From Empedobacter stercoris (GTDB taxonomy: Bacteria > Bacteroidota > Bacteroidia > Flavobacteriales > Weeksellaceae): DNA of 64,000 nt. Positions 1 to 64,000 of the stretch are shown here, piece by piece (within the stretch, counting starts at the first letter, position 1; every line of letters starts with the position of its first letter). The notes beneath the pieces were generated by a model, which was not told where the DNA came from, did not search any database, and saw only the letters and a program-made list of their open reading frames with translations. The DNA is taken from assembly GCF_025244765.1 (NCBI RefSeq), contig NZ_CP104209.1, positions 1,612,001-1,676,000 of the forward strand, written 5' to 3'. A program made the translations under genes and the position numbers.

Positions 1-408
1 TACTTTCAAAATGTAATTTCCTGGTAATTTAATATTCATTTGTTCGTTCGGAAATTGAATTTGATAATTGGTGTATTTTTGATAAGTATTGAACGAGTTT
101 TTATATGTACGTGCATAATCTGCATTTACACCATTTAGAAATTCGGATTGAAAAATATTTGATTCTGTCCAATCTGCATTTCGATGCTCGATAGAATATT
201 GGTAACGTCTATATCCTGCATTAATATCATCAAAAAGAAAAAATAAACTTTCCTCTGAACCTAACTTGATAATTGGTGTATTGTCGTTTGTTTGTGGATT
301 AAAAACTTGAATAGTTTTAATATTTTTTGGTGGATTAACTTCTTGATATTGTCCTAAAACAATTGTCGTTAATAAACACAGGATAATCGAATAGAATTTC
401 ATTTTCAT
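1..408 (-). CDS. T9SS plug protein (DUF5103 family), N-terminal part
   Basis: The gene begins at the ATG at 408 (or 402) and runs off the left edge, so only about 135 residues are visible. They show a short signal peptide ending near LGQ, then a domain with FFLFDD, a run of aromatic residues (GYRRYQYSIEH), NADW, and a later SFNTYQKYTNYQ...FPN stretch. This matches my recollection of the DUF5103 family, the periplasmic plug that closes the type IX secretion translocon. The presence of a T9SS-sorted amylase at 28.7-31.5 kb agrees with a working T9SS. The family call rests on recall of the N-terminal pattern, since the rest lies outside the window. Confidence 0.7.
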   Translation of the reverse strand, partial: MKMKFYSIILCLLTTIVLGQYQEVNPPKNIKTIQVFNPQTNDNTPIIKLGSEESLFFLFDDINAGYRRYQYSIEHRNADWTESNIFQSEFLNGVNADYARTYKNSFNTYQKYTNYQIQFPNEQMNIKLPGNYILKV

Positions 409-433
409 TACTATTTTGATTGATAAAAATACA

Positions 434-470
434 AAAAAGCGTGTGTCTTTTTACAAAGACACACGCTTAT
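434..470 (-). terminator. Rho-independent terminator after the E1 fusion gene
   Basis: A 14-bp perfect stem (437-450 with 455-468) encloses a 4-base loop. On the minus strand it is followed by a T-run. It lies just past the stop of the keto acid dehydrogenase gene and upstream of the T9SS plug gene, so it should separate the two minus-strand units. Confidence 0.85.
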
Positions 471-490
471 ATAACTTTAAATTTTATTTT

Positions 491-2905
491 TTAGTACAAA
501 GCAGGAAACTCATTTGGTTTTGCTTCACGCATCAATTCATAAACCTTTTCAGTAATATCATCTACAGAAGGTTTTGAAAAATAATCTCCATCTGTCGCAT
601 AAGCAGGACGGTGAGCTTTCGCTGTAATCGTCAATGGCGCGCTATCTAATGTAAAATATCCACCTTGTTTTTCGACAATTTCTTGTAACAAAAATGCACT
701 TGCTCCACCAGGAACATCTTCGTCAACAATTACTAAACGATTGGTTTTTGATAAACTTTTTGCAACATCTGCATTAATATCGAATGGTAATAATGATTGT
801 GCATCAATTACCTCAACCGAAATTCCTAATTGTTCTAATTCTTTTGCTGCCTCCATTACAATTCTCCAAGTAGAACCATAAGTTAACAACGTTACATCTT
901 GTCCTTCTTTTGTGATTTCAACTTCACCAATTGGCGTTGTAAATTCTCCAATATTTGTTGGTGCAGGTTCTTTCAGACGGTAACCGTTCAGACTTTCAAC
1001 CACAATTGCTGGTTCATCTGCTTGCATTAATGTATTGTAAAAACCTGCCGCTTTAGTTAGATCGCGAGGAACTAAAACATTCACACCACGAACCAAATTC
1101 AATATTCCTCCCATTGGAGAACCAGAATGCCAAACACCTTCTAATCGGTGCCCACGCGTTCTGATTATTACCGGTGCTTTCTGACCACCATTTGTACGAT
1201 AAAGTACAGTTGCTAAATCATCTGAAATTCCTTGTAAACAATAAAGAATATAATCTAAGTATTGAATTTCTGCAATAGGGCGTAAACCACGCATTGCTAA
1301 CCCAATTCCTTGACCAAGAATTGTTGCTTCACGAATTCCTGTATCTGAAATCCGATCGATTCCATATTTCGCTTGAAGACCTTCTAAACCTTGGTTTACA
1401 TCACCAATATTTCCAGCATCTTCTCCGAAAACTAATGCTTTTGGATACTTTTCGAAAAGTTTATCAAAGTTATCACGAACTATTACACGACCATCTTCTA
1501 ATACTGGATTATCACCAAACTCAGGTTTCACTTGCGGAACTTGAGTTGCTGTACCTGAAACTAATTTCGTCGAATAAATTTCTTCTTCACGTTTCATTTT
1601 CGTATCCAACCAAGAAATTAATTCAGTTTTTGAACTTAAATTCTCAGAACGAGTTAAACGAATTATTTTACGAACTGCACCATAAACATCACGTTTAAAT
1701 GGGCTTTTCTTCGATTTTAAATTATTAATTTCAATATTGATAAATGCTGAATTTACACTTTCTGAACCAACTTTCATTAATAAATCTAATGCTTGATTTT
1801 TCAACTCTAAAATTGGATTCAAATAATCATCCCAACATTGTTTTTGAGATTTTTTTACTTCTGCTTTTACTTCTGCTTCTAATTTATCCAACTCTTCTGC
1901 TGTAATAATTGCATCCGAATGATCTGCAAATGCTAAAATATATTCGCGGAATTTTGCTATTCCATCGTATTCTTTTTCCCAAGCTAAACGCTCTTCTGAT
2001 TTGTAACGTTCGTGTGAACCAGACGTAGAGTGACCTTGTGGCTGTGTACATTCTTGCACGTGTACAATACAAGGAATATGATGCTCACGCGCAAATCTTT
2101 CTGCACGAGTATATGCTTCGATCAACGCTGGATAATCCCAAGCTTTTACAGTAATAATTTCGTAACCTCTTTCGTTTTCTGTTCTTCCAAAACCTGATAA
2201 TAGTTCAGAAAGATTCGATTTTGTACGTTGAAATTTAGCTGGAACGGAAATTCCATAGCCATCGTCCCAAATAGAAACCACCATTGGCACTTGAAGAACT
2301 CCACCCGCATTTATCGTTTCCCAAAAATGTCCTTCAGATGTACTTGCATCACCAATTGTACCGAATGCAATTTCATTTCCACTTACAGAAAATTGTTGCT
2401 CTTCATCGGCTTGTGGTACATTTCTAAAATATTTTGATGCTTGTGCTAATCCTAATAAACGTGGCATTTGTCCCGCTGTAGGAGAAATATCTGCACTCGA
2501 ATTTTTTTGCGCTGTTAGTTTTTTCCAAGAACCATCTTCGTTTAAAGATCTTGTTCCGAAGTGAGAAGTCATTTGACGACCTCCAGATGAAGGTTCTTTT
2601 TCTAAATCAGTTAAAGCGTATAATTGTGCGAAAAATTGTTCAACTGTTAGTTGACCAATAGCGAACATAAATGTCTGATCGCGGTAATACCCCGAACGGA
2701 AATCTCCATCTTTGAATACCTTTGCCATTGCAATTTGTGGTAACTCTTTTCCATCACCAAAAATTCCAAATTTTGCTTTCCCTGTAAGTACTTCTCTTCT
2801 TCCTAAAAGACTTACTTCACGAGACATAAAAGCCGTTCTATAATCACTAATGATTTGACTTTTAAACTCTTCGAAAGTAATTTTATTTACCTCTTTTGTT
2901 TCCAT
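491..2905 (-). CDS. Branched-chain 2-oxoacid dehydrogenase E1, alpha-beta fusion
   Basis: One polypeptide carries both E1 subunits of a thiamine-diphosphate-dependent 2-oxoacid dehydrogenase. The N-terminal half is E1-alpha-like with the ThDP/Mg segment GDASTSEGHFWETIN ... DDGYGIS. The C-terminal half is E1-beta-like, with VFGEDAGNIGDVNQG and the transketolase C-terminal domain (ITKEGQDVTLLTYGS). The likely role is oxidative decarboxylation of branched-chain 2-oxoacids, feeding E2/E3 encoded elsewhere. The frame stays open to 2962 with ATGs at 2962 and 2923. I prefer the ATG at 2905 because a TAnnTTTG-like motif sits just upstream, but this is uncertain. Fused E1 is common in Bacteroidota. 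Substrate class (branched-chain versus pyruvate) is inferred from family resemblance. Confidence 0.88.
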   Translation of the reverse strand: METKEVNKITFEEFKSQIISDYRTAFMSREVSLLGRREVLTGKAKFGIFGDGKELPQIAMAKVFKDGDFRSGYYRDQTFMFAIGQLTVEQFFAQLYALTDLEKEPSSGGRQMTSHFGTRSLNEDGSWKKLTAQKNSSADISPTAGQMPRLLGLAQASKYFRNVPQADEEQQFSVSGNEIAFGTIGDASTSEGHFWETINAGGVLQVPMVVSIWDDGYGISVPAKFQRTKSNLSELLSGFGRTENERGYEIITVKAWDYPALIEAYTRAERFAREHHIPCIVHVQECTQPQGHSTSGSHERYKSEERLAWEKEYDGIAKFREYILAFADHSDAIITAEELDKLEAEVKAEVKKSQKQCWDDYLNPILELKNQALDLLMKVGSESVNSAFINIEINNLKSKKSPFKRDVYGAVRKIIRLTRSENLSSKTELISWLDTKMKREEEIYSTKLVSGTATQVPQVKPEFGDNPVLEDGRVIVRDNFDKLFEKYPKALVFGEDAGNIGDVNQGLEGLQAKYGIDRISDTGIREATILGQGIGLAMRGLRPIAEIQYLDYILYCLQGISDDLATVLYRTNGGQKAPVIIRTRGHRLEGVWHSGSPMGGILNLVRGVNVLVPRDLTKAAGFYNTLMQADEPAIVVESLNGYRLKEPAPTNIGEFTTPIGEVEITKEGQDVTLLTYGSTWRIVMEAAKELEQLGISVEVIDAQSLLPFDINADVAKSLSKTNRLVIVDEDVPGGASAFLLQEIVEKQGGYFTLDSAPLTITAKAHRPAYATDGDYFSKPSVDDITEKVYELMREAKPNEFPALY

Positions 2906-3025
2906 TTCTTTTGTTTGTTGCATCACAAATTTAACAAAAGATTTGTAACTTACACCATACAATTTGCGTCTAACGAATAGATTATAATTTTATATCATCC
3001 TATTAATAATACTAAAAATAAATAC

Positions 3026-5767
3026 ATGAAAAAAACTTTATTGAGTTTATGTTTGGTTTTTGCTTTTGCAAATTCATCGTATGTAATGGCTCAAACTAAA
3101 GCTGGAGGAGCAACTTTTGTTACTCAAGTAGAAGGAATAAAAGAGTACAAACTATCTAATGGTTTGCAAGTTTTATTACTTCCTGATCAATCTCAAAGTA
3201 ATGTTGTCGTAAACATTGTTTACAATGTAGGTTCTAAACATGAAGGTTACGGAGAAAAAGGAATGGCGCATTTGTTAGAACATATGCTGTTTAAATCGAC
3301 AAAAAACCTTGGTGATATCAAAAAAATGTTATCTGATAAAGGTGGAATAGCAAATGGAACAACGTGGTATGATCGTACAAATTATTATGAAATCTTTCCT
3401 TCAAGTGATGAAAATTTACGTTGGAGTATCGAAATGGAAGCTGATCGAATGATTAATGCAACCATCAAACAAGAAGATTTAGATAAAGAGTTTTCGGTTG
3501 TTCGCAATGAATTTGAAATTGGAGAAAATAATCCTTCAAGTGTACTGATGGAACGTGTGATTTCTGCTGGATATTTATGGCACAATTACGGAAAGTCGAC
3601 GATTGGTTCCAAAGAAGATATCGAACGTGTTAAAACACCTCAATTACGTAAATTCTACGAAAAATACTATCAACCTGATAATGCTACATTAATTATTGCA
3701 GGAAAGTTTGACGAGAAAAAAACAATGGATTATGTCAATCAATATTTTGCTCCAATTCCAAAACCAACTCGTGTTTTAGACGAAGTCTTAACCGTTGAAC
3801 CAGCACAAGACGGTGAAAAATTTGTAGAAGTAAAACGCGCAGGTGATTCTCAATCTGTTGGCGTGATGTATCACGTTGCAGCTTACAGCGACAAAGATTA
3901 TGCAGCGATTGATGTGTTGAACAATATTCTGACTTCAGATCCATCTGGGTATTTATATAAAGCTTTAGTAGACACACACAAAATTGCTTCTATTTGGGCA
4001 TTTAGTCCAGAAGTTCGTGATGCGAGTTTCTTTTATATTGGAACAGAAATTCCGAAAGAGAAAAATATTGAACAAACGAAAAATGATATTCGTGCAGAAT
4101 TAGATAAAGTTGCCACAATTAATTATACTGATCAAGATGTACAACGTGCAAAAGCGAATATTATCAAGAACATCGAAAATAGAAAAAATAACACCATTAA
4201 TTTTGCAATTGCTTTAACCGAAATTGTTGGTGCTGGTGATTATCGCTTAGGATTCTTGTACCGCGATAATATCGAAAACGTAACAAAAGAAGATATCAAA
4301 CGTGTTGCTGAAAAATATTTTAGAGCGAACAATAGAACGGTTGGAACATTTATTCCTACAAAAGATGAAATTCGTGTAAAACCGAATGAATTAACGAATA
4401 AACAAATTACAGAATTAGTTTCAAATTATAAAGGTCGTGCTGCAGAGAAGGAAGCAAAACCTTTCGAAGCTTCGATCAAAAATCTTAAAGCGCATTATGC
4501 AGAAGGGAAATTGAACAATGGATTAAAATACGGAATCATCGATAAAGAAATCAAAGGTGAAAAAGTTATTTTATCATTCAATTTACCTGTTTCGAATGAA
4601 AAAGATTTAGCGAATAAAGGAATTATTGGTCAATTAACGGCTGAATTGTTAATGTCTGGAACGAAGAATCTAACAAAAGAACAAATCAAAGATCAATTAG
4701 ATGAGTTGAAATCTTCTGTCGGATTTAGATTTAGTGGACAAACGTTATCCGTAACAATTAATACGTACAAAAATTCATTAGACAAAACAATGGATATCGT
4801 TCGTCAAATTATTACAGAACCAACTTTCCCTCAAGCCGAATTAACAAAAACTGTAAATGAATACACCACTTATTTAGACGCTAACACTAACGATCCACAA
4901 GCTTTAGCTTTCAATGAGATTAATCGTTTAACTTCTAATTATCCAAAATCATCTATTTTTTATACTGCTTCTTTTAGTGAATTAAAAGATGAAATTAAAA
5001 CTATAAAACAAACTGATTTAGTTAATTTTTATAAAAACATTTTAGGTGCGCAAAACGGAGTTGTTTCTGTCGTTGGAACTAATGATAAAACTAAAGTTGA
5101 AAAAATACTGAGTGATACATTTGGCAAATGGAATAGTAAATCGAAATACGAAAAAGCATATCCAATGTTTACAGCAACTAAAAAAGAAGACAAATTATAC
5201 AACATTGCTGACAAAGAAAATGCAGCTGCAGTTGGATCAATTAACTTCAAAATGAATCGTGAAAGTGCAGATTATGCAGCAATGGTTATGGCAAACGAAA
5301 TGATTGGTAGCGGTGGATTTTTATCTGCTCGTATTCCTATGCGATTGAGAGAAAAAGAAGGTATCAGCTACGGTGCAGGTTCGTATGTTTCTATTCCAAA
5401 CGATCCTAAAAACGATGTTGCTTCTTGGGGATATTACGCATTTTTGAATCCTACTAAACGTGAAGCTGTTGAAATAGCATTGAAAGAGGAAGTTGCAAAA
5501 GCATTGAAAGATGGTTTCACAGCTGAAGAATTAAAAACAAATATCGTAAGTTGGAAAAATGGACGTAACACATCTTTGGGAATGGATGGTACTTTATTAA
5601 GTTTATCGAATGGTTATTTGTTAAACGGAATTAGTTTTGATGATTTCGATAATTTAGAGAAAAAAGTTGATGCTCTGAATGTAAGTCAAGTAAATGAAGT
5701 TTTCAAAAAATACATTTCATTAGACAAATTGACTTCTGTTTACACGGGAACTTTTGATAAAAAATAA
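3026..5767 (+). CDS. M16 family zinc metallopeptidase (two-domain)
   Basis: This 913-residue protein has a signal peptide ending near residue 22 (YVMAQ), so it is exported to the periplasm or outer membrane. The first M16 domain has the inverted zinc motif HLLEH (residues 82-86) and the distal ligand E162 in NEFEIGENNP, 76 residues after the second His, as expected for the family. The second half (about 490-913) is the related M16 domain without HxxEH and should form the inactive half of the clam-shell, with the usual R/Y motif near GGFLSARIPMRLREKEGISYG. It probably degrades peptides. It is divergent from the E1 gene and monocistronic, with a strong terminator after it. Confidence 0.92.
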   Translation: MKKTLLSLCLVFAFANSSYVMAQTKAGGATFVTQVEGIKEYKLSNGLQVLLLPDQSQSNVVVNIVYNVGSKHEGYGEKGMAHLLEHMLFKSTKNLGDIKKMLSDKGGIANGTTWYDRTNYYEIFPSSDENLRWSIEMEADRMINATIKQEDLDKEFSVVRNEFEIGENNPSSVLMERVISAGYLWHNYGKSTIGSKEDIERVKTPQLRKFYEKYYQPDNATLIIAGKFDEKKTMDYVNQYFAPIPKPTRVLDEVLTVEPAQDGEKFVEVKRAGDSQSVGVMYHVAAYSDKDYAAIDVLNNILTSDPSGYLYKALVDTHKIASIWAFSPEVRDASFFYIGTEIPKEKNIEQTKNDIRAELDKVATINYTDQDVQRAKANIIKNIENRKNNTINFAIALTEIVGAGDYRLGFLYRDNIENVTKEDIKRVAEKYFRANNRTVGTFIPTKDEIRVKPNELTNKQITELVSNYKGRAAEKEAKPFEASIKNLKAHYAEGKLNNGLKYGIIDKEIKGEKVILSFNLPVSNEKDLANKGIIGQLTAELLMSGTKNLTKEQIKDQLDELKSSVGFRFSGQTLSVTINTYKNSLDKTMDIVRQIITEPTFPQAELTKTVNEYTTYLDANTNDPQALAFNEINRLTSNYPKSSIFYTASFSELKDEIKTIKQTDLVNFYKNILGAQNGVVSVVGTNDKTKVEKILSDTFGKWNSKSKYEKAYPMFTATKKEDKLYNIADKENAAAVGSINFKMNRESADYAAMVMANEMIGSGGFLSARIPMRLREKEGISYGAGSYVSIPNDPKNDVASWGYYAFLNPTKREAVEIALKEEVAKALKDGFTAEELKTNIVSWKNGRNTSLGMDGTLLSLSNGYLLNGISFDDFDNLEKKVDALNVSQVNEVFKKYISLDKLTSVYTGTFDKK

Positions 5768-5786
5768 CTTTAATCATACTCATTTC

Positions 5787-5821
5787 AAAAAAAGCTTCAG
5801 ATGAATCTGAAGCTTTTTTTA
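5787..5821 (+). terminator. Rho-independent terminator after M16 peptidase gene
   Basis: The inverted repeat AGCTTCAGA ... TCTGAAGCT (5793-5801 with 5806-5814) is followed by a T-run on the plus strand and preceded by an A-run, so it could act in both directions. It starts about 20 bases after the stop codon. Confidence 0.9.
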
Positions 5822-5985
5822 TGATTTGTTTAGAATAAAAATCTGTACAATTATTCATTTTCGGTCTAAAAAGAGAAAAAAACTGTTAAAAAATGCTTCA
5901 TTTCATAACATTTACAATTTTTGGCATCATAATTTCTTATCACTACAAACAATAAAAAAACAATTAACCTTTAATAATAATTCGT

Positions 5986-7002
5986 ATGCAAGGATTAGAA
6001 GATAACAATCAACCCACAAACAAAGGAAAAAATGGTTTAGTAATTCCTTTAGCTTTAGCGGGAATCTTATTAGCTGGTAGTGTTGGATATAATATTTATC
6101 AAGCAAATCAAATAGGAAACCTTGAAAAAAATGACTCTTTAAACTCTCAAATCCTTAAAAATGAAACCAATCAAAAAGATCAAATTCGTAGACAATATGA
6201 TTCTATCTTAAACGATTACACGCAATACAAAGCGCGTATAGAGGATCGTAACAATTTGTTAGGCGATAAAGAAAATATGATTCAATTAAAGAATCAAGAT
6301 ATTCAAGAAATCTTAGAAAAAGACAATCCTACAGCAGAAGAAATGAATCGTGCACGTAAGATGATTAACGATTTAGAAGGTAGTGTAAAAAATTATAAGT
6401 CAGAAGTTGCTCGTTTACAAAAAGAAAATGCAATTCTTGTACGTAATGTTGAAGATTTAAACAATAAAAATTCTGCATTAACAACAGATAATAATAATTT
6501 AAGAGAAAACAACAAAGAATTAACGTATAACTACCAAACAGAGAAAAACGTTCGCCAAAAAGATAACGCTATTTCGAAAGGAAAAATTAATGAATTAAGT
6601 TCGACTTTATCTGTTTCAAATCAACAAATTAAAGGTATCCGAGTAAGAAGTAGTGGAAAAGAAGTTGAAAAAACACGTGCAAAACGTATTGATAAAATTC
6701 GTGTTTCTTTTGATGTAGATCGCAATTCGAGAACAGAATCTGGAGACAAAAAATTATATGTTGCCATCTATAATCCTGATGGAACGTTAGGTAGATACGG
6801 AAATGCACAAGGTGGACAAATTGAGTTAAGATCTGGGGATACAGTTGATTTCTCTGATGCAATTAGTTTCAATTACACAAATGGGCAAGTAAAAAATATT
6901 ACATTTGATTGGGAAAATGAAGAATTCCAAAAAGGAGTTTATACTTTCAATGTTTACGAAAATGGATTTAAAATTAGTCAAGCAAAAATAACCCTGAACT
7001 AA
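5986..7002 (+). CDS. Membrane-anchored coiled-coil protein of unknown function
   Basis: I do not recognise a named family for this 338-residue protein. A hydrophilic N-terminus precedes one transmembrane segment (about residues 19-37, LVIPLALAGILLAGSVGYNI). A long heptad-rich coiled coil follows (about 45-215, rich in E, K, N, Q and L). The C-terminal domain (about 225-338) is beta-rich and contains VRSSGKEVEKTRAKRIDKI and DKKLYVAIYNPDGTLG. The topology suggests a single-pass inner-membrane protein with a periplasmic coiled coil and a beta-sandwich tip. Similar flavobacterial proteins tend to be labelled as chromosome-partitioning or SMC-like only because of the coiled coil, which I do not accept as evidence. 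It stands alone between two terminators. Confidence 0.75.
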   Translation: MQGLEDNNQPTNKGKNGLVIPLALAGILLAGSVGYNIYQANQIGNLEKNDSLNSQILKNETNQKDQIRRQYDSILNDYTQYKARIEDRNNLLGDKENMIQLKNQDIQEILEKDNPTAEEMNRARKMINDLEGSVKNYKSEVARLQKENAILVRNVEDLNNKNSALTTDNNNLRENNKELTYNYQTEKNVRQKDNAISKGKINELSSTLSVSNQQIKGIRVRSSGKEVEKTRAKRIDKIRVSFDVDRNSRTESGDKKLYVAIYNPDGTLGRYGNAQGGQIELRSGDTVDFSDAISFNYTNGQVKNITFDWENEEFQKGVYTFNVYENGFKISQAKITLN

Positions 7003-7025
7003 TTCATTGACACAAAGCTAACCAG

Positions 7026-7055
7026 AAAAGCTCAGCAAATGCTGAGCTTTTTTAT
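7026..7055. terminator. Bidirectional terminator between convergent genes
   Basis: A 12-bp perfect stem (7026-7037 with 7040-7051) has A-runs and T-runs on its two sides. It can serve both the coiled-coil gene on the plus strand and the methyltransferase gene ending at 7071 on the minus strand. Confidence 0.88.
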
Positions 7056-7070
7056 GCTATTCATTCAAAA

Positions 7071-8672
7071 CTATCGTTTAAGTAAATTGATACTAACAGT
7101 TGCCAATTCGTTATTTGGGTATTTTTTAAACAATGTTTTATCAGGCATTAATCCAGTTTCTTGACAAATGCGATGAAAAACATCAACCTCGACAATATAT
7201 TGATCCGAAAAACCATGCGTTGCATCATAAGCTGTTGCAGGTGTATTTCCTAAATTTCTTGCTGTTAAATCTGGAGCGATTGTATGCAACTCGATTAACA
7301 ATAATCCAAACTTATCAACATAAGGCGCCCATTTTTTGAGATGATTCAATAAATTCTGTTCCACATCGTTATTCGACAAACGTTTACCTCTAAAAGCAAA
7401 TGCACCAGTGGACGTACTGATTCTATCTATTTTAACTTCTTTTACATCTTCCCAAATTCTATTATGATCTAAAAATGTTCTAATGTTCAACAAATCACTC
7501 AACTCAATAGAATAATCCTCTTTTAAATCAGTCGCCAATCGATCTGGATCACCGATATCGCCCCAAATCACTTTTGCCCAAATATCATTTTTAATTAAAT
7601 TAGCACGCGTTACTTTCAATGCTGCTTGATTATAATCTGCACCAACTAAAAATAAAGGGTATTCATCCAAATGTTTTCCTCGCAATGTTTGTCGCTCTAT
7701 CACATCATACAAATGCTGTAATAATGCACCATTTCCACATCCCATATCCAAAATACCTTTTGGTTGTTCTTCGATAGGACGATTAAAAATCTCGGCAATA
7801 AACTCATCTATCACTTTAAAATAAGTAGAATGTGCACCTCCACTACCCCAAACATTCATTTCGCGATTAACATGTTGCTCATCTTCGCCTTCTGTAATCT
7901 CTCTCAATTTCGTTGGCGAACCAAATAGTAAATCGTTCAATTTTGCAAACATTGGCAAATACGATACAGTAACACCGTAAGATGTTGCTCTACGTGCAAA
8001 AAACAAGCCTGTTTCAGTAAATTTATAATTCTTCTCGTGTTTTGAAAACCAACCTAATTCGGCAAGTCGCTCCAATATTTTTTCAAATGTTTGTGGATTT
8101 TTATGAAATTCATCTGGATTGAAAGAAGCTTCCATAAAATATTTATGAAACAAACCGCTCATTCCCATTCGAACAATGATAGGTCCAACCAAAGCTCCTT
8201 CGATATGTTTTGTAATTTGATAATGCAATGGTTTTTCAAGAAACTCTTCGTTATCACTTGTCAGTAAATATGTTTTGTACTTATCAAATAACTTGATCCA
8301 TTTTTTACAAAATTCTTCCGAAAAATCATGTTGATGAATCACTTCATCTTCAGCTAAAAAAACACCTAAATCATGGTAAATATCAAAATTTGTAAATGCT
8401 CTGTCTGAATATTTATTGGTTTGAATTTCGACAATTTTTTGTTCATTATTTACCGTATACTCTAACATATTTTGAGAAGCCAACACACGCAAAGCAACAT
8501 TTAAATATCCTTCGTTTGCTTGAAATTCTTTTGTTAGCTGATCCAATAACATCGTTTTATGTTCGACAATATAATGCAACACACCTTTGCTCGCTAAAAC
8601 ATTCAATATCGGTGCAGTTACCAAACCATCAAGATGTCTAAAGATTAACGATCTCAAATATTTTTTATCCAT
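7071..8672 (-). CDS. Class I SAM-dependent methyltransferase, large two-part form
   Basis: The protein has 533 residues, much longer than a simple class I methyltransferase. The C-terminal half holds the SAM-binding motif I ILDMGCGNGALLQH (307-320), an acidic motif II region (FLVGADYN) and GDIGDP. The N-terminal 290 residues contain what look like two winged-helix-like segments (about 8-90 and 185-230, each with a helix-rich ...LNVALRVLASQNML or ILERLAELGWFS pattern), as in dimeric small-molecule O-methyltransferases. It may resemble the AprA-type methyltransferases attached to polyketide synthases, but I cannot confirm that. Its substrate is unknown. It is a single-gene unit, convergent with the coiled-coil gene. 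Confidence 0.75.
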   Translation of the reverse strand: MDKKYLRSLIFRHLDGLVTAPILNVLASKGVLHYIVEHKTMLLDQLTKEFQANEGYLNVALRVLASQNMLEYTVNNEQKIVEIQTNKYSDRAFTNFDIYHDLGVFLAEDEVIHQHDFSEEFCKKWIKLFDKYKTYLLTSDNEEFLEKPLHYQITKHIEGALVGPIIVRMGMSGLFHKYFMEASFNPDEFHKNPQTFEKILERLAELGWFSKHEKNYKFTETGLFFARRATSYGVTVSYLPMFAKLNDLLFGSPTKLREITEGEDEQHVNREMNVWGSGGAHSTYFKVIDEFIAEIFNRPIEEQPKGILDMGCGNGALLQHLYDVIERQTLRGKHLDEYPLFLVGADYNQAALKVTRANLIKNDIWAKVIWGDIGDPDRLATDLKEDYSIELSDLLNIRTFLDHNRIWEDVKEVKIDRISTSTGAFAFRGKRLSNNDVEQNLLNHLKKWAPYVDKFGLLLIELHTIAPDLTARNLGNTPATAYDATHGFSDQYIVEVDVFHRICQETGLMPDKTLFKKYPNNELATVSINLLKR

Positions 8673-8792
8673 TTTGGTTGATTTTTTCTCTTATAAATAT
8701 ATTGATAATTACGAAATATTGGTAAGAAAAATAGCGTGATTTTAAATTACTTAAAATAAAAAAAACTCATCCGTAGACAAGGTTTTATAGGA

Positions 8793-9404
8793 TTAATCAA
8801 TTTTGATGAAATTTCCGTGCGAATTGAATTTCAATGTTTGTTTTGATTGTAAAAATTCTACTTCGTAAGAACCATCTTTTTTATCTCGTTCAATCTTTTT
8901 AATAGGACTTTTTAGATTATTTTTTTCAAGATAACTTTTTATTTTTTCAGGAAAAAAATTGGTTGGAATTGCTTTTCCTAACCCATTCTTCACTTCTATC
9001 CATTGTCCATTATCTGAAAATTCTAATTTTGTTCCATCTTTTAATTGAATATTATATGTTGTGATGTTGCGTTCAACTTCTTTTATAGCATTCAACAATT
9101 TGAGATTTCCGAAATTTTGTGCAATAAAATTCTGCACATTTACAGGTAAATTATTCGCTGAAACGACCATTTCATTTGAATCAATATTTACCGTTTTTTG
9201 TTGACCATCATCTTGTAAAACGACATAAGAGTTCGATGAATTCGATGAATCTGATCCATTCACTATATCGCTTTCCATAACGATAGGTTGCTCAGGCGCT
9301 TCCGATTTACTCGAAATAATATCATTTTCAGTAGATTTTTTTGATTCGCATGCAGTTAAAACTAAACTAAAAATAGCGAGTAATGATAAAACTATTTTTT
9401 TCAT
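8793..9404 (-). CDS. PepSY-like (DUF2874 type) lipoprotein
   Basis: A lipoprotein signal with lipobox LTAC places the lipidated cysteine at residue 19, followed by a low-complexity Ser/Asp/Asn linker (about 25-75). The remainder holds two PepSY-like repeats of the pattern IxxxExxxxxYxxxLKDGTKLEFxxxGxW (about 85-140 and 150-203), which in related proteins are two-strand/one-helix domains thought to bind or inhibit partners. The function is not known. It lies downstream of the amylase genes but is separated from them by a terminator, so I infer no direct role in glucan use. Confidence 0.75.
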   Translation of the reverse strand: MKKIVLSLLAIFSLVLTACESKKSTENDIISSKSEAPEQPIVMESDIVNGSDSSNSSNSYVVLQDDGQQKTVNIDSNEMVVSANNLPVNVQNFIAQNFGNLKLLNAIKEVERNITTYNIQLKDGTKLEFSDNGQWIEVKNGLGKAIPTNFFPEKIKSYLEKNNLKSPIKKIERDKKDGSYEVEFLQSKQTLKFNSHGNFIKID

Positions 9405-9446
9405 AATTTTGATTTTAAACGTTTATCAACAAGCATTATACCATAA

Positions 9447-9480
9447 AAAAATGCTGATTAAAATTTAACCAGCATTTAAG
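9447..9480 (-). terminator. Terminator ending the minus-strand amylase pair
   Basis: An inverted repeat (9449-9462 with 9464-9477, one mismatch) lies immediately after the stop of the 460-residue amylase gene. It is followed by a T-run on the minus strand. Confidence 0.8.
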
Positions 9481-9483
9481 AGT

Positions 9484-10866
9484 TTATTTTTTCTGAACGA
9501 GAATAAGATATTCCCACGGTTTTAATTTCAGTTTAGTTGTCGCATCAAATGGTACATCTTCATTGTTCATAAAGTTTTTATAAATTCCGCTAATTGGAAC
9601 TGTAACTTCTTTTTCCGACTTTGTTAAATTTGCCACAAAATAAGCTTCTGTTGTATTTTTCTTTCGTTTGAAAGCTAAAATAGATTTATCATCCGAAGTT
9701 TTAAGTCGTTCGTAAGAAGCTGCTTTTTTCGCTCCATTAAAGGCTTCATTTGTTACTTTTAATTCTCCTAATTTTTCGTAAACACCTCTCATTTTTGCAG
9801 TTGGATTACGATCAATCGAATCTTTTACAAAGAATTTTAGTCGACGACTGAAATCTTCTTCTTGTCCATTATAAATCAACGGGATTCCAGGCAAGGTGTA
9901 CGTTAAAACGGCAAAAGTTTCAACTGCATCACCCATTCTTTCATACTCTGTTCCTGCCCAAGAATTTTCGTCGTGGTTTGATGTGAATAATAATTTATAA
10001 TCATCTGCTTGCCATTTTTTTGGAATCGAATCCATGTATGCATCAATCGCAGAAACATTCTTTTTACCTTTGGCGATATCATTCATAATATGATGAATTT
10101 CCCATCCATAAGCCGCGTCAAAAGCGTTTACTAAAAGATCTGGATTTTCTGTTTCACCTAACATAAATATCTCGCGATCACTTGCCAATTTCGGTTTCGC
10201 TTCTTCCCAAAAATCAGTTGGCACTTCATGTGCCATATCGCAACGGAAACCATCGATTTTGAAATCATCTAACCAATATTTCATATCAGCAATCATCTGT
10301 TTGCGCATTTCTTTGTTTTCGAAATTCAACGCTACAACATCTGTCCAATCATAAGGAGAATGCATTTTTCCATTCTTATCTTGTTCGTACCAATCGGGGT
10401 GTTGTTTTACCCAAGGATGATCCCAAGCTGTGTGATTCGCGACCCAATCTAAAATAACATACATGCCATTTTTGTGCGCTTCATCAACCAATTTCTTGAA
10501 ATCTTCGGCATTCCCAAATTCTGGATTAATTCCTCTATAATCTTTGATCGAATAATATGAACCTAAACCTTCTTTTCTATTCTCTTCTCCAATCGGATGA
10601 ATCGGCATAATCCAAAGGATTTTGACTCCCAATTTTTTGATGTTAGAAATTTCTTTTGTTACCGCTTCAAAAGTTCCTTCTGGCGAAAACTGACGAACAT
10701 TCACTTCATAAATAACGGACGTTTCTGCCATCTCAGCTGTAAAAGGGACAAAGGCTTGTTCTTTCATTTCAGTTTTTACATCCTCTGACTTTGTTTCTTT
10801 TTTGCTTTCGCAACTTGTCATAAACAAAGTCGTTATCAACGTTAAACCAGCTATTTTTTTTATCAT
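9484..10866 (-). CDS. GH13 alpha-amylase family lipoprotein
   Basis: This 460-residue GH13 enzyme carries a lipoprotein signal (MTSC, Cys19), so it is probably periplasmic or outer-membrane anchored. The four conserved GH13 regions are visible: DWVANH (140-145), FRCDMAH with nucleophile D210, GETE with acid/base E238, and NHDEN with D299. It lacks any extra carbohydrate-binding module. The likely role is hydrolysis of imported maltodextrins. It lies 25 bases after the next GH13 gene and should be co-transcribed with it. Exact specificity (endo-amylase versus maltogenic) cannot be read from the sequence. Confidence 0.9.
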   Translation of the reverse strand: MIKKIAGLTLITTLFMTSCESKKETKSEDVKTEMKEQAFVPFTAEMAETSVIYEVNVRQFSPEGTFEAVTKEISNIKKLGVKILWIMPIHPIGEENRKEGLGSYYSIKDYRGINPEFGNAEDFKKLVDEAHKNGMYVILDWVANHTAWDHPWVKQHPDWYEQDKNGKMHSPYDWTDVVALNFENKEMRKQMIADMKYWLDDFKIDGFRCDMAHEVPTDFWEEAKPKLASDREIFMLGETENPDLLVNAFDAAYGWEIHHIMNDIAKGKKNVSAIDAYMDSIPKKWQADDYKLLFTSNHDENSWAGTEYERMGDAVETFAVLTYTLPGIPLIYNGQEEDFSRRLKFFVKDSIDRNPTAKMRGVYEKLGELKVTNEAFNGAKKAASYERLKTSDDKSILAFKRKKNTTEAYFVANLTKSEKEVTVPISGIYKNFMNNEDVPFDATTKLKLKPWEYLILVQKK

Positions 10867-10891
10867 TTTTATCTTCTAATTCTTCTAAAAA

Positions 10892-12571
10892 TTAATTCAC
10901 TTTCTCTAATAATACTATATCAGAAGTTGTATTCAATTCAAAATTTCCGTTTACAACTTTTCCTGAAACACTTGAATAAGCATCACGAACTTTAGTCCCA
11001 TCTTTCCAAACCGAACTCACATTAATTGACTTTTTACCAATAGGCATTTCCAGTCCAATAACGACATCATCTGTCTTGTATTTTCGTGTAAAAATATACG
11101 GCGAATTTTGTAAATCAGTTTGATTTCCTGCCCCAACTGCGGGATGATTTCGTCTAAATTGTCCTAATTTCTGGTAATGTTTCAATAATGATTCCGTTTC
11201 TGAATTTGGTTTGATACTTTCCCAATTCATATTCGAACGAAGATTAGCATCTCCTTCAACGCCCACAACTTCTAATGGACGAGCTGTTTCGTCACCATAA
11301 TAAATCTGCGAAATACCAGGTGTCAACAACAATCGAGTACCTGCATCCCAAGGATTTTGACGATTTTTATCGAAAGGCGAACCATCGTCATGGGAAGTAA
11401 TGTAACTCATTACAGATTTCCCGTCCATTTTGTTTTGAAGAATATCATTGTATCGATCAAAAACAGTTTTATTGGATTCTTTTTGAGTTGAGCGCAAATC
11501 GAAATTGATTAATGCATCAAATCCATTCTCGAAATAGTTAACTGTTTGATCAGGAAAATGAAATTGTTGTGCATCATTAATCGAATAATTATAAACTTCT
11601 CCTAACAAGAAAAACTTGTTTTGATCTAATATTTTGGTTGGATTTGCAGCTTTATATTCTTCAAAAGCATCTTGACAAATCTCATTGAATTTCTTCCATA
11701 CATCTTCTTCTGTATGTTTTACTGTATCGACACGATAGCCATCAATTCCGTACTTTCTAATGTAATCAGAAAGCCATTTCATGATATAATATTTCGGTGC
11801 TTTTGGTAAGTTATATGTTGTAAAAAAAGCATTCAATTCTGCCACTTCTTTCTCCAATCGACCTTCTTTCGACCATTTTGCTAACAATTGTGGTGGTAGT
11901 AAAACATCATTTTCGGATTCCGTTAAAATATCTGGTAAGTTTTTCACCAACGTACATTCTATCGTCGATTTATAGGAATCGTACGTGCATTGAGGAGAAA
12001 CACGAACCCAATCCGAAGGAAAAATACCATCCGAAGTTGTCGCTGGACCAGTGTGATTAATCACCGCATCCAACATAATACGAATTCCTTTCGAATGTGC
12101 TTTATCAACTAATTCTTGTAACTCTTTTTCAGTTCCCCAATTTTTATCAATTGAAGTCCAATCTTTTGTCCAATAACCATGAAATCCATACGTTTTCCCT
12201 TGACCTTCGTCTACAAAACCATGAATTTGCTCCACGATTGGCGTCATCCAGATGGCGTTTACACCTAAATCAGTAAAATAATTAGCTTCAATTTTATTAA
12301 TTACTCCACGAAAATCTCCGCCTTCGAAACCTCTTAATTTTGCTGTTTCGGTTGTCCTTCCGTAGTTTACATCATTTGTTTTATCTCCATTTTCGAAACG
12401 ATCTGTCAATAAAAAATAAACATTTGCTGCATTCCAAACAAATGGTTGTTTTTGGCTTGATTCATTTTCTTGTGATGATTTAACTTCTTTATTAGTTGCA
12501 ACTTTTGAGGTTGTACAAGATGTAAAAAACAAACCTGCAAATAAACTAAGTTTTACTATTTTTTTAATCAT
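10892..12571 (-). CDS. GH13 alpha-amylase family lipoprotein (longer form)
   Basis: The protein has 559 residues and a lipoprotein signal (FTSC, Cys19). GH13 motifs are DAVINH (168-173), YRVDTVKH with nucleophile D282, GEVYN with acid/base E325, and SHDDG with D395. Its early VYFLLTDRFENGDKTND motif is typical of the calcium-binding N-terminus of extracellular-type amylases and CGTase-like enzymes. A Cys-containing insertion between regions I and II (about 190-245) is a distinctive feature. It forms a pair with the 460-residue amylase and is preceded by an intergenic region containing palindromic repeats. Confidence 0.9.
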   Translation of the reverse strand: MIKKIVKLSLFAGLFFTSCTTSKVATNKEVKSSQENESSQKQPFVWNAANVYFLLTDRFENGDKTNDVNYGRTTETAKLRGFEGGDFRGVINKIEANYFTDLGVNAIWMTPIVEQIHGFVDEGQGKTYGFHGYWTKDWTSIDKNWGTEKELQELVDKAHSKGIRIMLDAVINHTGPATTSDGIFPSDWVRVSPQCTYDSYKSTIECTLVKNLPDILTESENDVLLPPQLLAKWSKEGRLEKEVAELNAFFTTYNLPKAPKYYIMKWLSDYIRKYGIDGYRVDTVKHTEEDVWKKFNEICQDAFEEYKAANPTKILDQNKFFLLGEVYNYSINDAQQFHFPDQTVNYFENGFDALINFDLRSTQKESNKTVFDRYNDILQNKMDGKSVMSYITSHDDGSPFDKNRQNPWDAGTRLLLTPGISQIYYGDETARPLEVVGVEGDANLRSNMNWESIKPNSETESLLKHYQKLGQFRRNHPAVGAGNQTDLQNSPYIFTRKYKTDDVVIGLEMPIGKKSINVSSVWKDGTKVRDAYSSVSGKVVNGNFELNTTSDIVLLEKVN

Positions 12572-12594
12572 TGATTCTGATTTTAAACATTATA

Positions 12595-12665
12595 GATGAG
12601 TCTTAAACAAGCTCAGAATGACAATTTCCGTTTTGTCATGTTAAACATATTTCAACATCTCATCA
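12595..12665. repeat. Intergenic palindromic repeat, copy A
   Basis: A 70-base imperfect hairpin begins GATGAG and ends CTCATC, with inner arms ATGACAA and TTGTCAT. One arm reads TTAAACAAGCTCAGAATGACA. It shares the degenerate core (aaacaagyt.agaatgac) with copies near 12690 and 57450, so it looks like a dispersed REP-like element. Confidence 0.6.
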
Positions 12666-12683
12666 TTCTTTATATAATCTTGA

Positions 12684-12835
12684 AACAAGTTTAAGATTAC
12701 TTTCTATTCGTCATTTCAAGTGATTCTGATAAGAATCGTATCGAGAAATTAGGCGAATTTTCACATCTTACTTCTCGATATAAATTTTCTCCATTATCAT
12801 TTCGAAAATTCACTCGAAATGACGTGAAATTAGAA
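12684..12835. repeat. Intergenic palindromic repeats, copies B and C
   Basis: This stretch contains GAAACAAGTTTAAGAT (12691-12706), CGTCATTTCAAGTGA, a TATCGAGAAATTAG segment, and then the inverted counterparts CTTCTCGATA and TCACTCGAAATGACG (ending at 12824). The outer arms pair, so the whole could form a long cruciform. Such TCATTTCGAG-type repeats are scattered in many Bacteroidota intergenic regions. No coding signal is seen. Confidence 0.55.
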
Positions 12836-12859
12836 TTTAAAACTTTTTAAGTCTAAAAT

Positions 12860-15073
<2,214 letters not shown>

Positions 15074-15104
15074 TTACGTCTAATGCTTAAAGCTATAAAT
15101 TACA

Positions 15105-15192
15105 TGTTGAGCTGAACTGTTTTCAGTTTTTCATTCTCTCCTTTATGTGATCCTGCACTTCGACATGCTCAGTGCGGCAGTTCAGGATGACT
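15105..15192. repeat. Intergenic palindromic repeat, copy D
   Basis: The stretch 15148-15191 forms an imperfect inverted repeat: GATCCTGCAC ... GTTCAGGATGAC around the core CGACATGCTCAGTGC. It sits between the GH97 gene and the upstream GH13 gene. Its GC content is higher than that of its surroundings, as for a mobile palindromic element. Confidence 0.55.
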
Positions 15193-15194
15193 TA

Positions 15195-17048
15195 TTACTT
15201 TTTAAGTTCAATAATCATTGCAGTTTTACCATCAATTGAGATTTCTTCACTTGATTTAATTGGAAATGTTTTATCTGAAATAATCTCTTTACCTGAAGTA
15301 ATTCCATCTAATGATTCTGTGAATCGATCTAATTTGAAGGTTTGTTTTTCTGGATTTGCATTCAAAACAACCATTACAGATTCTTTCTCGTTGTATCTAA
15401 AATATACATAAACATTTTGCTGTGGCATATAATGTTTTGTTTTCCCTGAATGGATCACTTCTTTATTTTTTCTCCAATTGAAAACTTTTGCTGTAAAATC
15501 GTGAAATTGTTTTTGCTCCAAAGTTCTTCCTTCGTTTGTAAAAGCATTTTTCTGATCAGCTTTCCATCCACCAGGAAAATCGCGACGAATATCTGCATCC
15601 CCTTTACTTTTATCGCCACGCATACCAATTTCAGAACCATAATACACTTGCGGGATTCCACGAACGGTAGAAATTAATGATAACCCCAGTTTATAATCAT
15701 TAATATTACCATTCATCATTTCGTTCCAACGCTCTGTATCGTGATTTTCCATAAATACAAACATGTTGTTAACATTTGGGTATAAAAAGTCATTTGTAAA
15801 CGAATTGTACAATTTGATCATTCCTTTGTCCCAAGACTCTTCTTCTTTGATTGCTTTTGGTAATTCTGAGAATAAATTAAAATCCATTACAGAAGGCAAA
15901 TGTGAATTATAATTGTCAATTTCAGCAATCTTCGAATCTTTTTGCCAATACGAAATATGAGCTGGCGAATACATCCACGCTTCACCTACGATATTAAAAT
16001 TAGGATATTCTGTCGTAATAGCTTTTACCCATTTTGCCATTCCTTCTTTGTTATTGTACGGATATGTATCCACACGCATTCCGCCTAATTCTGCATATTC
16101 TATCCACCAAATGGCATTTTGCGTCAGATAATTTAATACCAAAGGATTTGATTGATTCATGTCTGGCATTGTATAATCAAACCAACCGTCTAACGCTTCT
16201 TTTTTGTCTATTTCCGAAGCATTTTTATCAAACTGAGTTGTTGTCCGATAATTTGAGCGACGGAAACCATCTTTTCCTCCTGGAAATTTGTGAATCCAAT
16301 CTTGCGATGGTAAATCCTGAATCATCCAATGCGAAATTCCCCAATGATTGGTTACATAATCTTGAATTAAGTACATCCCACGTTTATTCAATTCACGAGA
16401 AAGTTCTCGATAATCTTCATTTGTTCCGTAACGTCCATCAATCTTATATAAATCTGTCTGTGCATAACCATGATACGAATGTTGTTTTTCGTTATCCTCA
16501 TTAACAGGCGTTAACCAAACTGCAGTTGCCCCAAGATTTTGAATATAATCTACATTATTAATAATTCCTCGCAAATCTCCACCATGTCGACTATCTGGAA
16601 TAGAACGATTGGCTTTATCAGTCAATACTTTTTTCGAATCATTGCTTTCGTCACCGTTTGCAAAACGATCTGGCATGATTAAATACACCACATCTTTTGA
16701 CGTAAAAGAAGAACGATTGGCAGAATTTGGCTGACGATCTTTTAACTCGTACGTGTACGAATCAACAACTTTATTTTTGTTTTTGATGTTAATTTTAAAG
16801 GATGATTTGTTTACATCATTTGTATTAACCGTTACAAAAACATAGTTTGGATTTTCTGTTTTCTGAATATCTTTGATCTTTATTTGATCCGATAACTCAA
16901 TACTGTATTTACTGATATCTTTTCCGTAAACCAGAATTTGAACTTCTGGATTTTTCATCCCTTTCCACCAAAACATGGGCTCTACTTTTTGTATTTGAGC
17001 AAAAGCAAAGTTTGATAGTAAAGAGGTTAATACGAATAGTTTTTTCAT
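15195..17048 (-). CDS. GH13 neopullulanase/cyclomaltodextrinase-type enzyme (SusA-like)
   Basis: The 617-residue enzyme has a signal peptide ending near FAFAQ (residue 18). An N-terminal beta-sandwich with VEPMFWWKGMKNPEVQILVYG (about 20-105) is the Cyc-maltodext_N type domain found in SusA-like periplasmic neopullulanases. GH13 motifs are QDYVTNH (229-235), MRVDTYPY with nucleophile D327, GEAWM with acid/base E356, and ENHDTERW with D437. It probably cuts imported maltooligosaccharides in the periplasm. It lies between GH65 and GH97 genes but has its own 220-base upstream region after a terminator, so it may have a separate promoter. Confidence 0.9.
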   Translation of the reverse strand: MKKLFVLTSLLSNFAFAQIQKVEPMFWWKGMKNPEVQILVYGKDISKYSIELSDQIKIKDIQKTENPNYVFVTVNTNDVNKSSFKINIKNKNKVVDSYTYELKDRQPNSANRSSFTSKDVVYLIMPDRFANGDESNDSKKVLTDKANRSIPDSRHGGDLRGIINNVDYIQNLGATAVWLTPVNEDNEKQHSYHGYAQTDLYKIDGRYGTNEDYRELSRELNKRGMYLIQDYVTNHWGISHWMIQDLPSQDWIHKFPGGKDGFRRSNYRTTTQFDKNASEIDKKEALDGWFDYTMPDMNQSNPLVLNYLTQNAIWWIEYAELGGMRVDTYPYNNKEGMAKWVKAITTEYPNFNIVGEAWMYSPAHISYWQKDSKIAEIDNYNSHLPSVMDFNLFSELPKAIKEEESWDKGMIKLYNSFTNDFLYPNVNNMFVFMENHDTERWNEMMNGNINDYKLGLSLISTVRGIPQVYYGSEIGMRGDKSKGDADIRRDFPGGWKADQKNAFTNEGRTLEQKQFHDFTAKVFNWRKNKEVIHSGKTKHYMPQQNVYVYFRYNEKESVMVVLNANPEKQTFKLDRFTESLDGITSGKEIISDKTFPIKSSEEISIDGKTAMIIELKK

Positions 17049-17225
17049 TTTGTTTATTTTTTATTATTCATTTTTATTCATGACTATTATAAATTCTTTT
17101 ATATGAATTCATATGCCCTTTGGGGAAGTCTTGACACAAAAACGAATCAAAAAAGTCAAGGCTTTAAATACGTTTTCCAAAAAAAAACGTAGAACACATC
17201 ACTTAAAACTTATAACCTTAAATAA

Positions 17226-17262
17226 AAATACCTCGAAAGCCAAAGCCTTCAAGGTATTTGAA
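17226..17262 (-). terminator. Terminator after the GH65 gene
   Basis: The imperfect stem AATACCT.GAA.GC / GC.TTC.AGGTATT (17227-17258) is followed on the minus strand by a T-rich run. It ends the MFS-pgmB-GH65 unit. Confidence 0.75.
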
Positions 17263-17271
17263 TTCCCTTTA

Positions 17272-19569
17272 TTAAATTGAAGGCTGAACAATAACTTTTT
17301 GGTCGAAAACATAAACCTCTAATGGCTTTGTTCCTTCCAATTCGAAAGTAGTTTCTCCTTTATTTACATTGACTTTTAGGATTTGATTACGGAAATTGAT
17401 TTTAAACGAAAAACCTTTCCATTGTTCTGGTAAACGTGGTTCAAAATATAATTGATCGTTTTTAACACGCATTCCACCAAATCCTTCTACAATCGACATC
17501 CAAGTACCTGCCATTGATGTGATGTGTAATCCTTCGTGAACTTCTTTGTTATAATCATCTAAATCTAAACGAGAAGTTCTCAAGTAGAAGGTATATGCTT
17601 GATTCATTCTTCCTAACGTTGCCGCTTGAATAGAGTGAACACAAGGCGATAATGATGATTCGTGAACCGTTAATGGTTCGTAGAAATCAAAATGTTTTTC
17701 TAATTGCTCTTTTGTAAAATGATCTTCGAAATAATAGAATGATTGTAAAACGTCTGCTTGTTTGATATAAGCTGAACGTAAAATACGATCCCACGACCAT
17801 TTTTGATTGATTGGTCGTTCTTCGTTAGATAATTCAGAAACAGGTGTTAAATCTTTGTCCAAGAAACCATCTTGTTGCAAGTAAACTCCTAATTCTTCGC
17901 TAAATGGAAAATAGATATTTGCTGCCATATTTTTCATTTCTGCTAACTCAGTATCTGTAAGATTTGTTTTAGCGACAATTCGTTCAAAATCTTGTGGATA
18001 ATTTGTTTTAACATTTTCAACTTGATCAATCAAATAATTCATACACCATTGCGCACAATAATTTGAGTGAAAGTTATTATTCACATTATTCTCATATTCG
18101 TTAGGTCCTGTTACACCTAACATGACATATTGTTTCTTGTCATTTGACCAATTAACACGCTGTTTCCAGAAACGTGCAATTCCTAATAAAACCTCTAAAC
18201 CAGCTTCAGGAATATAAGACTCATCACCCGTAAAACGAGTATAATTGTAAATCGCAAAAGCAATTGCTCCATTACGATGAATTTCTTCGAAGGTAATTTC
18301 CCATTCGTTATGGCATTCTTCTCCGTTCATCGTAACCATTGGATACAATGCAGCTCCTTTATTGAAACCTAATTTCGCTCCGTTTTCTATCGCTTTATCC
18401 AATTGATTGTAGCGATACATTAACAGATTTCGTGCTACTTTTTGATCTTTAGTTACCATATAAAACGGTAAGCAATACGCTTCTGTATCCCAATAGGTAG
18501 ATCCACCGTATTTTTCACCTGTAAATCCTTTTGGACCGATATTTAAACGTGCGTCTTTTCCTGAGTATGTCTGGTTTAATTGAAAAATATTGAAACGAAT
18601 TCCTTGTTGTGCTTTCGTATCACCATCTATCGTAATATCTGCCATTTCCCAAGTCTTCGCCCAAGCCTCTTTTTGGTTTATTAACAATTGTTCATAACCT
18701 AAATTATTCGCTTGTTCTAAAACCTTTTCAGCAGCAGAAATCAATTCATTTTCGAGATGATTTGTTGAAACAACATAACCTCCAAATTTTTCAATGGTTA
18801 CTGTATCATTGGTTTTAACCTCAACTTCATATGTAAATTCAACTTTTGTATTCGTTTTAACATTGGAAATTGATTTGACTTGTTGATAACTTCCATTAAT
18901 AGAAATTTTACTTTCCATAAAAGTCACCACATTAAAGTGTGTTTTAAACGTTTGTGCTTGTACAAAACCTTGTTCAGCTTTTATTTCTGACGAAATTGGC
19001 TCCCAAAATGTTTCTTCCCAATTGGCATCTTCATTTTTTACACCAGCATCTACATAAGGTTTAAAAACAATTTTCGCATCACCGTTCAACGGTTTGATAT
19101 CATATTTTATCACACCTAATTCATCCAAATCAGCAGAAAGAAAACGACGAACAAACACTTCAATTTCTAATCCAGAAGGTAAAGTAGCTACAAAAGAACG
19201 ATCCAAAATACCTTCTTTCATATTCAATTCACGACGAAAGTTTTTGATTTCTTTACACGTATTCAAATCAAATTGTTCACCATTAATTTCGATGTTAATT
19301 CCGATCCAAACTGGTGCATTTAACACTTTTGCAAAATATTCTGGATAACCGTTTTTCCACCATCCCACTTTTGTTTTATCAGGATAATAAACTCCAGCGA
19401 TGTAACTTCCTTGAAACGTATCACCTGAATAAAATTCTTCGAAATTTGCACGTTGTCCCGTTGCTCCATTACCGATAGAAAATAAACTTTCAGACGATTT
19501 TACGCGATCTTTTTCAAACCCTTCTTCGATAATTGACCATGCATTCGGGATGATATAATCTTGATTCAT
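17272..19569 (-). CDS. GH65 disaccharide phosphorylase, probably maltose phosphorylase
   Basis: This 765-residue protein has no signal peptide and is cytoplasmic. It shows the GH65 layout: N-terminal beta-sandwich (about 10-270), helical linker, (alpha/alpha)6 barrel with the acid catalyst in GEECHNEWEITFEEIHRN (417-433), and a C-terminal beta-sheet domain. The family phosphorolyses alpha-glucosides such as maltose to glucose and beta-glucose 1-phosphate. The adjacent beta-phosphoglucomutase gene, which consumes that product, supports maltose phosphorylase over hydrolase activity. Trehalose or kojibiose phosphorylase cannot be excluded from sequence alone, but the starch-locus context favours maltose. 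Confidence 0.9.
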   Translation of the reverse strand: MNQDYIIPNAWSIIEEGFEKDRVKSSESLFSIGNGATGQRANFEEFYSGDTFQGSYIAGVYYPDKTKVGWWKNGYPEYFAKVLNAPVWIGINIEINGEQFDLNTCKEIKNFRRELNMKEGILDRSFVATLPSGLEIEVFVRRFLSADLDELGVIKYDIKPLNGDAKIVFKPYVDAGVKNEDANWEETFWEPISSEIKAEQGFVQAQTFKTHFNVVTFMESKISINGSYQQVKSISNVKTNTKVEFTYEVEVKTNDTVTIEKFGGYVVSTNHLENELISAAEKVLEQANNLGYEQLLINQKEAWAKTWEMADITIDGDTKAQQGIRFNIFQLNQTYSGKDARLNIGPKGFTGEKYGGSTYWDTEAYCLPFYMVTKDQKVARNLLMYRYNQLDKAIENGAKLGFNKGAALYPMVTMNGEECHNEWEITFEEIHRNGAIAFAIYNYTRFTGDESYIPEAGLEVLLGIARFWKQRVNWSNDKKQYVMLGVTGPNEYENNVNNNFHSNYCAQWCMNYLIDQVENVKTNYPQDFERIVAKTNLTDTELAEMKNMAANIYFPFSEELGVYLQQDGFLDKDLTPVSELSNEERPINQKWSWDRILRSAYIKQADVLQSFYYFEDHFTKEQLEKHFDFYEPLTVHESSLSPCVHSIQAATLGRMNQAYTFYLRTSRLDLDDYNKEVHEGLHITSMAGTWMSIVEGFGGMRVKNDQLYFEPRLPEQWKGFSFKINFRNQILKVNVNKGETTFELEGTKPLEVYVFDQKVIVQPSI

Positions 19570-19597
19570 TTTTATTGTATTGTAAGTTGTTTGTGTT

Positions 19598-20254
19598 TTA
19601 TTGATTGATCAATTCCATTAAGAATTCTTCTGTGATTTCTGTAAAATTGTTGAAGTTATGGTTGGCTTCATTCAAAACCGAAGAATCTCCAATTCCTATG
19701 CTTGTCATACCTGCAACATTTGCTGCTTGAATTCCTGCAACAGAATCTTCGAACACGATTGAATTCTCATTTGGTTGATTGGCTTTTTTAGCTCCAACGA
19801 TAAAAACTTCTGGATCTGGTTTGGCATTCGTAACGTCATTTCCATCAACGATATCATCAAAATAATTTAGAATATTTACTTTTTCTAAAATTGGTCGTGC
19901 ATTCTTAGAAGCAGAGCCTAAAATGATGGGTTGATGATTTGCTTTCAGAAAGTTTAAAACTTTCATGACTCCAGGTAAAATTTCAGAATCATCCATTTTG
20001 TTGATATAACCTAAATATTCTTCGTTCTTCTGAATTAACCATTCGTTTTTTTGTTCATCTGATGCATGAACACTTCCTAATCCAAGGATAATTTCTAAGG
20101 AACGTACACGAGAAACACCTTTTAGCAACTCGTTATGATCGTGTGTAAAATCGATATTCAAATTATTTGCTAAATTTTTCCATGCTAAATAATGGTACTT
20201 TGCAGTGTCTACGATGACACCATCTAAATCGAAAATAAATGCTTTAGTTTTCAA
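19598..20254 (-). CDS. pgmB: Beta-phosphoglucomutase
   Basis: The 218-residue HAD-family protein begins with FDLDGVIVDT, placing the nucleophile at D9 and the general acid/base at D11. Later motifs are GSASKNA (motif II), KPDPEVF (motif III lysine) and FEDSVAGIQAA (motif IV). These are typical of beta-phosphoglucomutases, which interconvert beta-glucose 1-phosphate and glucose 6-phosphate in the cytosol. It lies 5 bases after the MFS gene and 28 bases before the GH65 gene, so the three form one operon and one pathway. Confidence 0.93.
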   Translation of the reverse strand: MKTKAFIFDLDGVIVDTAKYHYLAWKNLANNLNIDFTHDHNELLKGVSRVRSLEIILGLGSVHASDEQKNEWLIQKNEEYLGYINKMDDSEILPGVMKVLNFLKANHQPIILGSASKNARPILEKVNILNYFDDIVDGNDVTNAKPDPEVFIVGAKKANQPNENSIVFEDSVAGIQAANVAGMTSIGIGDSSVLNEANHNFNNFTEITEEFLMELINQ

Positions 20255-20259
20255 AATGA

Positions 20260-21606
20260 TTATGCTTTGATTGGTTCATCCACATCTTTTACACGCGTTA
20301 CAAAAAGTGCAGCTATGATTAAAGCAACTCCACTTGTTACGATGGCGTAGATTGGATTATCATTATAAATATATTTCACTATAGGTCCGCCCAATAGAGC
20401 GTTGACAATTTGAGGCATGCAGATAAAGAAATTAAAAATCCCCATGTAAACGCCCATTTTTTTGGCTGGAATTGCTCCTGCTAAAATCGCATATGGCATG
20501 GATAGAATACTTGCCCAAGCGATTCCTACTCCAACCATGGAAAGGATTAATAATTTTGGATCATGAATAAAATAAATGGAAATTAATCCTAAACCTCCAC
20601 AAATTAAAGAAATGGCATGGGTTGTTTTGCGACCAAATTTTAAGGCAATTGAAGGTAAGAAAAATGCAAAAATTGCTGAAATCCCGTTGTAAACTCCGAA
20701 AATAATTCCAACCCAATCTCCTGCTTTTTGATAGGTTTCTGAATGAGTGTCATTCAATGATAAACCATATACATGGTGTGCTATTGCAGGAGTTGCATAT
20801 ACCCACATACCGAATAAAGCAAACCATGTAAAAAATTGAACCAAGCCTAATTGTTTCATGGTTGTAGGCATATTCCCAAAATCTATAAAAATTTGAGAAA
20901 GACTTGATTTTTCTTCTACAATCGGTTCTTTTCCTTCGGCCTTTTCAAATGCTTCTAATTGTTCTGGCGTGTATTCTTTTGTAGTAAAAATGGTGATTAA
21001 AACTGTTACGATAATTGCTATTGCTCCAATGATAAATGATAAAATCAAGTGAAAAGGAATTTCTCCTTCTGCAGCCGTGCTCGAAACACCAAACCAATTG
21101 CTCAAAACATAAGGTAACCAAGAACCAATTACAGCACCTAAACCAATAATAACTGTTTGAATAGAATAACCTAAAGTTCGCTGATCTGAAGGTAACATAT
21201 CTGCTACAAACGCACGCATAGGCTCCATTGCGATGTTGAATGAAGCATCCATGATCATTAAAAATCCTGCACCCATCCATAAAGCAGGCAATAATGCTGT
21301 AAATGCACCCGCTTGTGGCATTAAGATTAATCCGAAAGAAGCCAATAAGGCTCCTATTAAAAAGTAAGGTTTTCTACGTCCAAATTTAGACCATGTATTA
21401 TCCGAATAATGTCCGATGATCGGTTGAACAATCAATCCCATTAATGGAGCGACAATCCAAAACCAAGACAATTCGTGTACATCAGCTCCAAAAGAACTTA
21501 AAATTCGGCTTGCATTTGCATTTTGCAAAGCAAATCCCATTTGAACTCCTAAATATCCGAAACTTAAATTCCAGATTTCAAGAAATCCTAATCTACGCTT
21601 TTTCAT
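20260..21606 (-). CDS. MFS transporter, probable maltose/glucoside importer
   Basis: This 448-residue protein has about 12 hydrophobic segments. The loop between TM2 and TM3 reads GHYSDNTWSKFGRRKPYF (65-82), the D-x5-GRRKP pattern of sugar-transporting MFS/GPH proteins of the SLC45-like type. It is the first gene of the MFS-pgmB-GH65 unit, so the most likely substrate is maltose or short maltodextrins moved from periplasm to cytoplasm. The ATG at 21606 fits the family length. The upstream region holds a TAnnTTTG motif and an inverted repeat. Confidence 0.88.
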   Translation of the reverse strand: MKKRRLGFLEIWNLSFGYLGVQMGFALQNANASRILSSFGADVHELSWFWIVAPLMGLIVQPIIGHYSDNTWSKFGRRKPYFLIGALLASFGLILMPQAGAFTALLPALWMGAGFLMIMDASFNIAMEPMRAFVADMLPSDQRTLGYSIQTVIIGLGAVIGSWLPYVLSNWFGVSSTAAEGEIPFHLILSFIIGAIAIIVTVLITIFTTKEYTPEQLEAFEKAEGKEPIVEEKSSLSQIFIDFGNMPTTMKQLGLVQFFTWFALFGMWVYATPAIAHHVYGLSLNDTHSETYQKAGDWVGIIFGVYNGISAIFAFFLPSIALKFGRKTTHAISLICGGLGLISIYFIHDPKLLILSMVGVGIAWASILSMPYAILAGAIPAKKMGVYMGIFNFFICMPQIVNALLGGPIVKYIYNDNPIYAIVTSGVALIIAALFVTRVKDVDEPIKA

Positions 21607-21632
21607 TATCGTAATTATTATTAATTATTTAC

Positions 21633-21652
21633 GATAAGCGTTTCAGCTTATC
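21633..21652. promoter_or_regulatory. Inverted repeat upstream of the MFS-pgmB-GH65 unit
   Basis: The perfect arms GATAAGC and GCTTATC are separated by 6 bases. The repeat lies just downstream of a putative minus-strand -7 box, about where transcription would start, so it may be an operator. It does not share the core of the palindrome at 22886, so binding by the same LacI protein is unproven. Confidence 0.4.
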
Positions 21653-21659
21653 AAAACTA
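21652..21659 (-). promoter_or_regulatory. Putative -7 box for the MFS operon
   Basis: TAGTTTTG on the minus strand matches the Bacteroidota -7 consensus TAnnTTTG, 45 bases before the MFS start codon. No clear -33 TTG is present at 19 bases upstream, so this is tentative. Confidence 0.35.
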
Positions 21660-21765
21660 TATTTTTGGTTTGAGAAGTAAAAATATGTTTTGATTAGATT
21701 ACAATGTTAAAAAAATTTTTTGGGATTATTGCAACTGTTACAATTATTTAACCTAAAAATACTTA

Positions 21766-22785
21766 CTAAAACGTTGTAGTTTCTCGGTGCAATAATTCTG
21801 TTCCGACAACTTCGGTTATATAATGTTCGTGTTCGTTTTCTGATTCTAATTTTTGAATTAAAAGTCGGGCTGCTATCTCCCCCATTTTAAATGCATTTTG
21901 TTTGACTGTAGAAATGCTTGGTATTGAGTTTTTGGATATTACACCATCAGTAAAAGCGATTAAATGTAAATCTTCTGGCACTTTAATCCCTCTTTTAAGA
22001 GCTGTTCTTAACACTTTTACAGCATACAATTCGTTAACTGCCATAACTGCATCAAATTCATTTTTTTCGAAAAAATCATCAATCATAGTGTCCAATTGAC
22101 TTTCATCTTCTATTCTTAAAATCAAATTTTCGTTAACGTCAATCCCATTCGCTTCCAATGTCTTTTTATAGCCTTCTGTTCTTAATCTTCCGACACTTAT
22201 GTAATCTGGTGTTGTAATAAACCCTATTTTCTTACGTCCTTTACTGATAAAGTATTGTATCGCTTCTTGTGTCGCTAAGACATCATCAATAATCACTTTA
22301 TCGGTATACACCTCACGTGTTACACGATCGAACATTACAACTGGCATACCTTGATTGATAATTTCTTTGATGTGATGATAGTCTTTTTTGGCTTGGGTTT
22401 CTTTGGAAAGAGAAATGACGAATCCATCTATACTACCAGAAGCAAGCATTTCCATATTAATTACTTCTCGTTCGTAGGACTCATTTGATAAACATATTAA
22501 AACATTGTATCCTGATTGATTCGCTAAATTTTCGATACCGCTAATTACCATAGCGAAAAAATCGTGCACAATTTCGGGAATAATCACGGCAATAGTTTTC
22601 GTCTTTCGATTCTTTAAACTTAATGCAATATTATTTGGTTTGTAGTTGTATAATTTTGCGAAAGCTTGAATTTTATTTCGTGTAGCTTCACTGATTTCAT
22701 CACTATTTTTTAAAGCCTTCGAAACCGTTGATATCGAAACATCTAATTCTTTTGCAATCTGTTTTAAAGTCAAATTCTTTTTCAT
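21766..22785 (-). CDS. LacI family regulator of the alpha-glucan locus
   Basis: The 339-residue protein starts with the LacI helix-turn-helix (LTLKQIAKELDVSISTVSKALKN, about residues 5-27) and hinge helix NNIALSLKNRKT. A periplasmic-binding-protein-like effector domain follows (about 60-335). It is encoded between the two arms of the glucan locus, and the intergenic region with susC contains a perfect palindrome of LacI-operator type. It most likely represses or activates susC and the catabolic genes in response to a maltodextrin. This differs from the membrane SusR sensor of Bacteroides thetaiotaomicron. The effector is not deducible. Confidence 0.92.
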   Translation of the reverse strand: MKKNLTLKQIAKELDVSISTVSKALKNSDEISEATRNKIQAFAKLYNYKPNNIALSLKNRKTKTIAVIIPEIVHDFFAMVISGIENLANQSGYNVLICLSNESYEREVINMEMLASGSIDGFVISLSKETQAKKDYHHIKEIINQGMPVVMFDRVTREVYTDKVIIDDVLATQEAIQYFISKGRKKIGFITTPDYISVGRLRTEGYKKTLEANGIDVNENLILRIEDESQLDTMIDDFFEKNEFDAVMAVNELYAVKVLRTALKRGIKVPEDLHLIAFTDGVISKNSIPSISTVKQNAFKMGEIAARLLIQKLESENEHEHYITEVVGTELLHRETTTF

Positions 22786-22885
22786 AATCTTCTTTCTACC
22801 TAAACCATCAATCGTATTCGACTAATTTCTGTTTTTTTTATTAAATATTAACATCCTTCAGCAATTAATTTAATTATTTATTAAC

Positions 22886-22901
22886 ACGAAAACGTTTTCG
22901 T
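22886..22901. promoter_or_regulatory. LacI-type operator between malR-like gene and susC
   Basis: ACGAAAACGTTTTCGT is a perfect 16-bp palindrome with a central CG, the usual form of LacI/GalR family operators. It lies 100 bases from the regulator start and 108 bases from the susC start, so it could control both. A tentative -7 box lies 47 bases further toward susC. Confidence 0.75.
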
Positions 22902-22947
22902 AACTATTATAAGTGTACAACATACACAATCAATGAATTAAAGGACT

Positions 22948-22955
22948 TACATTTG
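22948..22955 (+). promoter_or_regulatory. Putative -7 box for susC operon
   Basis: TACATTTG fits TAnnTTTG and would start transcription near 22962, leaving a leader of about 48 bases. The -33 region has no good TTG, which would suit an activated promoter. The operator at 22886 lies upstream of this box, a position more typical for activation than for blocking. Confidence 0.4.
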
Positions 22956-23009
22956 AAATTGAGAAGTAAAAATATAAATTAAAAATTAACGAAACAAAAC
23001 GGAAAATAT

Positions 23010-25940
23010 ATGAGGATTTTAAAACAATCTCTTCTTGCATTAGTTTTATCAAGCCCTGCGATTTTATCTGCACAAACTGCAGTTAAAGGAACAGTTTATG
23101 ATAGCACAAACAATGCAGTTCTTGCTGGTGCTGATGTTTCGAACATCACAACAGGAGTATCTACAATTTCTGATGAACAAGGAAATTTTACTTTAGAAGC
23201 GAATGACGGTGATATTATCGTGATTAGCAACTTTGGCTACGAAGATCAAGAAATAACATATGCAGGACAAACACAATTGCAATTACGTTTAGGAAAAACG
23301 ACCGAAAACTTAAAAGAAGTTGTTGTTATCGGCTATGGTACAGCGAAAAAAGAAGATGTTACAGGTTCTGTTAATCAATTGAATTCAGAGGATTTTAACA
23401 AAGGATCGATTACATCTGCACAGGAATTAATGACAGGAAAAATTGCGGGAGTTTCTGTAACTTCTTCAGGAGGTGCGCCTGGTGATGACCAAAAAATATT
23501 AATTCGTGGAAATAGCTCAATCTCATTAAATCGCGAACCTTTATATGTTGTGGATGGCTTGCCTTTGGCAGATGAAAAAATTGGAGGTTCTCGTAATCCA
23601 TTGGATTTCTTAAATCCGAATGATATCGAAACGATGACCATTCTGAAAGATGCTTCTGCAACAGCTATTTATGGTTCTCGTGCAGCAAATGGTGTAGTAA
23701 TGATTACAACCAAAAAAGGGAAAGGCAAACAATTCAAATACAACTATAATTCGACAACTTCTATTTATGATCCAATCAAAATGGTTGATTTAATGAATGG
23801 CGACGAATTTAGAAAACTTGTGAATGAACATGGAACGGCTGATGATATTGCTAAATTAGGAAATACATCTACTGATTGGCAAAAATTGATCTATAAAACA
23901 GCTGTAGGTTTTGATCACAACTTTAGCGCTGTAGGGAAAATCGGAAATTTTATGCCTTCTCGTTTCTCTATTTCGAATACAAATCAAGATGGTATTTTAA
24001 GAGGTGATAACATTAACCGTACAACATTAAGTGTTAACTTGAATCCAAGTTTATTAGATGATCATCTAAAATTCGAAATTAACGCAAGGGGTTCTTACAT
24101 CGAGAATATTTTTGCTAATCGTGATGCAATTGGTGCAGCGTTAGAATTTGACCCTACACAATCTGTTTATTCGAACGGAATTAATTCATGGCAAGGATAC
24201 AACGTTTACACACAATTGATTGATGGACAATATTTCTTAAGAGATTTAACTCCAAATAATCCTATTGCTTTAATAAACGAAGTTAACGATACATCTGAAA
24301 CAAGACGTTTTGCTGGAAATGCAAAAGCAGATTATAAACTACATTTCTTACCAGATTTAACAGCTACCGTAAATGTTGGTTACGACATTACAAATGCAAA
24401 TGGTAGAAAAGTGACAAACTATGCTTTACCAAGTAAAAACACAAAATGGGACGGAGCTTACTCTAATTTCAGCAACGAATTTTCTAACAAATTATTAGAT
24501 GCTTATTTAACCTATAATAAATCATTTGGTCTATCTACTCTGAATGCTGTTGTAGGTTATGGCTATCAAAAATTTGGTTACGATAAATTCTCATTCGATT
24601 CAGAAAAAGCAGAAATCGGACAAATTGCAGCTGTTGTTGACAAATACGAAAGTGTTTTATTATCTTACTATGGTCGTGTTAATTACAACTACGATAACCG
24701 TTATATCTTAACAGCAACATTACGTGCAGATGCTTCTTCTAAATTAAATCCAGATGATCGTTGGGGGTATTTTCCTTCTGCAGCTGTTGCATGGAATATT
24801 TCGAACGAAGATTTCTTAAAAGGCAACTCAACACTTAGTGACTTGAAATTACGTGTGGGTTATGGACAAGTTGGTAACGTAAATGGTCTTGAAGATTATT
24901 TATTCTTAACACGTTATACACAAAGTTTGTCATCAGCTCAATACCAATTTGGAGATAAATATTACCAAGTTTATCGTCCAGAAAAAGTTAATCCAAACCT
25001 AAAATGGGAAATTTCTAATACATTAAATATAGGTATTGACTATGCTTTATTCAGAAATCGTATTTACGGTAGTTTAGATATTTATCAGAAAAAAACAAAA
25101 GACTTAATTGCTGAAGTGTATGTTGATCAGTTTACCAACTTCTCTAATAAAATCAAACAAAATATTGGAGATATGGAGAACAAAGGGATTGAATTTAGCA
25201 TCAATGCTGATATCATCAAATCGAAAGATATTGATTGGTCTTTTGGATACAATATCGCTTACAACGACAACAAAATTGTTAATTTAAAAAATGATAATTA
25301 CGTTGGAGGAATTGATGGAGGAACAGGGATTAATGTTCAAGTTCACAAAGAAGGTCACACTCCATTTTCATATTTAGTTTACAAACAAATTTATGATGCA
25401 AATGGAAAGCCTATCGAGGGTGCTTATGCAGATTTGAATGATGATGGTGTGATCAATGAAGACGACCGTTATTTACACAAAAGTCCTTTCGCTGATATCA
25501 CAATGGGATTCAATACAAGATTTAGATACAAAAACTGGGATTTATCTGCGACAGCTCGTGCAAGTATTGGAAACTACGTTTACAACAACGTCGCTTCTGC
25601 AAAAGGTTACTTAGCTAAAGCAACAGGTAATGGACAAGGATATTTATCTAATGTACACAGAGATTACTACAACACAGGTTTTTCTGCAATTACCGCAACT
25701 AACCTAACAAGTGATCATTATGTAGAAGATGGATCTTTCTTCAGAATCGATAACATTACATTAGGATATAATTTACAACAAGCAATAAAAGGAATGGATG
25801 TTCGTCTTTACGGAGCTGTTCAGAACGTTGCTTTATTCACGAATTATGACGGAATCGATCCTGAGGTATTTGACGGAATTGACAGAAACTTTTATCCAAG
25901 ACCAAGAACATTTGTCGTTGGTTTAAATGTTAACTTCTAA
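23010..25940 (+). CDS. susC: SusC/RagA family TonB-linked outer membrane transporter
   Basis: The 976-residue protein has a signal peptide ending at LSAQ (about residue 22). A carboxypeptidase-regulatory-like domain (about 25-105) and a TonB-box-like segment EVVVIGYGTAKKEDVTGSV come next. The plug (about 115-230) contains the family signature LRGNSSI...LYVVDG and KDASATAIYGSRAANGV, followed by a large beta-barrel ending in an aromatic (NVNF). With SusD it should import maltodextrins across the outer membrane. It is the first gene of susC-susD-susE, with susD starting 14 bases after its stop. Confidence 0.96.
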   Translation: MRILKQSLLALVLSSPAILSAQTAVKGTVYDSTNNAVLAGADVSNITTGVSTISDEQGNFTLEANDGDIIVISNFGYEDQEITYAGQTQLQLRLGKTTENLKEVVVIGYGTAKKEDVTGSVNQLNSEDFNKGSITSAQELMTGKIAGVSVTSSGGAPGDDQKILIRGNSSISLNREPLYVVDGLPLADEKIGGSRNPLDFLNPNDIETMTILKDASATAIYGSRAANGVVMITTKKGKGKQFKYNYNSTTSIYDPIKMVDLMNGDEFRKLVNEHGTADDIAKLGNTSTDWQKLIYKTAVGFDHNFSAVGKIGNFMPSRFSISNTNQDGILRGDNINRTTLSVNLNPSLLDDHLKFEINARGSYIENIFANRDAIGAALEFDPTQSVYSNGINSWQGYNVYTQLIDGQYFLRDLTPNNPIALINEVNDTSETRRFAGNAKADYKLHFLPDLTATVNVGYDITNANGRKVTNYALPSKNTKWDGAYSNFSNEFSNKLLDAYLTYNKSFGLSTLNAVVGYGYQKFGYDKFSFDSEKAEIGQIAAVVDKYESVLLSYYGRVNYNYDNRYILTATLRADASSKLNPDDRWGYFPSAAVAWNISNEDFLKGNSTLSDLKLRVGYGQVGNVNGLEDYLFLTRYTQSLSSAQYQFGDKYYQVYRPEKVNPNLKWEISNTLNIGIDYALFRNRIYGSLDIYQKKTKDLIAEVYVDQFTNFSNKIKQNIGDMENKGIEFSINADIIKSKDIDWSFGYNIAYNDNKIVNLKNDNYVGGIDGGTGINVQVHKEGHTPFSYLVYKQIYDANGKPIEGAYADLNDDGVINEDDRYLHKSPFADITMGFNTRFRYKNWDLSATARASIGNYVYNNVASAKGYLAKATGNGQGYLSNVHRDYYNTGFSAITATNLTSDHYVEDGSFFRIDNITLGYNLQQAIKGMDVRLYGAVQNVALFTNYDGIDPEVFDGIDRNFYPRPRTFVVGLNVNF

Positions 25941-25953
25941 AAACGTATTAAAA

Positions 25954-27576
25954 ATGAAATTAAACATATTCAATATTCATAAAATAGCATTAATTGGAAT
26001 CTTTTCATTATTCACATTAACATCTTGTCATGATGATTTGAATTTAAATCCAATTGATCCCGATATGGTAACAGAGAACGAAGTTTTCTCTAACGCTCAA
26101 GAAGCAAAAGCTGCTTTAGGAAAAATTTACGCTTCATTATCGTTAACAGGGCAAGAAGGTCCTGCTGGACAGCCTGATATAGTTGGTGTTGACGAAGGTA
26201 CATCTCAGTACACTCGTTTAATGTTTTATCTTAACGAGTTAACAACTGATGAAGCAATTGTTGGTTGGGGAGATGCTGGTTTACCAAATTTGCATGCAAT
26301 GGATTGGGGAGCAAGTAATCCGTTTGTTGAAGCAATGTATTTTCGTTTAGCTCAAACCGTTTCTTTCTCTAACTCATTCATCGAAAAAGCTGAAAAATTA
26401 GCTGAAAATGATCCAGAAGTTAAAAAATTTGTTGCTGAAGCTCGTTTTATACGCGCCTATGCTTACTATAACTTAATGGATTTATATGCGAATGTTCCTT
26501 TGGTTACAAAAGTTTCGTTAGAGTTACCAAAACAAAACAATCGTCAAGAAATATATACATTTGTTGAAACGGAGTTGAAAGATTTAGAATCTCTATTAGC
26601 AGATGCAAGATCTAACGAATATGGACGTGTTGATAAAGTTGCAGCTTACGCCTTATTATCTCGTTTATATTTAAATTCTGAGGTATACGTTAATCAAAAT
26701 AAATACAAAGAAGCAGCAGAATATGCTAAAAAAGCAATCGAATCTGGTTATATAATCAATACAAAAGATATTAACGGAAATGGTTCTGCTTACGACGAAT
26801 TATTCTTAGCTGATAATGATACAAATGGTGCGCAAAATGAAAACATTTTTGCAATCAATTTTGATGGACGTTATTCTACGACTTACGGTGGAGCTACTTT
26901 CATTGTAAAAGCGAAAATCGGAGGTTCTATGGCTCCAGCAGATTTTGGTGTAAATGGCGGATGGGGAGGTCCTCGCACAACAAAAGCATTGGTTAATCAA
27001 TTCTCGAGTGCTGTTACACAAAGTAATTCAGCTGGAAATCCAACTGCTTGGAAAGACAAACGTGCAATGTTCCATTCGGATGGACAAACATTCGAAATCG
27101 AAAATGTTTCTGAGTTTAAAAACGGATATGCAATCACAAAATTCTCGAACAAAAAATCTGATGGAACAAATGGGAACAACGACACTGGAGAGCATGCTGA
27201 TGTAGACATTCCAATTTTCCGTGTTGCTGAAATGTATCTTAATTATGCAGAAGCTGCTTTAAGAGGAGGTGGAGATACAGGTATCGCCCTTAACTATATC
27301 AACCAATTACGTGAGCGTGCTTATGGAAATACATCTGGAAATGTAACTTCTATTAATTTAGATTTTATTTTAGCAGAACGTTCTCGTGAAATGTATTGGG
27401 AAGGAACTCGTCGTACGGATTTAATTCGTTTTAACAAGTTTACGAACAATTACAATTGGCCTTTCAAAGGAGGAATTGCAAATGGTATGAATGTCGATAA
27501 TCACAGAACAATATATCCAATTCCATTCAATGCATTAGCAGTAAATCCAAACTTAACTCAAAATCCTGGTTACTAA
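25954..27576 (+). CDS. susD: SusD/RagB family starch-binding lipoprotein
   Basis: The frame is open from an alternative start at 25927, but the ATG at 25954 gives a proper lipoprotein signal (FTLTSC, Cys25) and does not overlap susC, so I choose it. The mature protein has the TPR-rich SusD N-terminal half (ARFIRAYAYYNLMDLYANVPLVT) and the C-terminal RagB/SusD signature with ILAERSREMYWEGTRRTDLIRF near the end. It caps the SusC barrel at the cell surface and binds glucan. It is translated from the same transcript as susC, and susE begins 1 base after its stop. Confidence 0.95.
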   Translation: MKLNIFNIHKIALIGIFSLFTLTSCHDDLNLNPIDPDMVTENEVFSNAQEAKAALGKIYASLSLTGQEGPAGQPDIVGVDEGTSQYTRLMFYLNELTTDEAIVGWGDAGLPNLHAMDWGASNPFVEAMYFRLAQTVSFSNSFIEKAEKLAENDPEVKKFVAEARFIRAYAYYNLMDLYANVPLVTKVSLELPKQNNRQEIYTFVETELKDLESLLADARSNEYGRVDKVAAYALLSRLYLNSEVYVNQNKYKEAAEYAKKAIESGYIINTKDINGNGSAYDELFLADNDTNGAQNENIFAINFDGRYSTTYGGATFIVKAKIGGSMAPADFGVNGGWGGPRTTKALVNQFSSAVTQSNSAGNPTAWKDKRAMFHSDGQTFEIENVSEFKNGYAITKFSNKKSDGTNGNNDTGEHADVDIPIFRVAEMYLNYAEAALRGGGDTGIALNYINQLRERAYGNTSGNVTSINLDFILAERSREMYWEGTRRTDLIRFNKFTNNYNWPFKGGIANGMNVDNHRTIYPIPFNALAVNPNLTQNPGY

Positions 27577-27577
27577 G

Positions 27578-28603
27578 ATGAAAAATTTTATAAAATATAT
27601 TTCGTTCGCTTGTGCAAGTGTTTTTGCGTTAAGCGCATGTAATGACGATGAAGACATCATACAATTAGATCCCTCAACATTTGTAGCGCCTGTAGTAGAA
27701 GCACCAACATCTAATTCGATTGTATTATTAGAAGAAAATGCGGCTTCAACTGCGATGACGTTCAAATGGTCTGCTGCTAATTATGGTGTAAACACTCCAC
27801 CTAAATATGAATTAGAAATTGATTTAGCAGGAAACAATTTCGAAAATGCTAAAACAGTAACTTCTACATCCGCTACAACGGCTGATGTAACGGTTAAAGA
27901 ATTAAATTTAATTTCTACAGATTTAGGTTTAGAACCTTTTAAAGAAGGTGAATTAGAATATCGAGTTGTATCAACAGTTGGTACTCCTGGTTCTCAACCA
28001 TTAATTTCTAATGTTTATTCGTTAAACGTAACACCTTATCCTACAGATTTATCTACAAATTGGGGTATCGTTGGTTCTGCAACACCTAATGGTTGGGATG
28101 GACCAGATGTTCCTTTCTGGAAAACAGAAACTCCTAATGTATTTGTCGCTTACACAACTTTAAAAGATGGTGATATCAAATTCCGCCAAGATAATAAATG
28201 GGAATTGGACTACGGTGGCACAAATGGTAAATTAGAAAAAGGCGGTGAAAATATCGCCGTAAAAGCTGGTACATATAAAGTAACAATTGATTTGACTAAC
28301 CTTACATATAAATTAGAAGATTACTCATGGGGGTTAGTCGGTGATGCTACTGCAAACGGATGGGAAGGTCCAGATGAAAAATTATCTTACGATGGTTCTA
28401 TCGATTCTTGGGTCATTACAACAACTTTAAAAGATGGAAAATTCAAATTTCGTTTAAATAATGATTGGGCAGTAAATTTTGGAGGAAATGGAACTCCTGG
28501 AGAATTAACGGACAAAGACGGGCAAGATATTGATATTAAAGCTGGGACTTATAAAATAACAGCTAATTTCAACAAGAAAACTTATACAGTAGAAGCTCAA
28601 TAA
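27578..28603 (+). CDS. SusE/SusF-like outer-membrane starch-binding lipoprotein
   Basis: The 341-residue protein has a lipoprotein signal (LSAC, Cys21). An N-terminal SusE-like Ig domain (about 35-155) is followed by two homologous starch-binding modules (about 160-250 and 251-341). Each starts with WGxVGxATxNGWxGPD and contains TLKDGxxKFRxxxxWxxxxGG and AGTYK. The repeats are tandem duplicates with conserved Trp and Arg/Lys likely to face the sugar. It should sit on the cell surface and help SusD hold alpha-glucan. With two modules it is shorter than Bacteroides SusF, which has three. Confidence 0.9.
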   Translation: MKNFIKYISFACASVFALSACNDDEDIIQLDPSTFVAPVVEAPTSNSIVLLEENAASTAMTFKWSAANYGVNTPPKYELEIDLAGNNFENAKTVTSTSATTADVTVKELNLISTDLGLEPFKEGELEYRVVSTVGTPGSQPLISNVYSLNVTPYPTDLSTNWGIVGSATPNGWDGPDVPFWKTETPNVFVAYTTLKDGDIKFRQDNKWELDYGGTNGKLEKGGENIAVKAGTYKVTIDLTNLTYKLEDYSWGLVGDATANGWEGPDEKLSYDGSIDSWVITTTLKDGKFKFRLNNDWAVNFGGNGTPGELTDKDGQDIDIKAGTYKITANFNKKTYTVEAQ

Positions 28604-28632
28604 AATTTTTTCTCATCAACAAATAATTTTTT

Positions 28633-28676
28633 AAAAGCCATTAAAATTCAATTACGTTTTTTAATGGCTTTTTTCT
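28633..28676 (+). terminator. Terminator between susE-like and amylase genes
   Basis: The 14-bp arms AAAAGCCATTAAAA (28633-28646) and TTTTAATGGCTTTT (28659-28672) enclose 12 bases and are followed by T residues. It may attenuate transcription into the amylase gene, giving fewer amylase transcripts than susCDE. Its core is almost repeated after the amylase gene. Confidence 0.8.
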
Positions 28677-28691
28677 AAAACTACACAAAAC

Positions 28692-31496
28692 ATGAAAAAC
28701 ATTCTATCTATTTTAATGCTTTTAATGGTAATATCTTTTACCAAAGCACAAATTACAACAACTCCTTCACCACCCGAAGCAAACCAAGCAGTTGTAATAA
28801 ACTTCGATAAAACAGGAACAGGTCTTGCCAATTATTCAGGAGATATTTATGCGCATACAGGCGTAACTATTGATGGAAAACAATGGGAAAATATAATTGA
28901 AAGTTGGGGAAATAATACCACTCAACCCAAATTAACTTTCGTTTCTGGATCAACCTACAAATTAGAAATCCCTACATCTATTTATCAATTCTATGGAGTT
29001 GATACTTCTAAAAATATTACAGCAATAGATGTTGTTTTTAGAAGTGCAGATGGAAAACAACAAACTACGAATCTTTCTATTTCGGTAGGTTCTTTCAAAG
29101 TTACTTTAACTAATCCGCTCGAAAATTCAATTACAAATGTTTCTTCAGGATCAAGTTTTAACATCAAAGCGATAGCTACAAAATCTGCTAATTGGACATT
29201 ATCTGCTAACGGAACTCAAATTGATGCATTAAATAATTCAACATCTTTTGATAAAAATTATACCATTTCACAAAATCAGAATTACACGTTGAGTGCTACT
29301 TTTAATGGTCAAACAATAAGCAAATCTTTTACAGTTAATATCAAACCAACAGTGAAAGATGTAGCTATTCCATCTAATTTACATGAAGGAATTAATTATT
29401 TGAATAATGATTTTACAAAAGCATATTTGGTTTTATACGCTCCACAAAAAGAGTTCATTCATGTAATCGGAAGTTTCAATAATTGGCAACTTTCTGATCA
29501 ATATGTGATGAATCGAGATACAACTAACAAGGATTTATATTGGATTGAATTATCTAATCTTAAAGCAAGTGAAATCTATACGTTTCAATATCGAACAAGT
29601 GATGGAATCAAAACTGCAGATCCTTATTCGACTTTAGTTTTATCGCCTTATGATGATCCGTATATTACCGCAGCAACTTACCCAAATATGCCTGTATATC
29701 CTACTGGACAACAATTTGAAGTTTCGGTTTTACAAACAAATCAAGCAAAATACAATTGGAAAGTTTCAAATTTCAATCGCCCAAATAAAGAGAATTTGAT
29801 GATTTACGAATTATTAATTCGTGATTTCAATTCAACAAAAACATGGCAATCTTTAATTGATGATTTTGATTATTTCAAAAAATTAAACATTAACGCAATC
29901 GAAGTTATGCCAGTAATGGAGTTTGAAGGAAATATTTCTTGGGGTTATAATACAGCTTATCATCTTGCTTTGGATAAAGCTTATGGACCAGCAGATAAAA
30001 TGAAAGAGTTCATCGATTTGTGTCATCAAAATGGAATTTCAATCATTTTAGATGTTGCTTTAAATCATGTTTATGGTCGATCTCCGTTGGTTAGAATGTG
30101 GATGAATGATCCCGACAATGATGGTTTTGGAGAACCAACTACTACAAATCCTTATGTTAATCAAACCTCAAAACATAGTTACAATGTTGGATACGATTTA
30201 AATCATCAATTAACACCAACTCAAAATTATGTACAACGTACATTAAAACATTGGATTGAAGAGTTCAAAATTGATGGATTTAGATGGGATTTAACAAAAG
30301 GATTTACACAAAATTGTACACCTTCTGATGAAACTTGTACAAACGGATATCAAGCTGATCGTGTAGCAATTTTAAAAAAATATGCAGATATGCAATGGAC
30401 AATTGATCCGAATTCCTACATCATTTTTGAACATTTAGGAAATAATGGTTCAGCACAAGAGGAAACAGAATGGGCGAATTATCGCATTAACGAAGGTAAA
30501 GGAATTATGCTTTGGGGTAAAGCGACTAATAATTTTAATCAAAATACAATGGGATATGCTTCGGATAGTAACTTTGATTGGTTGAAGCATACTGTAAAAG
30601 GTTTTACGAAAAAACATTTGGTTGCCTACGCAGAAAGTCATGATGAAGAAAGAATGATGTACAAGAATTTACAATATGGTGCATCATCAGGAACTTATAA
30701 TGTAAAAGATTTAAAAACTTCTTTAGAAAGACAAAAAGCTTTAGGTGCCGTTCTATTTACGATTCCTGGTCCTAAAATGTTGTGGCAATTTGGAGAATTA
30801 GGATATGATTATTCGATCAATCATTGCGAAGATGGAACAAATAATGACGGATGTCGCACCAATCCAAAACCTATTCCAAGCGAAATTGGTTACTTAACAA
30901 ATGCCGAAAGAAAATCTGTTTATGAAGTTTGGTCAAAAATTATTGGTCTTAAATTAAACAACAAAGTTTTCGAAACTGATAATTATACAATTACATCTGG
31001 AGATTTAAAACCGCGTATTCAGATTACAAATAATTTATTATCGTCGTCTGATTTATATGAGGTAATTGTTATTGCAAACTTCACAACAAGCACTCAAGCA
31101 ATTGCGCCACTTTTTCCATTTACAGGAAATTGGTACAATTTGATGGACGAAACAACGCTGAATGTCACCAATACAAATTCATCATTTACAGTTAATCTAA
31201 ATCCAGGTGAATTTAGAATTTTCGGGAATGCAAAAGCAAATTTATCAACAGATAATATTGAGGTTAATTCAGAAAAAATCTCTGTAACTCCAAATCCAGT
31301 TTCTTCCTCTTTTTCATTAAATATTAATTCAGAAAAAGTAAAAATTTATGATTTATCAGGAAAGTTGGTCAAAGAATTTTCAGGAAAATTTTCAGCAATA
31401 CATCAATTTAACATCAAAGAATTACCAAAAGGTATTTACATTCTTGACATTGAAGCTAAAAATCGAAAATCGTCGGCGAAACTGATTAAAAATTAA
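28692..31496 (+). CDS. Multidomain GH13 amylase with T9SS sorting domain (SusG counterpart)
   Basis: The 934-residue protein has a signal peptide (to about residue 20). Residues about 30-130 form a starch-binding-like beta domain (VVINFDKTG, IYAHTGV). An Ig-like stretch (135-217), a CBM48-type N-terminal domain with HVIGSFNNW (257-265) and the GH13 barrel follow. Catalytic motifs are DVALNH (454-459), FRWDLTK with nucleophile D533, FEHLG with acid/base E580 and ESHDEERMM with D651. The last 75 residues (TPNPVSS ... GKLVKEF ... LPKGIYILDI) are a type A T9SS sorting domain. It is therefore exported and surface-attached by T9SS instead of being a lipoprotein like Bacteroides SusG. Confidence 0.93.
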   Translation: MKNILSILMLLMVISFTKAQITTTPSPPEANQAVVINFDKTGTGLANYSGDIYAHTGVTIDGKQWENIIESWGNNTTQPKLTFVSGSTYKLEIPTSIYQFYGVDTSKNITAIDVVFRSADGKQQTTNLSISVGSFKVTLTNPLENSITNVSSGSSFNIKAIATKSANWTLSANGTQIDALNNSTSFDKNYTISQNQNYTLSATFNGQTISKSFTVNIKPTVKDVAIPSNLHEGINYLNNDFTKAYLVLYAPQKEFIHVIGSFNNWQLSDQYVMNRDTTNKDLYWIELSNLKASEIYTFQYRTSDGIKTADPYSTLVLSPYDDPYITAATYPNMPVYPTGQQFEVSVLQTNQAKYNWKVSNFNRPNKENLMIYELLIRDFNSTKTWQSLIDDFDYFKKLNINAIEVMPVMEFEGNISWGYNTAYHLALDKAYGPADKMKEFIDLCHQNGISIILDVALNHVYGRSPLVRMWMNDPDNDGFGEPTTTNPYVNQTSKHSYNVGYDLNHQLTPTQNYVQRTLKHWIEEFKIDGFRWDLTKGFTQNCTPSDETCTNGYQADRVAILKKYADMQWTIDPNSYIIFEHLGNNGSAQEETEWANYRINEGKGIMLWGKATNNFNQNTMGYASDSNFDWLKHTVKGFTKKHLVAYAESHDEERMMYKNLQYGASSGTYNVKDLKTSLERQKALGAVLFTIPGPKMLWQFGELGYDYSINHCEDGTNNDGCRTNPKPIPSEIGYLTNAERKSVYEVWSKIIGLKLNNKVFETDNYTITSGDLKPRIQITNNLLSSSDLYEVIVIANFTTSTQAIAPLFPFTGNWYNLMDETTLNVTNTNSSFTVNLNPGEFRIFGNAKANLSTDNIEVNSEKISVTPNPVSSSFSLNINSEKVKIYDLSGKLVKEFSGKFSAIHQFNIKELPKGIYILDIEAKNRKSSAKLIKN

Positions 31497-31500
31497 TTTC

Positions 31501-31540
31501 AAAAAAAGCCATTAAAATTCGTTTTGATGGCTTTTCATTT
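31501..31540 (+). terminator. Terminator after the secreted amylase gene
   Basis: AAAGCCATTAAAATTC ... TTTTGATGGCTTTT forms a stem with wobble pairs and a 4-base loop. It strongly resembles the terminator upstream of the same gene. Confidence 0.8.
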
Positions 31541-31585
31541 TCACAAATCGTTGAAAAATCAATAACTTGTCGGTTAATTTACACC

Positions 31586-32600
31586 ATGACAAAAAAGAAA
31601 AATTCTACTTGCCATTTTTTCCTTCGCTTATACGCTGGGATTTGCCCAAACCAACAAACAAGTTTTATTTACAATCAAAAATCAATCGGATGTCAAATGT
31701 TATCGCATTCAGAGTATCATTACATCAGCAAAAGGAATATTGATTGCGGCAATCGACGAGCGTGTTCCAAATTGTGGCGATTTACTTTACAATCCTAATA
31801 TCAATATTGTGATTAGGAAAAGTGATGACAAGGGAAAAACATAGTCAGCAATCAAGCGAGTTATCGATTTTCCAGATCAAGAATCTGCTTCTGATGTATC
31901 AATGGTTTTGGATGAAAAGACAAAAGAAATTTATCTTTTTTACAATTACATGAATCATAAAATTGCGAAAAATGAATTTCGATTACATTTTGTAAAAAGT
32001 GCTGACAATGGAGAAACGTGGTCAAAACCTGTTGATATTACGGACCAAATTACGCCAACGGAATGGAAAAAAGATTTTAAATTCATTACTTCTGGTCGTG
32101 GCGCATACACAAAAGAAGGTTGGATTTTGAATACATTGGTTCGATTGAAAGACGGTGTTTACGTATTCGGAAGTAAAGATCATGGAAAAACGTGGGAACG
32201 AATTTCGAGTGTTGCAGAAAAAGCTGACGAAACAAAAATTGGATGTTAAATGCGCGCATTCAAAATGCTGGTTTCCGTAAAATATTTATCTCAAAAGATC
32301 AAGGAAAAACATGGACTTCTAAAATGGATGAACAATTAATTGATCCAACTTGTAATGCTTCGACATTGGTTTTAGGAAAAGATATTGTGTTTAGTAATTT
32401 GCATGATTCAAAAGATAGTCAAAAACCTGGGATTGAAAGTAAGTAGAGATCAAGCGAAAACATGGAATTTTTTCAAAACTATAGAACCAAATTCTTCGGC
32501 TTATTCCGTTTTAACGAATATATCAAAAAATAAAATTGGTATTTTTTATGAAGCTAATGATTACCAAGATATGGTTTTTGAAGTAGTTGATTTAAAATAA
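31586..32600 (+). pseudogene. Decayed exo-alpha-sialidase-like (BNR/Asp-box) gene
   Basis: Several reading frames must be joined to recover one protein. A signal peptide (LLAIFSFAYTLGFAQT) lies in a frame shifted from the ATG at 31586 by an indel in an A-run. The catalytic-domain start YRIQSI, corresponding to YRIP in sialidases, follows. Asp-boxes SDDKGKT, SADNGETWS, SKDHGKTWE, SKDQGKTWT and SRDQAKTWN come next. A TAG at 31842 replaces the Trp codon (TGG) of the first box. Further shifts occur near 32236, apparently with a small deletion, and near 32430. At roughly 340 residues the remnant is shorter than full sialidases. It is an isolated relic with no sialic acid genes nearby. Confidence 0.8.
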
Positions 32601-32616
32601 ATTCAATCATAAAAAT

Positions 32617-32650
32617 ATAAAAAACCTCATCAAATGATGAGGTTTTTTGT
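32617..32650. terminator. Bidirectional terminator after sialidase relic / LOG gene
   Basis: A 14-bp perfect stem (32619-32632 with 32635-32648) has A-runs and T-runs at both ends. It separates the plus-strand relic from the minus-strand LOG gene ending at 32654. Confidence 0.88.
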
Positions 32651-32653
32651 TGC

Positions 32654-33370
32654 TTAAAAATTAAGCTTGATATTATATTTTGCATAGAAATTCTGAATGT
32701 GACCAACCGCCTCTTCTGCTGTATCAACTAAACGGAAAAGATCTAAATCTGTTTCAGAAATATAACCATCTGCAATCACTCGATCTCTAATCCAATCAAA
32801 TAATCCAGACCAATATTCAGTACCAACCAAAACGATTGGGAAACGACCTGTTTTCTTTGTCTGAACTAAAGTTAATGCTTCAAACAGTTCATCTAATGTT
32901 CCGAAACCTCCTGGCATTACGATGAATCCTTGAGAATATTTTACAAACATCACTTTTCGAGCAAAGAAATAATCAAAATTTATTTCATATTCACGGTCAA
33001 TATATTTGTTCAATTCTGTCTCGAAAGGCAATGTAATTCCTAAACCAACAGATGAGCCTCCTCCTTTTTGAGCACCTTTATTTGCAGCTTCCATAATTGC
33101 AGGTCCTCCTCCTGTAATAACACCAAAACCTATTTTAGTTAATTGATAGGCAATTTCCTCTGCTAATTGATAATAATGATTTTCTTTTGATGTACGTGCC
33201 GAACCAAAAATAGAAACACAAGGTCCAATTTTTGACATGGCTTCATAACCATTTACAAACTCTGCCATAATCTTGAACAATGCCCAAGAGTCATTTATTC
33301 TAATCTCGTTCCAATCTTTTGGTCGAAACGGAGATTGTATTCTATCTACTTCTTTTTCTTTATTTGTCAT
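32654..33370 (-). CDS. LOG family (TIGR00730) phosphoribohydrolase-like protein
   Basis: The 238-residue Rossmann-like protein has the two LOG motifs ITGGGPAIMEAANKGA and PGGFGTLDELFEA, the latter carrying the conserved catalytic Glu and Thr. Family members cleave cytokinin riboside 5'-monophosphate or related nucleotides; bacterial proteins of this type are often mislabelled lysine decarboxylases. The N-terminal 50 residues (RPKDWNEIRINDSW) are typical of the longer bacterial group. The physiological substrate in this organism is unknown. The gene is flanked by two terminators and forms a single-gene unit. Confidence 0.88.
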   Translation of the reverse strand: MTNKEKEVDRIQSPFRPKDWNEIRINDSWALFKIMAEFVNGYEAMSKIGPCVSIFGSARTSKENHYYQLAEEIAYQLTKIGFGVITGGGPAIMEAANKGAQKGGGSSVGLGITLPFETELNKYIDREYEINFDYFFARKVMFVKYSQGFIVMPGGFGTLDELFEALTLVQTKKTGRFPIVLVGTEYWSGLFDWIRDRVIADGYISETDLDLFRLVDTAEEAVGHIQNFYAKYNIKLNF

Positions 33371-33383
33371 AGTATTTTAATAA

Positions 33384-33415
33384 AAAGAACCGTAACAAAA
33401 ATGCTACGGTTCAAT
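33384..33415 (-). terminator. Terminator after Bax inhibitor-1 gene
   Basis: The 8-bp arms GAACCGTA (33387-33394) and TACGGTTC (33405-33412) are followed on the minus strand by T residues, 30 bases past the stop at 33441. Confidence 0.8.
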
Positions 33416-33440
33416 ATACAAATTTATTGTTTGTTTCTGT

Positions 33441-34145
33441 TTAATCTCTGCTCATAAAAATTCTTAAAATATACCAGAATAGTAACATTAATGATGCAAA
33501 TAACGACAATGCTGCTGCAACATATTGTTGTGTTCCAAATTCATATTTTAGTTGATGCGTATTGTATAATATTGCACCACCTGCTAATGCACACATTCCT
33601 ACTGAGAACCATAAGCCTAAATCGAACCCAAATAACATCCCAGCAATTATCAAACCAATTGCTAAGAAGAATCCAATTGTTAACGCTCCTTTTAAAACAG
33701 AAAAATCTGCTTTTGTAAAAAATACGATAGCTGATAATCCTACAAATAATCCTCCTGTCACAACTGCCGCTTGTTTTATAACGTATGTTCCGCCATAATG
33801 TAATGCGATGTAAAGCATTGGAACAAAAATTAAAGCTTCTGCAATTATATACAATAAGTAACCTAAGTATTGTTTTGATTTAGAAATCGAACCATAAGCC
33901 ATTTTTTGTGCGACCCAAGTAATTCCCATAAATCCAGCCAATAGAATTAACCAAAGATATCCTGAAGTTAAACTTAACATAAAGCTGACTAAAGCTTCTG
34001 ATTTCAACATCAAAGATTCGATTAATACAAATACTAAAACTCCTCCTGCAACATGTCCATAGGTATGTTTATAAAAATTTGCTCTTTCTGCACTCGTTGC
34101 TTCTGCAACCAATTGGTTTTGTTGATATACGTGTTGATCTTCCAT
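33441..34145 (-). CDS. Bax inhibitor-1/YccA family membrane protein
   Basis: The 234-residue protein has seven hydrophobic segments and the family signature near the third and fourth segments (YGSISKSKQYLGYLLYIIAEAL), with acidic residues near the C-terminus. Bacterial homologues (YccA, YetJ) are inner-membrane proteins; YetJ is a pH-sensitive calcium leak channel and YccA interacts with FtsH. The N-terminal 30 residues are hydrophilic (QVYQQNQLVAEATSAERANF) and cytosolic. No functional partner is visible among its neighbours. Confidence 0.88.
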   Translation of the reverse strand: MEDQHVYQQNQLVAEATSAERANFYKHTYGHVAGGVLVFVLIESLMLKSEALVSFMLSLTSGYLWLILLAGFMGITWVAQKMAYGSISKSKQYLGYLLYIIAEALIFVPMLYIALHYGGTYVIKQAAVVTGGLFVGLSAIVFFTKADFSVLKGALTIGFFLAIGLIIAGMLFGFDLGLWFSVGMCALAGGAILYNTHQLKYEFGTQQYVAAALSLFASLMLLFWYILRIFMSRD

Positions 34146-34204
34146 ATTTTTTTAGGTAAAATTTTTGATAAATAATTAATGCTAAAATAATAAAATAAAC
34201 TTAT

Positions 34205-34891
34205 TTACTCGCTCACTATTTTTTGGTAATTTTTAATAGATTTAATCCAATCAATTAGTCCAATAATCGATAAAACTAACAAAACAATATACTGAAATGA
34301 TGTAATCACAGCTCCTTTATGAATCATCAGTGGAATCATCACCAAATCACCAATTATCCAAAAAAACCAATTATCAATTTTTCGTCTTGCCATCATCCAC
34401 ATCCCAATCAAAAAGATGGCTGTTGTCGATGCATCTATAAAATCTATTTGAGTATAATGAAATTGACATTGATTGATAAAACTTGTGTCAAATCCATTCT
34501 GAATAACTGGACGGAAATAATAAATCGTCAGAATAAACAGAAAACTCAATGCAAACAAAATCGTTGCATACAAATATTCTTTTTTCGAAGCCCACGAAAC
34601 ATCGACATGTTTATGATCTTCTTCAAGATTTTTTTGCCACAAAATCCAACCATATATTGCCATCGATGTATAATAAAAATTGATTATTGTTTCGCCATAC
34701 AATCCCCAATTAAAAAATAAATAGATAAAAATAAATGTCGAAATAATAGTGGTCGGATAAACCAATATATTACGTTTGTAGGTATAATAAACGGAAATAA
34801 TCCCAAATAGAGTTGCAATAGTTTCGAGCAAAATATTCAACGAAGAATACGTTTTATAAGGCGCAAAAATATAATCAATAAAATCGTTCAT
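34205..34891 (-). CDS. pnuC: PnuC nicotinamide riboside transporter
   Basis: The 228-residue protein has about seven membrane segments. The motif NWGLYGETIINFYYTSMAIYGW lies in the second and third helices, and WRKIDNWFFWIIGD-like Trp/Asn residues follow (RRKIDNWFFWIIGDL). These line the substrate path in PnuC proteins, which allow facilitated uptake of nicotinamide riboside. Related family members carry thiamine or other vitamins (PnuT), and no riboswitch is seen to decide the matter. It is placed between the Bax inhibitor-1 and phosphopantetheinyl transferase genes on the same strand, without tight coupling. Confidence 0.85.
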   Translation of the reverse strand: MNDFIDYIFAPYKTYSSLNILLETIATLFGIISVYYTYKRNILVYPTTIISTFIFIYLFFNWGLYGETIINFYYTSMAIYGWILWQKNLEEDHKHVDVSWASKKEYLYATILFALSFLFILTIYYFRPVIQNGFDTSFINQCQFHYTQIDFIDASTTAIFLIGMWMMARRKIDNWFFWIIGDLVMIPLMIHKGAVITSFQYIVLLVLSIIGLIDWIKSIKNYQKIVSE

Positions 34892-34975
34892 GGTTAATGT
34901 GTTAATTCGCTAATTTGAGAATGTGAGAATAATTTTTGAGTTTCATAAGTCGTAATTCTAATTTCGCATTTCGAT

Positions 34976-35605
34976 TTATTCATAATCCAGCACCCAAACC
35001 AAATAATATTCTCCAATCATTTTATAAAACGCATGGTATTTTCGAGATTTTATCTCATCAGAAATCCAACAAATAATTTGATTATTTTCTACTAATTCAA
35101 ATTCTTCTACGCGATAATGATTCAGAAAATTCCAAAGATTTCCACCATTCAATTTGTACAAACCTTCTTTCATTCCCCAAATTACATGCAAATATTCAAT
35201 TTCATGCTCTTGCGGAATCCAAGCGATTTCATCTGGACGCGCAAATTTGTGTTTAATGTTTAAAATTTTTCTTGGTCGAGCCAATTCAATATCTATCCCA
35301 ATATTATATTCGCTCACGCCAACAGAAACCAATCCATAGGAATGCGTGATAGAAATTTCTTTATTTGTAGGTAAAAAAGGTTTTCCTCTTTCGTCATAAT
35401 TTACATCATAATCCAAGTCCAATTTCTTTAGACAAGCGCGCAAACCAAGATATTCTCTGGCCTGTTTAGGTCGAAGATTATTATATTTTTCCATCCTATA
35501 ATCCTCTAAATGAAGATATTCTAACAATTCTTCATTCGATTCTGTTACATTCCACGTAATAATGCGGGTATGTTTAAAATCGTTAATATAATCGATAACG
35601 GGCAT
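34976..35605 (-). CDS. 4'-phosphopantetheinyl transferase superfamily protein
   Basis: The 209-residue protein shows the PPTase signatures IGIDIELARPR (magnesium-binding Asp and Glu) and WGMKEGLYKLNG (W-x2-KE-x3-K). Its N-terminal half (KQAREYLGLRACLKKL, ITHSYG) fits the larger Sfp-like class. It would transfer phosphopantetheine from CoA to a carrier protein. No PKS, NRPS or fatty-acid carrier protein is nearby, so its target is unknown, though many flavobacteria use such an enzyme for flexirubin or fatty-acid carriers. It is divergent from ahcY, sharing a 74-base promoter region. Confidence 0.87.
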   Translation of the reverse strand: MPVIDYINDFKHTRIITWNVTESNEELLEYLHLEDYRMEKYNNLRPKQAREYLGLRACLKKLDLDYDVNYDERGKPFLPTNKEISITHSYGLVSVGVSEYNIGIDIELARPRKILNIKHKFARPDEIAWIPQEHEIEYLHVIWGMKEGLYKLNGGNLWNFLNHYRVEEFELVENNQIICWISDEIKSRKYHAFYKMIGEYYLVWVLDYE

Positions 35606-35627
35606 TTTATTAATCGAAATTTGTTTG

Positions 35628-35635
35628 TAAATTTG
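35628..35635 (+). promoter_or_regulatory. Putative -7 box for ahcY
   Basis: TAAATTTG matches TAnnTTTG and lies 52 bases before the ahcY start codon, with a T-rich -33 region around 35605. It sits in the short space between divergent genes, where a promoter is required. Confidence 0.5.
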
Positions 35636-35679
35636 TTCCTTATAAACTTTAAAAAAAAGTTAGTTAAATATATCAATTG

Positions 35680-36993
35680 ATGGATACAAAAACGCAATAC
35701 ATTCCATACAAAGTTAAAGATATTTCTTTAGCTGAGTGGGGAAGAAAGGAAATTACGTTGGCTGAGGCAGAAATGCCTGGGTTAATGGCTATCCGTGAAG
35801 AGTATAAAGCTGCTCAACCTTTGAAAGGTGCTCGCATTGCAGGTTGTCTACACATGACAATCCAAACTGCAGTATTAATCGAAACGTTAGCTGCTTTAGG
35901 AGCTGATGTTACATGGTCGTCATGTAATATTTTCTCTACACAAGATCACGCTGCTGCTGCAATTGCTGCTGCTGGGATTCCTGTGTATGCTTGGAAAGGG
36001 ATGAACGAAGAGGAATTCGATTGGTGTATCGAGCAAACATTATTCTTCGGAGAAGATCGCAAACCATTAAACATGATTCTGGATGATGGTGGAGACTTAA
36101 CGAATATGGTGATTGATCGTTACCCAGAATTGGTTGCTGAGATCAAAGGATTATCAGAAGAAACAACTACGGGTGTACACCGTCTTTATGAAAGAATGGA
36201 GAAAGGTACATTGCCTATGCCTGCAATTAACGTAAATGATTCTGTAACAAAATCTAAATTCGACAACAAATATGGATGTCGCGAATCTGCAGTAGATGCT
36301 ATCAAACGTGCTACTGACTTGATGATCGCTGGTAAACGTGTTGTAGTTTGTGGATATGGTGATGTTGGTAAAGGTACAGCGGCTTCTTTCCGTGGTGCTG
36401 GAGCAATTGTTACAGTAACTGAAATCGACCCTATTTGTGCTTTACAAGCATCGATGGAAGGTTACGAAGTAAAACGTTTAGATACAGTTGTTGCAAACGC
36501 TGATATCGTAATTACGACGACTGGTAACTTTGGAATTGTACGCGCAGAGCATTTCGAAAAAATGAAAGACAAAGTTGTTGTTTGTAACATTGGTCACTTC
36601 GATAACGAAATCGACATGGCTTGGTTAAACGCTACTTACGGATCTACAAAAGAAGAAATCAAACCTCAAGTTGACAAGTACAACATCAACGGAAACGATA
36701 TTATCGTTTTAGCTGAAGGTCGTTTAGTAAACTTAGGATGTGCAACAGGTCACCCTTCTTTCGTGATGTCAAACTCTTTCTCTAACCAAACTTTAGCTCA
36801 AATCGAGTTGTGGACTAATTCATCAGCTTACGAAAATAAAGTATATACTTTACCGAAGCATTTAGATGAAAAAGTTGCAGAATTACACTTAGCTAAATTA
36901 GGAGTAGAATTAGAAGTTTTATCTCAAGAACAAGCAGAATACATTGGTGTAACGGTTGAAGGACCATATAAACCAGAATATTATAGATATTAA
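35680..36993 (+). CDS. ahcY: Adenosylhomocysteinase
   Basis: The 437-residue enzyme cleaves S-adenosylhomocysteine to adenosine and homocysteine, recycling the by-product of methyl transfer. It has the first AHCY signature (substrate side, [16 protein letters not shown]), the NAD-binding site [19 protein letters not shown] and the C-terminal HLAKLG...PYKPEYYRY tail that reaches into the neighbouring NAD site. The start is the ATG at 35680; the TTG three bases earlier is in frame but not needed. Codon use is notably biased toward well-translated codons. It is monocistronic with a terminator. Confidence 0.97.
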
Positions 36994-37039
36994 TTAATTT
37001 TAATTTAGATTTTTATTTGAAGAAATAACACACTTAACT

Positions 37040-37076
37040 ATATGCCCTCGCCCTGAACAAGCGAGGGCTTTTTTAT
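37040..37076 (+). terminator. Terminator after ahcY
   Basis: GCCCTCGC (37044-37051) pairs with GCGAGGGC (37061-37068) around a 9-base loop and is followed by six T residues. It is GC-rich against an AT-rich background. Confidence 0.9.
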
Positions 37077-37154
37077 GCATAGAAAATTAAGCTCAACAAT
37101 TAATTCTAAAAAGATTATCTTTAAAATATTATTGAATAGTTTTTATTACTGATT

Positions 37155-37730
37155 ATGATTAAAAAATACATACAGCTTGGATTTGTATTAATTGGAGGCA
37201 CTTCACTTTTTGCACAAACAGACAAACCTTCGGAAATATTTTGGAAAAACCTCGAAAAACATTGCGGTAAAGCCTATGAAGGAAAATTAGCTGAACACAT
37301 AAAACGTGATGATTTTGCTGGTAAAAAATTAACGATGCATGTTAAAAGCTGTTCAGAAAACGAAATAAAAATTCCGTTCAATGTGGGTGATAATTATTCA
37401 CGTACATGGATTTTGACTAAAAAAGATGGAGTCATTACACTAAAACACGATCATCGTCACGAAAATGGAACTTCAGAGTCGGTAACTTTTTATGGTGGAA
37501 CAAATACCAATTATGGTTTTAAAGATTTCCAGATGTTTCCTGCCGACCAAGAAACAGCAAGTCTTATAGATTATGCTTCAACAAATATTTGGTGGATTAC
37601 ACTTGATGACAAAACATTTAGTTACAATTTGCAAAAACCTGGTTCTAAAGTACCATTTAACGTTTACTTCGATTTAACAAATGAAATTGAAACACCACCC
37701 GCTCCTTGGGGTTGGGGAACACCACGATAA
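37155..37730 (+). CDS. Secreted protein of unknown function
   Basis: The 191-residue protein starts with a signal peptide (GTSLFAQ, to about residue 21). It has two conserved-looking cysteines (residues about 37 and 65), a charged LKHDHRHENGTSESVTFYGG segment and a Trp/Pro-rich C-terminus (PPAPWGWGTPR). I recognise no named family, although the overall look is that of a conserved secreted protein. It is a single-gene unit between terminators and convergent with the following gene. The Cys pair could form a disulfide in the periplasm. Confidence 0.75.
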   Translation: MIKKYIQLGFVLIGGTSLFAQTDKPSEIFWKNLEKHCGKAYEGKLAEHIKRDDFAGKKLTMHVKSCSENEIKIPFNVGDNYSRTWILTKKDGVITLKHDHRHENGTSESVTFYGGTNTNYGFKDFQMFPADQETASLIDYASTNIWWITLDDKTFSYNLQKPGSKVPFNVYFDLTNEIETPPAPWGWGTPR

Positions 37731-37756
37731 AAAAGAGCTGATTAGCTCTTTTTTAT
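37728..37756. terminator. Bidirectional terminator between convergent secreted-protein genes
   Basis: AAAAAAGAGCT (37729-37739) pairs with AGCTCTTTTTT (37744-37754), overlapping the stop codons of both convergent genes. Confidence 0.88.
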
Positions 37757-38379
37757 CGTTTAATTAATATATCTGCATTTATCGCTGGCGTTATTCCCAA
37801 AGGCGTTTTCTGCCATTTATCCGAATCTTTAGTTTTGTACAAACATTTTGCTAACAACGCTGCGCTAAGATATATTGGTGACTCAAGTTTTGTTAACAAT
37901 TCTACTTTTATGTAGAAATTTCCTTTATGTTTAATATTATAATCTCTCAAATCATAAGTAAAAATATCATCCTGCTGACTTCCTTTTTTAACTACAATAT
38001 TAAAAGGATTTTCTAATATCGTTTTATCTGGACGATTATCTAAATCACTAAATAAATCTACTTTTACAATAACAGAATCAACTTTTAATGGGTAACTGAA
38101 ATTAAAATTAATTCGTTGAAAAGTAAATTCTTTATTAGGTGCACTTATAGGGATAGCAATTTGTTTTATATATTTTGGTAAAGAATCTTTTTTAAAATTA
38201 ATATCTGAATTCAAACCAACTTGTACAGTCTTAGTCTTAGTATCTGATCCAACTCTTTTTAATTTAAACTTAGATTTATCATACAAAATCGTTTCGTGCA
38301 ATTCTATCGTATCTTTTTTATAATCTTGTGCATTTGCAAACGTTATAAAACATAAAATAAGGAAGTAAATTTTTGTCAT
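37753..38379 (-). CDS. Secreted protein of unknown function
   Basis: The 208-residue protein has a signal peptide (LCFITFANAQ) and a beta-rich mature region. The mature part contains KQIAIPISAPNKEFTFQRINFNF and VDSVIVKVDLFSDLDNRPDKTI, a pattern found in surface or matrix proteins of Bacteroidota, and a last third with YLSAALLAKCLYKTKDSDKW. I do not recognise a functional family. Nothing in the neighbourhood suggests a role. Confidence 0.7.
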   Translation of the reverse strand: MTKIYFLILCFITFANAQDYKKDTIELHETILYDKSKFKLKRVGSDTKTKTVQVGLNSDINFKKDSLPKYIKQIAIPISAPNKEFTFQRINFNFSYPLKVDSVIVKVDLFSDLDNRPDKTILENPFNIVVKKGSQQDDIFTYDLRDYNIKHKGNFYIKVELLTKLESPIYLSAALLAKCLYKTKDSDKWQKTPLGITPAINADILIKR

Positions 38380-38537
38380 CTATTTGGTTTTTAAATTATT
38401 ATCAATTTTATAAAATATAGATGTTCAAAACTCCCAAAGGTTACACAACAACATGTTAAAGTTTTGTTTCAATTCTTAAGATTTAATCCATATTTGCATT
38501 CTTTTTTTGCATAAATTTAATAGATACAATCAGTTGA

Positions 38538-39862
38538 ATGCTATTTAGATTTTACATCATCGTATTTTTATTCTTAAATTTCTTGCATATTCATGCACAA
38601 GAAAGTGGACTTATTTTATCCGAAAAGATTAAAAAAGAAAAAATTCATTTTCAATTTATCAAAAACTTAGTCATTGTTCCAGTAACATTCAATAATCAAC
38701 CGATGAATTTTATCATTGATTCTGGTCTAAAAGAAACCATTTTATTTAGCCAATTTGATCAAACAATTGATAAAAAAGATATTCAAACTATTACACTAAA
38801 AGGTTTAGGAAAAGATGCGAAAGACACCAAGGGGTTTTATTCAAAGAATAATAAATTAGCCGTTGGCAATCATTATTTAGCTACTAATGCCAGTATTATA
38901 ATAATTCAAGACGAAAATTTTAATTTATTTTCTCGTTTAGGAATTGATGTTCATGGGATTATTGGTTCAGAATTTTTTAAGAATCATCCAATCGAAATTG
39001 ATTATGCAAAACAAAAAATCACAATTTATGCGACGATAAAAGAGGTTAAAAAATTAAAGAAATATCAATCAAAAGCGTTAGAAATTAGCACAGAAAACAA
39101 ACCGTTTACCTCAATTGATTTTTTTTATGAACGTGAATTTACTGATCAAAAAATGCTCATAGATATTGGTAACAGTGATGGGTTGTGGTTATTCAAGAAT
39201 GAAATTAAAAATTTAGCTCCTTTAAACCATGCGTTTGATGATGAATTAGGAAAAGGATTCAATGGAATAATTAACGGTGAACGTGGCACAATTACGTCTG
39301 TAAATCTCGGAAAATATAAACTGCATTATCCTTTGATTGCTGTTCCTGATTATGAATCTATTCAATACATTAATCTCAAAAATAACCGAAAAGGATCTTT
39401 AGGGAATGAGGTTTTAAGACGTTTTTCAATTATTTTAGATTACCGAAATAAAACATTTTATTATAAATCGAACCGAAATTTTAGAGATGCTTTTCATTAT
39501 AACAGAAGTGGTTTGACGATTATTCATGATGAGTTTGAATGGAAAAATGAAAAAGTTAATGTTGATTTTTAACAACGTTCAGCTTCCGAAACCAACACTT
39601 TTTCTCCTCAAAAAGTAAATTATCAAATCGTTATGAAACCTGTTTACAAAATAGAATCTGTTCGAAAAATTCGAATGCAGATTTGATTGGTTTAAAAGCA
39701 AATGATCGATTAATCAAACTGAACGGAAAACATGTGAATAACATGAGTTTGAATGATATTGAAAATTTTATGAAACAAAATGAATTCCAAGAAATTTCGG
39801 TCGAAATCCTCAGAAATAATCAATCACTTGTTTACAAATTTGTCTTGGAAATTCCGTATTAA
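38538..39862 (+). pseudogene. Broken retropepsin-like aspartyl protease with PDZ domain
   Basis: A 344-residue open frame (38538-39572) encodes a signal peptide and two aspartyl-protease-like lobes, with IDSG (first lobe) and a degenerate DIGNSDG (second lobe). The same frame continues past the TAA at 39570 with coding-like residues (QRSASETNTFSPQKVNYQIV). It then shifts by one base in a five-A run near 39668 into a PDZ-like domain (ADLIGLKANDRLIKLNGKHV ... LEIPY) ending at 39862. Family members often have such a C-terminal PDZ domain. Nonsense mutation plus one-base deletion is the simplest reading. The truncated 344-residue protein could still be made and partly active. Confidence 0.7.
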
Positions 39863-39881
39863 AAAAAAGAGTAACATATCG

Positions 39882-40964
39882 CTACTCTTCTAATTGGTTT
39901 AAAATATTTTCTAATTCTAACAACGGTTTTTTATACAGTTTATTTATCCACCATTTTAGCATCCAGATACAAAATCCTATATAAATAATTAATGCTATAA
40001 AATAAAAAAATCCAAAATTTATTAAATTATCAAAATGTGTATAAGTTTGTTTTTCAATCAAAACTGTACCTATAAATAATATACAAAGTATACTTAAAGT
40101 ATAAGTATATAAGCTGAAAATAGTTATTGATGATTTGAAGTTATAATAAAACCAATTGATATTTCTTAACGAGTTATATTCTAATTTATAAGATGAATTA
40201 TAAAATTTAATTAAATAATATAATGGTACGATCATTATTGCTGCTATACACACTAATACCCACCATACGATAAGGGTATTTAATCCAAACAAATATGGGT
40301 AAATTAATAAAACAGGAAAAGATGTTAACTGAAAAAAGAAATCCTTTTTCATAACCTTTCTTATTTTATCAATAATTGTATTTGCTTTTTGATTCAGCTC
40401 AAGATCTGGATTAATCTTCACATCTTCTGAAGACTGATTATCCCATTGTTTTTGTAATTCATCAAAATTCATAGCCGTATTTTTTATAATAATTTGTAGT
40501 TTATCTTTTGTACGATTCAGTTTTACGCGAGCATTTCCTTCAGTAATTCCTAAGTTTGCACCAATTTCTTTGTGACTTTGTCCTTCTAAAAAAAGAAAAA
40601 TTAAGGCTTTTTCTACTTTATTTAATTCGTGAACAGCTTTGTAAAACAACTCAAGTTGCGTCTCCTTTTCACGATAATCTACCTCATCTACACGATCTAT
40701 ATTTTCTATAAATGTGTGAGTATCCGTCTTTTTCTTTTCTTTTTTGAAATAAGTTAAAGCCGTATTCAGTGAAACACGATACATCCAAGTCGAAAATTGT
40801 GAATTTCCCTCAAACCGTTCAAACGATTTCCACAACTGCAAAACAATTTCTTGCATCAAATCATTCTGATCATCAGCATCATCCATATACATCTTAGCGA
40901 CTTTGTGCAAAATCCCTTTGTGTTGTTCGATTAATTCTAAGAAATAAGTCTGTTTTGCCCTCAA
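39882..40964 (-). CDS. ECF sigma factor fused in frame to a membrane protein
   Basis: Residues 1-165 are an ECF sigma-70 factor: region 2 (AKMYMDDADDQNDLMQEIVLQLW) and region 4 (KALIFLFLEGQSHKEIGANLGITEGNARVKLNR). Residues from about 167 (MNFDELQKQWDNQ) look like the start of a separate protein with a hydrophilic segment and four or so membrane segments. The join lies on the six-A run at 40480-40485. A change of one base there would instead end the sigma factor as KKYGYEF, with the second gene overlapping it from the ATG of MNFDEL. The annotated start is TTG, as no in-frame ATG precedes it. It follows a small gene by 5 bases. Confidence 0.75.
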   Translation of the reverse strand: MRAKQTYFLELIEQHKGILHKVAKMYMDDADDQNDLMQEIVLQLWKSFERFEGNSQFSTWMYRVSLNTALTYFKKEKKKTDTHTFIENIDRVDEVDYREKETQLELFYKAVHELNKVEKALIFLFLEGQSHKEIGANLGITEGNARVKLNRTKDKLQIIIKNTAMNFDELQKQWDNQSSEDVKINPDLELNQKANTIIDKIRKVMKKDFFFQLTSFPVLLIYPYLFGLNTLIVWWVLVCIAAIMIVPLYYLIKFYNSSYKLEYNSLRNINWFYYNFKSSITIFSLYTYTLSILCILFIGTVLIEKQTYTHFDNLINFGFFYFIALIIYIGFCIWMLKWWINKLYKKPLLELENILNQLEE

Positions 40965-40969
40965 AATTG

Positions 40970-41230
40970 TTATTTTATTTGTTTCAAAACAACTTGTTCG
41001 TTATCGACAAAAAGAATACAATTTATTCTGAAAAAATCTGAAAACAATCTAACTTTAATTTTCAACTTCTCTTTCGTCATTGTAAAAAGATGACCTTCTA
41101 AATTAGATGCAAATAGATTCTGCTTTAAATCTTGTAATTGTCCGTTTACAACTAATTTTTCTCCAGAAAACCAATTATTCTCAATTCTAATTACATTATG
41201 CTCAAAAGTTGCTTCCCAAATAGATTTCAT
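40970..41230 (-). CDS. Small conserved protein upstream of the sigma factor
   Basis: This 86-residue protein starts at the ATG at 41230; a TTG 6 bases upstream is also in frame. It begins MKSIWEATFEHNVIRIENNWFSGEKL and is beta-rich with no signal peptide or membrane segment. Its stop lies 5 bases before the sigma factor start, so the two are probably co-transcribed. I recall similar small proteins in other flavobacteria but know no function. A regulatory link to the sigma factor would be inference only. Confidence 0.7.
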   Translation of the reverse strand: MKSIWEATFEHNVIRIENNWFSGEKLVVNGQLQDLKQNLFASNLEGHLFTMTKEKLKIKVRLFSDFFRINCILFVDNEQVVLKQIK

Positions 41231-41299
41231 CGCCAAATTATTTTAGTGTTTACAAGTTAGTAGACATAAAATAAAAACGTTACAGAAATTTTTGAGTTT

Positions 41300-41707
41300 T
41301 TAGCATTCCATTTCCAACCATATAGGCAAACTAAATTCTTCTAACAAATGAGCCAATTGATAATCTGTGTAGTTTTCTTTCGTTATCCAAGCCATTTCTT
41401 CTATCTCAGAAGCAATTTTAAGCGTTTTTAACGACTTCAATTTCACATGAAAAACATTTGCATGTACTTCTGTGTTTTTCTCGTTAACGGCAACAGAAGT
41501 GTGTTGTCCTAAAAACGAAACATCGTGCAGTAAAATATCGATATTAATTTCCTCTAAAAATTCGCGCCGAAGTGTTGCTAATAATTCTTCACCTTTTTCG
41601 CGTTTACCTCCAACCATCTGAAAAAATTTCGAATTCTTTTTTCGAACAGCAAGCATTCTACCTTCTGCATCTGTTACCAATGCATTGACCAAATATATAT
41701 GATTCAT
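41300..41707 (-). CDS. NUDIX hydrolase
   Basis: The 135-residue protein has the Nudix box G34-x5-E40-x7-RE(48-49)-x2-EE(52-53), GGKREKGEELLATLRREFLE, with Asn where the canonical Gly usually sits (INI). It should cleave a nucleoside diphosphate linked to another group; the substrate is not deducible. The ATG at 41707 directly abuts a heptanucleotide repeat array that forms its whole visible leader. No Shine-Dalgarno sequence can be seen there. Confidence 0.87.
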   Translation of the reverse strand: MNHIYLVNALVTDAEGRMLAVRKKNSKFFQMVGGKREKGEELLATLRREFLEEINIDILLHDVSFLGQHTSVAVNEKNTEVHANVFHVKLKSLKTLKIASEIEEMAWITKENYTDYQLAHLLEEFSLPIWLEMEC

Positions 41708-41791
41708 GTTATGCGTTATGCGTTATGCGTTATGCGTTATGCGTTATGCGTTATGCGTTATGCATTATGCGTTATGCGTTATGCGTTATGC
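41708..41791. repeat. Heptanucleotide tandem repeat, 12 units
   Basis: Twelve copies of the 7-base unit GTTATGC (plus strand) occupy 84 bases; unit 9 reads ATTATGC and the other eleven are identical. On the minus strand the unit reads GCATAAC and the last copy touches the NUDIX start codon. The unit length is not a multiple of three and every third copy places TAA in each frame, so no N-terminal extension of the NUDIX protein is possible. High identity suggests recent expansion and likely length variation. Confidence 0.95.
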
Positions 41792-41816
41792 AAAAGTAAA
41801 CGTAGAAAAGTTTAGA

Positions 41817-41850
41817 GCAAAAAAAAGCTCCACAATAAATTGTGAAGCTA
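41817..41850 (-). terminator. Terminator of the tRNA-Asp array
   Basis: AGCTCCACAAT pairs with ATTGTGAAGCT (one mismatch, 2-base loop) and is followed on the minus strand by eight T residues, 11 bases downstream of the last tRNA. Confidence 0.8.
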
Positions 41851-41860
41851 TAAAAGTTGG

Positions 41861-41934
41861 CGATCCGGACGGGACTCGAACCCGCGACCACTTGCGTGAC
41901 AGGCAAGTATTCTAACCAACTGAACTACCGGATC
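41861..41934 (-). tRNA. tRNA-Asp (GTC), copy 4 in transcription order
   Basis: Read on the minus strand the gene folds as a cloverleaf with acceptor GATCCGG/CCGGATC, discriminator G, anticodon loop CTGTCAC (anticodon GTC), and T-loop GGTTCGAGTCC. The genome encodes CCA after this copy (G then CCA), which the other three lack. It is identical in body to copies at 41992 and 42233. Confidence 0.96.
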
Positions 41935-41991
41935 AGTCTGTTTTTTTTATTTATAATTTTCGTCGATCTAAAATAGAAAAAGAAATAGATG

Positions 41992-42065
41992 CGATCCGGA
42001 CGGGACTCGAACCCGCGACCACTTGCGTGACAGGCAAGTATTCTAACCAACTGAACTACCGGATC
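41992..42065 (-). tRNA. tRNA-Asp (GTC), copy 3 in transcription order
   Basis: The 74-base body is identical to the copy at 41861. The sequence after the discriminator base is CAT, so CCA must be added after transcription. The spacer to the copy at 41861 is 57 AT-rich bases. Confidence 0.96.
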
Positions 42066-42114
42066 AGAAAATTATAAATTAAATATATTTTTTATGAATT
42101 TTTATAAAAAATTG

Positions 42115-42188
42115 CGATCCGGACGGGACTCGAACCCGCGACCACTTGCGTGACAGGCAAGTATTCTAACCAGCTGAACTACCGGATC
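42115..42188 (-). tRNA. tRNA-Asp (GTC), copy 2 in transcription order, D-loop variant
   Basis: Same body as the other copies except one base in the D-loop (CAGCTGG instead of CAGTTGG on the RNA strand). Anticodon and stems are unchanged. No CCA is encoded. Confidence 0.96.
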
Positions 42189-42232
42189 AGAAATTATAAA
42201 AAATATATTGTGTAAAAGAACGAAACTTTTTG

Positions 42233-42306
42233 CGATCCGGACGGGACTCGAACCCGCGACCACTTGCGTGACAGGCAAGTATTCTAACCAACTGAACTAC
42301 CGGATC
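42233..42306 (-). tRNA. tRNA-Asp (GTC), first copy in transcription order
   Basis: Identical body to the copies at 41861 and 41992. It is the promoter-proximal copy. The spacer to the next copy is 44 bases. No CCA is encoded. Confidence 0.96.
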
Positions 42307-42371
42307 AAAATCTGTATTGATTTCGGATTGCAAATATAGGCGGTTTTCTGATAAAACCTAAACTTTTTTCT

Positions 42372-42410
42372 AAAAAAATCTCGGAAACTTTTCATCCGAG
42401 ATTTTTTTAT
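42372..42410 (-). terminator. Terminator after thioredoxin gene
   Basis: A 14-bp stem (42372-42385 with 42395-42408), core ATCTCGGA/TCCGAGAT, is followed by T residues on the minus strand. It lies between the thioredoxin stop and the tRNA array. Confidence 0.88.
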
Positions 42411-42433
42411 TTCATAATCAACGATTTAATCTA

Positions 42434-42751
42434 TTATAAAATCGCATTTAATTTTTCTACTAATTGTTCTTTTGGAACAACTCCAACAACTTTATCTACA
42501 ACTTCTCCGTCTTTGAAGAATAAAATTGTAGGAATGTTACGGATTCCGTATTTTGCAGCAACTTCTTGGTTTGTGTCTACATCAACTTTACCAATCACTG
42601 CTTTTCCTTGATATTCTGTAGCTAGCTCTTCCACAACTGGACCAACCATTCTACAAGGACCACACCAAACAGCCCAAAAATCAACCATTGCAGGTTTTCC
42701 TGACTCTATAATATCCGATGCAAATGATGCGTCTGTTACTTCTAATGCCAT
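42434..42751 (-). CDS. trxA: Thioredoxin
   Basis: The 105-residue protein is a complete cytoplasmic thioredoxin with active site WCGPC (Cys30 and Cys33), the buried Asp near residue 24, the cis-Pro in RNIPT and KVVGVVPKEQL near the end. It reduces disulfides in cytoplasmic proteins such as ribonucleotide reductase. It is downstream of dnaE on the same strand with about 110 bases between them, including its own likely promoter region. Confidence 0.95.
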   Translation of the reverse strand: MALEVTDASFASDIIESGKPAMVDFWAVWCGPCRMVGPVVEELATEYQGKAVIGKVDVDTNQEVAAKYGIRNIPTILFFKDGEVVDKVVGVVPKEQLVEKLNAIL

Positions 42752-42860
42752 AATCTTATATTTTTTATCTAATCTTAAGTTTACAAATCTACATAAAATT
42801 TTATTGCAGAAAAATTCCTTTTATATTATCTGTCAATTACAAGATAAATGAAATGTATAA

Positions 42861-45800
42861 TTAATTCAGTTTAAATGTAATCTCCTGTAATTCATCTAAT
42901 TCTTTTAACAAATCTCGGCAAATATTTATTTTAATTTTACCTGCTGGCAAATCTAAATTATTCAAATAATCTTTTGGATCAATTAGTTGGATTTTCAATA
43001 ATTTATCTCCTTGATATTTGTACATAATATCCGATAGTTTGGTAAAAGTTTCTTCCGAAAATGCTGGAACTTCAATCTTTACCGTCATTTTTTCGGCTTG
43101 TTTTTCTACAATTTCATTTAACAACAGAATATTCGTGATATTTTTATACACTCGCCCTTGCGTCACGTTTCCTTCTTTATCTTTGAATTCTTTTTTCGAG
43201 ATATTCAATTTCAAATTCAAGAACATATTCTCTTGCATAAAGTGTCTATATTTCAAATAATCTCCTCCAAAAACCATAATATCCATGGAATCGGTATAAT
43301 CACTGAACGTAAAAATACCAAATTCATTTCCATTTTTCGCAATTCGATGTTGAATATTTGACATCATTCCACAAATCGATACTTCTTTATTGACAAAATT
43401 ATCCTCGTTTGCATTAATATCCGAAATACTACAATTGGAAGCCATTTTCAGCTCATGTTTGAAATCATCTAATGGATGAGAAGAAATATAAATCCCAACC
43501 ACTTCTTTTTCTTTAGATAAACGTTGCAACATGTTCCATTTTTCGCAATCTGGTAGCATCGGCACTACATCTTCTATCACAGAATCGCCACCAAAATCGC
43601 CAAATAAAGAGGTTTGAGCAGAGTTTTTTTGCTCTTGGAAGTTTGCTCCGTATTTGATTAATTTTTCCAAATTAGTTGTCGTATTTTCGATATAAAAATA
43701 ACGTCCACGATGAAATTCAAACGAATCAAAACCTCCAGCTAAAACTAAGTTTTCGATTGTTTTTTTGTTCACTGTTCGCAATTCGACACGTTTAACAAAA
43801 TCGTATATATCTTTGAACGGACCATTTGCTTCACGTTCAGAAATTATCGAGTTTACTGCGGCTTGCCCAACACCTTTTACAGCTCCCATTCCAAAACGAA
43901 TCTCGTAATTTTCGTTTACATTAAATTTTGTAATGGATTCGTTGATATCTGGTCCAAGTACAGCTAATCCCATTCGCTTACACTCTTCCATAAAGAAGGT
44001 CACTTGCTTGATATCATTCATATTATTTGAAAGAACAGCCGCCATATATTCTGCTGGATAATGTGCTTTCAGATAAGCTGTTTGATACGCTACCCATGCA
44101 TAACATGTTGAATGCGATTTGTTGAATGCATACGATGCGAAGGCTTCCCAGTCTGTCCAAACTTTTTCTAAAATTTTCGGATCATGTCCTTTTTCAGACG
44201 CTTGTTCCACAAATTTTGGTTTCATTTTATCCAGAACTGCTTTTTGCTTTTTACCCATCGCTTTACGTAAAACATCGGCATCACCTTTGGAGAATCCTGC
44301 TAATTTCTGCGAAAGCAACATTACTTGCTCCTGATAAACAGTAATCCCGTAGGTTTCTGATAAATACTCTTCCATCGCATCCAAATCATAGGTAATCGGT
44401 TCCTCCCCATTTTTACGACGAACGAAAGACGGAATATATTCAATTGGACCTGGACGATACAGGGCGTTCATGGCGATTAAATCTGCAAAAACAGTTGGAC
44501 GAAGATCCTTCATATATTTTTGCATTCCAGGCGACTCGTATTGAAAAACTCCAACTGTTTCACCTCGTTGGAAAAGCTCATATGTTTTTTCGTCATCAAT
44601 CGGAATTTCATCAGGATCAATCTCGATTCCTGTTCTTGCCTTCACTAACTTAATCGTATCTTTAATCAACGTTAAGGTCTTCAACCCCAAGAAGTCCATC
44701 TTCAATAATCCGGCACTTTCTGCAACCGAGTTATCAAATTGAGTCACATATAAATCTGAATCTTTGGCAGTTGTTACAGGAACGAAATTGGTGATATCAT
44801 CTGGCGTAATAATCACTCCACACGCGTGAATACCCGTATTACGTACAGAACCTTCTAAGATTTTAGCTTGTTGAATAGTTTCAGCAGCTAAATCAGTTCC
44901 GTTTGATAAACGCTTTAATTCACTTACCGCATCAAATTCTTCTGGTTTTAAGGATTCTTTTAAGGCATTATCATCTAAATTGAAAATCTTTGCCAATTTC
45001 ATATTTGGAATTAAACCTGCTACACGATTGGCATCAAATAATGGTAAATCCAATACACGTGCTGTATCTTTTATCGAAGATTTAGCCGCCATTGTTCCGT
45101 ATGTGATAATTTGCGCTACTTGATTTGCTCCATATTTATCAATCACATAATCCATTACCAATGATCGTCCTTCATCATCAAAGTCGATATCGATATCGGG
45201 CATAGATACACGGTCTGGATTTAAGAAACGCTCAAAAAGTAAATCGTATTTTATCGGATCTAAATTGGTAATCCATAAACAATAAGCAACTGCTGATCCT
45301 GCCGCCGAACCACGACCTGGACCAACCGATACGCCCATTTTACGAGCTGCTGCGATGAAATCTTGTACAATCAAGAAATAACCAGGATAACCTGTTTTTT
45401 CAATTGTGGCTAATTCGAAATCCAAACGTTCTTTAATTTCGTCGGTCAATTCTGGGTAACGAATTTTTGCACCTTCGTAGGTTAAATGTTTTAAATAAGC
45501 ATTCTCACCTCTTTTCCCTCCATCTTCATCATCTTCTGCGTGATGAAATTCTTCGGGAATATCAAATTTTGGAAGTAATACATCTCGATAAAGCGTGTAT
45601 TCTTCTATCTTATCAACAATTTCTTGAATATTAATAATTGCTTCGGGAATGTCTTGAAACAATTGTTTCATTTCTACTTCCGACTTAAAATAATATTCTT
45701 GATTTGGCAAACCAAAACGGAATCCACGACCACGACCAATAGGAGTCGATTGTTTCTCGGCATCTCGTACACACAACAAAATATCGTGGGCATTCGAATC

Positions 45801-47261
45801 GTCTTGGTTAATGTAATAGGTATTATTTGTTGCGACAACTTTTACATTGTGTTTGCGCGCAAAAGCAAGCAATGTTTGGTTGACACGATCTTCATCTTCT
45901 TGACCATGACGCATCAATTCGATGTAAAAATCATCACCAAATTGCTCTTTCCACCAAAGCAAGGCCTCTTCGGCTTGTTTTTCACCAAGATTCAAAATTT
46001 TATTTGGAACTTCACCTTGCAAATTTCCAGATAAAACAATCAAATCTTCTTTATATTCTTCAATAATCGCTTTATCAATACGAGGCACATAGTAAAAACC
46101 ATCTGTATATGCTTTCGACGCCATTTTTGCTAAATGATGATAACCATTTTTATTCTTTGCAAAAACAACGATTTGATAACCATTATCTTTTTTTGATTTA
46201 TCTAAATGATTCTCACAAACAAAAAATTCCGAACCAATAATAGGTGTTATTAACACTTCAGTTGGTTCTTTTCCTTCTGCAATTAATTCTTCATTCTTTT
46301 CTTTTGCTGCTTTGTTATGATTTTGTACTTCTGCATTAAAATGAAATGCTCCCATCATATTTCCATGATCGGTCATTGCAACCGCAGGCATTTTATTTTT
46401 TGAAGCTGCAGCTACTAAATCTTTAACAGAAATCGTTGATTGTAAAATTGAGAATTGTGTATGATTATGTAAATGTGCAAATTTTGCTTTCTCAAACTGC
46501 GCTAAAACTTCTTCTGAAATTTCAACTGCCTCATCACCTCCTTCTTCTTTCGCTTTTGCTTTTGCAATTTCTTGTGAAGCTTTCTTTAAATTGACATGAT
46601 TTAATCCAATTGGTTGAATATTTGTTTGATTGATTTCATTAAATCGAACAAAATATTCATCTTCAACTTCTAATTCATTTTTTGTAAAAATACCTTTACG
46701 AATCAACTCAAAAAAACAACGTGTCGTTGCTTCCACATCCGCAGTTGCGTTGTGTGCTTCACCAAATGGAACACCAAAAAGATATTCATGCAATTCTGTT
46801 AACGTTGGTAATTTGTAACGACCACCACGACCACCAGGAAGTTTTAACAACTCTGCGGTAACTTCTGTACATGTATCCAAAACAGGTTTATCTGCTAAAT
46901 TATTTTCATAATTCAGACGATAAAATTCGGCTCCCATAATGTTGATATCGAAACCTAAATTTTGTCCAACAATAAATTTAGCTTTACCTAAAACTTCATT
47001 GAATTTATCTAAAACTTCTTTTAATGGAACTCCTTTTTCGGTAGCTAAATCAGTTGAAATTCCGTGAATACGCTCAGAATCGTACGGAATATCAAAACCA
47101 TCTGGACGAACCAAATAATCTTGATGTTCAATAATTTGCCCCATTTCATCGTGCAATTGCCAAGCGATTTGTATACATCGCGGCCAGTTGTCGGAATCAG
47201 AAATCGGTGCATTCCAATCTTTCGGAAGACCAGTTGTCTCTGTATCGTATATTAAGTACAT
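42861..47261 (-). CDS. dnaE: DNA polymerase III alpha subunit with N-terminal proofreading exonuclease
   Basis: The 1466-residue protein is the replicative polymerase. Residues 1-190 form a DnaQ-like DEDDh 3'-5' exonuclease: DTETT (D6, E8), GFDIN (D105), and AHNATADVEA (H170, D175). A linker of about 70 residues leads to the PHP domain (AHLHNHTQFS, 262-271) and the polymerase palm with GPGRGSAAGS and the catalytic MPDIDIDFDD (D689, D691, D693). Finger, beta-binding and OB-fold regions follow. All exonuclease residues are intact, so polymerisation and proofreading are expected in one chain. Such fusions are seen in flavobacterial DnaE proteins. Confidence 0.95.
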   Translation of the reverse strand: MYLIYDTETTGLPKDWNAPISDSDNWPRCIQIAWQLHDEMGQIIEHQDYLVRPDGFDIPYDSERIHGISTDLATEKGVPLKEVLDKFNEVLGKAKFIVGQNLGFDINIMGAEFYRLNYENNLADKPVLDTCTEVTAELLKLPGGRGGRYKLPTLTELHEYLFGVPFGEAHNATADVEATTRCFFELIRKGIFTKNELEVEDEYFVRFNEINQTNIQPIGLNHVNLKKASQEIAKAKAKEEGGDEAVEISEEVLAQFEKAKFAHLHNHTQFSILQSTISVKDLVAAASKNKMPAVAMTDHGNMMGAFHFNAEVQNHNKAAKEKNEELIAEGKEPTEVLITPIIGSEFFVCENHLDKSKKDNGYQIVVFAKNKNGYHHLAKMASKAYTDGFYYVPRIDKAIIEEYKEDLIVLSGNLQGEVPNKILNLGEKQAEEALLWWKEQFGDDFYIELMRHGQEDEDRVNQTLLAFARKHNVKVVATNNTYYINQDDSNAHDILLCVRDAEKQSTPIGRGRGFRFGLPNQEYYFKSEVEMKQLFQDIPEAIINIQEIVDKIEEYTLYRDVLLPKFDIPEEFHHAEDDEDGGKRGENAYLKHLTYEGAKIRYPELTDEIKERLDFELATIEKTGYPGYFLIVQDFIAAARKMGVSVGPGRGSAAGSAVAYCLWITNLDPIKYDLLFERFLNPDRVSMPDIDIDFDDEGRSLVMDYVIDKYGANQVAQIITYGTMAAKSSIKDTARVLDLPLFDANRVAGLIPNMKLAKIFNLDDNALKESLKPEEFDAVSELKRLSNGTDLAAETIQQAKILEGSVRNTGIHACGVIITPDDITNFVPVTTAKDSDLYVTQFDNSVAESAGLLKMDFLGLKTLTLIKDTIKLVKARTGIEIDPDEIPIDDEKTYELFQRGETVGVFQYESPGMQKYMKDLRPTVFADLIAMNALYRPGPIEYIPSFVRRKNGEEPITYDLDAMEEYLSETYGITVYQEQVMLLSQKLAGFSKGDADVLRKAMGKKQKAVLDKMKPKFVEQASEKGHDPKILEKVWTDWEAFASYAFNKSHSTCYAWVAYQTAYLKAHYPAEYMAAVLSNNMNDIKQVTFFMEECKRMGLAVLGPDINESITKFNVNENYEIRFGMGAVKGVGQAAVNSIISEREANGPFKDIYDFVKRVELRTVNKKTIENLVLAGGFDSFEFHRGRYFYIENTTTNLEKLIKYGANFQEQKNSAQTSLFGDFGGDSVIEDVVPMLPDCEKWNMLQRLSKEKEVVGIYISSHPLDDFKHELKMASNCSISDINANEDNFVNKEVSICGMMSNIQHRIAKNGNEFGIFTFSDYTDSMDIMVFGGDYLKYRHFMQENMFLNLKLNISKKEFKDKEGNVTQGRVYKNITNILLLNEIVEKQAEKMTVKIEVPAFSEETFTKLSDIMYKYQGDKLLKIQLIDPKDYLNNLDLPAGKIKINICRDLLKELDELQEITFKLN

Positions 47262-47349
47262 TGAGTTTTCGTTTGAATCTGTAAATTTACGAAATCTTAA
47301 GAGAAGATTTTCTTAAGAAAAGTTAAGAATAAAACTCTATATTTAGTTT

Positions 47350-47760
47350 ATGAATCAAGAAAAATACATTTTACGTAGAGTATTAGCTGCATTAATAGAT
47401 TACACAATTATCATTTTTATTACTTTCTTTTATTTAAGAAACTTTGGAGAATTGAATAGTGAAGGAGCTTATTCTGTTAGTGGATTAAAAACTTTACCTA
47501 TAATCATTTTTTGGTTCGTCTATTTTTGTGTTTTTGAAACAGTTCTAAATTCGACTTTTGGAAATTTAATTGTTGGATTGAAACCTATTGATATAAATAC
47601 TAAAAAAAATGTTACAATTAAACAGTCTTTTCTTAGACATCTTGTCGATCCGATTGATATGATGTTTTTTGGATTAATTGGAATTATTCTGATTAAAAAC
47701 TCTGAAACGAATCAAAGATTGGGCGATATTTTAGCAAAAACTAAAGTTGTTAAATCATAA
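47350..47760 (+). CDS. RDD family membrane protein
   Basis: The 136-residue protein starts YILRRVLAALIDYTIIIF, the RDD pattern (Arg-x-x-Ala-x-x-x-Asp) in the first membrane segment. It has about three further hydrophobic segments, with NLIVGLKPID and the final NQRLGDILAKTKVV. RDD proteins are small inner-membrane proteins, some proposed to move ions or osmolytes. It is divergent from dnaE and convergent with the MerR gene. Function here is unknown. Confidence 0.82.
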   Translation: MNQEKYILRRVLAALIDYTIIIFITFFYLRNFGELNSEGAYSVSGLKTLPIIIFWFVYFCVFETVLNSTFGNLIVGLKPIDINTKKNVTIKQSFLRHLVDPIDMMFFGLIGIILIKNSETNQRLGDILAKTKVVKS

Positions 47761-47763
47761 AAT

Positions 47764-47800
47764 AAAAAAAGATGAACTTAATTCAGTTCATCTTTTTCTA
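47764..47800. terminator. Bidirectional terminator between RDD and MerR genes
   Basis: AAAAAGATGAACT pairs with AGTTCATCTTTTT (47766-47778 with 47785-47797). It serves the convergent RDD gene and overlaps the last codons of the MerR gene. Confidence 0.88.
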
Positions 47801-48146
47801 AAATTTCTTCCGACTCAAAACTCATTTTAAGTTTGATGAGTTCGTCTTTAATATTTTCGAGACGTTTTACAACATCTATTTCATCTTTTGTTTTGACCAC
47901 TCCTTTTTTACCAATTGCTTGTTTTGCACCATCGAGCGTATACCCTTTTATTTTGACCAAATAATAAATATTCTTGAAACATTGGATATCATCTTTAGTA
48001 AATAATCGATTACCTTTTGCATTCTTTTTAGGCTGAATTATTTCAAATTCTTTTTCCCAAAAACGAATCAATGATGCATTTACATCAAAAGCTTTGGCTA
48101 CTTCGCCTATCGAATAATAAAGTTTGTCAGGAAGGTCTACATTCAT
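47778..48146 (-). CDS. MerR family transcriptional regulator
   Basis: The 122-residue protein has an N-terminal MerR winged helix (YYSIGEVAKAFDVNASLIRFWEKEF, residues about 10-34, then RLFTKDDI). A helical C-terminal dimerisation region follows with no conserved metal-binding Cys. Similar proteins in flavobacteria lie next to an M23 peptidase gene, as here (9 bases apart), suggesting a conserved pair with the peptidase. The effector is unknown. Confidence 0.88.
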   Translation of the reverse strand: MNVDLPDKLYYSIGEVAKAFDVNASLIRFWEKEFEIIQPKKNAKGNRLFTKDDIQCFKNIYYLVKIKGYTLDGAKQAIGKKGVVKTKDEIDVVKRLENIKDELIKLKMSFESEEILEKDELN

Positions 48147-48155
48147 TATCAGCGT

Positions 48156-49106
48156 TTAATCCAAAGATAATGACATTTTTTTAGAGTTTTGATAAATTTT
48201 AATAAAATCGTCTGGATCAACGTCATTATAGAAATACATAATTGGATCTACAGGTTCTCCATTTTTGTGAATTTCGTAATGTAAATGCGCTCCTGTCGAT
48301 AAACCTGTCGATCCTACATAACCAATCACATCACCTCTTTTCACTTTTTGTCCTCTACGAACTTTCGCACGTGTCATGTGAGCATACAAGCTTTCGTATC
48401 CATTTCCGTGTTTTAACACAACCATATTTCCATAACCCGAATTAAATTCAGATACTTTTACAGAACCATCTCCAGTTGCGTAAATTGGCGTTCCTGTAGC
48501 GGCAGCAAAGTCTAAACCTTTGTGCATTTTATTCACTTTTAAAATTGGATGAAAACGTGACCCAAAACCGGAAGCCAAACGATTTACATATTTATCTGCA
48601 ACAGGTTTTAGAACTGGCATTGATGATAAATTCGCATCTTTTACACCCGCCAAACGAAAAACTTCGTCCAATGATTTTGATTCAGCTGCAATTTTTGCAA
48701 CTAATTTTTCAATGTCTTCAGCTGTATAATTATCAATTTCATTATTTACAGAATCGATATTCTCATTGACACGCATATCATAAATCGTACGATAAATATT
48801 GCGATCTTTTTCTTCGATTTCTGTCAAGGCTTCTTCTACTTCTTTAAATTTTTTATGTAACTCTTGGTTTTCATTTTCCATTCTTTCCAGTTCAGCTAAT
48901 AATTTGCTTTCGCTGTTTTTAAATTTCCCTGCTTTTGAAGCGAACTCAGAATCATTAAAATGATACCCAACCATACCAGCAGATATTGTCGATAAACATA
49001 AAAATAGTAAAACGTATAATGCTGTTTTAGGAGTTTTCTTCGCTCTTTTCTTCACCCAACTCATCAAAAATCTCACAGAATTATACTTATAGTTTTTATT
49101 TTCCAT
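48156..49106 (-). CDS. M23 family peptidase, membrane-anchored
   Basis: The 316-residue protein has a basic cytosolic N-terminus, one membrane segment (about 29-48) and a periplasmic coiled coil (about 60-105). The C-terminal LytM/M23 domain (about 175-295) carries zinc ligands in HKGLD (H195, D199) and HLH (H274, H276). All residues for an active endopeptidase are present. It would cleave peptidoglycan cross-links or a related target during cell-wall growth. It is co-directional with the MerR gene 9 bases downstream and divergent from alaS. Confidence 0.92.
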   Translation of the reverse strand: MENKNYKYNSVRFLMSWVKKRAKKTPKTALYVLLFLCLSTISAGMVGYHFNDSEFASKAGKFKNSESKLLAELERMENENQELHKKFKEVEEALTEIEEKDRNIYRTIYDMRVNENIDSVNNEIDNYTAEDIEKLVAKIAAESKSLDEVFRLAGVKDANLSSMPVLKPVADKYVNRLASGFGSRFHPILKVNKMHKGLDFAAATGTPIYATGDGSVKVSEFNSGYGNMVVLKHGNGYESLYAHMTRAKVRRGQKVKRGDVIGYVGSTGLSTGAHLHYEIHKNGEPVDPIMYFYNDVDPDDFIKIYQNSKKMSLSLD

Positions 49107-49135
49107 TACTTAACCAAGCTTTTATTATCTTTGTA

Positions 49136-49143
49136 AAACGTTT
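49136..49143 (+). promoter_or_regulatory. Putative -7 box for alaS
   Basis: TATCTTTG matches TAnnTTTG in the 99-base region between the divergent M23 and alaS genes. No good -33 box is seen. Confidence 0.35.
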
Positions 49144-49205
49144 GCAAAGTAACGAATATTGTATGAGCAAACATGTTAATCAAATGATAAAAATAATTTA
49201 AATAA

Positions 49206-51815
49206 ATGAAATCCAAAGATATAAGAAAAGAATTTTTGCATTTTTTTGAAACAAAAGGACACTCAATTGTCGACTCTGCACCTATTGTTTTGAAAGACGA
49301 TCCGACATTAATGTTTAATAATTCGGGTATGGCACAATTCAAAGAATTCTTTTTAGGAAACGGAACTCCAAAAAGTAATCGTATCGCGGATACACAAAAA
49401 TGTCTTCGTGTTTCTGGTAAACATAATGATTTGGACGATGTAGGAAAAGATACTTACCACCACACGATGTTCGAAATGTTAGGAAACTGGTCTTTTGGTG
49501 ATTACTTCAAAAAAGAAGCAATTGCTTGGGCATGGGAATTACTAACAGAAAAATACGGAATTTCTAAAGATCAAATCTATGTAACTGTTTTTGAGGGTGA
49601 CAAAGGTGATGGAACTTCTTTAGATGAAGAAGCATTAGAGCTTTGGAAACAACATATTGCGGAAGACCGAATTCTTTACGGAAATAAAAAAGATAATTTC
49701 TGGGAAATGGGTGATATTGGACCATGTGGACCTTGTTCTGAAATTCATATTGACATTCGACCAGAAGCAGATCGTTTAGCTGTTGATGGAAAATCTTTAG
49801 TTAATATGGATCATCCACAAGTAATCGAAATTTGGAACTTGGTATTTATGCAATATCAACGCAAAGCTGATGGCTCTTTAGAGTCTTTACCTGCTCGACA
49901 TATCGATACAGGAATGGGATTTGAGCGTTTGGCAATGGTTTTACAAGGTAAATCATCTAACTACGACACTGATGTTTTCCAACCATTAATCCAAAAATTA
50001 GAAGAAATCTCTGGAGTAAAATATGATACAGCTGAAAAAACGGATATTGCAATTCGTGTTGTTGTAGACCATTTACGCGCTGTTTCTTTTGCAATTGCAG
50101 ACGGACAATTACCTTCTAACACAGGTGCAGGATATGTTATACGCCGTATCTTACGTCGTGCTATTTCTTACGGATACCGTTTTTTAGGTCTTAACGAACC
50201 TTTTATCTATAAATTATATCCAATCTTGAAAGCTGAAATGGGTGAATTTTTCCCAGAATTAGTAAAACAAGAAACAATTGTAACAGGAGTTATTCGCGAA
50301 GAAGAGGCATCTTTCTTACGTACAATTGAACAAGGATTGAACAGATTAAATCAAATCATCGAGCAATTAGGAGATTCTAAAGTTGTACCTGGTGATGTGG
50401 TATTCGAACTGTATGATACTTTCGGTTTCCCTGCAGATTTATCTCGTATTGTTGCAGAAGATCATGGCTTCACAATTGACGAAGCTGGATTTGATGTTGA
50501 AATGGCAAAGCAAAAAGAACGTTCGAAAAAAGCAACAGCTTTGGTAACGGATGACTGGGTTATTTTGGATAATGCAGGCAATGAAACTTCTATCGCTTAT
50601 GATAACACAGAAGCTGAAGTAAAAATTACACGTTACAGAAAAGTAAAAAATAAAAAAGGAGAATTTTTTCAATTGGTATTCAACCAAACGCCTTTCTATG
50701 CAGAATCAGGAGGACAAATTGGTGATACTGGATCAATTTCTACGTTAAACGAAACGATAGAAATTATCGATACAAAAAAGGAAAACAATTTAGTTATTCA
50801 TTTCGTTGAAACTTTACCAGAAAATGTAAATGCTACTTTTAATGCTAAATTAAATGTTGAAAAACGTAACGAAACAACTAAAAATCACTCCGCAACTCAC
50901 TTAATGCACGAAGCGTTACGCGAAGTTTTAGGAACTCATGTTGAACAAAAAGGTTCTTATGTTGGTGATGATTATTTACGTTTTGACTTTTCTCATTTCT
51001 CTAAAATGACAGATGAAGAATTGGCAATTGTTGAGCAAAAAGTAAATGATAAAATTGCAGATGCTTTACCATTAATCGAAAAAAGAGATTGTGATATCAA
51101 CGAAGCTATCGCTGACGGAGCAATGGCATTATTCGGTGAAAAATACGGTGATAAAGTTCGTGTAATTCGTTTTGGTTCTTCTATCGAGTTATGTGGTGGT
51201 ACGCATGTAAAAAACACAGCTGATATTCGATTATTCAGAATTTTATCTGAATCTTCTACTGCAGCAGGTATTCGTCGTATCGAAGCAATTACATCTAACA
51301 AAGCAATCGAAGCGTACAAAGAGGCGGAGAAAAACTACAATGATGTTCTAGCTGCTCTTAAAACGAAAAATGATGCGGTAAAAGCTGTTCAACATTTATT
51401 GGATGAAAATGCTGAATTGAAAAAACAATTAGAATCTTTTGTTGCGCAACAAGCTGCGGCTGAAAAAGCAACTTGGAAAACAGCTGTTCAAACTATCAAC
51501 GGCGTTAATTTCTTAGCTGTAAAAACAAATTTAGATACAAATGCTGCAAAACAAAATGCAATTGATTTAACAAAAGAAATCGAAAATGCATTTATAGTTG
51601 TGGGAACTAATGATACTGTAAAACCATCTATCACCATTTCGATTGCAAAAAATCTTGTGGATGAAAAAGGGTATAATGCAGGGCAAATTGTAAAAGAAAT
51701 CGCAAAACACATCAACGGTGGTGGAGGTGGACAACCTTTCTTAGCTACTGCAGGTGGTAAAGAGGTTTCTGGATTGGATGCTGCTCTTAAACAAGCAGAA
51801 GATTTTGTAAAATAA
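49206..51815 (+). CDS. alaS: Alanyl-tRNA synthetase
   Basis: The 869-residue enzyme has the class II catalytic core ([31 protein letters not shown]), the tRNA-recognition region with [15 protein letters not shown], and the editing domain with [12 protein letters not shown] (HxxxH) and CGGTHV. The C-terminal coiled-coil and DHH-like C-Ala domain ends in [16 protein letters not shown]. All key residues are visible and the length is normal. It charges tRNA-Ala and clears Ser/Gly mischarging. The start at 49206 is an ATG directly before [14 protein letters not shown], the usual family N-terminus. Confidence 0.97.
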
Positions 51816-51851
51816 TCTTTTCCGAAAAATAAAAAAAACGACTTGTATTAG

Positions 51852-51888
51852 ACTGCCCCAAAAAAGTTAGACACTTTTGGGGGGCAGT
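51852..51888. repeat. Hairpin with IS3-like terminal sequence, after alaS
   Basis: ACTGCCCCAAAAAAGT and ACTTTTGGGGGGCAGT form a 16-bp stem with two mismatches and loop TAGAC. The CTGCCCC...AAAGTTAGACA pattern resembles terminal inverted repeats of IS3-family elements, from memory. It may be a solo IS end, a small palindromic element, or simply the alaS terminator, since it lies 37 bases past the stop and T-rich sequence follows. No transposase is nearby. Confidence 0.45.
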
Positions 51889-51909
51889 GTATTTTATCTC
51901 GCTTTTTTA

Positions 51910-53916
51910 TTAGTCTTTAATTCCATTAAAAATATATTGTAAAATTGGATTAATTTCTGGGTTTTCAAGATGTTTCTTGAAAATTTTTGTGTAATACTTT
52001 GGTTTATTAATCATTCTTCGTTCTACTAACTCATCAATCGTATCAATATATTCTACTGATGTTTTACCAATTAATAAATTATCCAAAGAACGTCCTTGAT
52101 CAACATAGTTCAAAATTGTTTTTAAACCTTTTAAATAAAGCGCATCTTTCGTGAAACCACCACCTCGATACACACGAGTTGACAAATAAAAAGCATCTTC
52201 TGCTTGCATTTTATATTCTTCCATCAATGTCATAAATGTTTCGTTGAAAGATTTTCCGTTTGTCAACATATGAACTGCCATTACGCGTAAACCAAGTTCC
52301 CTCAATCGGCTATGATTAATAGAATCAGAATAATATTCACTTAAAATCGCTAAACCTTCTTGCGTTAACGTATTAACAGGTAAACCAATGCTAAATATTT
52401 TTAATGGTTGATCCAATGCATTCATCGTCGTCACCATGTGTACACCAATTTCGTGTTCAATTAAACCATTTGTAAAACGTTTATCGAATTTTACACCACG
52501 CTTAATTACCACTTTTTTCTTGCTGTTAATCACAAGCGCTTTTGATGCAATATCATCCGAAACTTCAATATCAAACTTGAAACCGTAATCATTTGTTGCA
52601 TTTCTAAATAAATTTACAACTTCTTCTTCGGTATAATCACCTTGTTTATCCATCCTAAATTCAGGACAATACAGAATGAAATTCGCATTTTCGATGTCTT
52701 TTTTAGTTGGTTCACCAAAATAACGCAACGAATTGTACAAGAATTTATCTGTCCCAAGATTTGCCAACAAATCTACCTTATCAAAATAGGCATTGATAGT
52801 ATTCATGTACATGTTTTGAATACTGATATCATTGATTTTTTCGACTTTAATATTCGACAATTTTCGTTTAAATTCGAATGGATCAATATTTAGAGGATTG
52901 TACTTAAATTGAGGTTCGTATGTATATTTAGAAGCCAAGAATTTCTTTTTTTCAAACTCTAAGTTTATTGGATTGATAACACTTAACAATTCAAAATTCT
53001 GAACCAATTGATACAATTGTTTGTCAATTTTCACCAAATCAGATTCCAATTCGTTGTGCAGAATATTCACTTGTTTTGATCCTACTTTATAGGTTGTTTC
53101 TGTTTTTACGAATTCATAAGCATGATTTAAAATTGCCGATTTAAACCCTTCTTTTATTTGATTGATAATTTCGGGGAAAGATTCTCCCGTCAATTCATCA
53201 CAATAAATTTTAGAAACCTCTGTCGCTAATACCAATGTATTTTTGAAATTAGTTGTCACAAATTCTAACAAATAACCACGTCCGTAAAAAACATCGTTTA
53301 TAGCCGAATAATTATGAATATTTTCTATTTCAATATTTGCCAATTCATCGCGCCAACTTTCAACATATTTTCCATAACGTTCGTTATCGATACGTTCAGC
53401 TCCAATATTAAAAACAGGAACTGGACGATCCCAACGCTTCCAGTTGTAAGAATGAATATCGTATACCAAACACGATTTAAACTTAGATTCGAGCTTACTG
53501 ATTAAAGCTTGTAAAACTTCGTAAAAAGCATGGTGTTTTGCACTACTTTTTTGTTTTTGAGAAATAGATAAAGGCTCTTTCCAAACTTGTTTTCCCCAAG
53601 CTTCTTCGTACACAGCATTTTCTGGACCACGGTTTAAATCGTATTCAAATCGAGAATCACAACCTTGAATTAAGATTGGGAAAGTTTCTACAAACTCGGC
53701 TGTATGAGGATCTTCTTCGTACCAACGCTCGTAATTACTCAATAAACATTTTTCTCGAATATCTTCGCGCATTTGTCCACCATCGTGAATGGCAGCACAA
53801 ACGTAAGGAATGTATTCGTCAATTTTTATTTTGAATGAGTCGTCTTCTGCATAAGCTTCAAATACAATTTCGTTCTCAATATTATCTAATATTTGCTGTA
53901 TACTTAAGGATTTCAT
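51910..53916 (-). CDS. N-formylglutamate-amidohydrolase-like / DUF1704 (QEGLA) metallopeptidase fusion
   Basis: The 668-residue protein has two parts. Residues about 35-260 resemble N-formylglutamate amidohydrolase: AIHDGG (42-47), CDSRFEYDLNR (86-96) and YDIHSYN (152-158). Residues about 290-640 are the DUF1704 domain, with a HExxxH zinc motif HEIGVH (488-493) followed by TQEGLAI (518-524), where the Glu is a likely third ligand or catalyst. DUF1704 proteins are called flavohemoglobin-modulating QEGLA proteins, and related eukaryotic MATCAP enzymes remove C-terminal Tyr from tubulin. A carboxypeptidase-like role is inferred. No signal peptide is seen, so it is cytosolic. It overlaps the ATP-grasp gene by 4 bases (ATGA). 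Confidence 0.85.
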   Translation of the reverse strand: MKSLSIQQILDNIENEIVFEAYAEDDSFKIKIDEYIPYVCAAIHDGGQMREDIREKCLLSNYERWYEEDPHTAEFVETFPILIQGCDSRFEYDLNRGPENAVYEEAWGKQVWKEPLSISQKQKSSAKHHAFYEVLQALISKLESKFKSCLVYDIHSYNWKRWDRPVPVFNIGAERIDNERYGKYVESWRDELANIEIENIHNYSAINDVFYGRGYLLEFVTTNFKNTLVLATEVSKIYCDELTGESFPEIINQIKEGFKSAILNHAYEFVKTETTYKVGSKQVNILHNELESDLVKIDKQLYQLVQNFELLSVINPINLEFEKKKFLASKYTYEPQFKYNPLNIDPFEFKRKLSNIKVEKINDISIQNMYMNTINAYFDKVDLLANLGTDKFLYNSLRYFGEPTKKDIENANFILYCPEFRMDKQGDYTEEEVVNLFRNATNDYGFKFDIEVSDDIASKALVINSKKKVVIKRGVKFDKRFTNGLIEHEIGVHMVTTMNALDQPLKIFSIGLPVNTLTQEGLAILSEYYSDSINHSRLRELGLRVMAVHMLTNGKSFNETFMTLMEEYKMQAEDAFYLSTRVYRGGGFTKDALYLKGLKTILNYVDQGRSLDNLLIGKTSVEYIDTIDELVERRMINKPKYYTKIFKKHLENPEINPILQYIFNGIKD

Positions 53917-54893
53917 GCTTTAAATTCTTTATATTTCTCCAATAACATTGATACAATTTGTTTCTGTATCTCGTTGTTATTGTTTACATTGTTATGAGGG
54001 ACAATTCCCCCAGGACTTACGACATTTAATTCAACCATTTTTCCGTTAATCAAATCGATTCCGCAAAAATAAATTCCATCTTCATTTAATTGTTTCCCTA
54101 TTTTACGGCACAATTCTAATTCATGCTCACTCATATCATGTTTAATTGCAGAACCACCAGCCGAAATATTAGAACGGTGATCACCATCTGCAGGCACACG
54201 CATAATAGCGCCAATAGGTTCTCCATTAATCACAATTGCACGAACGTCTCCTTTTTCTGCACCTTCAATATAATTTTGACAAATAATAGGTTGAGAAATT
54301 CCAGAATGATTGACATAAAAATCGCAAATCGAGCTTAAGTTACCAATATTTTTTCGTTCGAAAAGAATTACACCTTTACCTCCCATTCCATCTAATGGTT
54401 TGATGATAAATTTTTCGAATTTATTTTCTTCAACAAACGATTTAATTAAATCGATATCTTTCGTAATAAGCGTTTGAGGAACAATTGTTTCCTGACCATC
54501 ATCAAAAGAAGCAGCGTATATTTTGTTATTTGCTTTACGTAAACCAGAAATTTTATTGACGAAAAAAACTTTATCTTCGATCAATTCTAACATGTTCAAT
54601 AAAAGCGGATCAATTGGTGGATCGGCTCTCATAAAAATCATATCAAACTCGGTTAAATCTTTGATACTACTTTCAAATTTCATGGTGTGATAAAATTCTA
54701 CACAATCCGTTGTATCTGTAGTAATCATCTTTCTGCAGTTACCTACAACTTTGCCTTTGGCAATAGAGATATCTTTTTTTGTTAAATAGGATACTTCAAA
54801 ACCACGATCTACGCATTCTTTAATAATTCGCATAGTGGTGTCTTTTCCTGGTTCAACCTTGTCCCAAGGATACATTACGAAGCATATTTTCAT
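53913..54893 (-). CDS. ATP-grasp ligase, glutathione synthetase-like
   Basis: The 326-residue protein has the glutathione-synthetase ATP-grasp layout: N-terminal domain starting MKICFVMYPWDKVEPGKDTT, ATP-binding K165-P in IIKPLDGMGGKGVILF, and metal/substrate residues D280, E288 and N290 in GIDLINGKMVELNVVSPGG. It joins a carboxylate and an amine using ATP. No gshA gene is in the window and the coupling to a DUF1704 peptidase is tight (4-base overlap), so I doubt that glutathione is the product. It could add an amino acid to a peptide or protein. Upstream is a 180-base gap. Confidence 0.85.
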   Translation of the reverse strand: MKICFVMYPWDKVEPGKDTTMRIIKECVDRGFEVSYLTKKDISIAKGKVVGNCRKMITTDTTDCVEFYHTMKFESSIKDLTEFDMIFMRADPPIDPLLLNMLELIEDKVFFVNKISGLRKANNKIYAASFDDGQETIVPQTLITKDIDLIKSFVEENKFEKFIIKPLDGMGGKGVILFERKNIGNLSSICDFYVNHSGISQPIICQNYIEGAEKGDVRAIVINGEPIGAIMRVPADGDHRSNISAGGSAIKHDMSEHELELCRKIGKQLNEDGIYFCGIDLINGKMVELNVVSPGGIVPHNNVNNNNEIQKQIVSMLLEKYKEFKA

Positions 54894-55023
54894 ATAAATA
54901 TAAAGGGTATTAAAATCAATGCAATAATAACTAAAAGTTTGATATAAAAAATGCTCTACAAAAAATTATAGAATATTTATTTTTATTCTATGGAAGGTAT
55001 TGATTTTTAGCAATTAATAAAAG

Positions 55024-55062
55024 AAAAGGGTGATTGATTTTTCAATTTCAATCACCCTTAGG
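55024..55062 (-). terminator. Terminator after TlpA-like gene
   Basis: AAGGGTGATTGA pairs with TCAATCACCCTT around an 11-base loop, and a T-rich run follows on the minus strand. It ends just before position 55062 and past the stop at 55078. Confidence 0.85.
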
Positions 55063-55077
55063 TTGGTAAACTATAAA

Positions 55078-55593
55078 CTATTTATTTCGTAAACGATCAA
55101 TTGTTTCCTGAACTTTTGGGTCATCAGCTTTTACACTGTAGTAATTTGCTATTTTTCCATTTTGATCAAGAACCAAATATCTCGGTATCCAATTTAAATC
55201 AATCCCTGTGCCAAAATTACCCTTCCAATTGTTTCCTAAGTAAAAGTGTTGACCCTCAATTTGATATTTTTCAATTCCATTTTTCCAAGCATCTTCAGAC
55301 TTATCCATTGAGAGATAAACAAATGTTACATCAGGATTTTTTTCGTGTAATTTTTTCAACGAGGACATATTTTTGATACAATCTCCACACCAAGTTGCCC
55401 ATAAATCTATCAAAACAATTTTACCTTTATTGTTCGAAACAATTTTTTCGATGGTTACTGAATTTCCTTCCAAATCAACTACGCTATCTTGTAAAGCTGC
55501 TGCAGGAAATTCAGTTTTCATTAGTGTTGGAATTTTCTGAGAAAAGGCATTCATCCCAACAAATAATATTAAAACGCTAATTATTTTTTTCAT
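55078..55593 (-). CDS. TlpA-like periplasmic thiol-disulfide protein
   Basis: The 171-residue protein has a signal peptide (MNAFSQ, to about residue 19) and a thioredoxin fold with active site WCGDC (C69, C72). The TlpA/AhpC-type insertion follows (VTFVYLSMDKSEDAWKNGIEKYQI), then the cis-Pro in NWIPRYLVLD. It probably keeps periplasmic thiols reduced or serves cytochrome maturation or a stress response. The CGDC active site is less common than CGPC but known in TlpA relatives. It is a single-gene unit on the minus strand. Confidence 0.88.
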   Translation of the reverse strand: MKKIISVLILFVGMNAFSQKIPTLMKTEFPAAALQDSVVDLEGNSVTIEKIVSNNKGKIVLIDLWATWCGDCIKNMSSLKKLHEKNPDVTFVYLSMDKSEDAWKNGIEKYQIEGQHFYLGNNWKGNFGTGIDLNWIPRYLVLDQNGKIANYYSVKADDPKVQETIDRLRNK

Positions 55594-55705
55594 GATAATT
55601 TTTTATCGATTTCATGTCTTTTCAAAACCTATATCAATTTAGTAGATTTTAAAGCGAAGTTAAATATTTATTCCGAATGATTGTAAAAAGATGTAATTTT
55701 GTTGC

Positions 55706-56272
55706 ATGCAAAAATATCTGATTATTGGGCTAGGAAATATTGGAGCTCAATACGAAAATACGCGTCATAATATTGGTTTCAAGGTGGTTGAAGAAGTTGC
55801 TAAAAAAACTGGAGCAAAATTTTCTCCTTCTAATTTTGGCGATGTAGCACAATTTAAATATAAAGCGAGACCTGTGACGTTATTAAAACCAAATACTTAT
55901 ATGAATTTGAGTGGGGATGCAGTTCGTTTTTGGATGAAAAAAGAAAATATATCGTTAGAAAATATATTTGTCATCACCGATGATTTGAATTTACCATTTG
56001 GAACAATTCGTATGCGTGGAAAAGGAAGCGACGGTGGGCACAATGGTTTAAAAGATATACAGAACAAAGTTGGTGGTCAAAATTATGCGAGATTACGCTT
56101 TGGTGTAGGAAACGAATTTTCGGAAGGCAGACAAGTTGATTATGTTTTAGGAGAATGGTCAGCAGAAGAAAACGAAAAAATAAATGAACGATTAAATTTT
56201 GCTGCAGATGCTGTTTTATCGTTTATTTTTCAAGGATTAAGTAACACAATGAATCAATATAATGGTAAATAA
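55706..56272 (+). CDS. pth: Peptidyl-tRNA hydrolase
   Basis: The 188-residue enzyme has the family N-terminus LIIGLGNIGAQYENTRHNIGF with catalytic H21 and N11, the substrate residues near PNTYMNLSGDAV, and DDLNLPFGTIRMRGKGSDGGHNGLK. It releases peptides from prematurely dropped tRNAs. It is the first of three overlapping plus-strand genes: the rhodanese gene begins 11 bases before its stop. Confidence 0.95.
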   Translation: MQKYLIIGLGNIGAQYENTRHNIGFKVVEEVAKKTGAKFSPSNFGDVAQFKYKARPVTLLKPNTYMNLSGDAVRFWMKKENISLENIFVITDDLNLPFGTIRMRGKGSDGGHNGLKDIQNKVGGQNYARLRFGVGNEFSEGRQVDYVLGEWSAEENEKINERLNFAADAVLSFIFQGLSNTMNQYNGK

Positions 56273-56675
56273 AATTTTAGGAATCGCAATGATTACAGGA
56301 ACTCTACTTTTAGGGTCTTGTGCAAATAGTTCAACTATAACTCATGAAAAACAAGCTAAAATAGAAGAAATAACTTCTACATTGGACAATGCTTCGGAGG
56401 TTATTTTGAAGAACAAAAAGAATGTTTTGTTAGACGTTCGTACACCAGAAGAGTTTGCTGAAGGTCATGTTCCTGGTGCAATTAACATCGATGTAAAAAA
56501 TCCTAATTTCGAAGAAGAAATTCAAAAATTAGATCCAAAGAAAAATTATTACATCTATTGTAAATCTGGCGTTCGTGCAAAATTAGCAACAGAAAAAATG
56601 CAAGAAAAAGGGTTCAGTAATGCAAACAATTTCAAGGATGGAATGTCAACTTACAAAGGAACTGTAGCAAAATAA
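56262..56675 (+). CDS. Rhodanese-like lipoprotein
   Basis: The 137-residue protein has a lipoprotein signal with lipobox LGSC (Cys20) and a single rhodanese domain (about 45-135). It shows DVRTPEEFAEGHVPGAINI and the active-site loop CKSGVRA with C100. It should carry persulfide sulfur in the cell envelope. Its start overlaps the end of pth by 11 bases and its TAA overlaps the next ATG by one base, so translation is coupled. Periplasmic lipoprotein rhodaneses are common in Bacteroidota, but the substrate is unknown. Confidence 0.87.
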   Translation: MVNKILGIAMITGTLLLGSCANSSTITHEKQAKIEEITSTLDNASEVILKNKKNVLLDVRTPEEFAEGHVPGAINIDVKNPNFEEEIQKLDPKKNYYIYCKSGVRAKLATEKMQEKGFSNANNFKDGMSTYKGTVAK

Positions 56676-56920
56676 TGGAAGGATTTCGTCCCGAAATATT
56701 AAAAGAAATTGTCACAACTAAAATGCCTTTCGGTAAATACGAAGGGCGTATGTTGTGCGATTTACCTGTATCTTATCTTGAATGGTTTGTAGGAAAAGGT
56801 GGATTTCCGAAAGGAAAATTAGGCGTTTTATTATCGACTGTTTACGAAATAAAATTAAACGGATTAGAAGACATTATCTACGAATTGAAACGTCAATTTG
56901 GTTCAACTTCCCATTCATAA
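56675..56920 (+). CDS. DUF3820 family protein
   Basis: The 81-residue protein carries TTKMPFGKYEGRMLCDLPVSYLEWFVGKGGF, a strong match to the DUF3820 pattern (MPFGKYKG-x-LxxLPxxYLxWF). Some family members are called putative quorum-sensing-regulated factors. Its function is unknown. Its ATG shares a base with the stop of the rhodanese gene. Its last 28 bases overlap the end of the convergent GNAT gene. Confidence 0.85.
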   Translation: MEGFRPEILKEIVTTKMPFGKYEGRMLCDLPVSYLEWFVGKGGFPKGKLGVLLSTVYEIKLNGLEDIIYELKRQFGSTSHS

Positions 56921-57342
56921 AAATTCGCATCATCGCGCAGTATAAATCCAGCACTTGGATACAACGAATTACCAATCTCATTTGTAACACTGGTTTCTAA
57001 CAACATCGCACAAGCATCAGTTTTTCTGCATAATTTTTTTGCTTGATCAATCAATTCTCTTGAAAAACCTTGACCTCTAAATTCAGGCGAAACAAATAAA
57101 TCATTCAACATCCAAAAACGTTTCATTCGAGTAGATGAAAATAAAGGATACAATTGTACAAAGCCAACTGCATTCTCTTTTTCGTCAAAAGCCAAATAAA
57201 TCACCGATTCGTTATTGGCAATTCTCTCTAACAAAAATTCTTTTGCACCTTCAACATCACTTTCTTTATCATAAAATTGGCGATAGGCATCAAATAATGG
57301 TGCTAATGTTTGTAAATCATTTATTGTAGCTTGTTTTGTCAT
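56893..57342 (-). CDS. GNAT family N-acetyltransferase
   Basis: The 149-residue protein has the GNAT acetyl-CoA motif LFVSPEFRGQGFSRELIDQAKKLC, with RGQGF as motif A, and the preceding beta strands VGFVQLYPLFSSTRM. The C-terminus reads SLYPSAGFILRDDANFYEW, with the usual YxxxGF motif near motif B. Its substrate is unknown. The gene is convergent with DUF3820 and shares 28 bases with it, so the two 3' ends must use different strands of the same DNA. Confidence 0.87.
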   Translation of the reverse strand: MTKQATINDLQTLAPLFDAYRQFYDKESDVEGAKEFLLERIANNESVIYLAFDEKENAVGFVQLYPLFSSTRMKRFWMLNDLFVSPEFRGQGFSRELIDQAKKLCRKTDACAMLLETSVTNEIGNSLYPSAGFILRDDANFYEWEVEPN

Positions 57343-57404
57343 GCAATATTTTTTATAAAAATCGTGATTTCATATGAATTTTCACTAAGTAATATTAAGT
57401 TTAT

Positions 57405-57486
57405 GTTTTAGATGAGAAGCAGAAATCAATTCAGCTTGACAAAGTTTATGAATCATTCTAAACTTGTTTCAGAATCACATAAAGTT
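57405..57486. repeat. Intergenic palindromic repeat, copy E
   Basis: The stretch holds GATGAGAAGCAGAAATCAATTCAGCTTGACAAA and then TTCTAAACTTGTTTCAGAATCAC, which matches the reversed core of copies at 12595 and 12690 (GATTCTGAAACAAGTTTAGAA). It lies between the GNAT and nadD genes. The rest of the region (57343-57530) holds no other feature. Confidence 0.55.
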
Positions 57487-57530
57487 TAAAATTATCACAT
57501 CTCCAAATTAACTAATTTGCTCATTAAAAA

Positions 57531-58097
57531 CTATCCATACAAATTACTTCCATCCAAATATTCCCAAACTTTATTAGGTAACATTGGTTTGATATTTTTT
57601 TCATCTTTGATTGCATTTCGTATAAATGTAGACGAAATTTCCATCAAAGGTGCTTCGACCATTTCTACATTGTCAAAATTTTCTTCTTGGGAATAACCAG
57701 GACGCGGATAAACATAAAATTGGTAATCGCGCATTAAAATCTCAGCATTTTTCCATTTCGAAATTCCATCCAAATTATCAGAACCCATAATTAATGCAAA
57801 TTCGTGTTCAGGGAATTTTTCTTTCAGATGAATTAACGTATCAATCGTATAAGATGGTTTTGGTAACGTAAATTCAATATTGGATGCACGTAGATTAGGA
57901 TAATCTTTAATCGCTAATTCAACCATTTCTAATCGGTCGTATTCATTTGCCAACGAACTTTTTTTCTTTAACGGATTTTGAGGCGAAACCACAAACCAAA
58001 CCTGATCCAAATCGGTGAATTGTTGAAAATGATTGGCAATAATTAAATGTCCGACATGAATAGGATTGAATGATCCAAAATATAAACCGACCTTCAT
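57531..58097 (-). CDS. nadD: Nicotinate-nucleotide adenylyltransferase
   Basis: The 188-residue enzyme has the nucleotidyltransferase signature GSFNPIHVGH (8-17) and the C-terminal ISSTFIR motif for phosphate binding. It adds AMP to nicotinate mononucleotide in NAD synthesis. The length is normal for NadD. It is last in a minus-strand run (DUF2520, KdsC-like, Maf, NadD) but is separated from maf by a terminator. The NR transporter PnuC is also in the window, though far away. Confidence 0.94.
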   Translation of the reverse strand: MKVGLYFGSFNPIHVGHLIIANHFQQFTDLDQVWFVVSPQNPLKKKSSLANEYDRLEMVELAIKDYPNLRASNIEFTLPKPSYTIDTLIHLKEKFPEHEFALIMGSDNLDGISKWKNAEILMRDYQFYVYPRPGYSQEENFDNVEMVEAPLMEISSTFIRNAIKDEKNIKPMLPNKVWEYLDGSNLYG

Positions 58098-58141
58098 AAA
58101 ATTGATTTTTTAGAAAAACAAAAATACGATAATTGTAGAAT

Positions 58142-58168
58142 AAAAAAATCCAGCCGAAGCTGGATGAT
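58142..58168 (-). terminator. Terminator after maf
   Basis: ATCCAGC (58148-58154) pairs with GCTGGAT (58159-58165) around a CGAA loop (TTCG on the RNA strand), with seven T residues following on the minus strand. Confidence 0.9.
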
Positions 58169-58173
58169 ATGAT

Positions 58174-58758
58174 TTAGAATTTCATTAACTCTTTATATAG
58201 CTTGTGCGTTGGCAATCCCATTACATTAAAATAACTACCATTCATATTATCAACTCCAATGTAGCCAATCCATTCTTGCACACCGTATGCACCGGCTTTA
58301 TCGAAAGGTTTGTAATTGTCGATATAAAAATAAATTTCTTCATCTGTTAAATCTGCAAAAGTAACTTGGGTTTCGTCAGAAAACGTGACTTCTTTTTTTA
58401 TAGAGCGAATGGTAACCGATGTGTAAACAGAATGTGTTTTTCCGCTTAATTTTTTAATCATCTCGTAAGCTTCTTCTCTATTCGAAGCTTTTTCTAACGA
58501 TTCATCATCTACCCAAACCGTTGTATCCGATGTAATAATTAAATCATTTGGTTGAATTGCTGTATAAGCTTTTGCTTTTTTTGCAGAAAGATAATCGGTG
58601 ATTTGAGCTTTCTTCAATTCGTTGCGATCAAAAGTTTCGTCAATATCCAATGAAATTGTTGAAAACTGTAATCCTAATCCTGCTAAAAGTTCTTTTCTTC
58701 TTGGCGATTGTGATGCCAGAATGATAGTGGCATCTTTAAATTTTTCGGTTAATAACAT
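58174..58758 (-). CDS. Maf-like nucleotide pyrophosphatase
   Basis: The 194-residue protein shows ILASQSPRRKELL, SDTTVWVDDESLEKA and TSVTIRS of the Maf family, which hydrolyses non-canonical or UTP/dTTP/pseudouridine nucleotides to monophosphates. Residues SPRR and the conserved Asp of the catalytic centre are present. It lies 11 bases after the KdsC-like gene and shares its transcript. Confidence 0.92.
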   Translation of the reverse strand: MLLTEKFKDATIILASQSPRRKELLAGLGLQFSTISLDIDETFDRNELKKAQITDYLSAKKAKAYTAIQPNDLIITSDTTVWVDDESLEKASNREEAYEMIKKLSGKTHSVYTSVTIRSIKKEVTFSDETQVTFADLTDEEIYFYIDNYKPFDKAGAYGVQEWIGYIGVDNMNGSYFNVMGLPTHKLYKELMKF

Positions 58759-58769
58759 TCTAAATACCT

Positions 58770-59294
58770 TTATACCGAAGCAATTTCTTCAGCATTATAC
58801 CATTTATTTTGAACTTTTAAGATTTGTTCCAATAAATCGCGAACACAACCTTTTCCACCGTTTTCAGGTGAAATATATTCAGATGCTTTACGTACATCCA
58901 TACATGCATCGTTTGGACAACAAGCCAATCCTACCAAATTCATTACAGCTAAATCAGGGTAATCATCGCCCATATAAGCAATTTCATCAGGGTCTAATCC
59001 GTAAGAAAAAAGTAAATCTTCGAAAGCATCTACTTTATCACGTTTATTCACGTAAATATCTGTTAAGCCTAAATATTTTAAACGATTAACTACAGCTTCA
59101 TCTCTTCCTCCTGTAATTACTGCAATACGAATTCCTTGTTTAATAGCCAATTGCATGGCATAACCATCTCGTGTATTCATTGTTCTCACCATTTCGCCAG
59201 TTGGTAATAAAATTAAATTACCGTCTGTCAAAACTCCATCTACATCTAAAATAACCGTTTTGATGTTATTTAGTTTCTCTTTATAACTTATCAT
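58770..59294 (-). CDS. KdsC-like HAD phosphatase
   Basis: The 174-residue HAD protein has ILDVDGVLTDG (nucleophile D17, acid D19), ITGGRDEAV and the MGDDYPDLAVM motif IV, with no cap domain. This is the KdsC type, which dephosphorylates KDO 8-phosphate in LPS synthesis. Family members of this size tetramerise. Sugar specificity cannot be fixed from sequence, so the KDO role is the family default. It overlaps the preceding DUF2520 gene by 4 bases (ATGA). Confidence 0.9.
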   Translation of the reverse strand: MISYKEKLNNIKTVILDVDGVLTDGNLILLPTGEMVRTMNTRDGYAMQLAIKQGIRIAVITGGRDEAVVNRLKYLGLTDIYVNKRDKVDAFEDLLFSYGLDPDEIAYMGDDYPDLAVMNLVGLACCPNDACMDVRKASEYISPENGGKGCVRDLLEQILKVQNKWYNAEEIASV

Positions 59295-60055
59295 TTTTCG
59301 TAAACTCGTTTAATTGAATCTGTCATTATTTGGTAAATCTGTAATAATCTCGAATCGTCTTGAAGGGCTTCTAAATGACGATCAATAATCACTTGATCTC
59401 CGCGTTTTGCTGGTCCAGTTTGAGCATCTTTCGGATTCATTTCAATTACTTTGTTGGCAGTCTCTTGAATTAGCGGCAACAAAACATCGAACGGCACATT
59501 ATTCTGTTCGCATATATTTCCAGCGATATAATATAAATGATTGACAAAATTATTTGCCCAAACACCTGTCATATGCACTTGCATTCTGCTCGCAAAATTT
59601 AATTCATGAACTTCATTGGAAATACGATTTCCTAAATCATTTAATGTTTTTAAATCTTCAGGATTTTCGGCTTCGATAAAAAATGGAATATTATCATAAC
59701 GCATCGTTCTTTCTTTCGAGAAAGTTTGCAACGGATAAAAAACTCCTTTACGATAATCTCCTTTCAACACAGACATTGGCGACGAACCTGATGTATGCAC
59801 GACTAATACATCATCGTATGGGATATAATGCGAAAATTCTTCGATACCAGAATCCGCACTTGCGATAATGTAAACATCTGCTTTTTCAATTTCAGATATT
59901 TTATCAGTGTACGAAATTCTATTTGCTTCGCCTATTTCTCTGGCATGCTCTAATGTTCTATTGAATATTTGTCGAACATTGCAAGTGTTTTCGATTAATG
60001 CACGAGTTAAATGAAATGCAACATTACCTGCGCCTAATATGACAATTGAACTCAA
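59291..60055 (-). CDS. Rossmann-fold DUF2520 protein
   Basis: The 254-residue protein has an N-terminal NAD(P)-binding Rossmann motif GAGNVAFHL and a C-terminal helical DUF2520 domain (about 130-250) with the QVHMTGVWANNFVNHLY segment. Such proteins resemble ketopantoate/hydroxyisobutyrate reductases, but the substrate is unknown. The likely start is TTG at 60055, since no in-frame ATG precedes the Rossmann motif. Its stop overlaps the start of the KdsC-like gene. Confidence 0.85.
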   Translation of the reverse strand: MSSIVILGAGNVAFHLTRALIENTCNVRQIFNRTLEHAREIGEANRISYTDKISEIEKADVYIIASADSGIEEFSHYIPYDDVLVVHTSGSSPMSVLKGDYRKGVFYPLQTFSKERTMRYDNIPFFIEAENPEDLKTLNDLGNRISNEVHELNFASRMQVHMTGVWANNFVNHLYYIAGNICEQNNVPFDVLLPLIQETANKVIEMNPKDAQTGPAKRGDQVIIDRHLEALQDDSRLLQIYQIMTDSIKRVYEK

Positions 60056-60295
60056 TGTTTTAGCAATTTTTGAATTAATATTAATTGAATGATAAAAGTA
60101 AGTTTTTCAGTTGAGGAAATAAAATTTTAAAAAAAATTATAATTGTTGTAACAATTTTTTAATTCTTGCGTCTTATTAGGAAAATGTTATCGTTCAATGT
60201 GTTTACGTATTTATCGCTCACGTTATAATTATTTTCCATTTTCTGTAACAGAATAAATTTAAAAACGTCTAATTAGGTAAAAGTTCGGATCATTA

Positions 60296-60303
60296 TAACT
60301 TTG
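60296..60303 (+). promoter_or_regulatory. Putative promoter for the outer-membrane receptor gene
   Basis: TAACTTTG matches TAnnTTTG, and TTA lies 20 bases upstream (60273-60275), close to the -33 TTG. The box is 38 bases before the start codon. The rest of 60056-60340 is AT-rich and shows no ORF. Confidence 0.5.
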
Positions 60304-60340
60304 TATTATGTAAAACATAGTACTATGCAAAATATCAACT

Positions 60341-62740
60341 ATGAAATTAAATAAAATTACTTTAGCTATTCTTTTCTCCGTTTGTTCTATTTACGGATTT
60401 GCGCAGGAGTATCATCCTGTGAAGGGAAAGATTGAAAATGCAAAAAATGAAGCTGTAGCTATGGCTGCAATTCAGATTTTTAAAGCTGATTCAAAAGAAT
60501 TATTTGATGAAGTTTATGCTAATGAAGATGGAACATTTGAAATTCCAGATTTAGAAGACGGAAATTATCGTTTGGTAATTACAGAATTTGGCTACCAACA
60601 ATCTGTGACAACAGCAGAAGTAAAAGGAGGTGAATTAAATTTAGGAAATATTGTTTTACAAGCTTCATCTACTGAGACAGTAGAATTAAAAGGTGCTTTT
60701 GTACGTGCAGAAGTTTCGCAATATCGCAACGAAATTGACAAACGTGTTGTAGAAGTAGGAAATGATTTAGTGTCTGCTGGAGCGAACGCAGCTGCTGTTC
60801 TTAATAACATTCCGTCTGTTAATGTGGATCAACAAACAGGTGAGTTATCTCTAAGAGGAAACGAAAATGTAAAAATTTATATCGACGGTAAACCTTCTTC
60901 TTTATCAGCTTCGGAAGTATTAAAACAAATTCCTTCTAATCAAATAAAAAGTGTAGAAATTATAACCAATCCTTCTGCAAAATATGAAGCAGACGGGAAA
61001 TCTGGAATCATTAATATTGTCATGATAAAAGGTCAGAAAAAAGGATATAATGTTACGTTAAATACAGGTTATGAACAAGGTAAAAAAAGTCGTTTCAATA
61101 ATTCATTAACTGCAAATGTAAATATAGGTTCATTTAACTTTTTTGGAAATTATAGCTACAACAAACGTCCAAACGAATTTCATGGATACTTAGATAATTA
61201 TGATTCTAAACGTTGGCAAGCGATTGATATTTTGAATAAAGATGAAAGTCAAGCAGCTAAATTCGGATTTGACTGGTTTATTGATGATAAAACAGCTTTA
61301 ACAGTTTATACCAATCAATGGTTTGGAGAAGGACATGGTGAAATTGGTTCGGACATTATAAAAACAGATGTCAATACTCTTCACCCAAATAATTCTAATT
61401 TTGATGGAGATTGGAAAAGTCAAGACTATAGTTTAAACTTTAAACGTGATTTCGATAAAAAAGACCACAACATTGTTTTAGATGCATTTTTCTCTCAAGC
61501 GACAAATACGGATTGGCGAAATATGCACAATACTTATCCTGAAACAGAAAATTATTACGAAGATCGTGATTCTAAAACGGATAATGTTCGTGTAAATTTA
61601 GATTATACAAATCAAATAAAAGATGGCGGAAAAATAGAAGCAGGATTGCAATTTCGTCGCGAAAAAAATAACAATACGTTGCTAACTGATAGACGAATTG
61701 ATATCGAAAACACCTTAATTGACCCTAGTACAGATTTTGATTTCACGAGAGATTTCCTTTCTGCATATGTAAATTATGGTCAAAAATTCGGGAAATTTGG
61801 TATGCAATTAGGATTACGAGCAGAACAATATAAAGACAAAGGAAATTATTTTTACAATCAAGAAACGAAGAATATTGATAAAGATAAATTAGATTTCTTT
61901 CCATCTGCATTCTTAACATACGATGTATCAGAAAAAGGACAAGTTTCGTTGAATTATAGCCGTCGAATAGATCGTCCAGGAATCAGACAATTATCTCCAG
62001 TAGCAGAATGGTCAACTCCATTAATGTCAAGCATTGGAAATCCAGAATTAAAACCTGAATACACAGATAATTTTGAAGTTGGATATTTACAACGAATTGG
62101 TAAAAATTCTATTTCGGCTAATGTATTTTACAGACATGTACAAGATAATATTTTCCGTAGTGTATTGGTTGATGATACAAATTCAGAAAAATTCATCCAA
62201 TTATATGAAAACTACGATAAAGTAAATGCATATGGTTTCGAATTAGCGTTTAATCTTGTTCCAACAAAATGGTGGTCATCAAATATTAGTGGAGATTTTA
62301 CACACAATACAATGGTTGTTGCCAGAATGGATGAATTTAAAAATCCATACACAGCAGAAATAGACGCTAATCGTTTGACAGCTCGTATGAACAACACATT
62401 CAAAGTAACGAAATCAATTAGTTTACAACATTTCTTTATGTACTCAGGTAAATACCGTTTTGTACAAGGAGAAATGCAAGATATGTGGCGTATGGATTTA
62501 GGTGCACGTTACACATTTATGGGTGGTAAAGCTGCTTTAAGTGCTCGTGTAAGTGATATTTTCAGAACATTTTACGGACGTTTAGAAATGTACGATCCTG
62601 CAAGAGGTTACGGCAATTTCCGTTGGGAAGCTCAAACATTAAATATTGGTTTTACGTATAATTTCGGTGGAAAAGTGCGTTCTCGTGCAGAAGCTCAGAG
62701 AAATAAAACAGAAAATCAAGGTGGTGGAGTAGGGTTCTAA
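60341..62740 (+). CDS. Outer-membrane beta-barrel TonB-dependent-receptor-like protein
   Basis: The 799-residue protein has a signal peptide (IYGFAQ, to about residue 22) and a carboxypeptidase-regulatory-like domain (about 27-110). The plug region (about 125-235) contains LRGNENVKIYIDGKPSSL and EIITNPSAKYEADGKSGIINIV. The beta-barrel (about 250-799) is of the OMP_b-brl_3 type. This family lacks a SusD partner and its ligand is unknown; some members are linked to iron or peptide uptake. The C-terminus ends in a Gly-rich tail after the barrel. It is a single-gene unit. Confidence 0.9.
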   Translation: MKLNKITLAILFSVCSIYGFAQEYHPVKGKIENAKNEAVAMAAIQIFKADSKELFDEVYANEDGTFEIPDLEDGNYRLVITEFGYQQSVTTAEVKGGELNLGNIVLQASSTETVELKGAFVRAEVSQYRNEIDKRVVEVGNDLVSAGANAAAVLNNIPSVNVDQQTGELSLRGNENVKIYIDGKPSSLSASEVLKQIPSNQIKSVEIITNPSAKYEADGKSGIINIVMIKGQKKGYNVTLNTGYEQGKKSRFNNSLTANVNIGSFNFFGNYSYNKRPNEFHGYLDNYDSKRWQAIDILNKDESQAAKFGFDWFIDDKTALTVYTNQWFGEGHGEIGSDIIKTDVNTLHPNNSNFDGDWKSQDYSLNFKRDFDKKDHNIVLDAFFSQATNTDWRNMHNTYPETENYYEDRDSKTDNVRVNLDYTNQIKDGGKIEAGLQFRREKNNNTLLTDRRIDIENTLIDPSTDFDFTRDFLSAYVNYGQKFGKFGMQLGLRAEQYKDKGNYFYNQETKNIDKDKLDFFPSAFLTYDVSEKGQVSLNYSRRIDRPGIRQLSPVAEWSTPLMSSIGNPELKPEYTDNFEVGYLQRIGKNSISANVFYRHVQDNIFRSVLVDDTNSEKFIQLYENYDKVNAYGFELAFNLVPTKWWSSNISGDFTHNTMVVARMDEFKNPYTAEIDANRLTARMNNTFKVTKSISLQHFFMYSGKYRFVQGEMQDMWRMDLGARYTFMGGKAALSARVSDIFRTFYGRLEMYDPARGYGNFRWEAQTLNIGFTYNFGGKVRSRAEAQRNKTENQGGGVGF

Positions 62741-62779
62741 TCAACAAGTACATTCCTCATTTATATATTTTTATAACTA

Positions 62780-62816
62780 AAAAAGCGTTCTAAATTAATT
62801 TTAGAACGCTTCTTTT
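62780..62816. terminator. Bidirectional terminator between receptor and symporter genes
   Basis: AAGCGTTCTAAA (62783-62794) pairs with TTTAGAACGCTT (62800-62811), with A- and T-rich flanks on both sides. Confidence 0.88.
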
Positions 62817-62834
62817 ATATCATTAATAGTTTAT

Positions 62835-64000
62835 TTATTGAACTTCTTTCTTAAATAACTTATTTAAGGTTACGGCAATTGCACCGTCTCCCGTTACATT
62901 ACCTGCAGTACCAAAGCTGTCCATTGCAATATAAAGTGCAATCATTAATGCTTGATTTTCTGCATCAAATCCTAACATCGAAGCGATAATTCCTATTGCT
63001 GCCATAATTGCTCCACCAGGTACTCCAGGCGCTGCGACCATTGCGACACCAAGCATCATCATAAATCCAAAAAATTGAATAAAATCGATTTCCATTCCTT
63101 GAATTAGCATTAATGCTAAACAACAACAAACGATTTTTAACATCGAACCAGATAAATGAATCGTTGCGCACAAAGGCACTGCAAAATTTGCAATTTCTTC
63201 TCGAACTCCAATTTTCTTTACTTGCGCAATTGTAACCGGAATTGTTGCAGCAGATGATTGCGTTCCTAAGGCTGTAAAATATGCCGGCATCATCAATTTT
63301 AACATCGTCAATGGATTTTTCTTTGCAATTGATCCAGCAATAATAAATTGAACAAGTAACAACAAAATATGTAGAACGAAGATGACGCCAATTATTTTTA
63401 AAAATACATTCATAATCGTAAATACTTGTCCAGAATAAGACATATTCAAGAAAATTCCGAAAATGAAAATTGGTAAAAGTGGAATAATTAAGTTTTTAAT
63501 TAAATAGGTTATAATCGTTTCAAAATCATCTGCAAAATTTCCAAAAGTAGAATTTTTTAATCTTGATAATCCAATTCCGAAAAGGAATGAAAAGATTAAG
63601 GCTGGCATTACACCAAATAAAGGAGGAAATTCGATTGAAAAATAAGGTGCAAATTCTTTCGCTTTTTCTGCTAAATTTATTTGTCCTGTTTGATTTTCTA
63701 ATAGAGTAGGAAATACAGACATGCTTACAGAATAACCTAATAGTCCTGATAATATAGAGGAACCATAAGCGATCAATACTGTCGTAAACAATAATTTTCC
63801 AGCAGTTTGTCCCAGTCTCCCAATTGATGGAACAATTAATCCGACAATAATTAACGGTATTAAAAAGTTGAGTAATTCGCTAAAAAAGTCATTAAAAGTC
63901 ATAAATATACGACCAATAGCTTCTGGTATAATTCCGCCAAGTGCAATTCCAAGCACAATGGCAAGGATCACTTTTACGAGTAAATTGTCTTTAAGTTTGT
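62835..64000 (-). CDS. Dicarboxylate/amino acid:cation symporter (DAACS), N-terminus outside window
   Basis: The protein is open to the right edge: the frame continues upstream of position 63971 as KLKDNLLVK, so the true start lies beyond the window and the GTG at 63971 is internal. It has about eight membrane segments and two re-entrant loops, with the family motif AALGTQSSAATIPVT seen here as ALGTQSSAATIPVTI, and DSFGTAGNVTGDGA near the end. The symporter moves aspartate, glutamate or C4-dicarboxylates with sodium or protons. Substrate is uncertain. Confidence 0.9.
   Translation of the reverse strand, partial: KLKDNLLVKVILAIVLGIALGGIIPEAIGRIFMTFNDFFSELLNFLIPLIIVGLIVPSIGRLGQTAGKLLFTTVLIAYGSSILSGLLGYSVSMSVFPTLLENQTGQINLAEKAKEFAPYFSIEFPPLFGVMPALIFSFLFGIGLSRLKNSTFGNFADDFETIITYLIKNLIIPLLPIFIFGIFLNMSYSGQVFTIMNVFLKIIGVIFVLHILLLLVQFIIAGSIAKKNPLTMLKLMMPAYFTALGTQSSAATIPVTIAQVKKIGVREEIANFAVPLCATIHLSGSMLKIVCCCLALMLIQGMEIDFIQFFGFMMMLGVAMVAAPGVPGGAIMAAIGIIASMLGFDAENQALMIALYIAMDSFGTAGNVTGDGAIAVTLNKLFKKEVQ

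Follow-up and report, generated by a model that had tools for sequence, protein, structure and literature searches.

An ATP-grasp ligase of the glutathione synthetase fold genetically tied to FGase-like and MATCAP-type hydrolases: a candidate glutamyl make-and-break module in Empedobacter stercoris and distant bacteria

The ligases GshB and RimK lengthen glutamyl chains, and N-formylglutamate amidohydrolase (FGase) and AstE cut N-acyl-glutamates. In eukaryotes, the ATP-grasp enzyme tubulin tyrosine ligase (TTL) and the carboxypeptidase MATCAP act in opposite directions on tubulin; the two are not known to constitute a linked gene pair. Bacteria are not known to possess a tubulin tail of the kind that serves human MATCAP as a substrate. 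MATCAP was recognised only recently as a carboxypeptidase of tubulin. The human enzymes TMCP1/MATCAP and TMCP2 strip C-terminal residues off acidic, glutamate-rich tubulin tails and also deglutamylate (PMC10499314); within the family, such activity is known for these human enzymes only. In Pseudomonas, RimK/RimB and RloA-RloB-RloC equally combine an ATP-grasp ligase with a peptidase, whereby the Rlo operon of P. aeruginosa, encoding the ATP-grasp enzyme RloC and the peptidase RloA, is tied to hypo-osmotic stress (PMC12239564).

The window analysed in this work, a stretch of 64,000 nucleotides of Empedobacter stercoris (positions 1,612,001 to 1,676,000 of contig NZ_CP104209.1), carries a ligase gene and a fusion gene with the following features.

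53913..54893, minus strand: ATP-grasp ligase of the GshB fold, 326 aa, named GRASP (PF02955 and PF02951)
51910..53916, minus strand: fusion protein of an FGase-like and a MATCAP (DUF1704/QEGLA) domain, 668 aa (Pfam, NCBIfam)
53092..53916, minus strand: N-formylglutamate-amidohydrolase-like domain (FG), N-terminal, approximately residues 1-275 of the fusion (PF05013)
51934..53028, minus strand: MATCAP/DUF1704 metallopeptidase domain, C-terminal, residues 297-661 of the fusion (PF08014)
52438..52455, minus strand: HEIGVH zinc motif, residues 488-493 of the fusion (alignment to human MATCAP)
52348..52362, minus strand: QEGLA motif, residues 519-523 of the fusion, with E520 as presumed third zinc ligand (alignment to human MATCAP)
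53913..53916, minus strand: ATGA stop/start overlap of ligase and fusion (sequence reading)

The preliminary description of the locus had reported an ATGA overlap between an ATP-grasp gene and the fusion gene, and both open reading frames indeed lie on the minus strand with TCAT on the plus strand at positions 53913-53916, which reads ATGA on the minus strand, where the fusion's ATG and the ligase's TGA stop codon overlap. Ligase and fusion are translationally coupled in the Empedobacter window. The same 4-base overlap was found in 6 of the 7 measured loci of the genus and, among 80 related loci, for four fused proteins, with the rest overlapping by 8-68 bases or located within approximately 112 bases. 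At the ligase-fusion locus, there is neither an Rfam match nor an excess of promoters or terminators.

The fusion of an FGase-like with a DUF1704 domain, likewise proposed before, is borne out by the family models PF05013 (50.2 bits versus a cut-off of 28.9, Pfam span residues 37-192), PF08014 (335 bits versus 27, Pfam span 324-661) and NCBIfam TIGR02421 QEGLA (378.8 bits versus 338.65, span 297-651), the last of which bears the name 'flavohemoglobin expression-modulating QEGLA motif protein'. The AlphaFold model of the fusion has a mean pLDDT of 90.0 and a pTM of 0.60, which leaves the relative placement of the FG and MATCAP halves uncertain; by structure match, its FG part corresponds to the Ralstonia FGase 2q7s (Z 25.2, rmsd 2.3, 238 residues) and its MATCAP part to human MATCAP 7z5g (Z 25.9, rmsd 2.7, 294 residues). 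In an alignment of 13 fused and separate FGs, H44, E67-E68-D69, S88-R89, D93, N95-R96, D153 and H155 are invariant; as sequence queries with FGase matched no solved structure, the metal ligands of FG are assigned by conservation and fold. FG shares the fold and the H/E/D/DxH residues with the HutG-type FGases of PF05013, but scores far below the HutG equivalog TIGR02017 (13.6 versus a cut-off of 278.75) and is fused to or located beside MATCAP and not in a histidine-degradation operon.

With respect to the MATCAP domain, HEIGTH and TEEGLA of the human enzyme align with HEIGVH and QEGLA of the fusion; across 33 aligned fused proteins, these two motifs show next to no variation or none. Among 20 diverse bacterial MATCAP domains, HE...H and QEG are invariant and a downstream R...RG..KD..YL.G block is conserved. 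The HExxxH + E metal site is intact on the MATCAP fold. Human MATCAP has this site and fold in common with the fusion, but as a tubulin carboxypeptidase it stands alone, with neither an FG domain nor a ligase partner. Among phages, Pseudomonas phage Y1 alone yielded a relative of the fusion, in the form of a single weak match to MATCAP.

GRASP is the sole GSH-S_ATP protein in the whole genome (PF02955, 171.5 bits; GSH-S_N, PF02951, 90.1 bits), and its AlphaFold model (mean pLDDT 90.5, pTM 0.87) finds its best fold match in E. coli GshB 1gsa (TM 0.85/0.88), with RimK as the second. Among the GshB models, GRASP lies just above the cut-off of equivalog NF003573 (275.4 versus 272) and below those of equivalog TIGR01380 (240.3 versus 299.05) and subfamily model NF009110 (317 versus 408); among the RimK models, it lies above the cut-off of the Pfam RimK domain (72.6 versus 21) and below those of the RimK-family model TIGR00768 (99.4 versus 143.4) and PRK10446 (48.8 versus 331). 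By alignment, the E. coli GshB positions R86, K125, K160, R210, R233 and N283 are kept across the GRASP family, whereas T288 is replaced by G in all 45 module ligases and D9 by Y in the type A and by N in the type B ligases introduced below, so that the GRASP pocket cannot simply be equated with the GshB pocket. Alike in fold and catalytic positions, GRASP differs from GshB also in the absence of a gshA partner, in its tie to FG-MATCAP and in its phylogeny, as a maximum-likelihood tree places the module ligases in two clades of their own, with bootstrap values of 85 and 95, separate from GshB. With the catalytic residues conserved in ligase, FG and MATCAP, all three catalytic units look competent; a non-functional zinc site or ATP-grasp pocket, which the preliminary description had named as an argument against its own reading, did not emerge, as HEIGVH, QEGLA and the GshB catalytic positions are conserved.

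The parallel to eukaryotic TTL and MATCAP drawn in that description, together with the structure comparison proposed there, holds for the eraser, for which the active site aligns and the fold is that of human MATCAP, but not for the writer: no TTL family model is among the Pfam matches of GRASP at E up to 0.1, and the ligase fold is nearest to GshB and then to RimK. Common to both systems are an ATP-grasp ligase and a MATCAP-fold carboxypeptidase, putative in the bacterial case, that would act in opposite directions, but the eukaryotic ligase is of the TTL and not of the GshB family of ATP-grasp enzymes and the eukaryotic system has no FG domain. A counterpart, not a homologue, of the tubulin pair would be a protein writer-eraser system modelled on RimK and ribosomal protein S6, in which GRASP would extend a host protein at its C-terminus by one or a few residues (Glu or others), MATCAP would remove them and FG would strip an N-acyl group or side-chain amide. 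The closeness to human MATCAP, RimK as the second-best fold match, the 52-fold upregulation of RimK in a low-salt data set of Photobacterium damselae (PMC10308900) and the precedent of the hypo-osmotic ATP-grasp/peptidase operon RloC/RloA in P. aeruginosa (PMC12239564) speak for such a system. We nevertheless regard it as unlikely, if worth keeping in view, since GRASP is nearest to GshB, a small-peptide ligase, and stays below the RimK-family cut-off, and since the cluster contains no conserved candidate target gene. Moreover, the substrates of FG and AstE relatives are small N-acyl amino acids. A widespread bacterial tagging cycle, in which GRASP would add a C-terminal residue to a protein or peptide and MATCAP would remove it according to the osmotic state, with the eukaryotic detyrosination carboxypeptidase derived from this ligase-linked eraser family, is quite improbable.

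In a survey of DUF1704 genomes of the kind that the preliminary description had suggested, MATCAP is present in 13 of 13 genomes of the genus (the window's own included), in none of 12 other sampled family members and in two others of the order. Within 40 sampled genomes, an identical set of 15 harbours MATCAP, FGase and a strong GshB-like ligase, defined by a PF02955 score of at least 167 bits, with the PF02955 matches in the other sampled genomes being weak (at most 75 bits). In a sample of 392 Bacteroidota genomes, a count that leaves out the window's own genome, MATCAP occurs in 21 and the strong GshB-like ligase in 21 genomes, with 19 common to both (Fisher p 4e-28, uncorrected for phylogeny). 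On the level of the locus, the ligase adjoins MATCAP in 75 of the 80 related loci from GTDB genomes, in 21 of 23 loci of the phylum sample, in all seven of the genus and in 15 of 16 from Proteobacteria; in the GTDB set, 77 of the 80 loci have FG either fused or as a neighbour. Hosts of the module include Bacteroidota, Pseudoalteromonas, Photobacterium, Sinorhizobium (on pSymB) and metagenome-assembled genomes of Verrucomicrobiales and Deltaproteobacteria. This side-by-side recurrence across distant bacteria demonstrates that the ligase and the two hydrolases are a real biochemical system and not a local accident; the claim that the ligase is genetically tied to two hydrolases is thereby upheld by co-occurrence and adjacency, with metal sites and ATP-grasp core conserved. 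Across phyla, the surroundings of the module hold no further conserved gene, be it a candidate target, acyltransferase, transporter or tailoring gene, and hence the module looks self-contained. A gene for a Na+:dicarboxylate symporter is located near the module in 47 of the 80 loci and a rhodanese-like gene is part of the cluster in 35; rhodanese, TerB-like and symporter genes, seen for the most part in loci of Flavobacteriaceae, were left out of the core.

A separate stand-alone MATCAP subfamily in Gammaproteobacteria has neither ligase nor FG adjacent in any of seven loci. Together with a few genomes in which MATCAP occurs without GRASP, this subfamily is in line with two unrelated enzymes that happen to share one operon, with FG-MATCAP having an independent stress role, for example in flavohemoglobin expression as the name of TIGR02421 would have it. 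Yet unless the enzymes share a pathway, it is difficult to account for an adjacency that extends over Bacteroidota, Gamma-, Alpha- and other Proteobacteria and Verrucomicrobia, with gene orders that vary and a co-occurrence that is nearly perfect, and the reading as two unrelated enzymes is highly improbable.

The module occurs in two architectures. Type A has the order GRASP, FG and MATCAP, where FG and MATCAP can be one protein, as in the window, or two, as in Flavobacteriaceae, and type B the order FG, a long MATCAP protein and a second type of GRASP; two genomes (L045 and L046) hold both ligase types. The extra N-terminal domain of the type B MATCAP protein is a degenerate FG that has lost its catalytic segments (hhalign probability 97%, E 1e-10), and type B loci usually keep a separate intact FG. 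The most economical interpretation takes the FG-MATCAP fusion to be old, with type B retaining a dead FG copy and the separate FG performing the chemistry. In three loci (L054, L055 and L057), no FG was seen and a gene of one common family is located nearby instead, which in L054 is an AstE/AspA-type amidohydrolase, and this replacement of FG points to N-acyl-glutamate or -aspartate chemistry. Tandem GRASP paralogues are present in L187 and L191. Two apparent peculiarities did not withstand inspection: the 914-aa fusion of L056 is an out-of-frame ORF in high-GC DNA with Pfam matches to the ligase domains only, the MATCAP frame being a separate 691-aa ORF, and the start of the 704-aa FG of L198 is a spurious extension.

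Loci without ligase tend to lack FG or to have lost its motif. Both GRASP and FG are absent beside MATCAP in two Bacteroidota loci (L043 and L138) and one of Glaciecola (L106), and a Vibrio fusion (L150) without GRASP beside it has the FG motif DxHSYN altered to DMYAYN. As FG is present without a ligase in view in L089 and L126, and the ligase without FG in L092, the link between ligase and FG is strong, but not absolute; neither are the three units strictly interdependent, as there are cases in which MATCAP persists and ligase and FG do not.

Synthesis of glutathione by the gene pair is unlikely. The preliminary description had noted that no gshA is located nearby and had considered that a gshA elsewhere, together with proof that the pair makes glutathione, would overturn its reading; looked for in the whole genome, which is estimated to be 100% complete, neither PF04107 nor PF04262 gives a match. 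Of 27 module genomes, PF04262 is absent in all and PF04107 in 20; some of the GCS2 (PF04107) matches in the other seven may be YbdK-type carboxylate-amine ligases. S. meliloti possesses a chromosomal gshB in addition to the pSymB module ligase, and in two Bacteroidota that carry a GshB-like gene scoring 228-231 bits, a GshA-like ORF of 452-454 aa is located nearby and MATCAP is lacking. These findings weigh against GRASP as a true GshB with the hydrolases recycling glutathione or its conjugates, that is, synthesis and turnover of glutathione or gamma-Glu-Cys-Gly, as do the score below TIGR01380 and the ligase clades apart from GshB. The score just above NF003573, the best fold match and the naming of a relative as GshB in published work (PMC10308900) would agree with it, but we give it hardly any credence, and plain glutathione synthesis, which had been called unsupported at the outset, stays so.

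We tentatively favour a different reading, which we hold for quite possible, though short of probable, namely that the two genes form a make-and-break module that is complete in itself and handles an amide centred on glutamate. The most likely amide of this type would be a glutamyl peptide, small and acidic, or a conjugate of N-acyl-glutamate, located in the cytosol; substrate class, directions and the action of the hydrolases on the product of the ligase are what we infer. By GshB/RimK chemistry, GRASP would activate a carboxylate of a glutamate-containing donor as acyl phosphate at the expense of ATP and join the donor to an amino acid, the MATCAP domain would take the C-terminal residue or residues off this product, and FG, or the AstE/AspA-like enzyme in some relatives, would cleave the amide on the glutamate's N-terminal side or at its side chain. 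The product level would depend on how the two genes, translationally coupled here, are balanced, and the product might help at least one relative to adapt to low osmolarity. A glutamate-centred amide is suggested as the common denominator of GshB, RimK, FGase, AstE/AspA and human TMCP/MATCAP. The make-and-break module is further supported by the co-inheritance of the three domains and the adjacency of the ligase as opposed to the stand-alone MATCAP subfamily, by the shared fate of GRASP and FG in L043, L138, L106 and L150, by the separate intact FG that type B usually keeps beside the degenerate one and, regarding glutamate-type amides, by the nearby dicarboxylate symporter. On the other hand, likeness of fold and family does not fix the substrate, the GRASP pocket is unlike that of GshB, MATCAP is at times kept without GRASP and FG, and the rhodanese-like gene would fit a sulfur-containing product.

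The rhodanese gene would equally be compatible with one-way biosynthesis, where GRASP would join an N-acyl-protected glutamate to an amino acid, FG would deprotect and MATCAP would trim the intermediate to a natural product or thiol. FGase and AstE are de-acylases by family, and the tandem GRASP paralogues suit two successive ligations. However, no acyltransferase, transporter or tailoring gene is conserved with the module across phyla and MATCAP alone in some genomes is odd for a late trimming step, so that we consider this route rather unlikely.

Although the component families are known, the conserved module appears to be undescribed; a description was not found in open-access full text, and an earlier listing is possible, for example in the survey of ATP-grasp amidoligase neighbourhoods (Iyer et al. 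2009). If a bacterial MATCAP branch is tightly tied to a GshB-like ligase and an FGase/AstE amidase, its substrate can be sought via the product of the ligase. Where 'glutathione synthase' labels stand next to QEGLA genes, they are probably in error, with consequences for what has been concluded from transcriptomes (PMC10308900).

In Photobacterium damselae, where RS17020 has been read as glutathione synthase, this GshB gene is upregulated 38-fold and the QEGLA gene RS17025 27.5-fold at 1% versus 3% NaCl, which places the two, with consecutive RefSeq tags, among the most strongly low-salt induced genes (PMC10308900). From the adjacent tags and a congeneric locus (L152), we infer that RS17020/RS17025 is the module. 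Together with the hypo-osmotic link of P. aeruginosa Rlo, this induction suggests osmotic adaptation as a sensible starting point, even though the low-salt induction is correlative and from one species. The Pseudomonas systems resemble the module in the combination of ATP-grasp ligase and peptidase and in the link to hypo-osmotic conditions or salinity (PMC12239564; PMC10308900), but RimB and RloA are retropepsin-like aspartic proteases, whereas the partners of the GshB-like ligase are two domains of zinc-hydrolase type. Besides the co-induction in P. damselae, the make-and-break module is supported by Vibrio vulnificus, in which VV2_1203 (COG3930) and the adjacent VV2_1204, a glutathione synthetase by annotation, are both clade-2-specific (PMC3091676).

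In 35 of the 80 MATCAP loci sampled from GTDB genomes, chiefly those of Flavobacteriaceae, a rhodanese-type sulfurtransferase gene lies within the module, between the GshB-fold ATP-grasp ligase (GRASP) and the FGase-like (FG) gene, which might hint at a sulfur-containing product. In the window, the gene directly upstream of the ligase is thioredoxin/ResA-like, and this position is kept in every locus of the genus that was read and not kept outside the genus.

L048:6370-7209, rhodanese-type sulfurtransferase gene, example of a gene inside the module
55078-55593, ligase's strand, thioredoxin/ResA-like gene directly upstream of the ligase

Sinorhizobium meliloti has a gshB on its chromosome in addition to the module ligase on pSymB, which adjoins FGase-QEGLA and has no gene entry in the PLSDB table. 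Two loci carry tandem type-B GRASP paralogues, and one copy of L191, from which several ATP-grasp residues invariant in other copies are gone, may be inactive.

L151:10648-11787, module ligase, S. meliloti pSymB
L187:1445-3549, tandem type-B GRASP paralogues
L191:1838-3980, tandem type-B GRASP paralogues

Gammaproteobacteria also have a second MATCAP subfamily, of approximately 430-700 aa (L183, L184, L185, L186, L199, L200 and L201), which scores higher with the Pfam MATCAP model and consists of solitary genes with neither ligase nor FG.

alaS and the fusion gene converge, and the gap between their ends holds a palindromic scar, a 32-mer of which occurs 25 times genome-wide with up to 3 mismatches allowed.

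51850-51891, 42 bases, palindromic scar, TGCCCC...GTTAGACA...GGGGCA

The nine other copies that were read, sited after A-rich stretches resembling gene ends, each make up an element's left end, and behind it comes one common ORF start, MTRKVKYG..., which looks like that of an IS3-type transposase. In the window copy this ORF is missing, and what is left resembles the remnant of an IS end.
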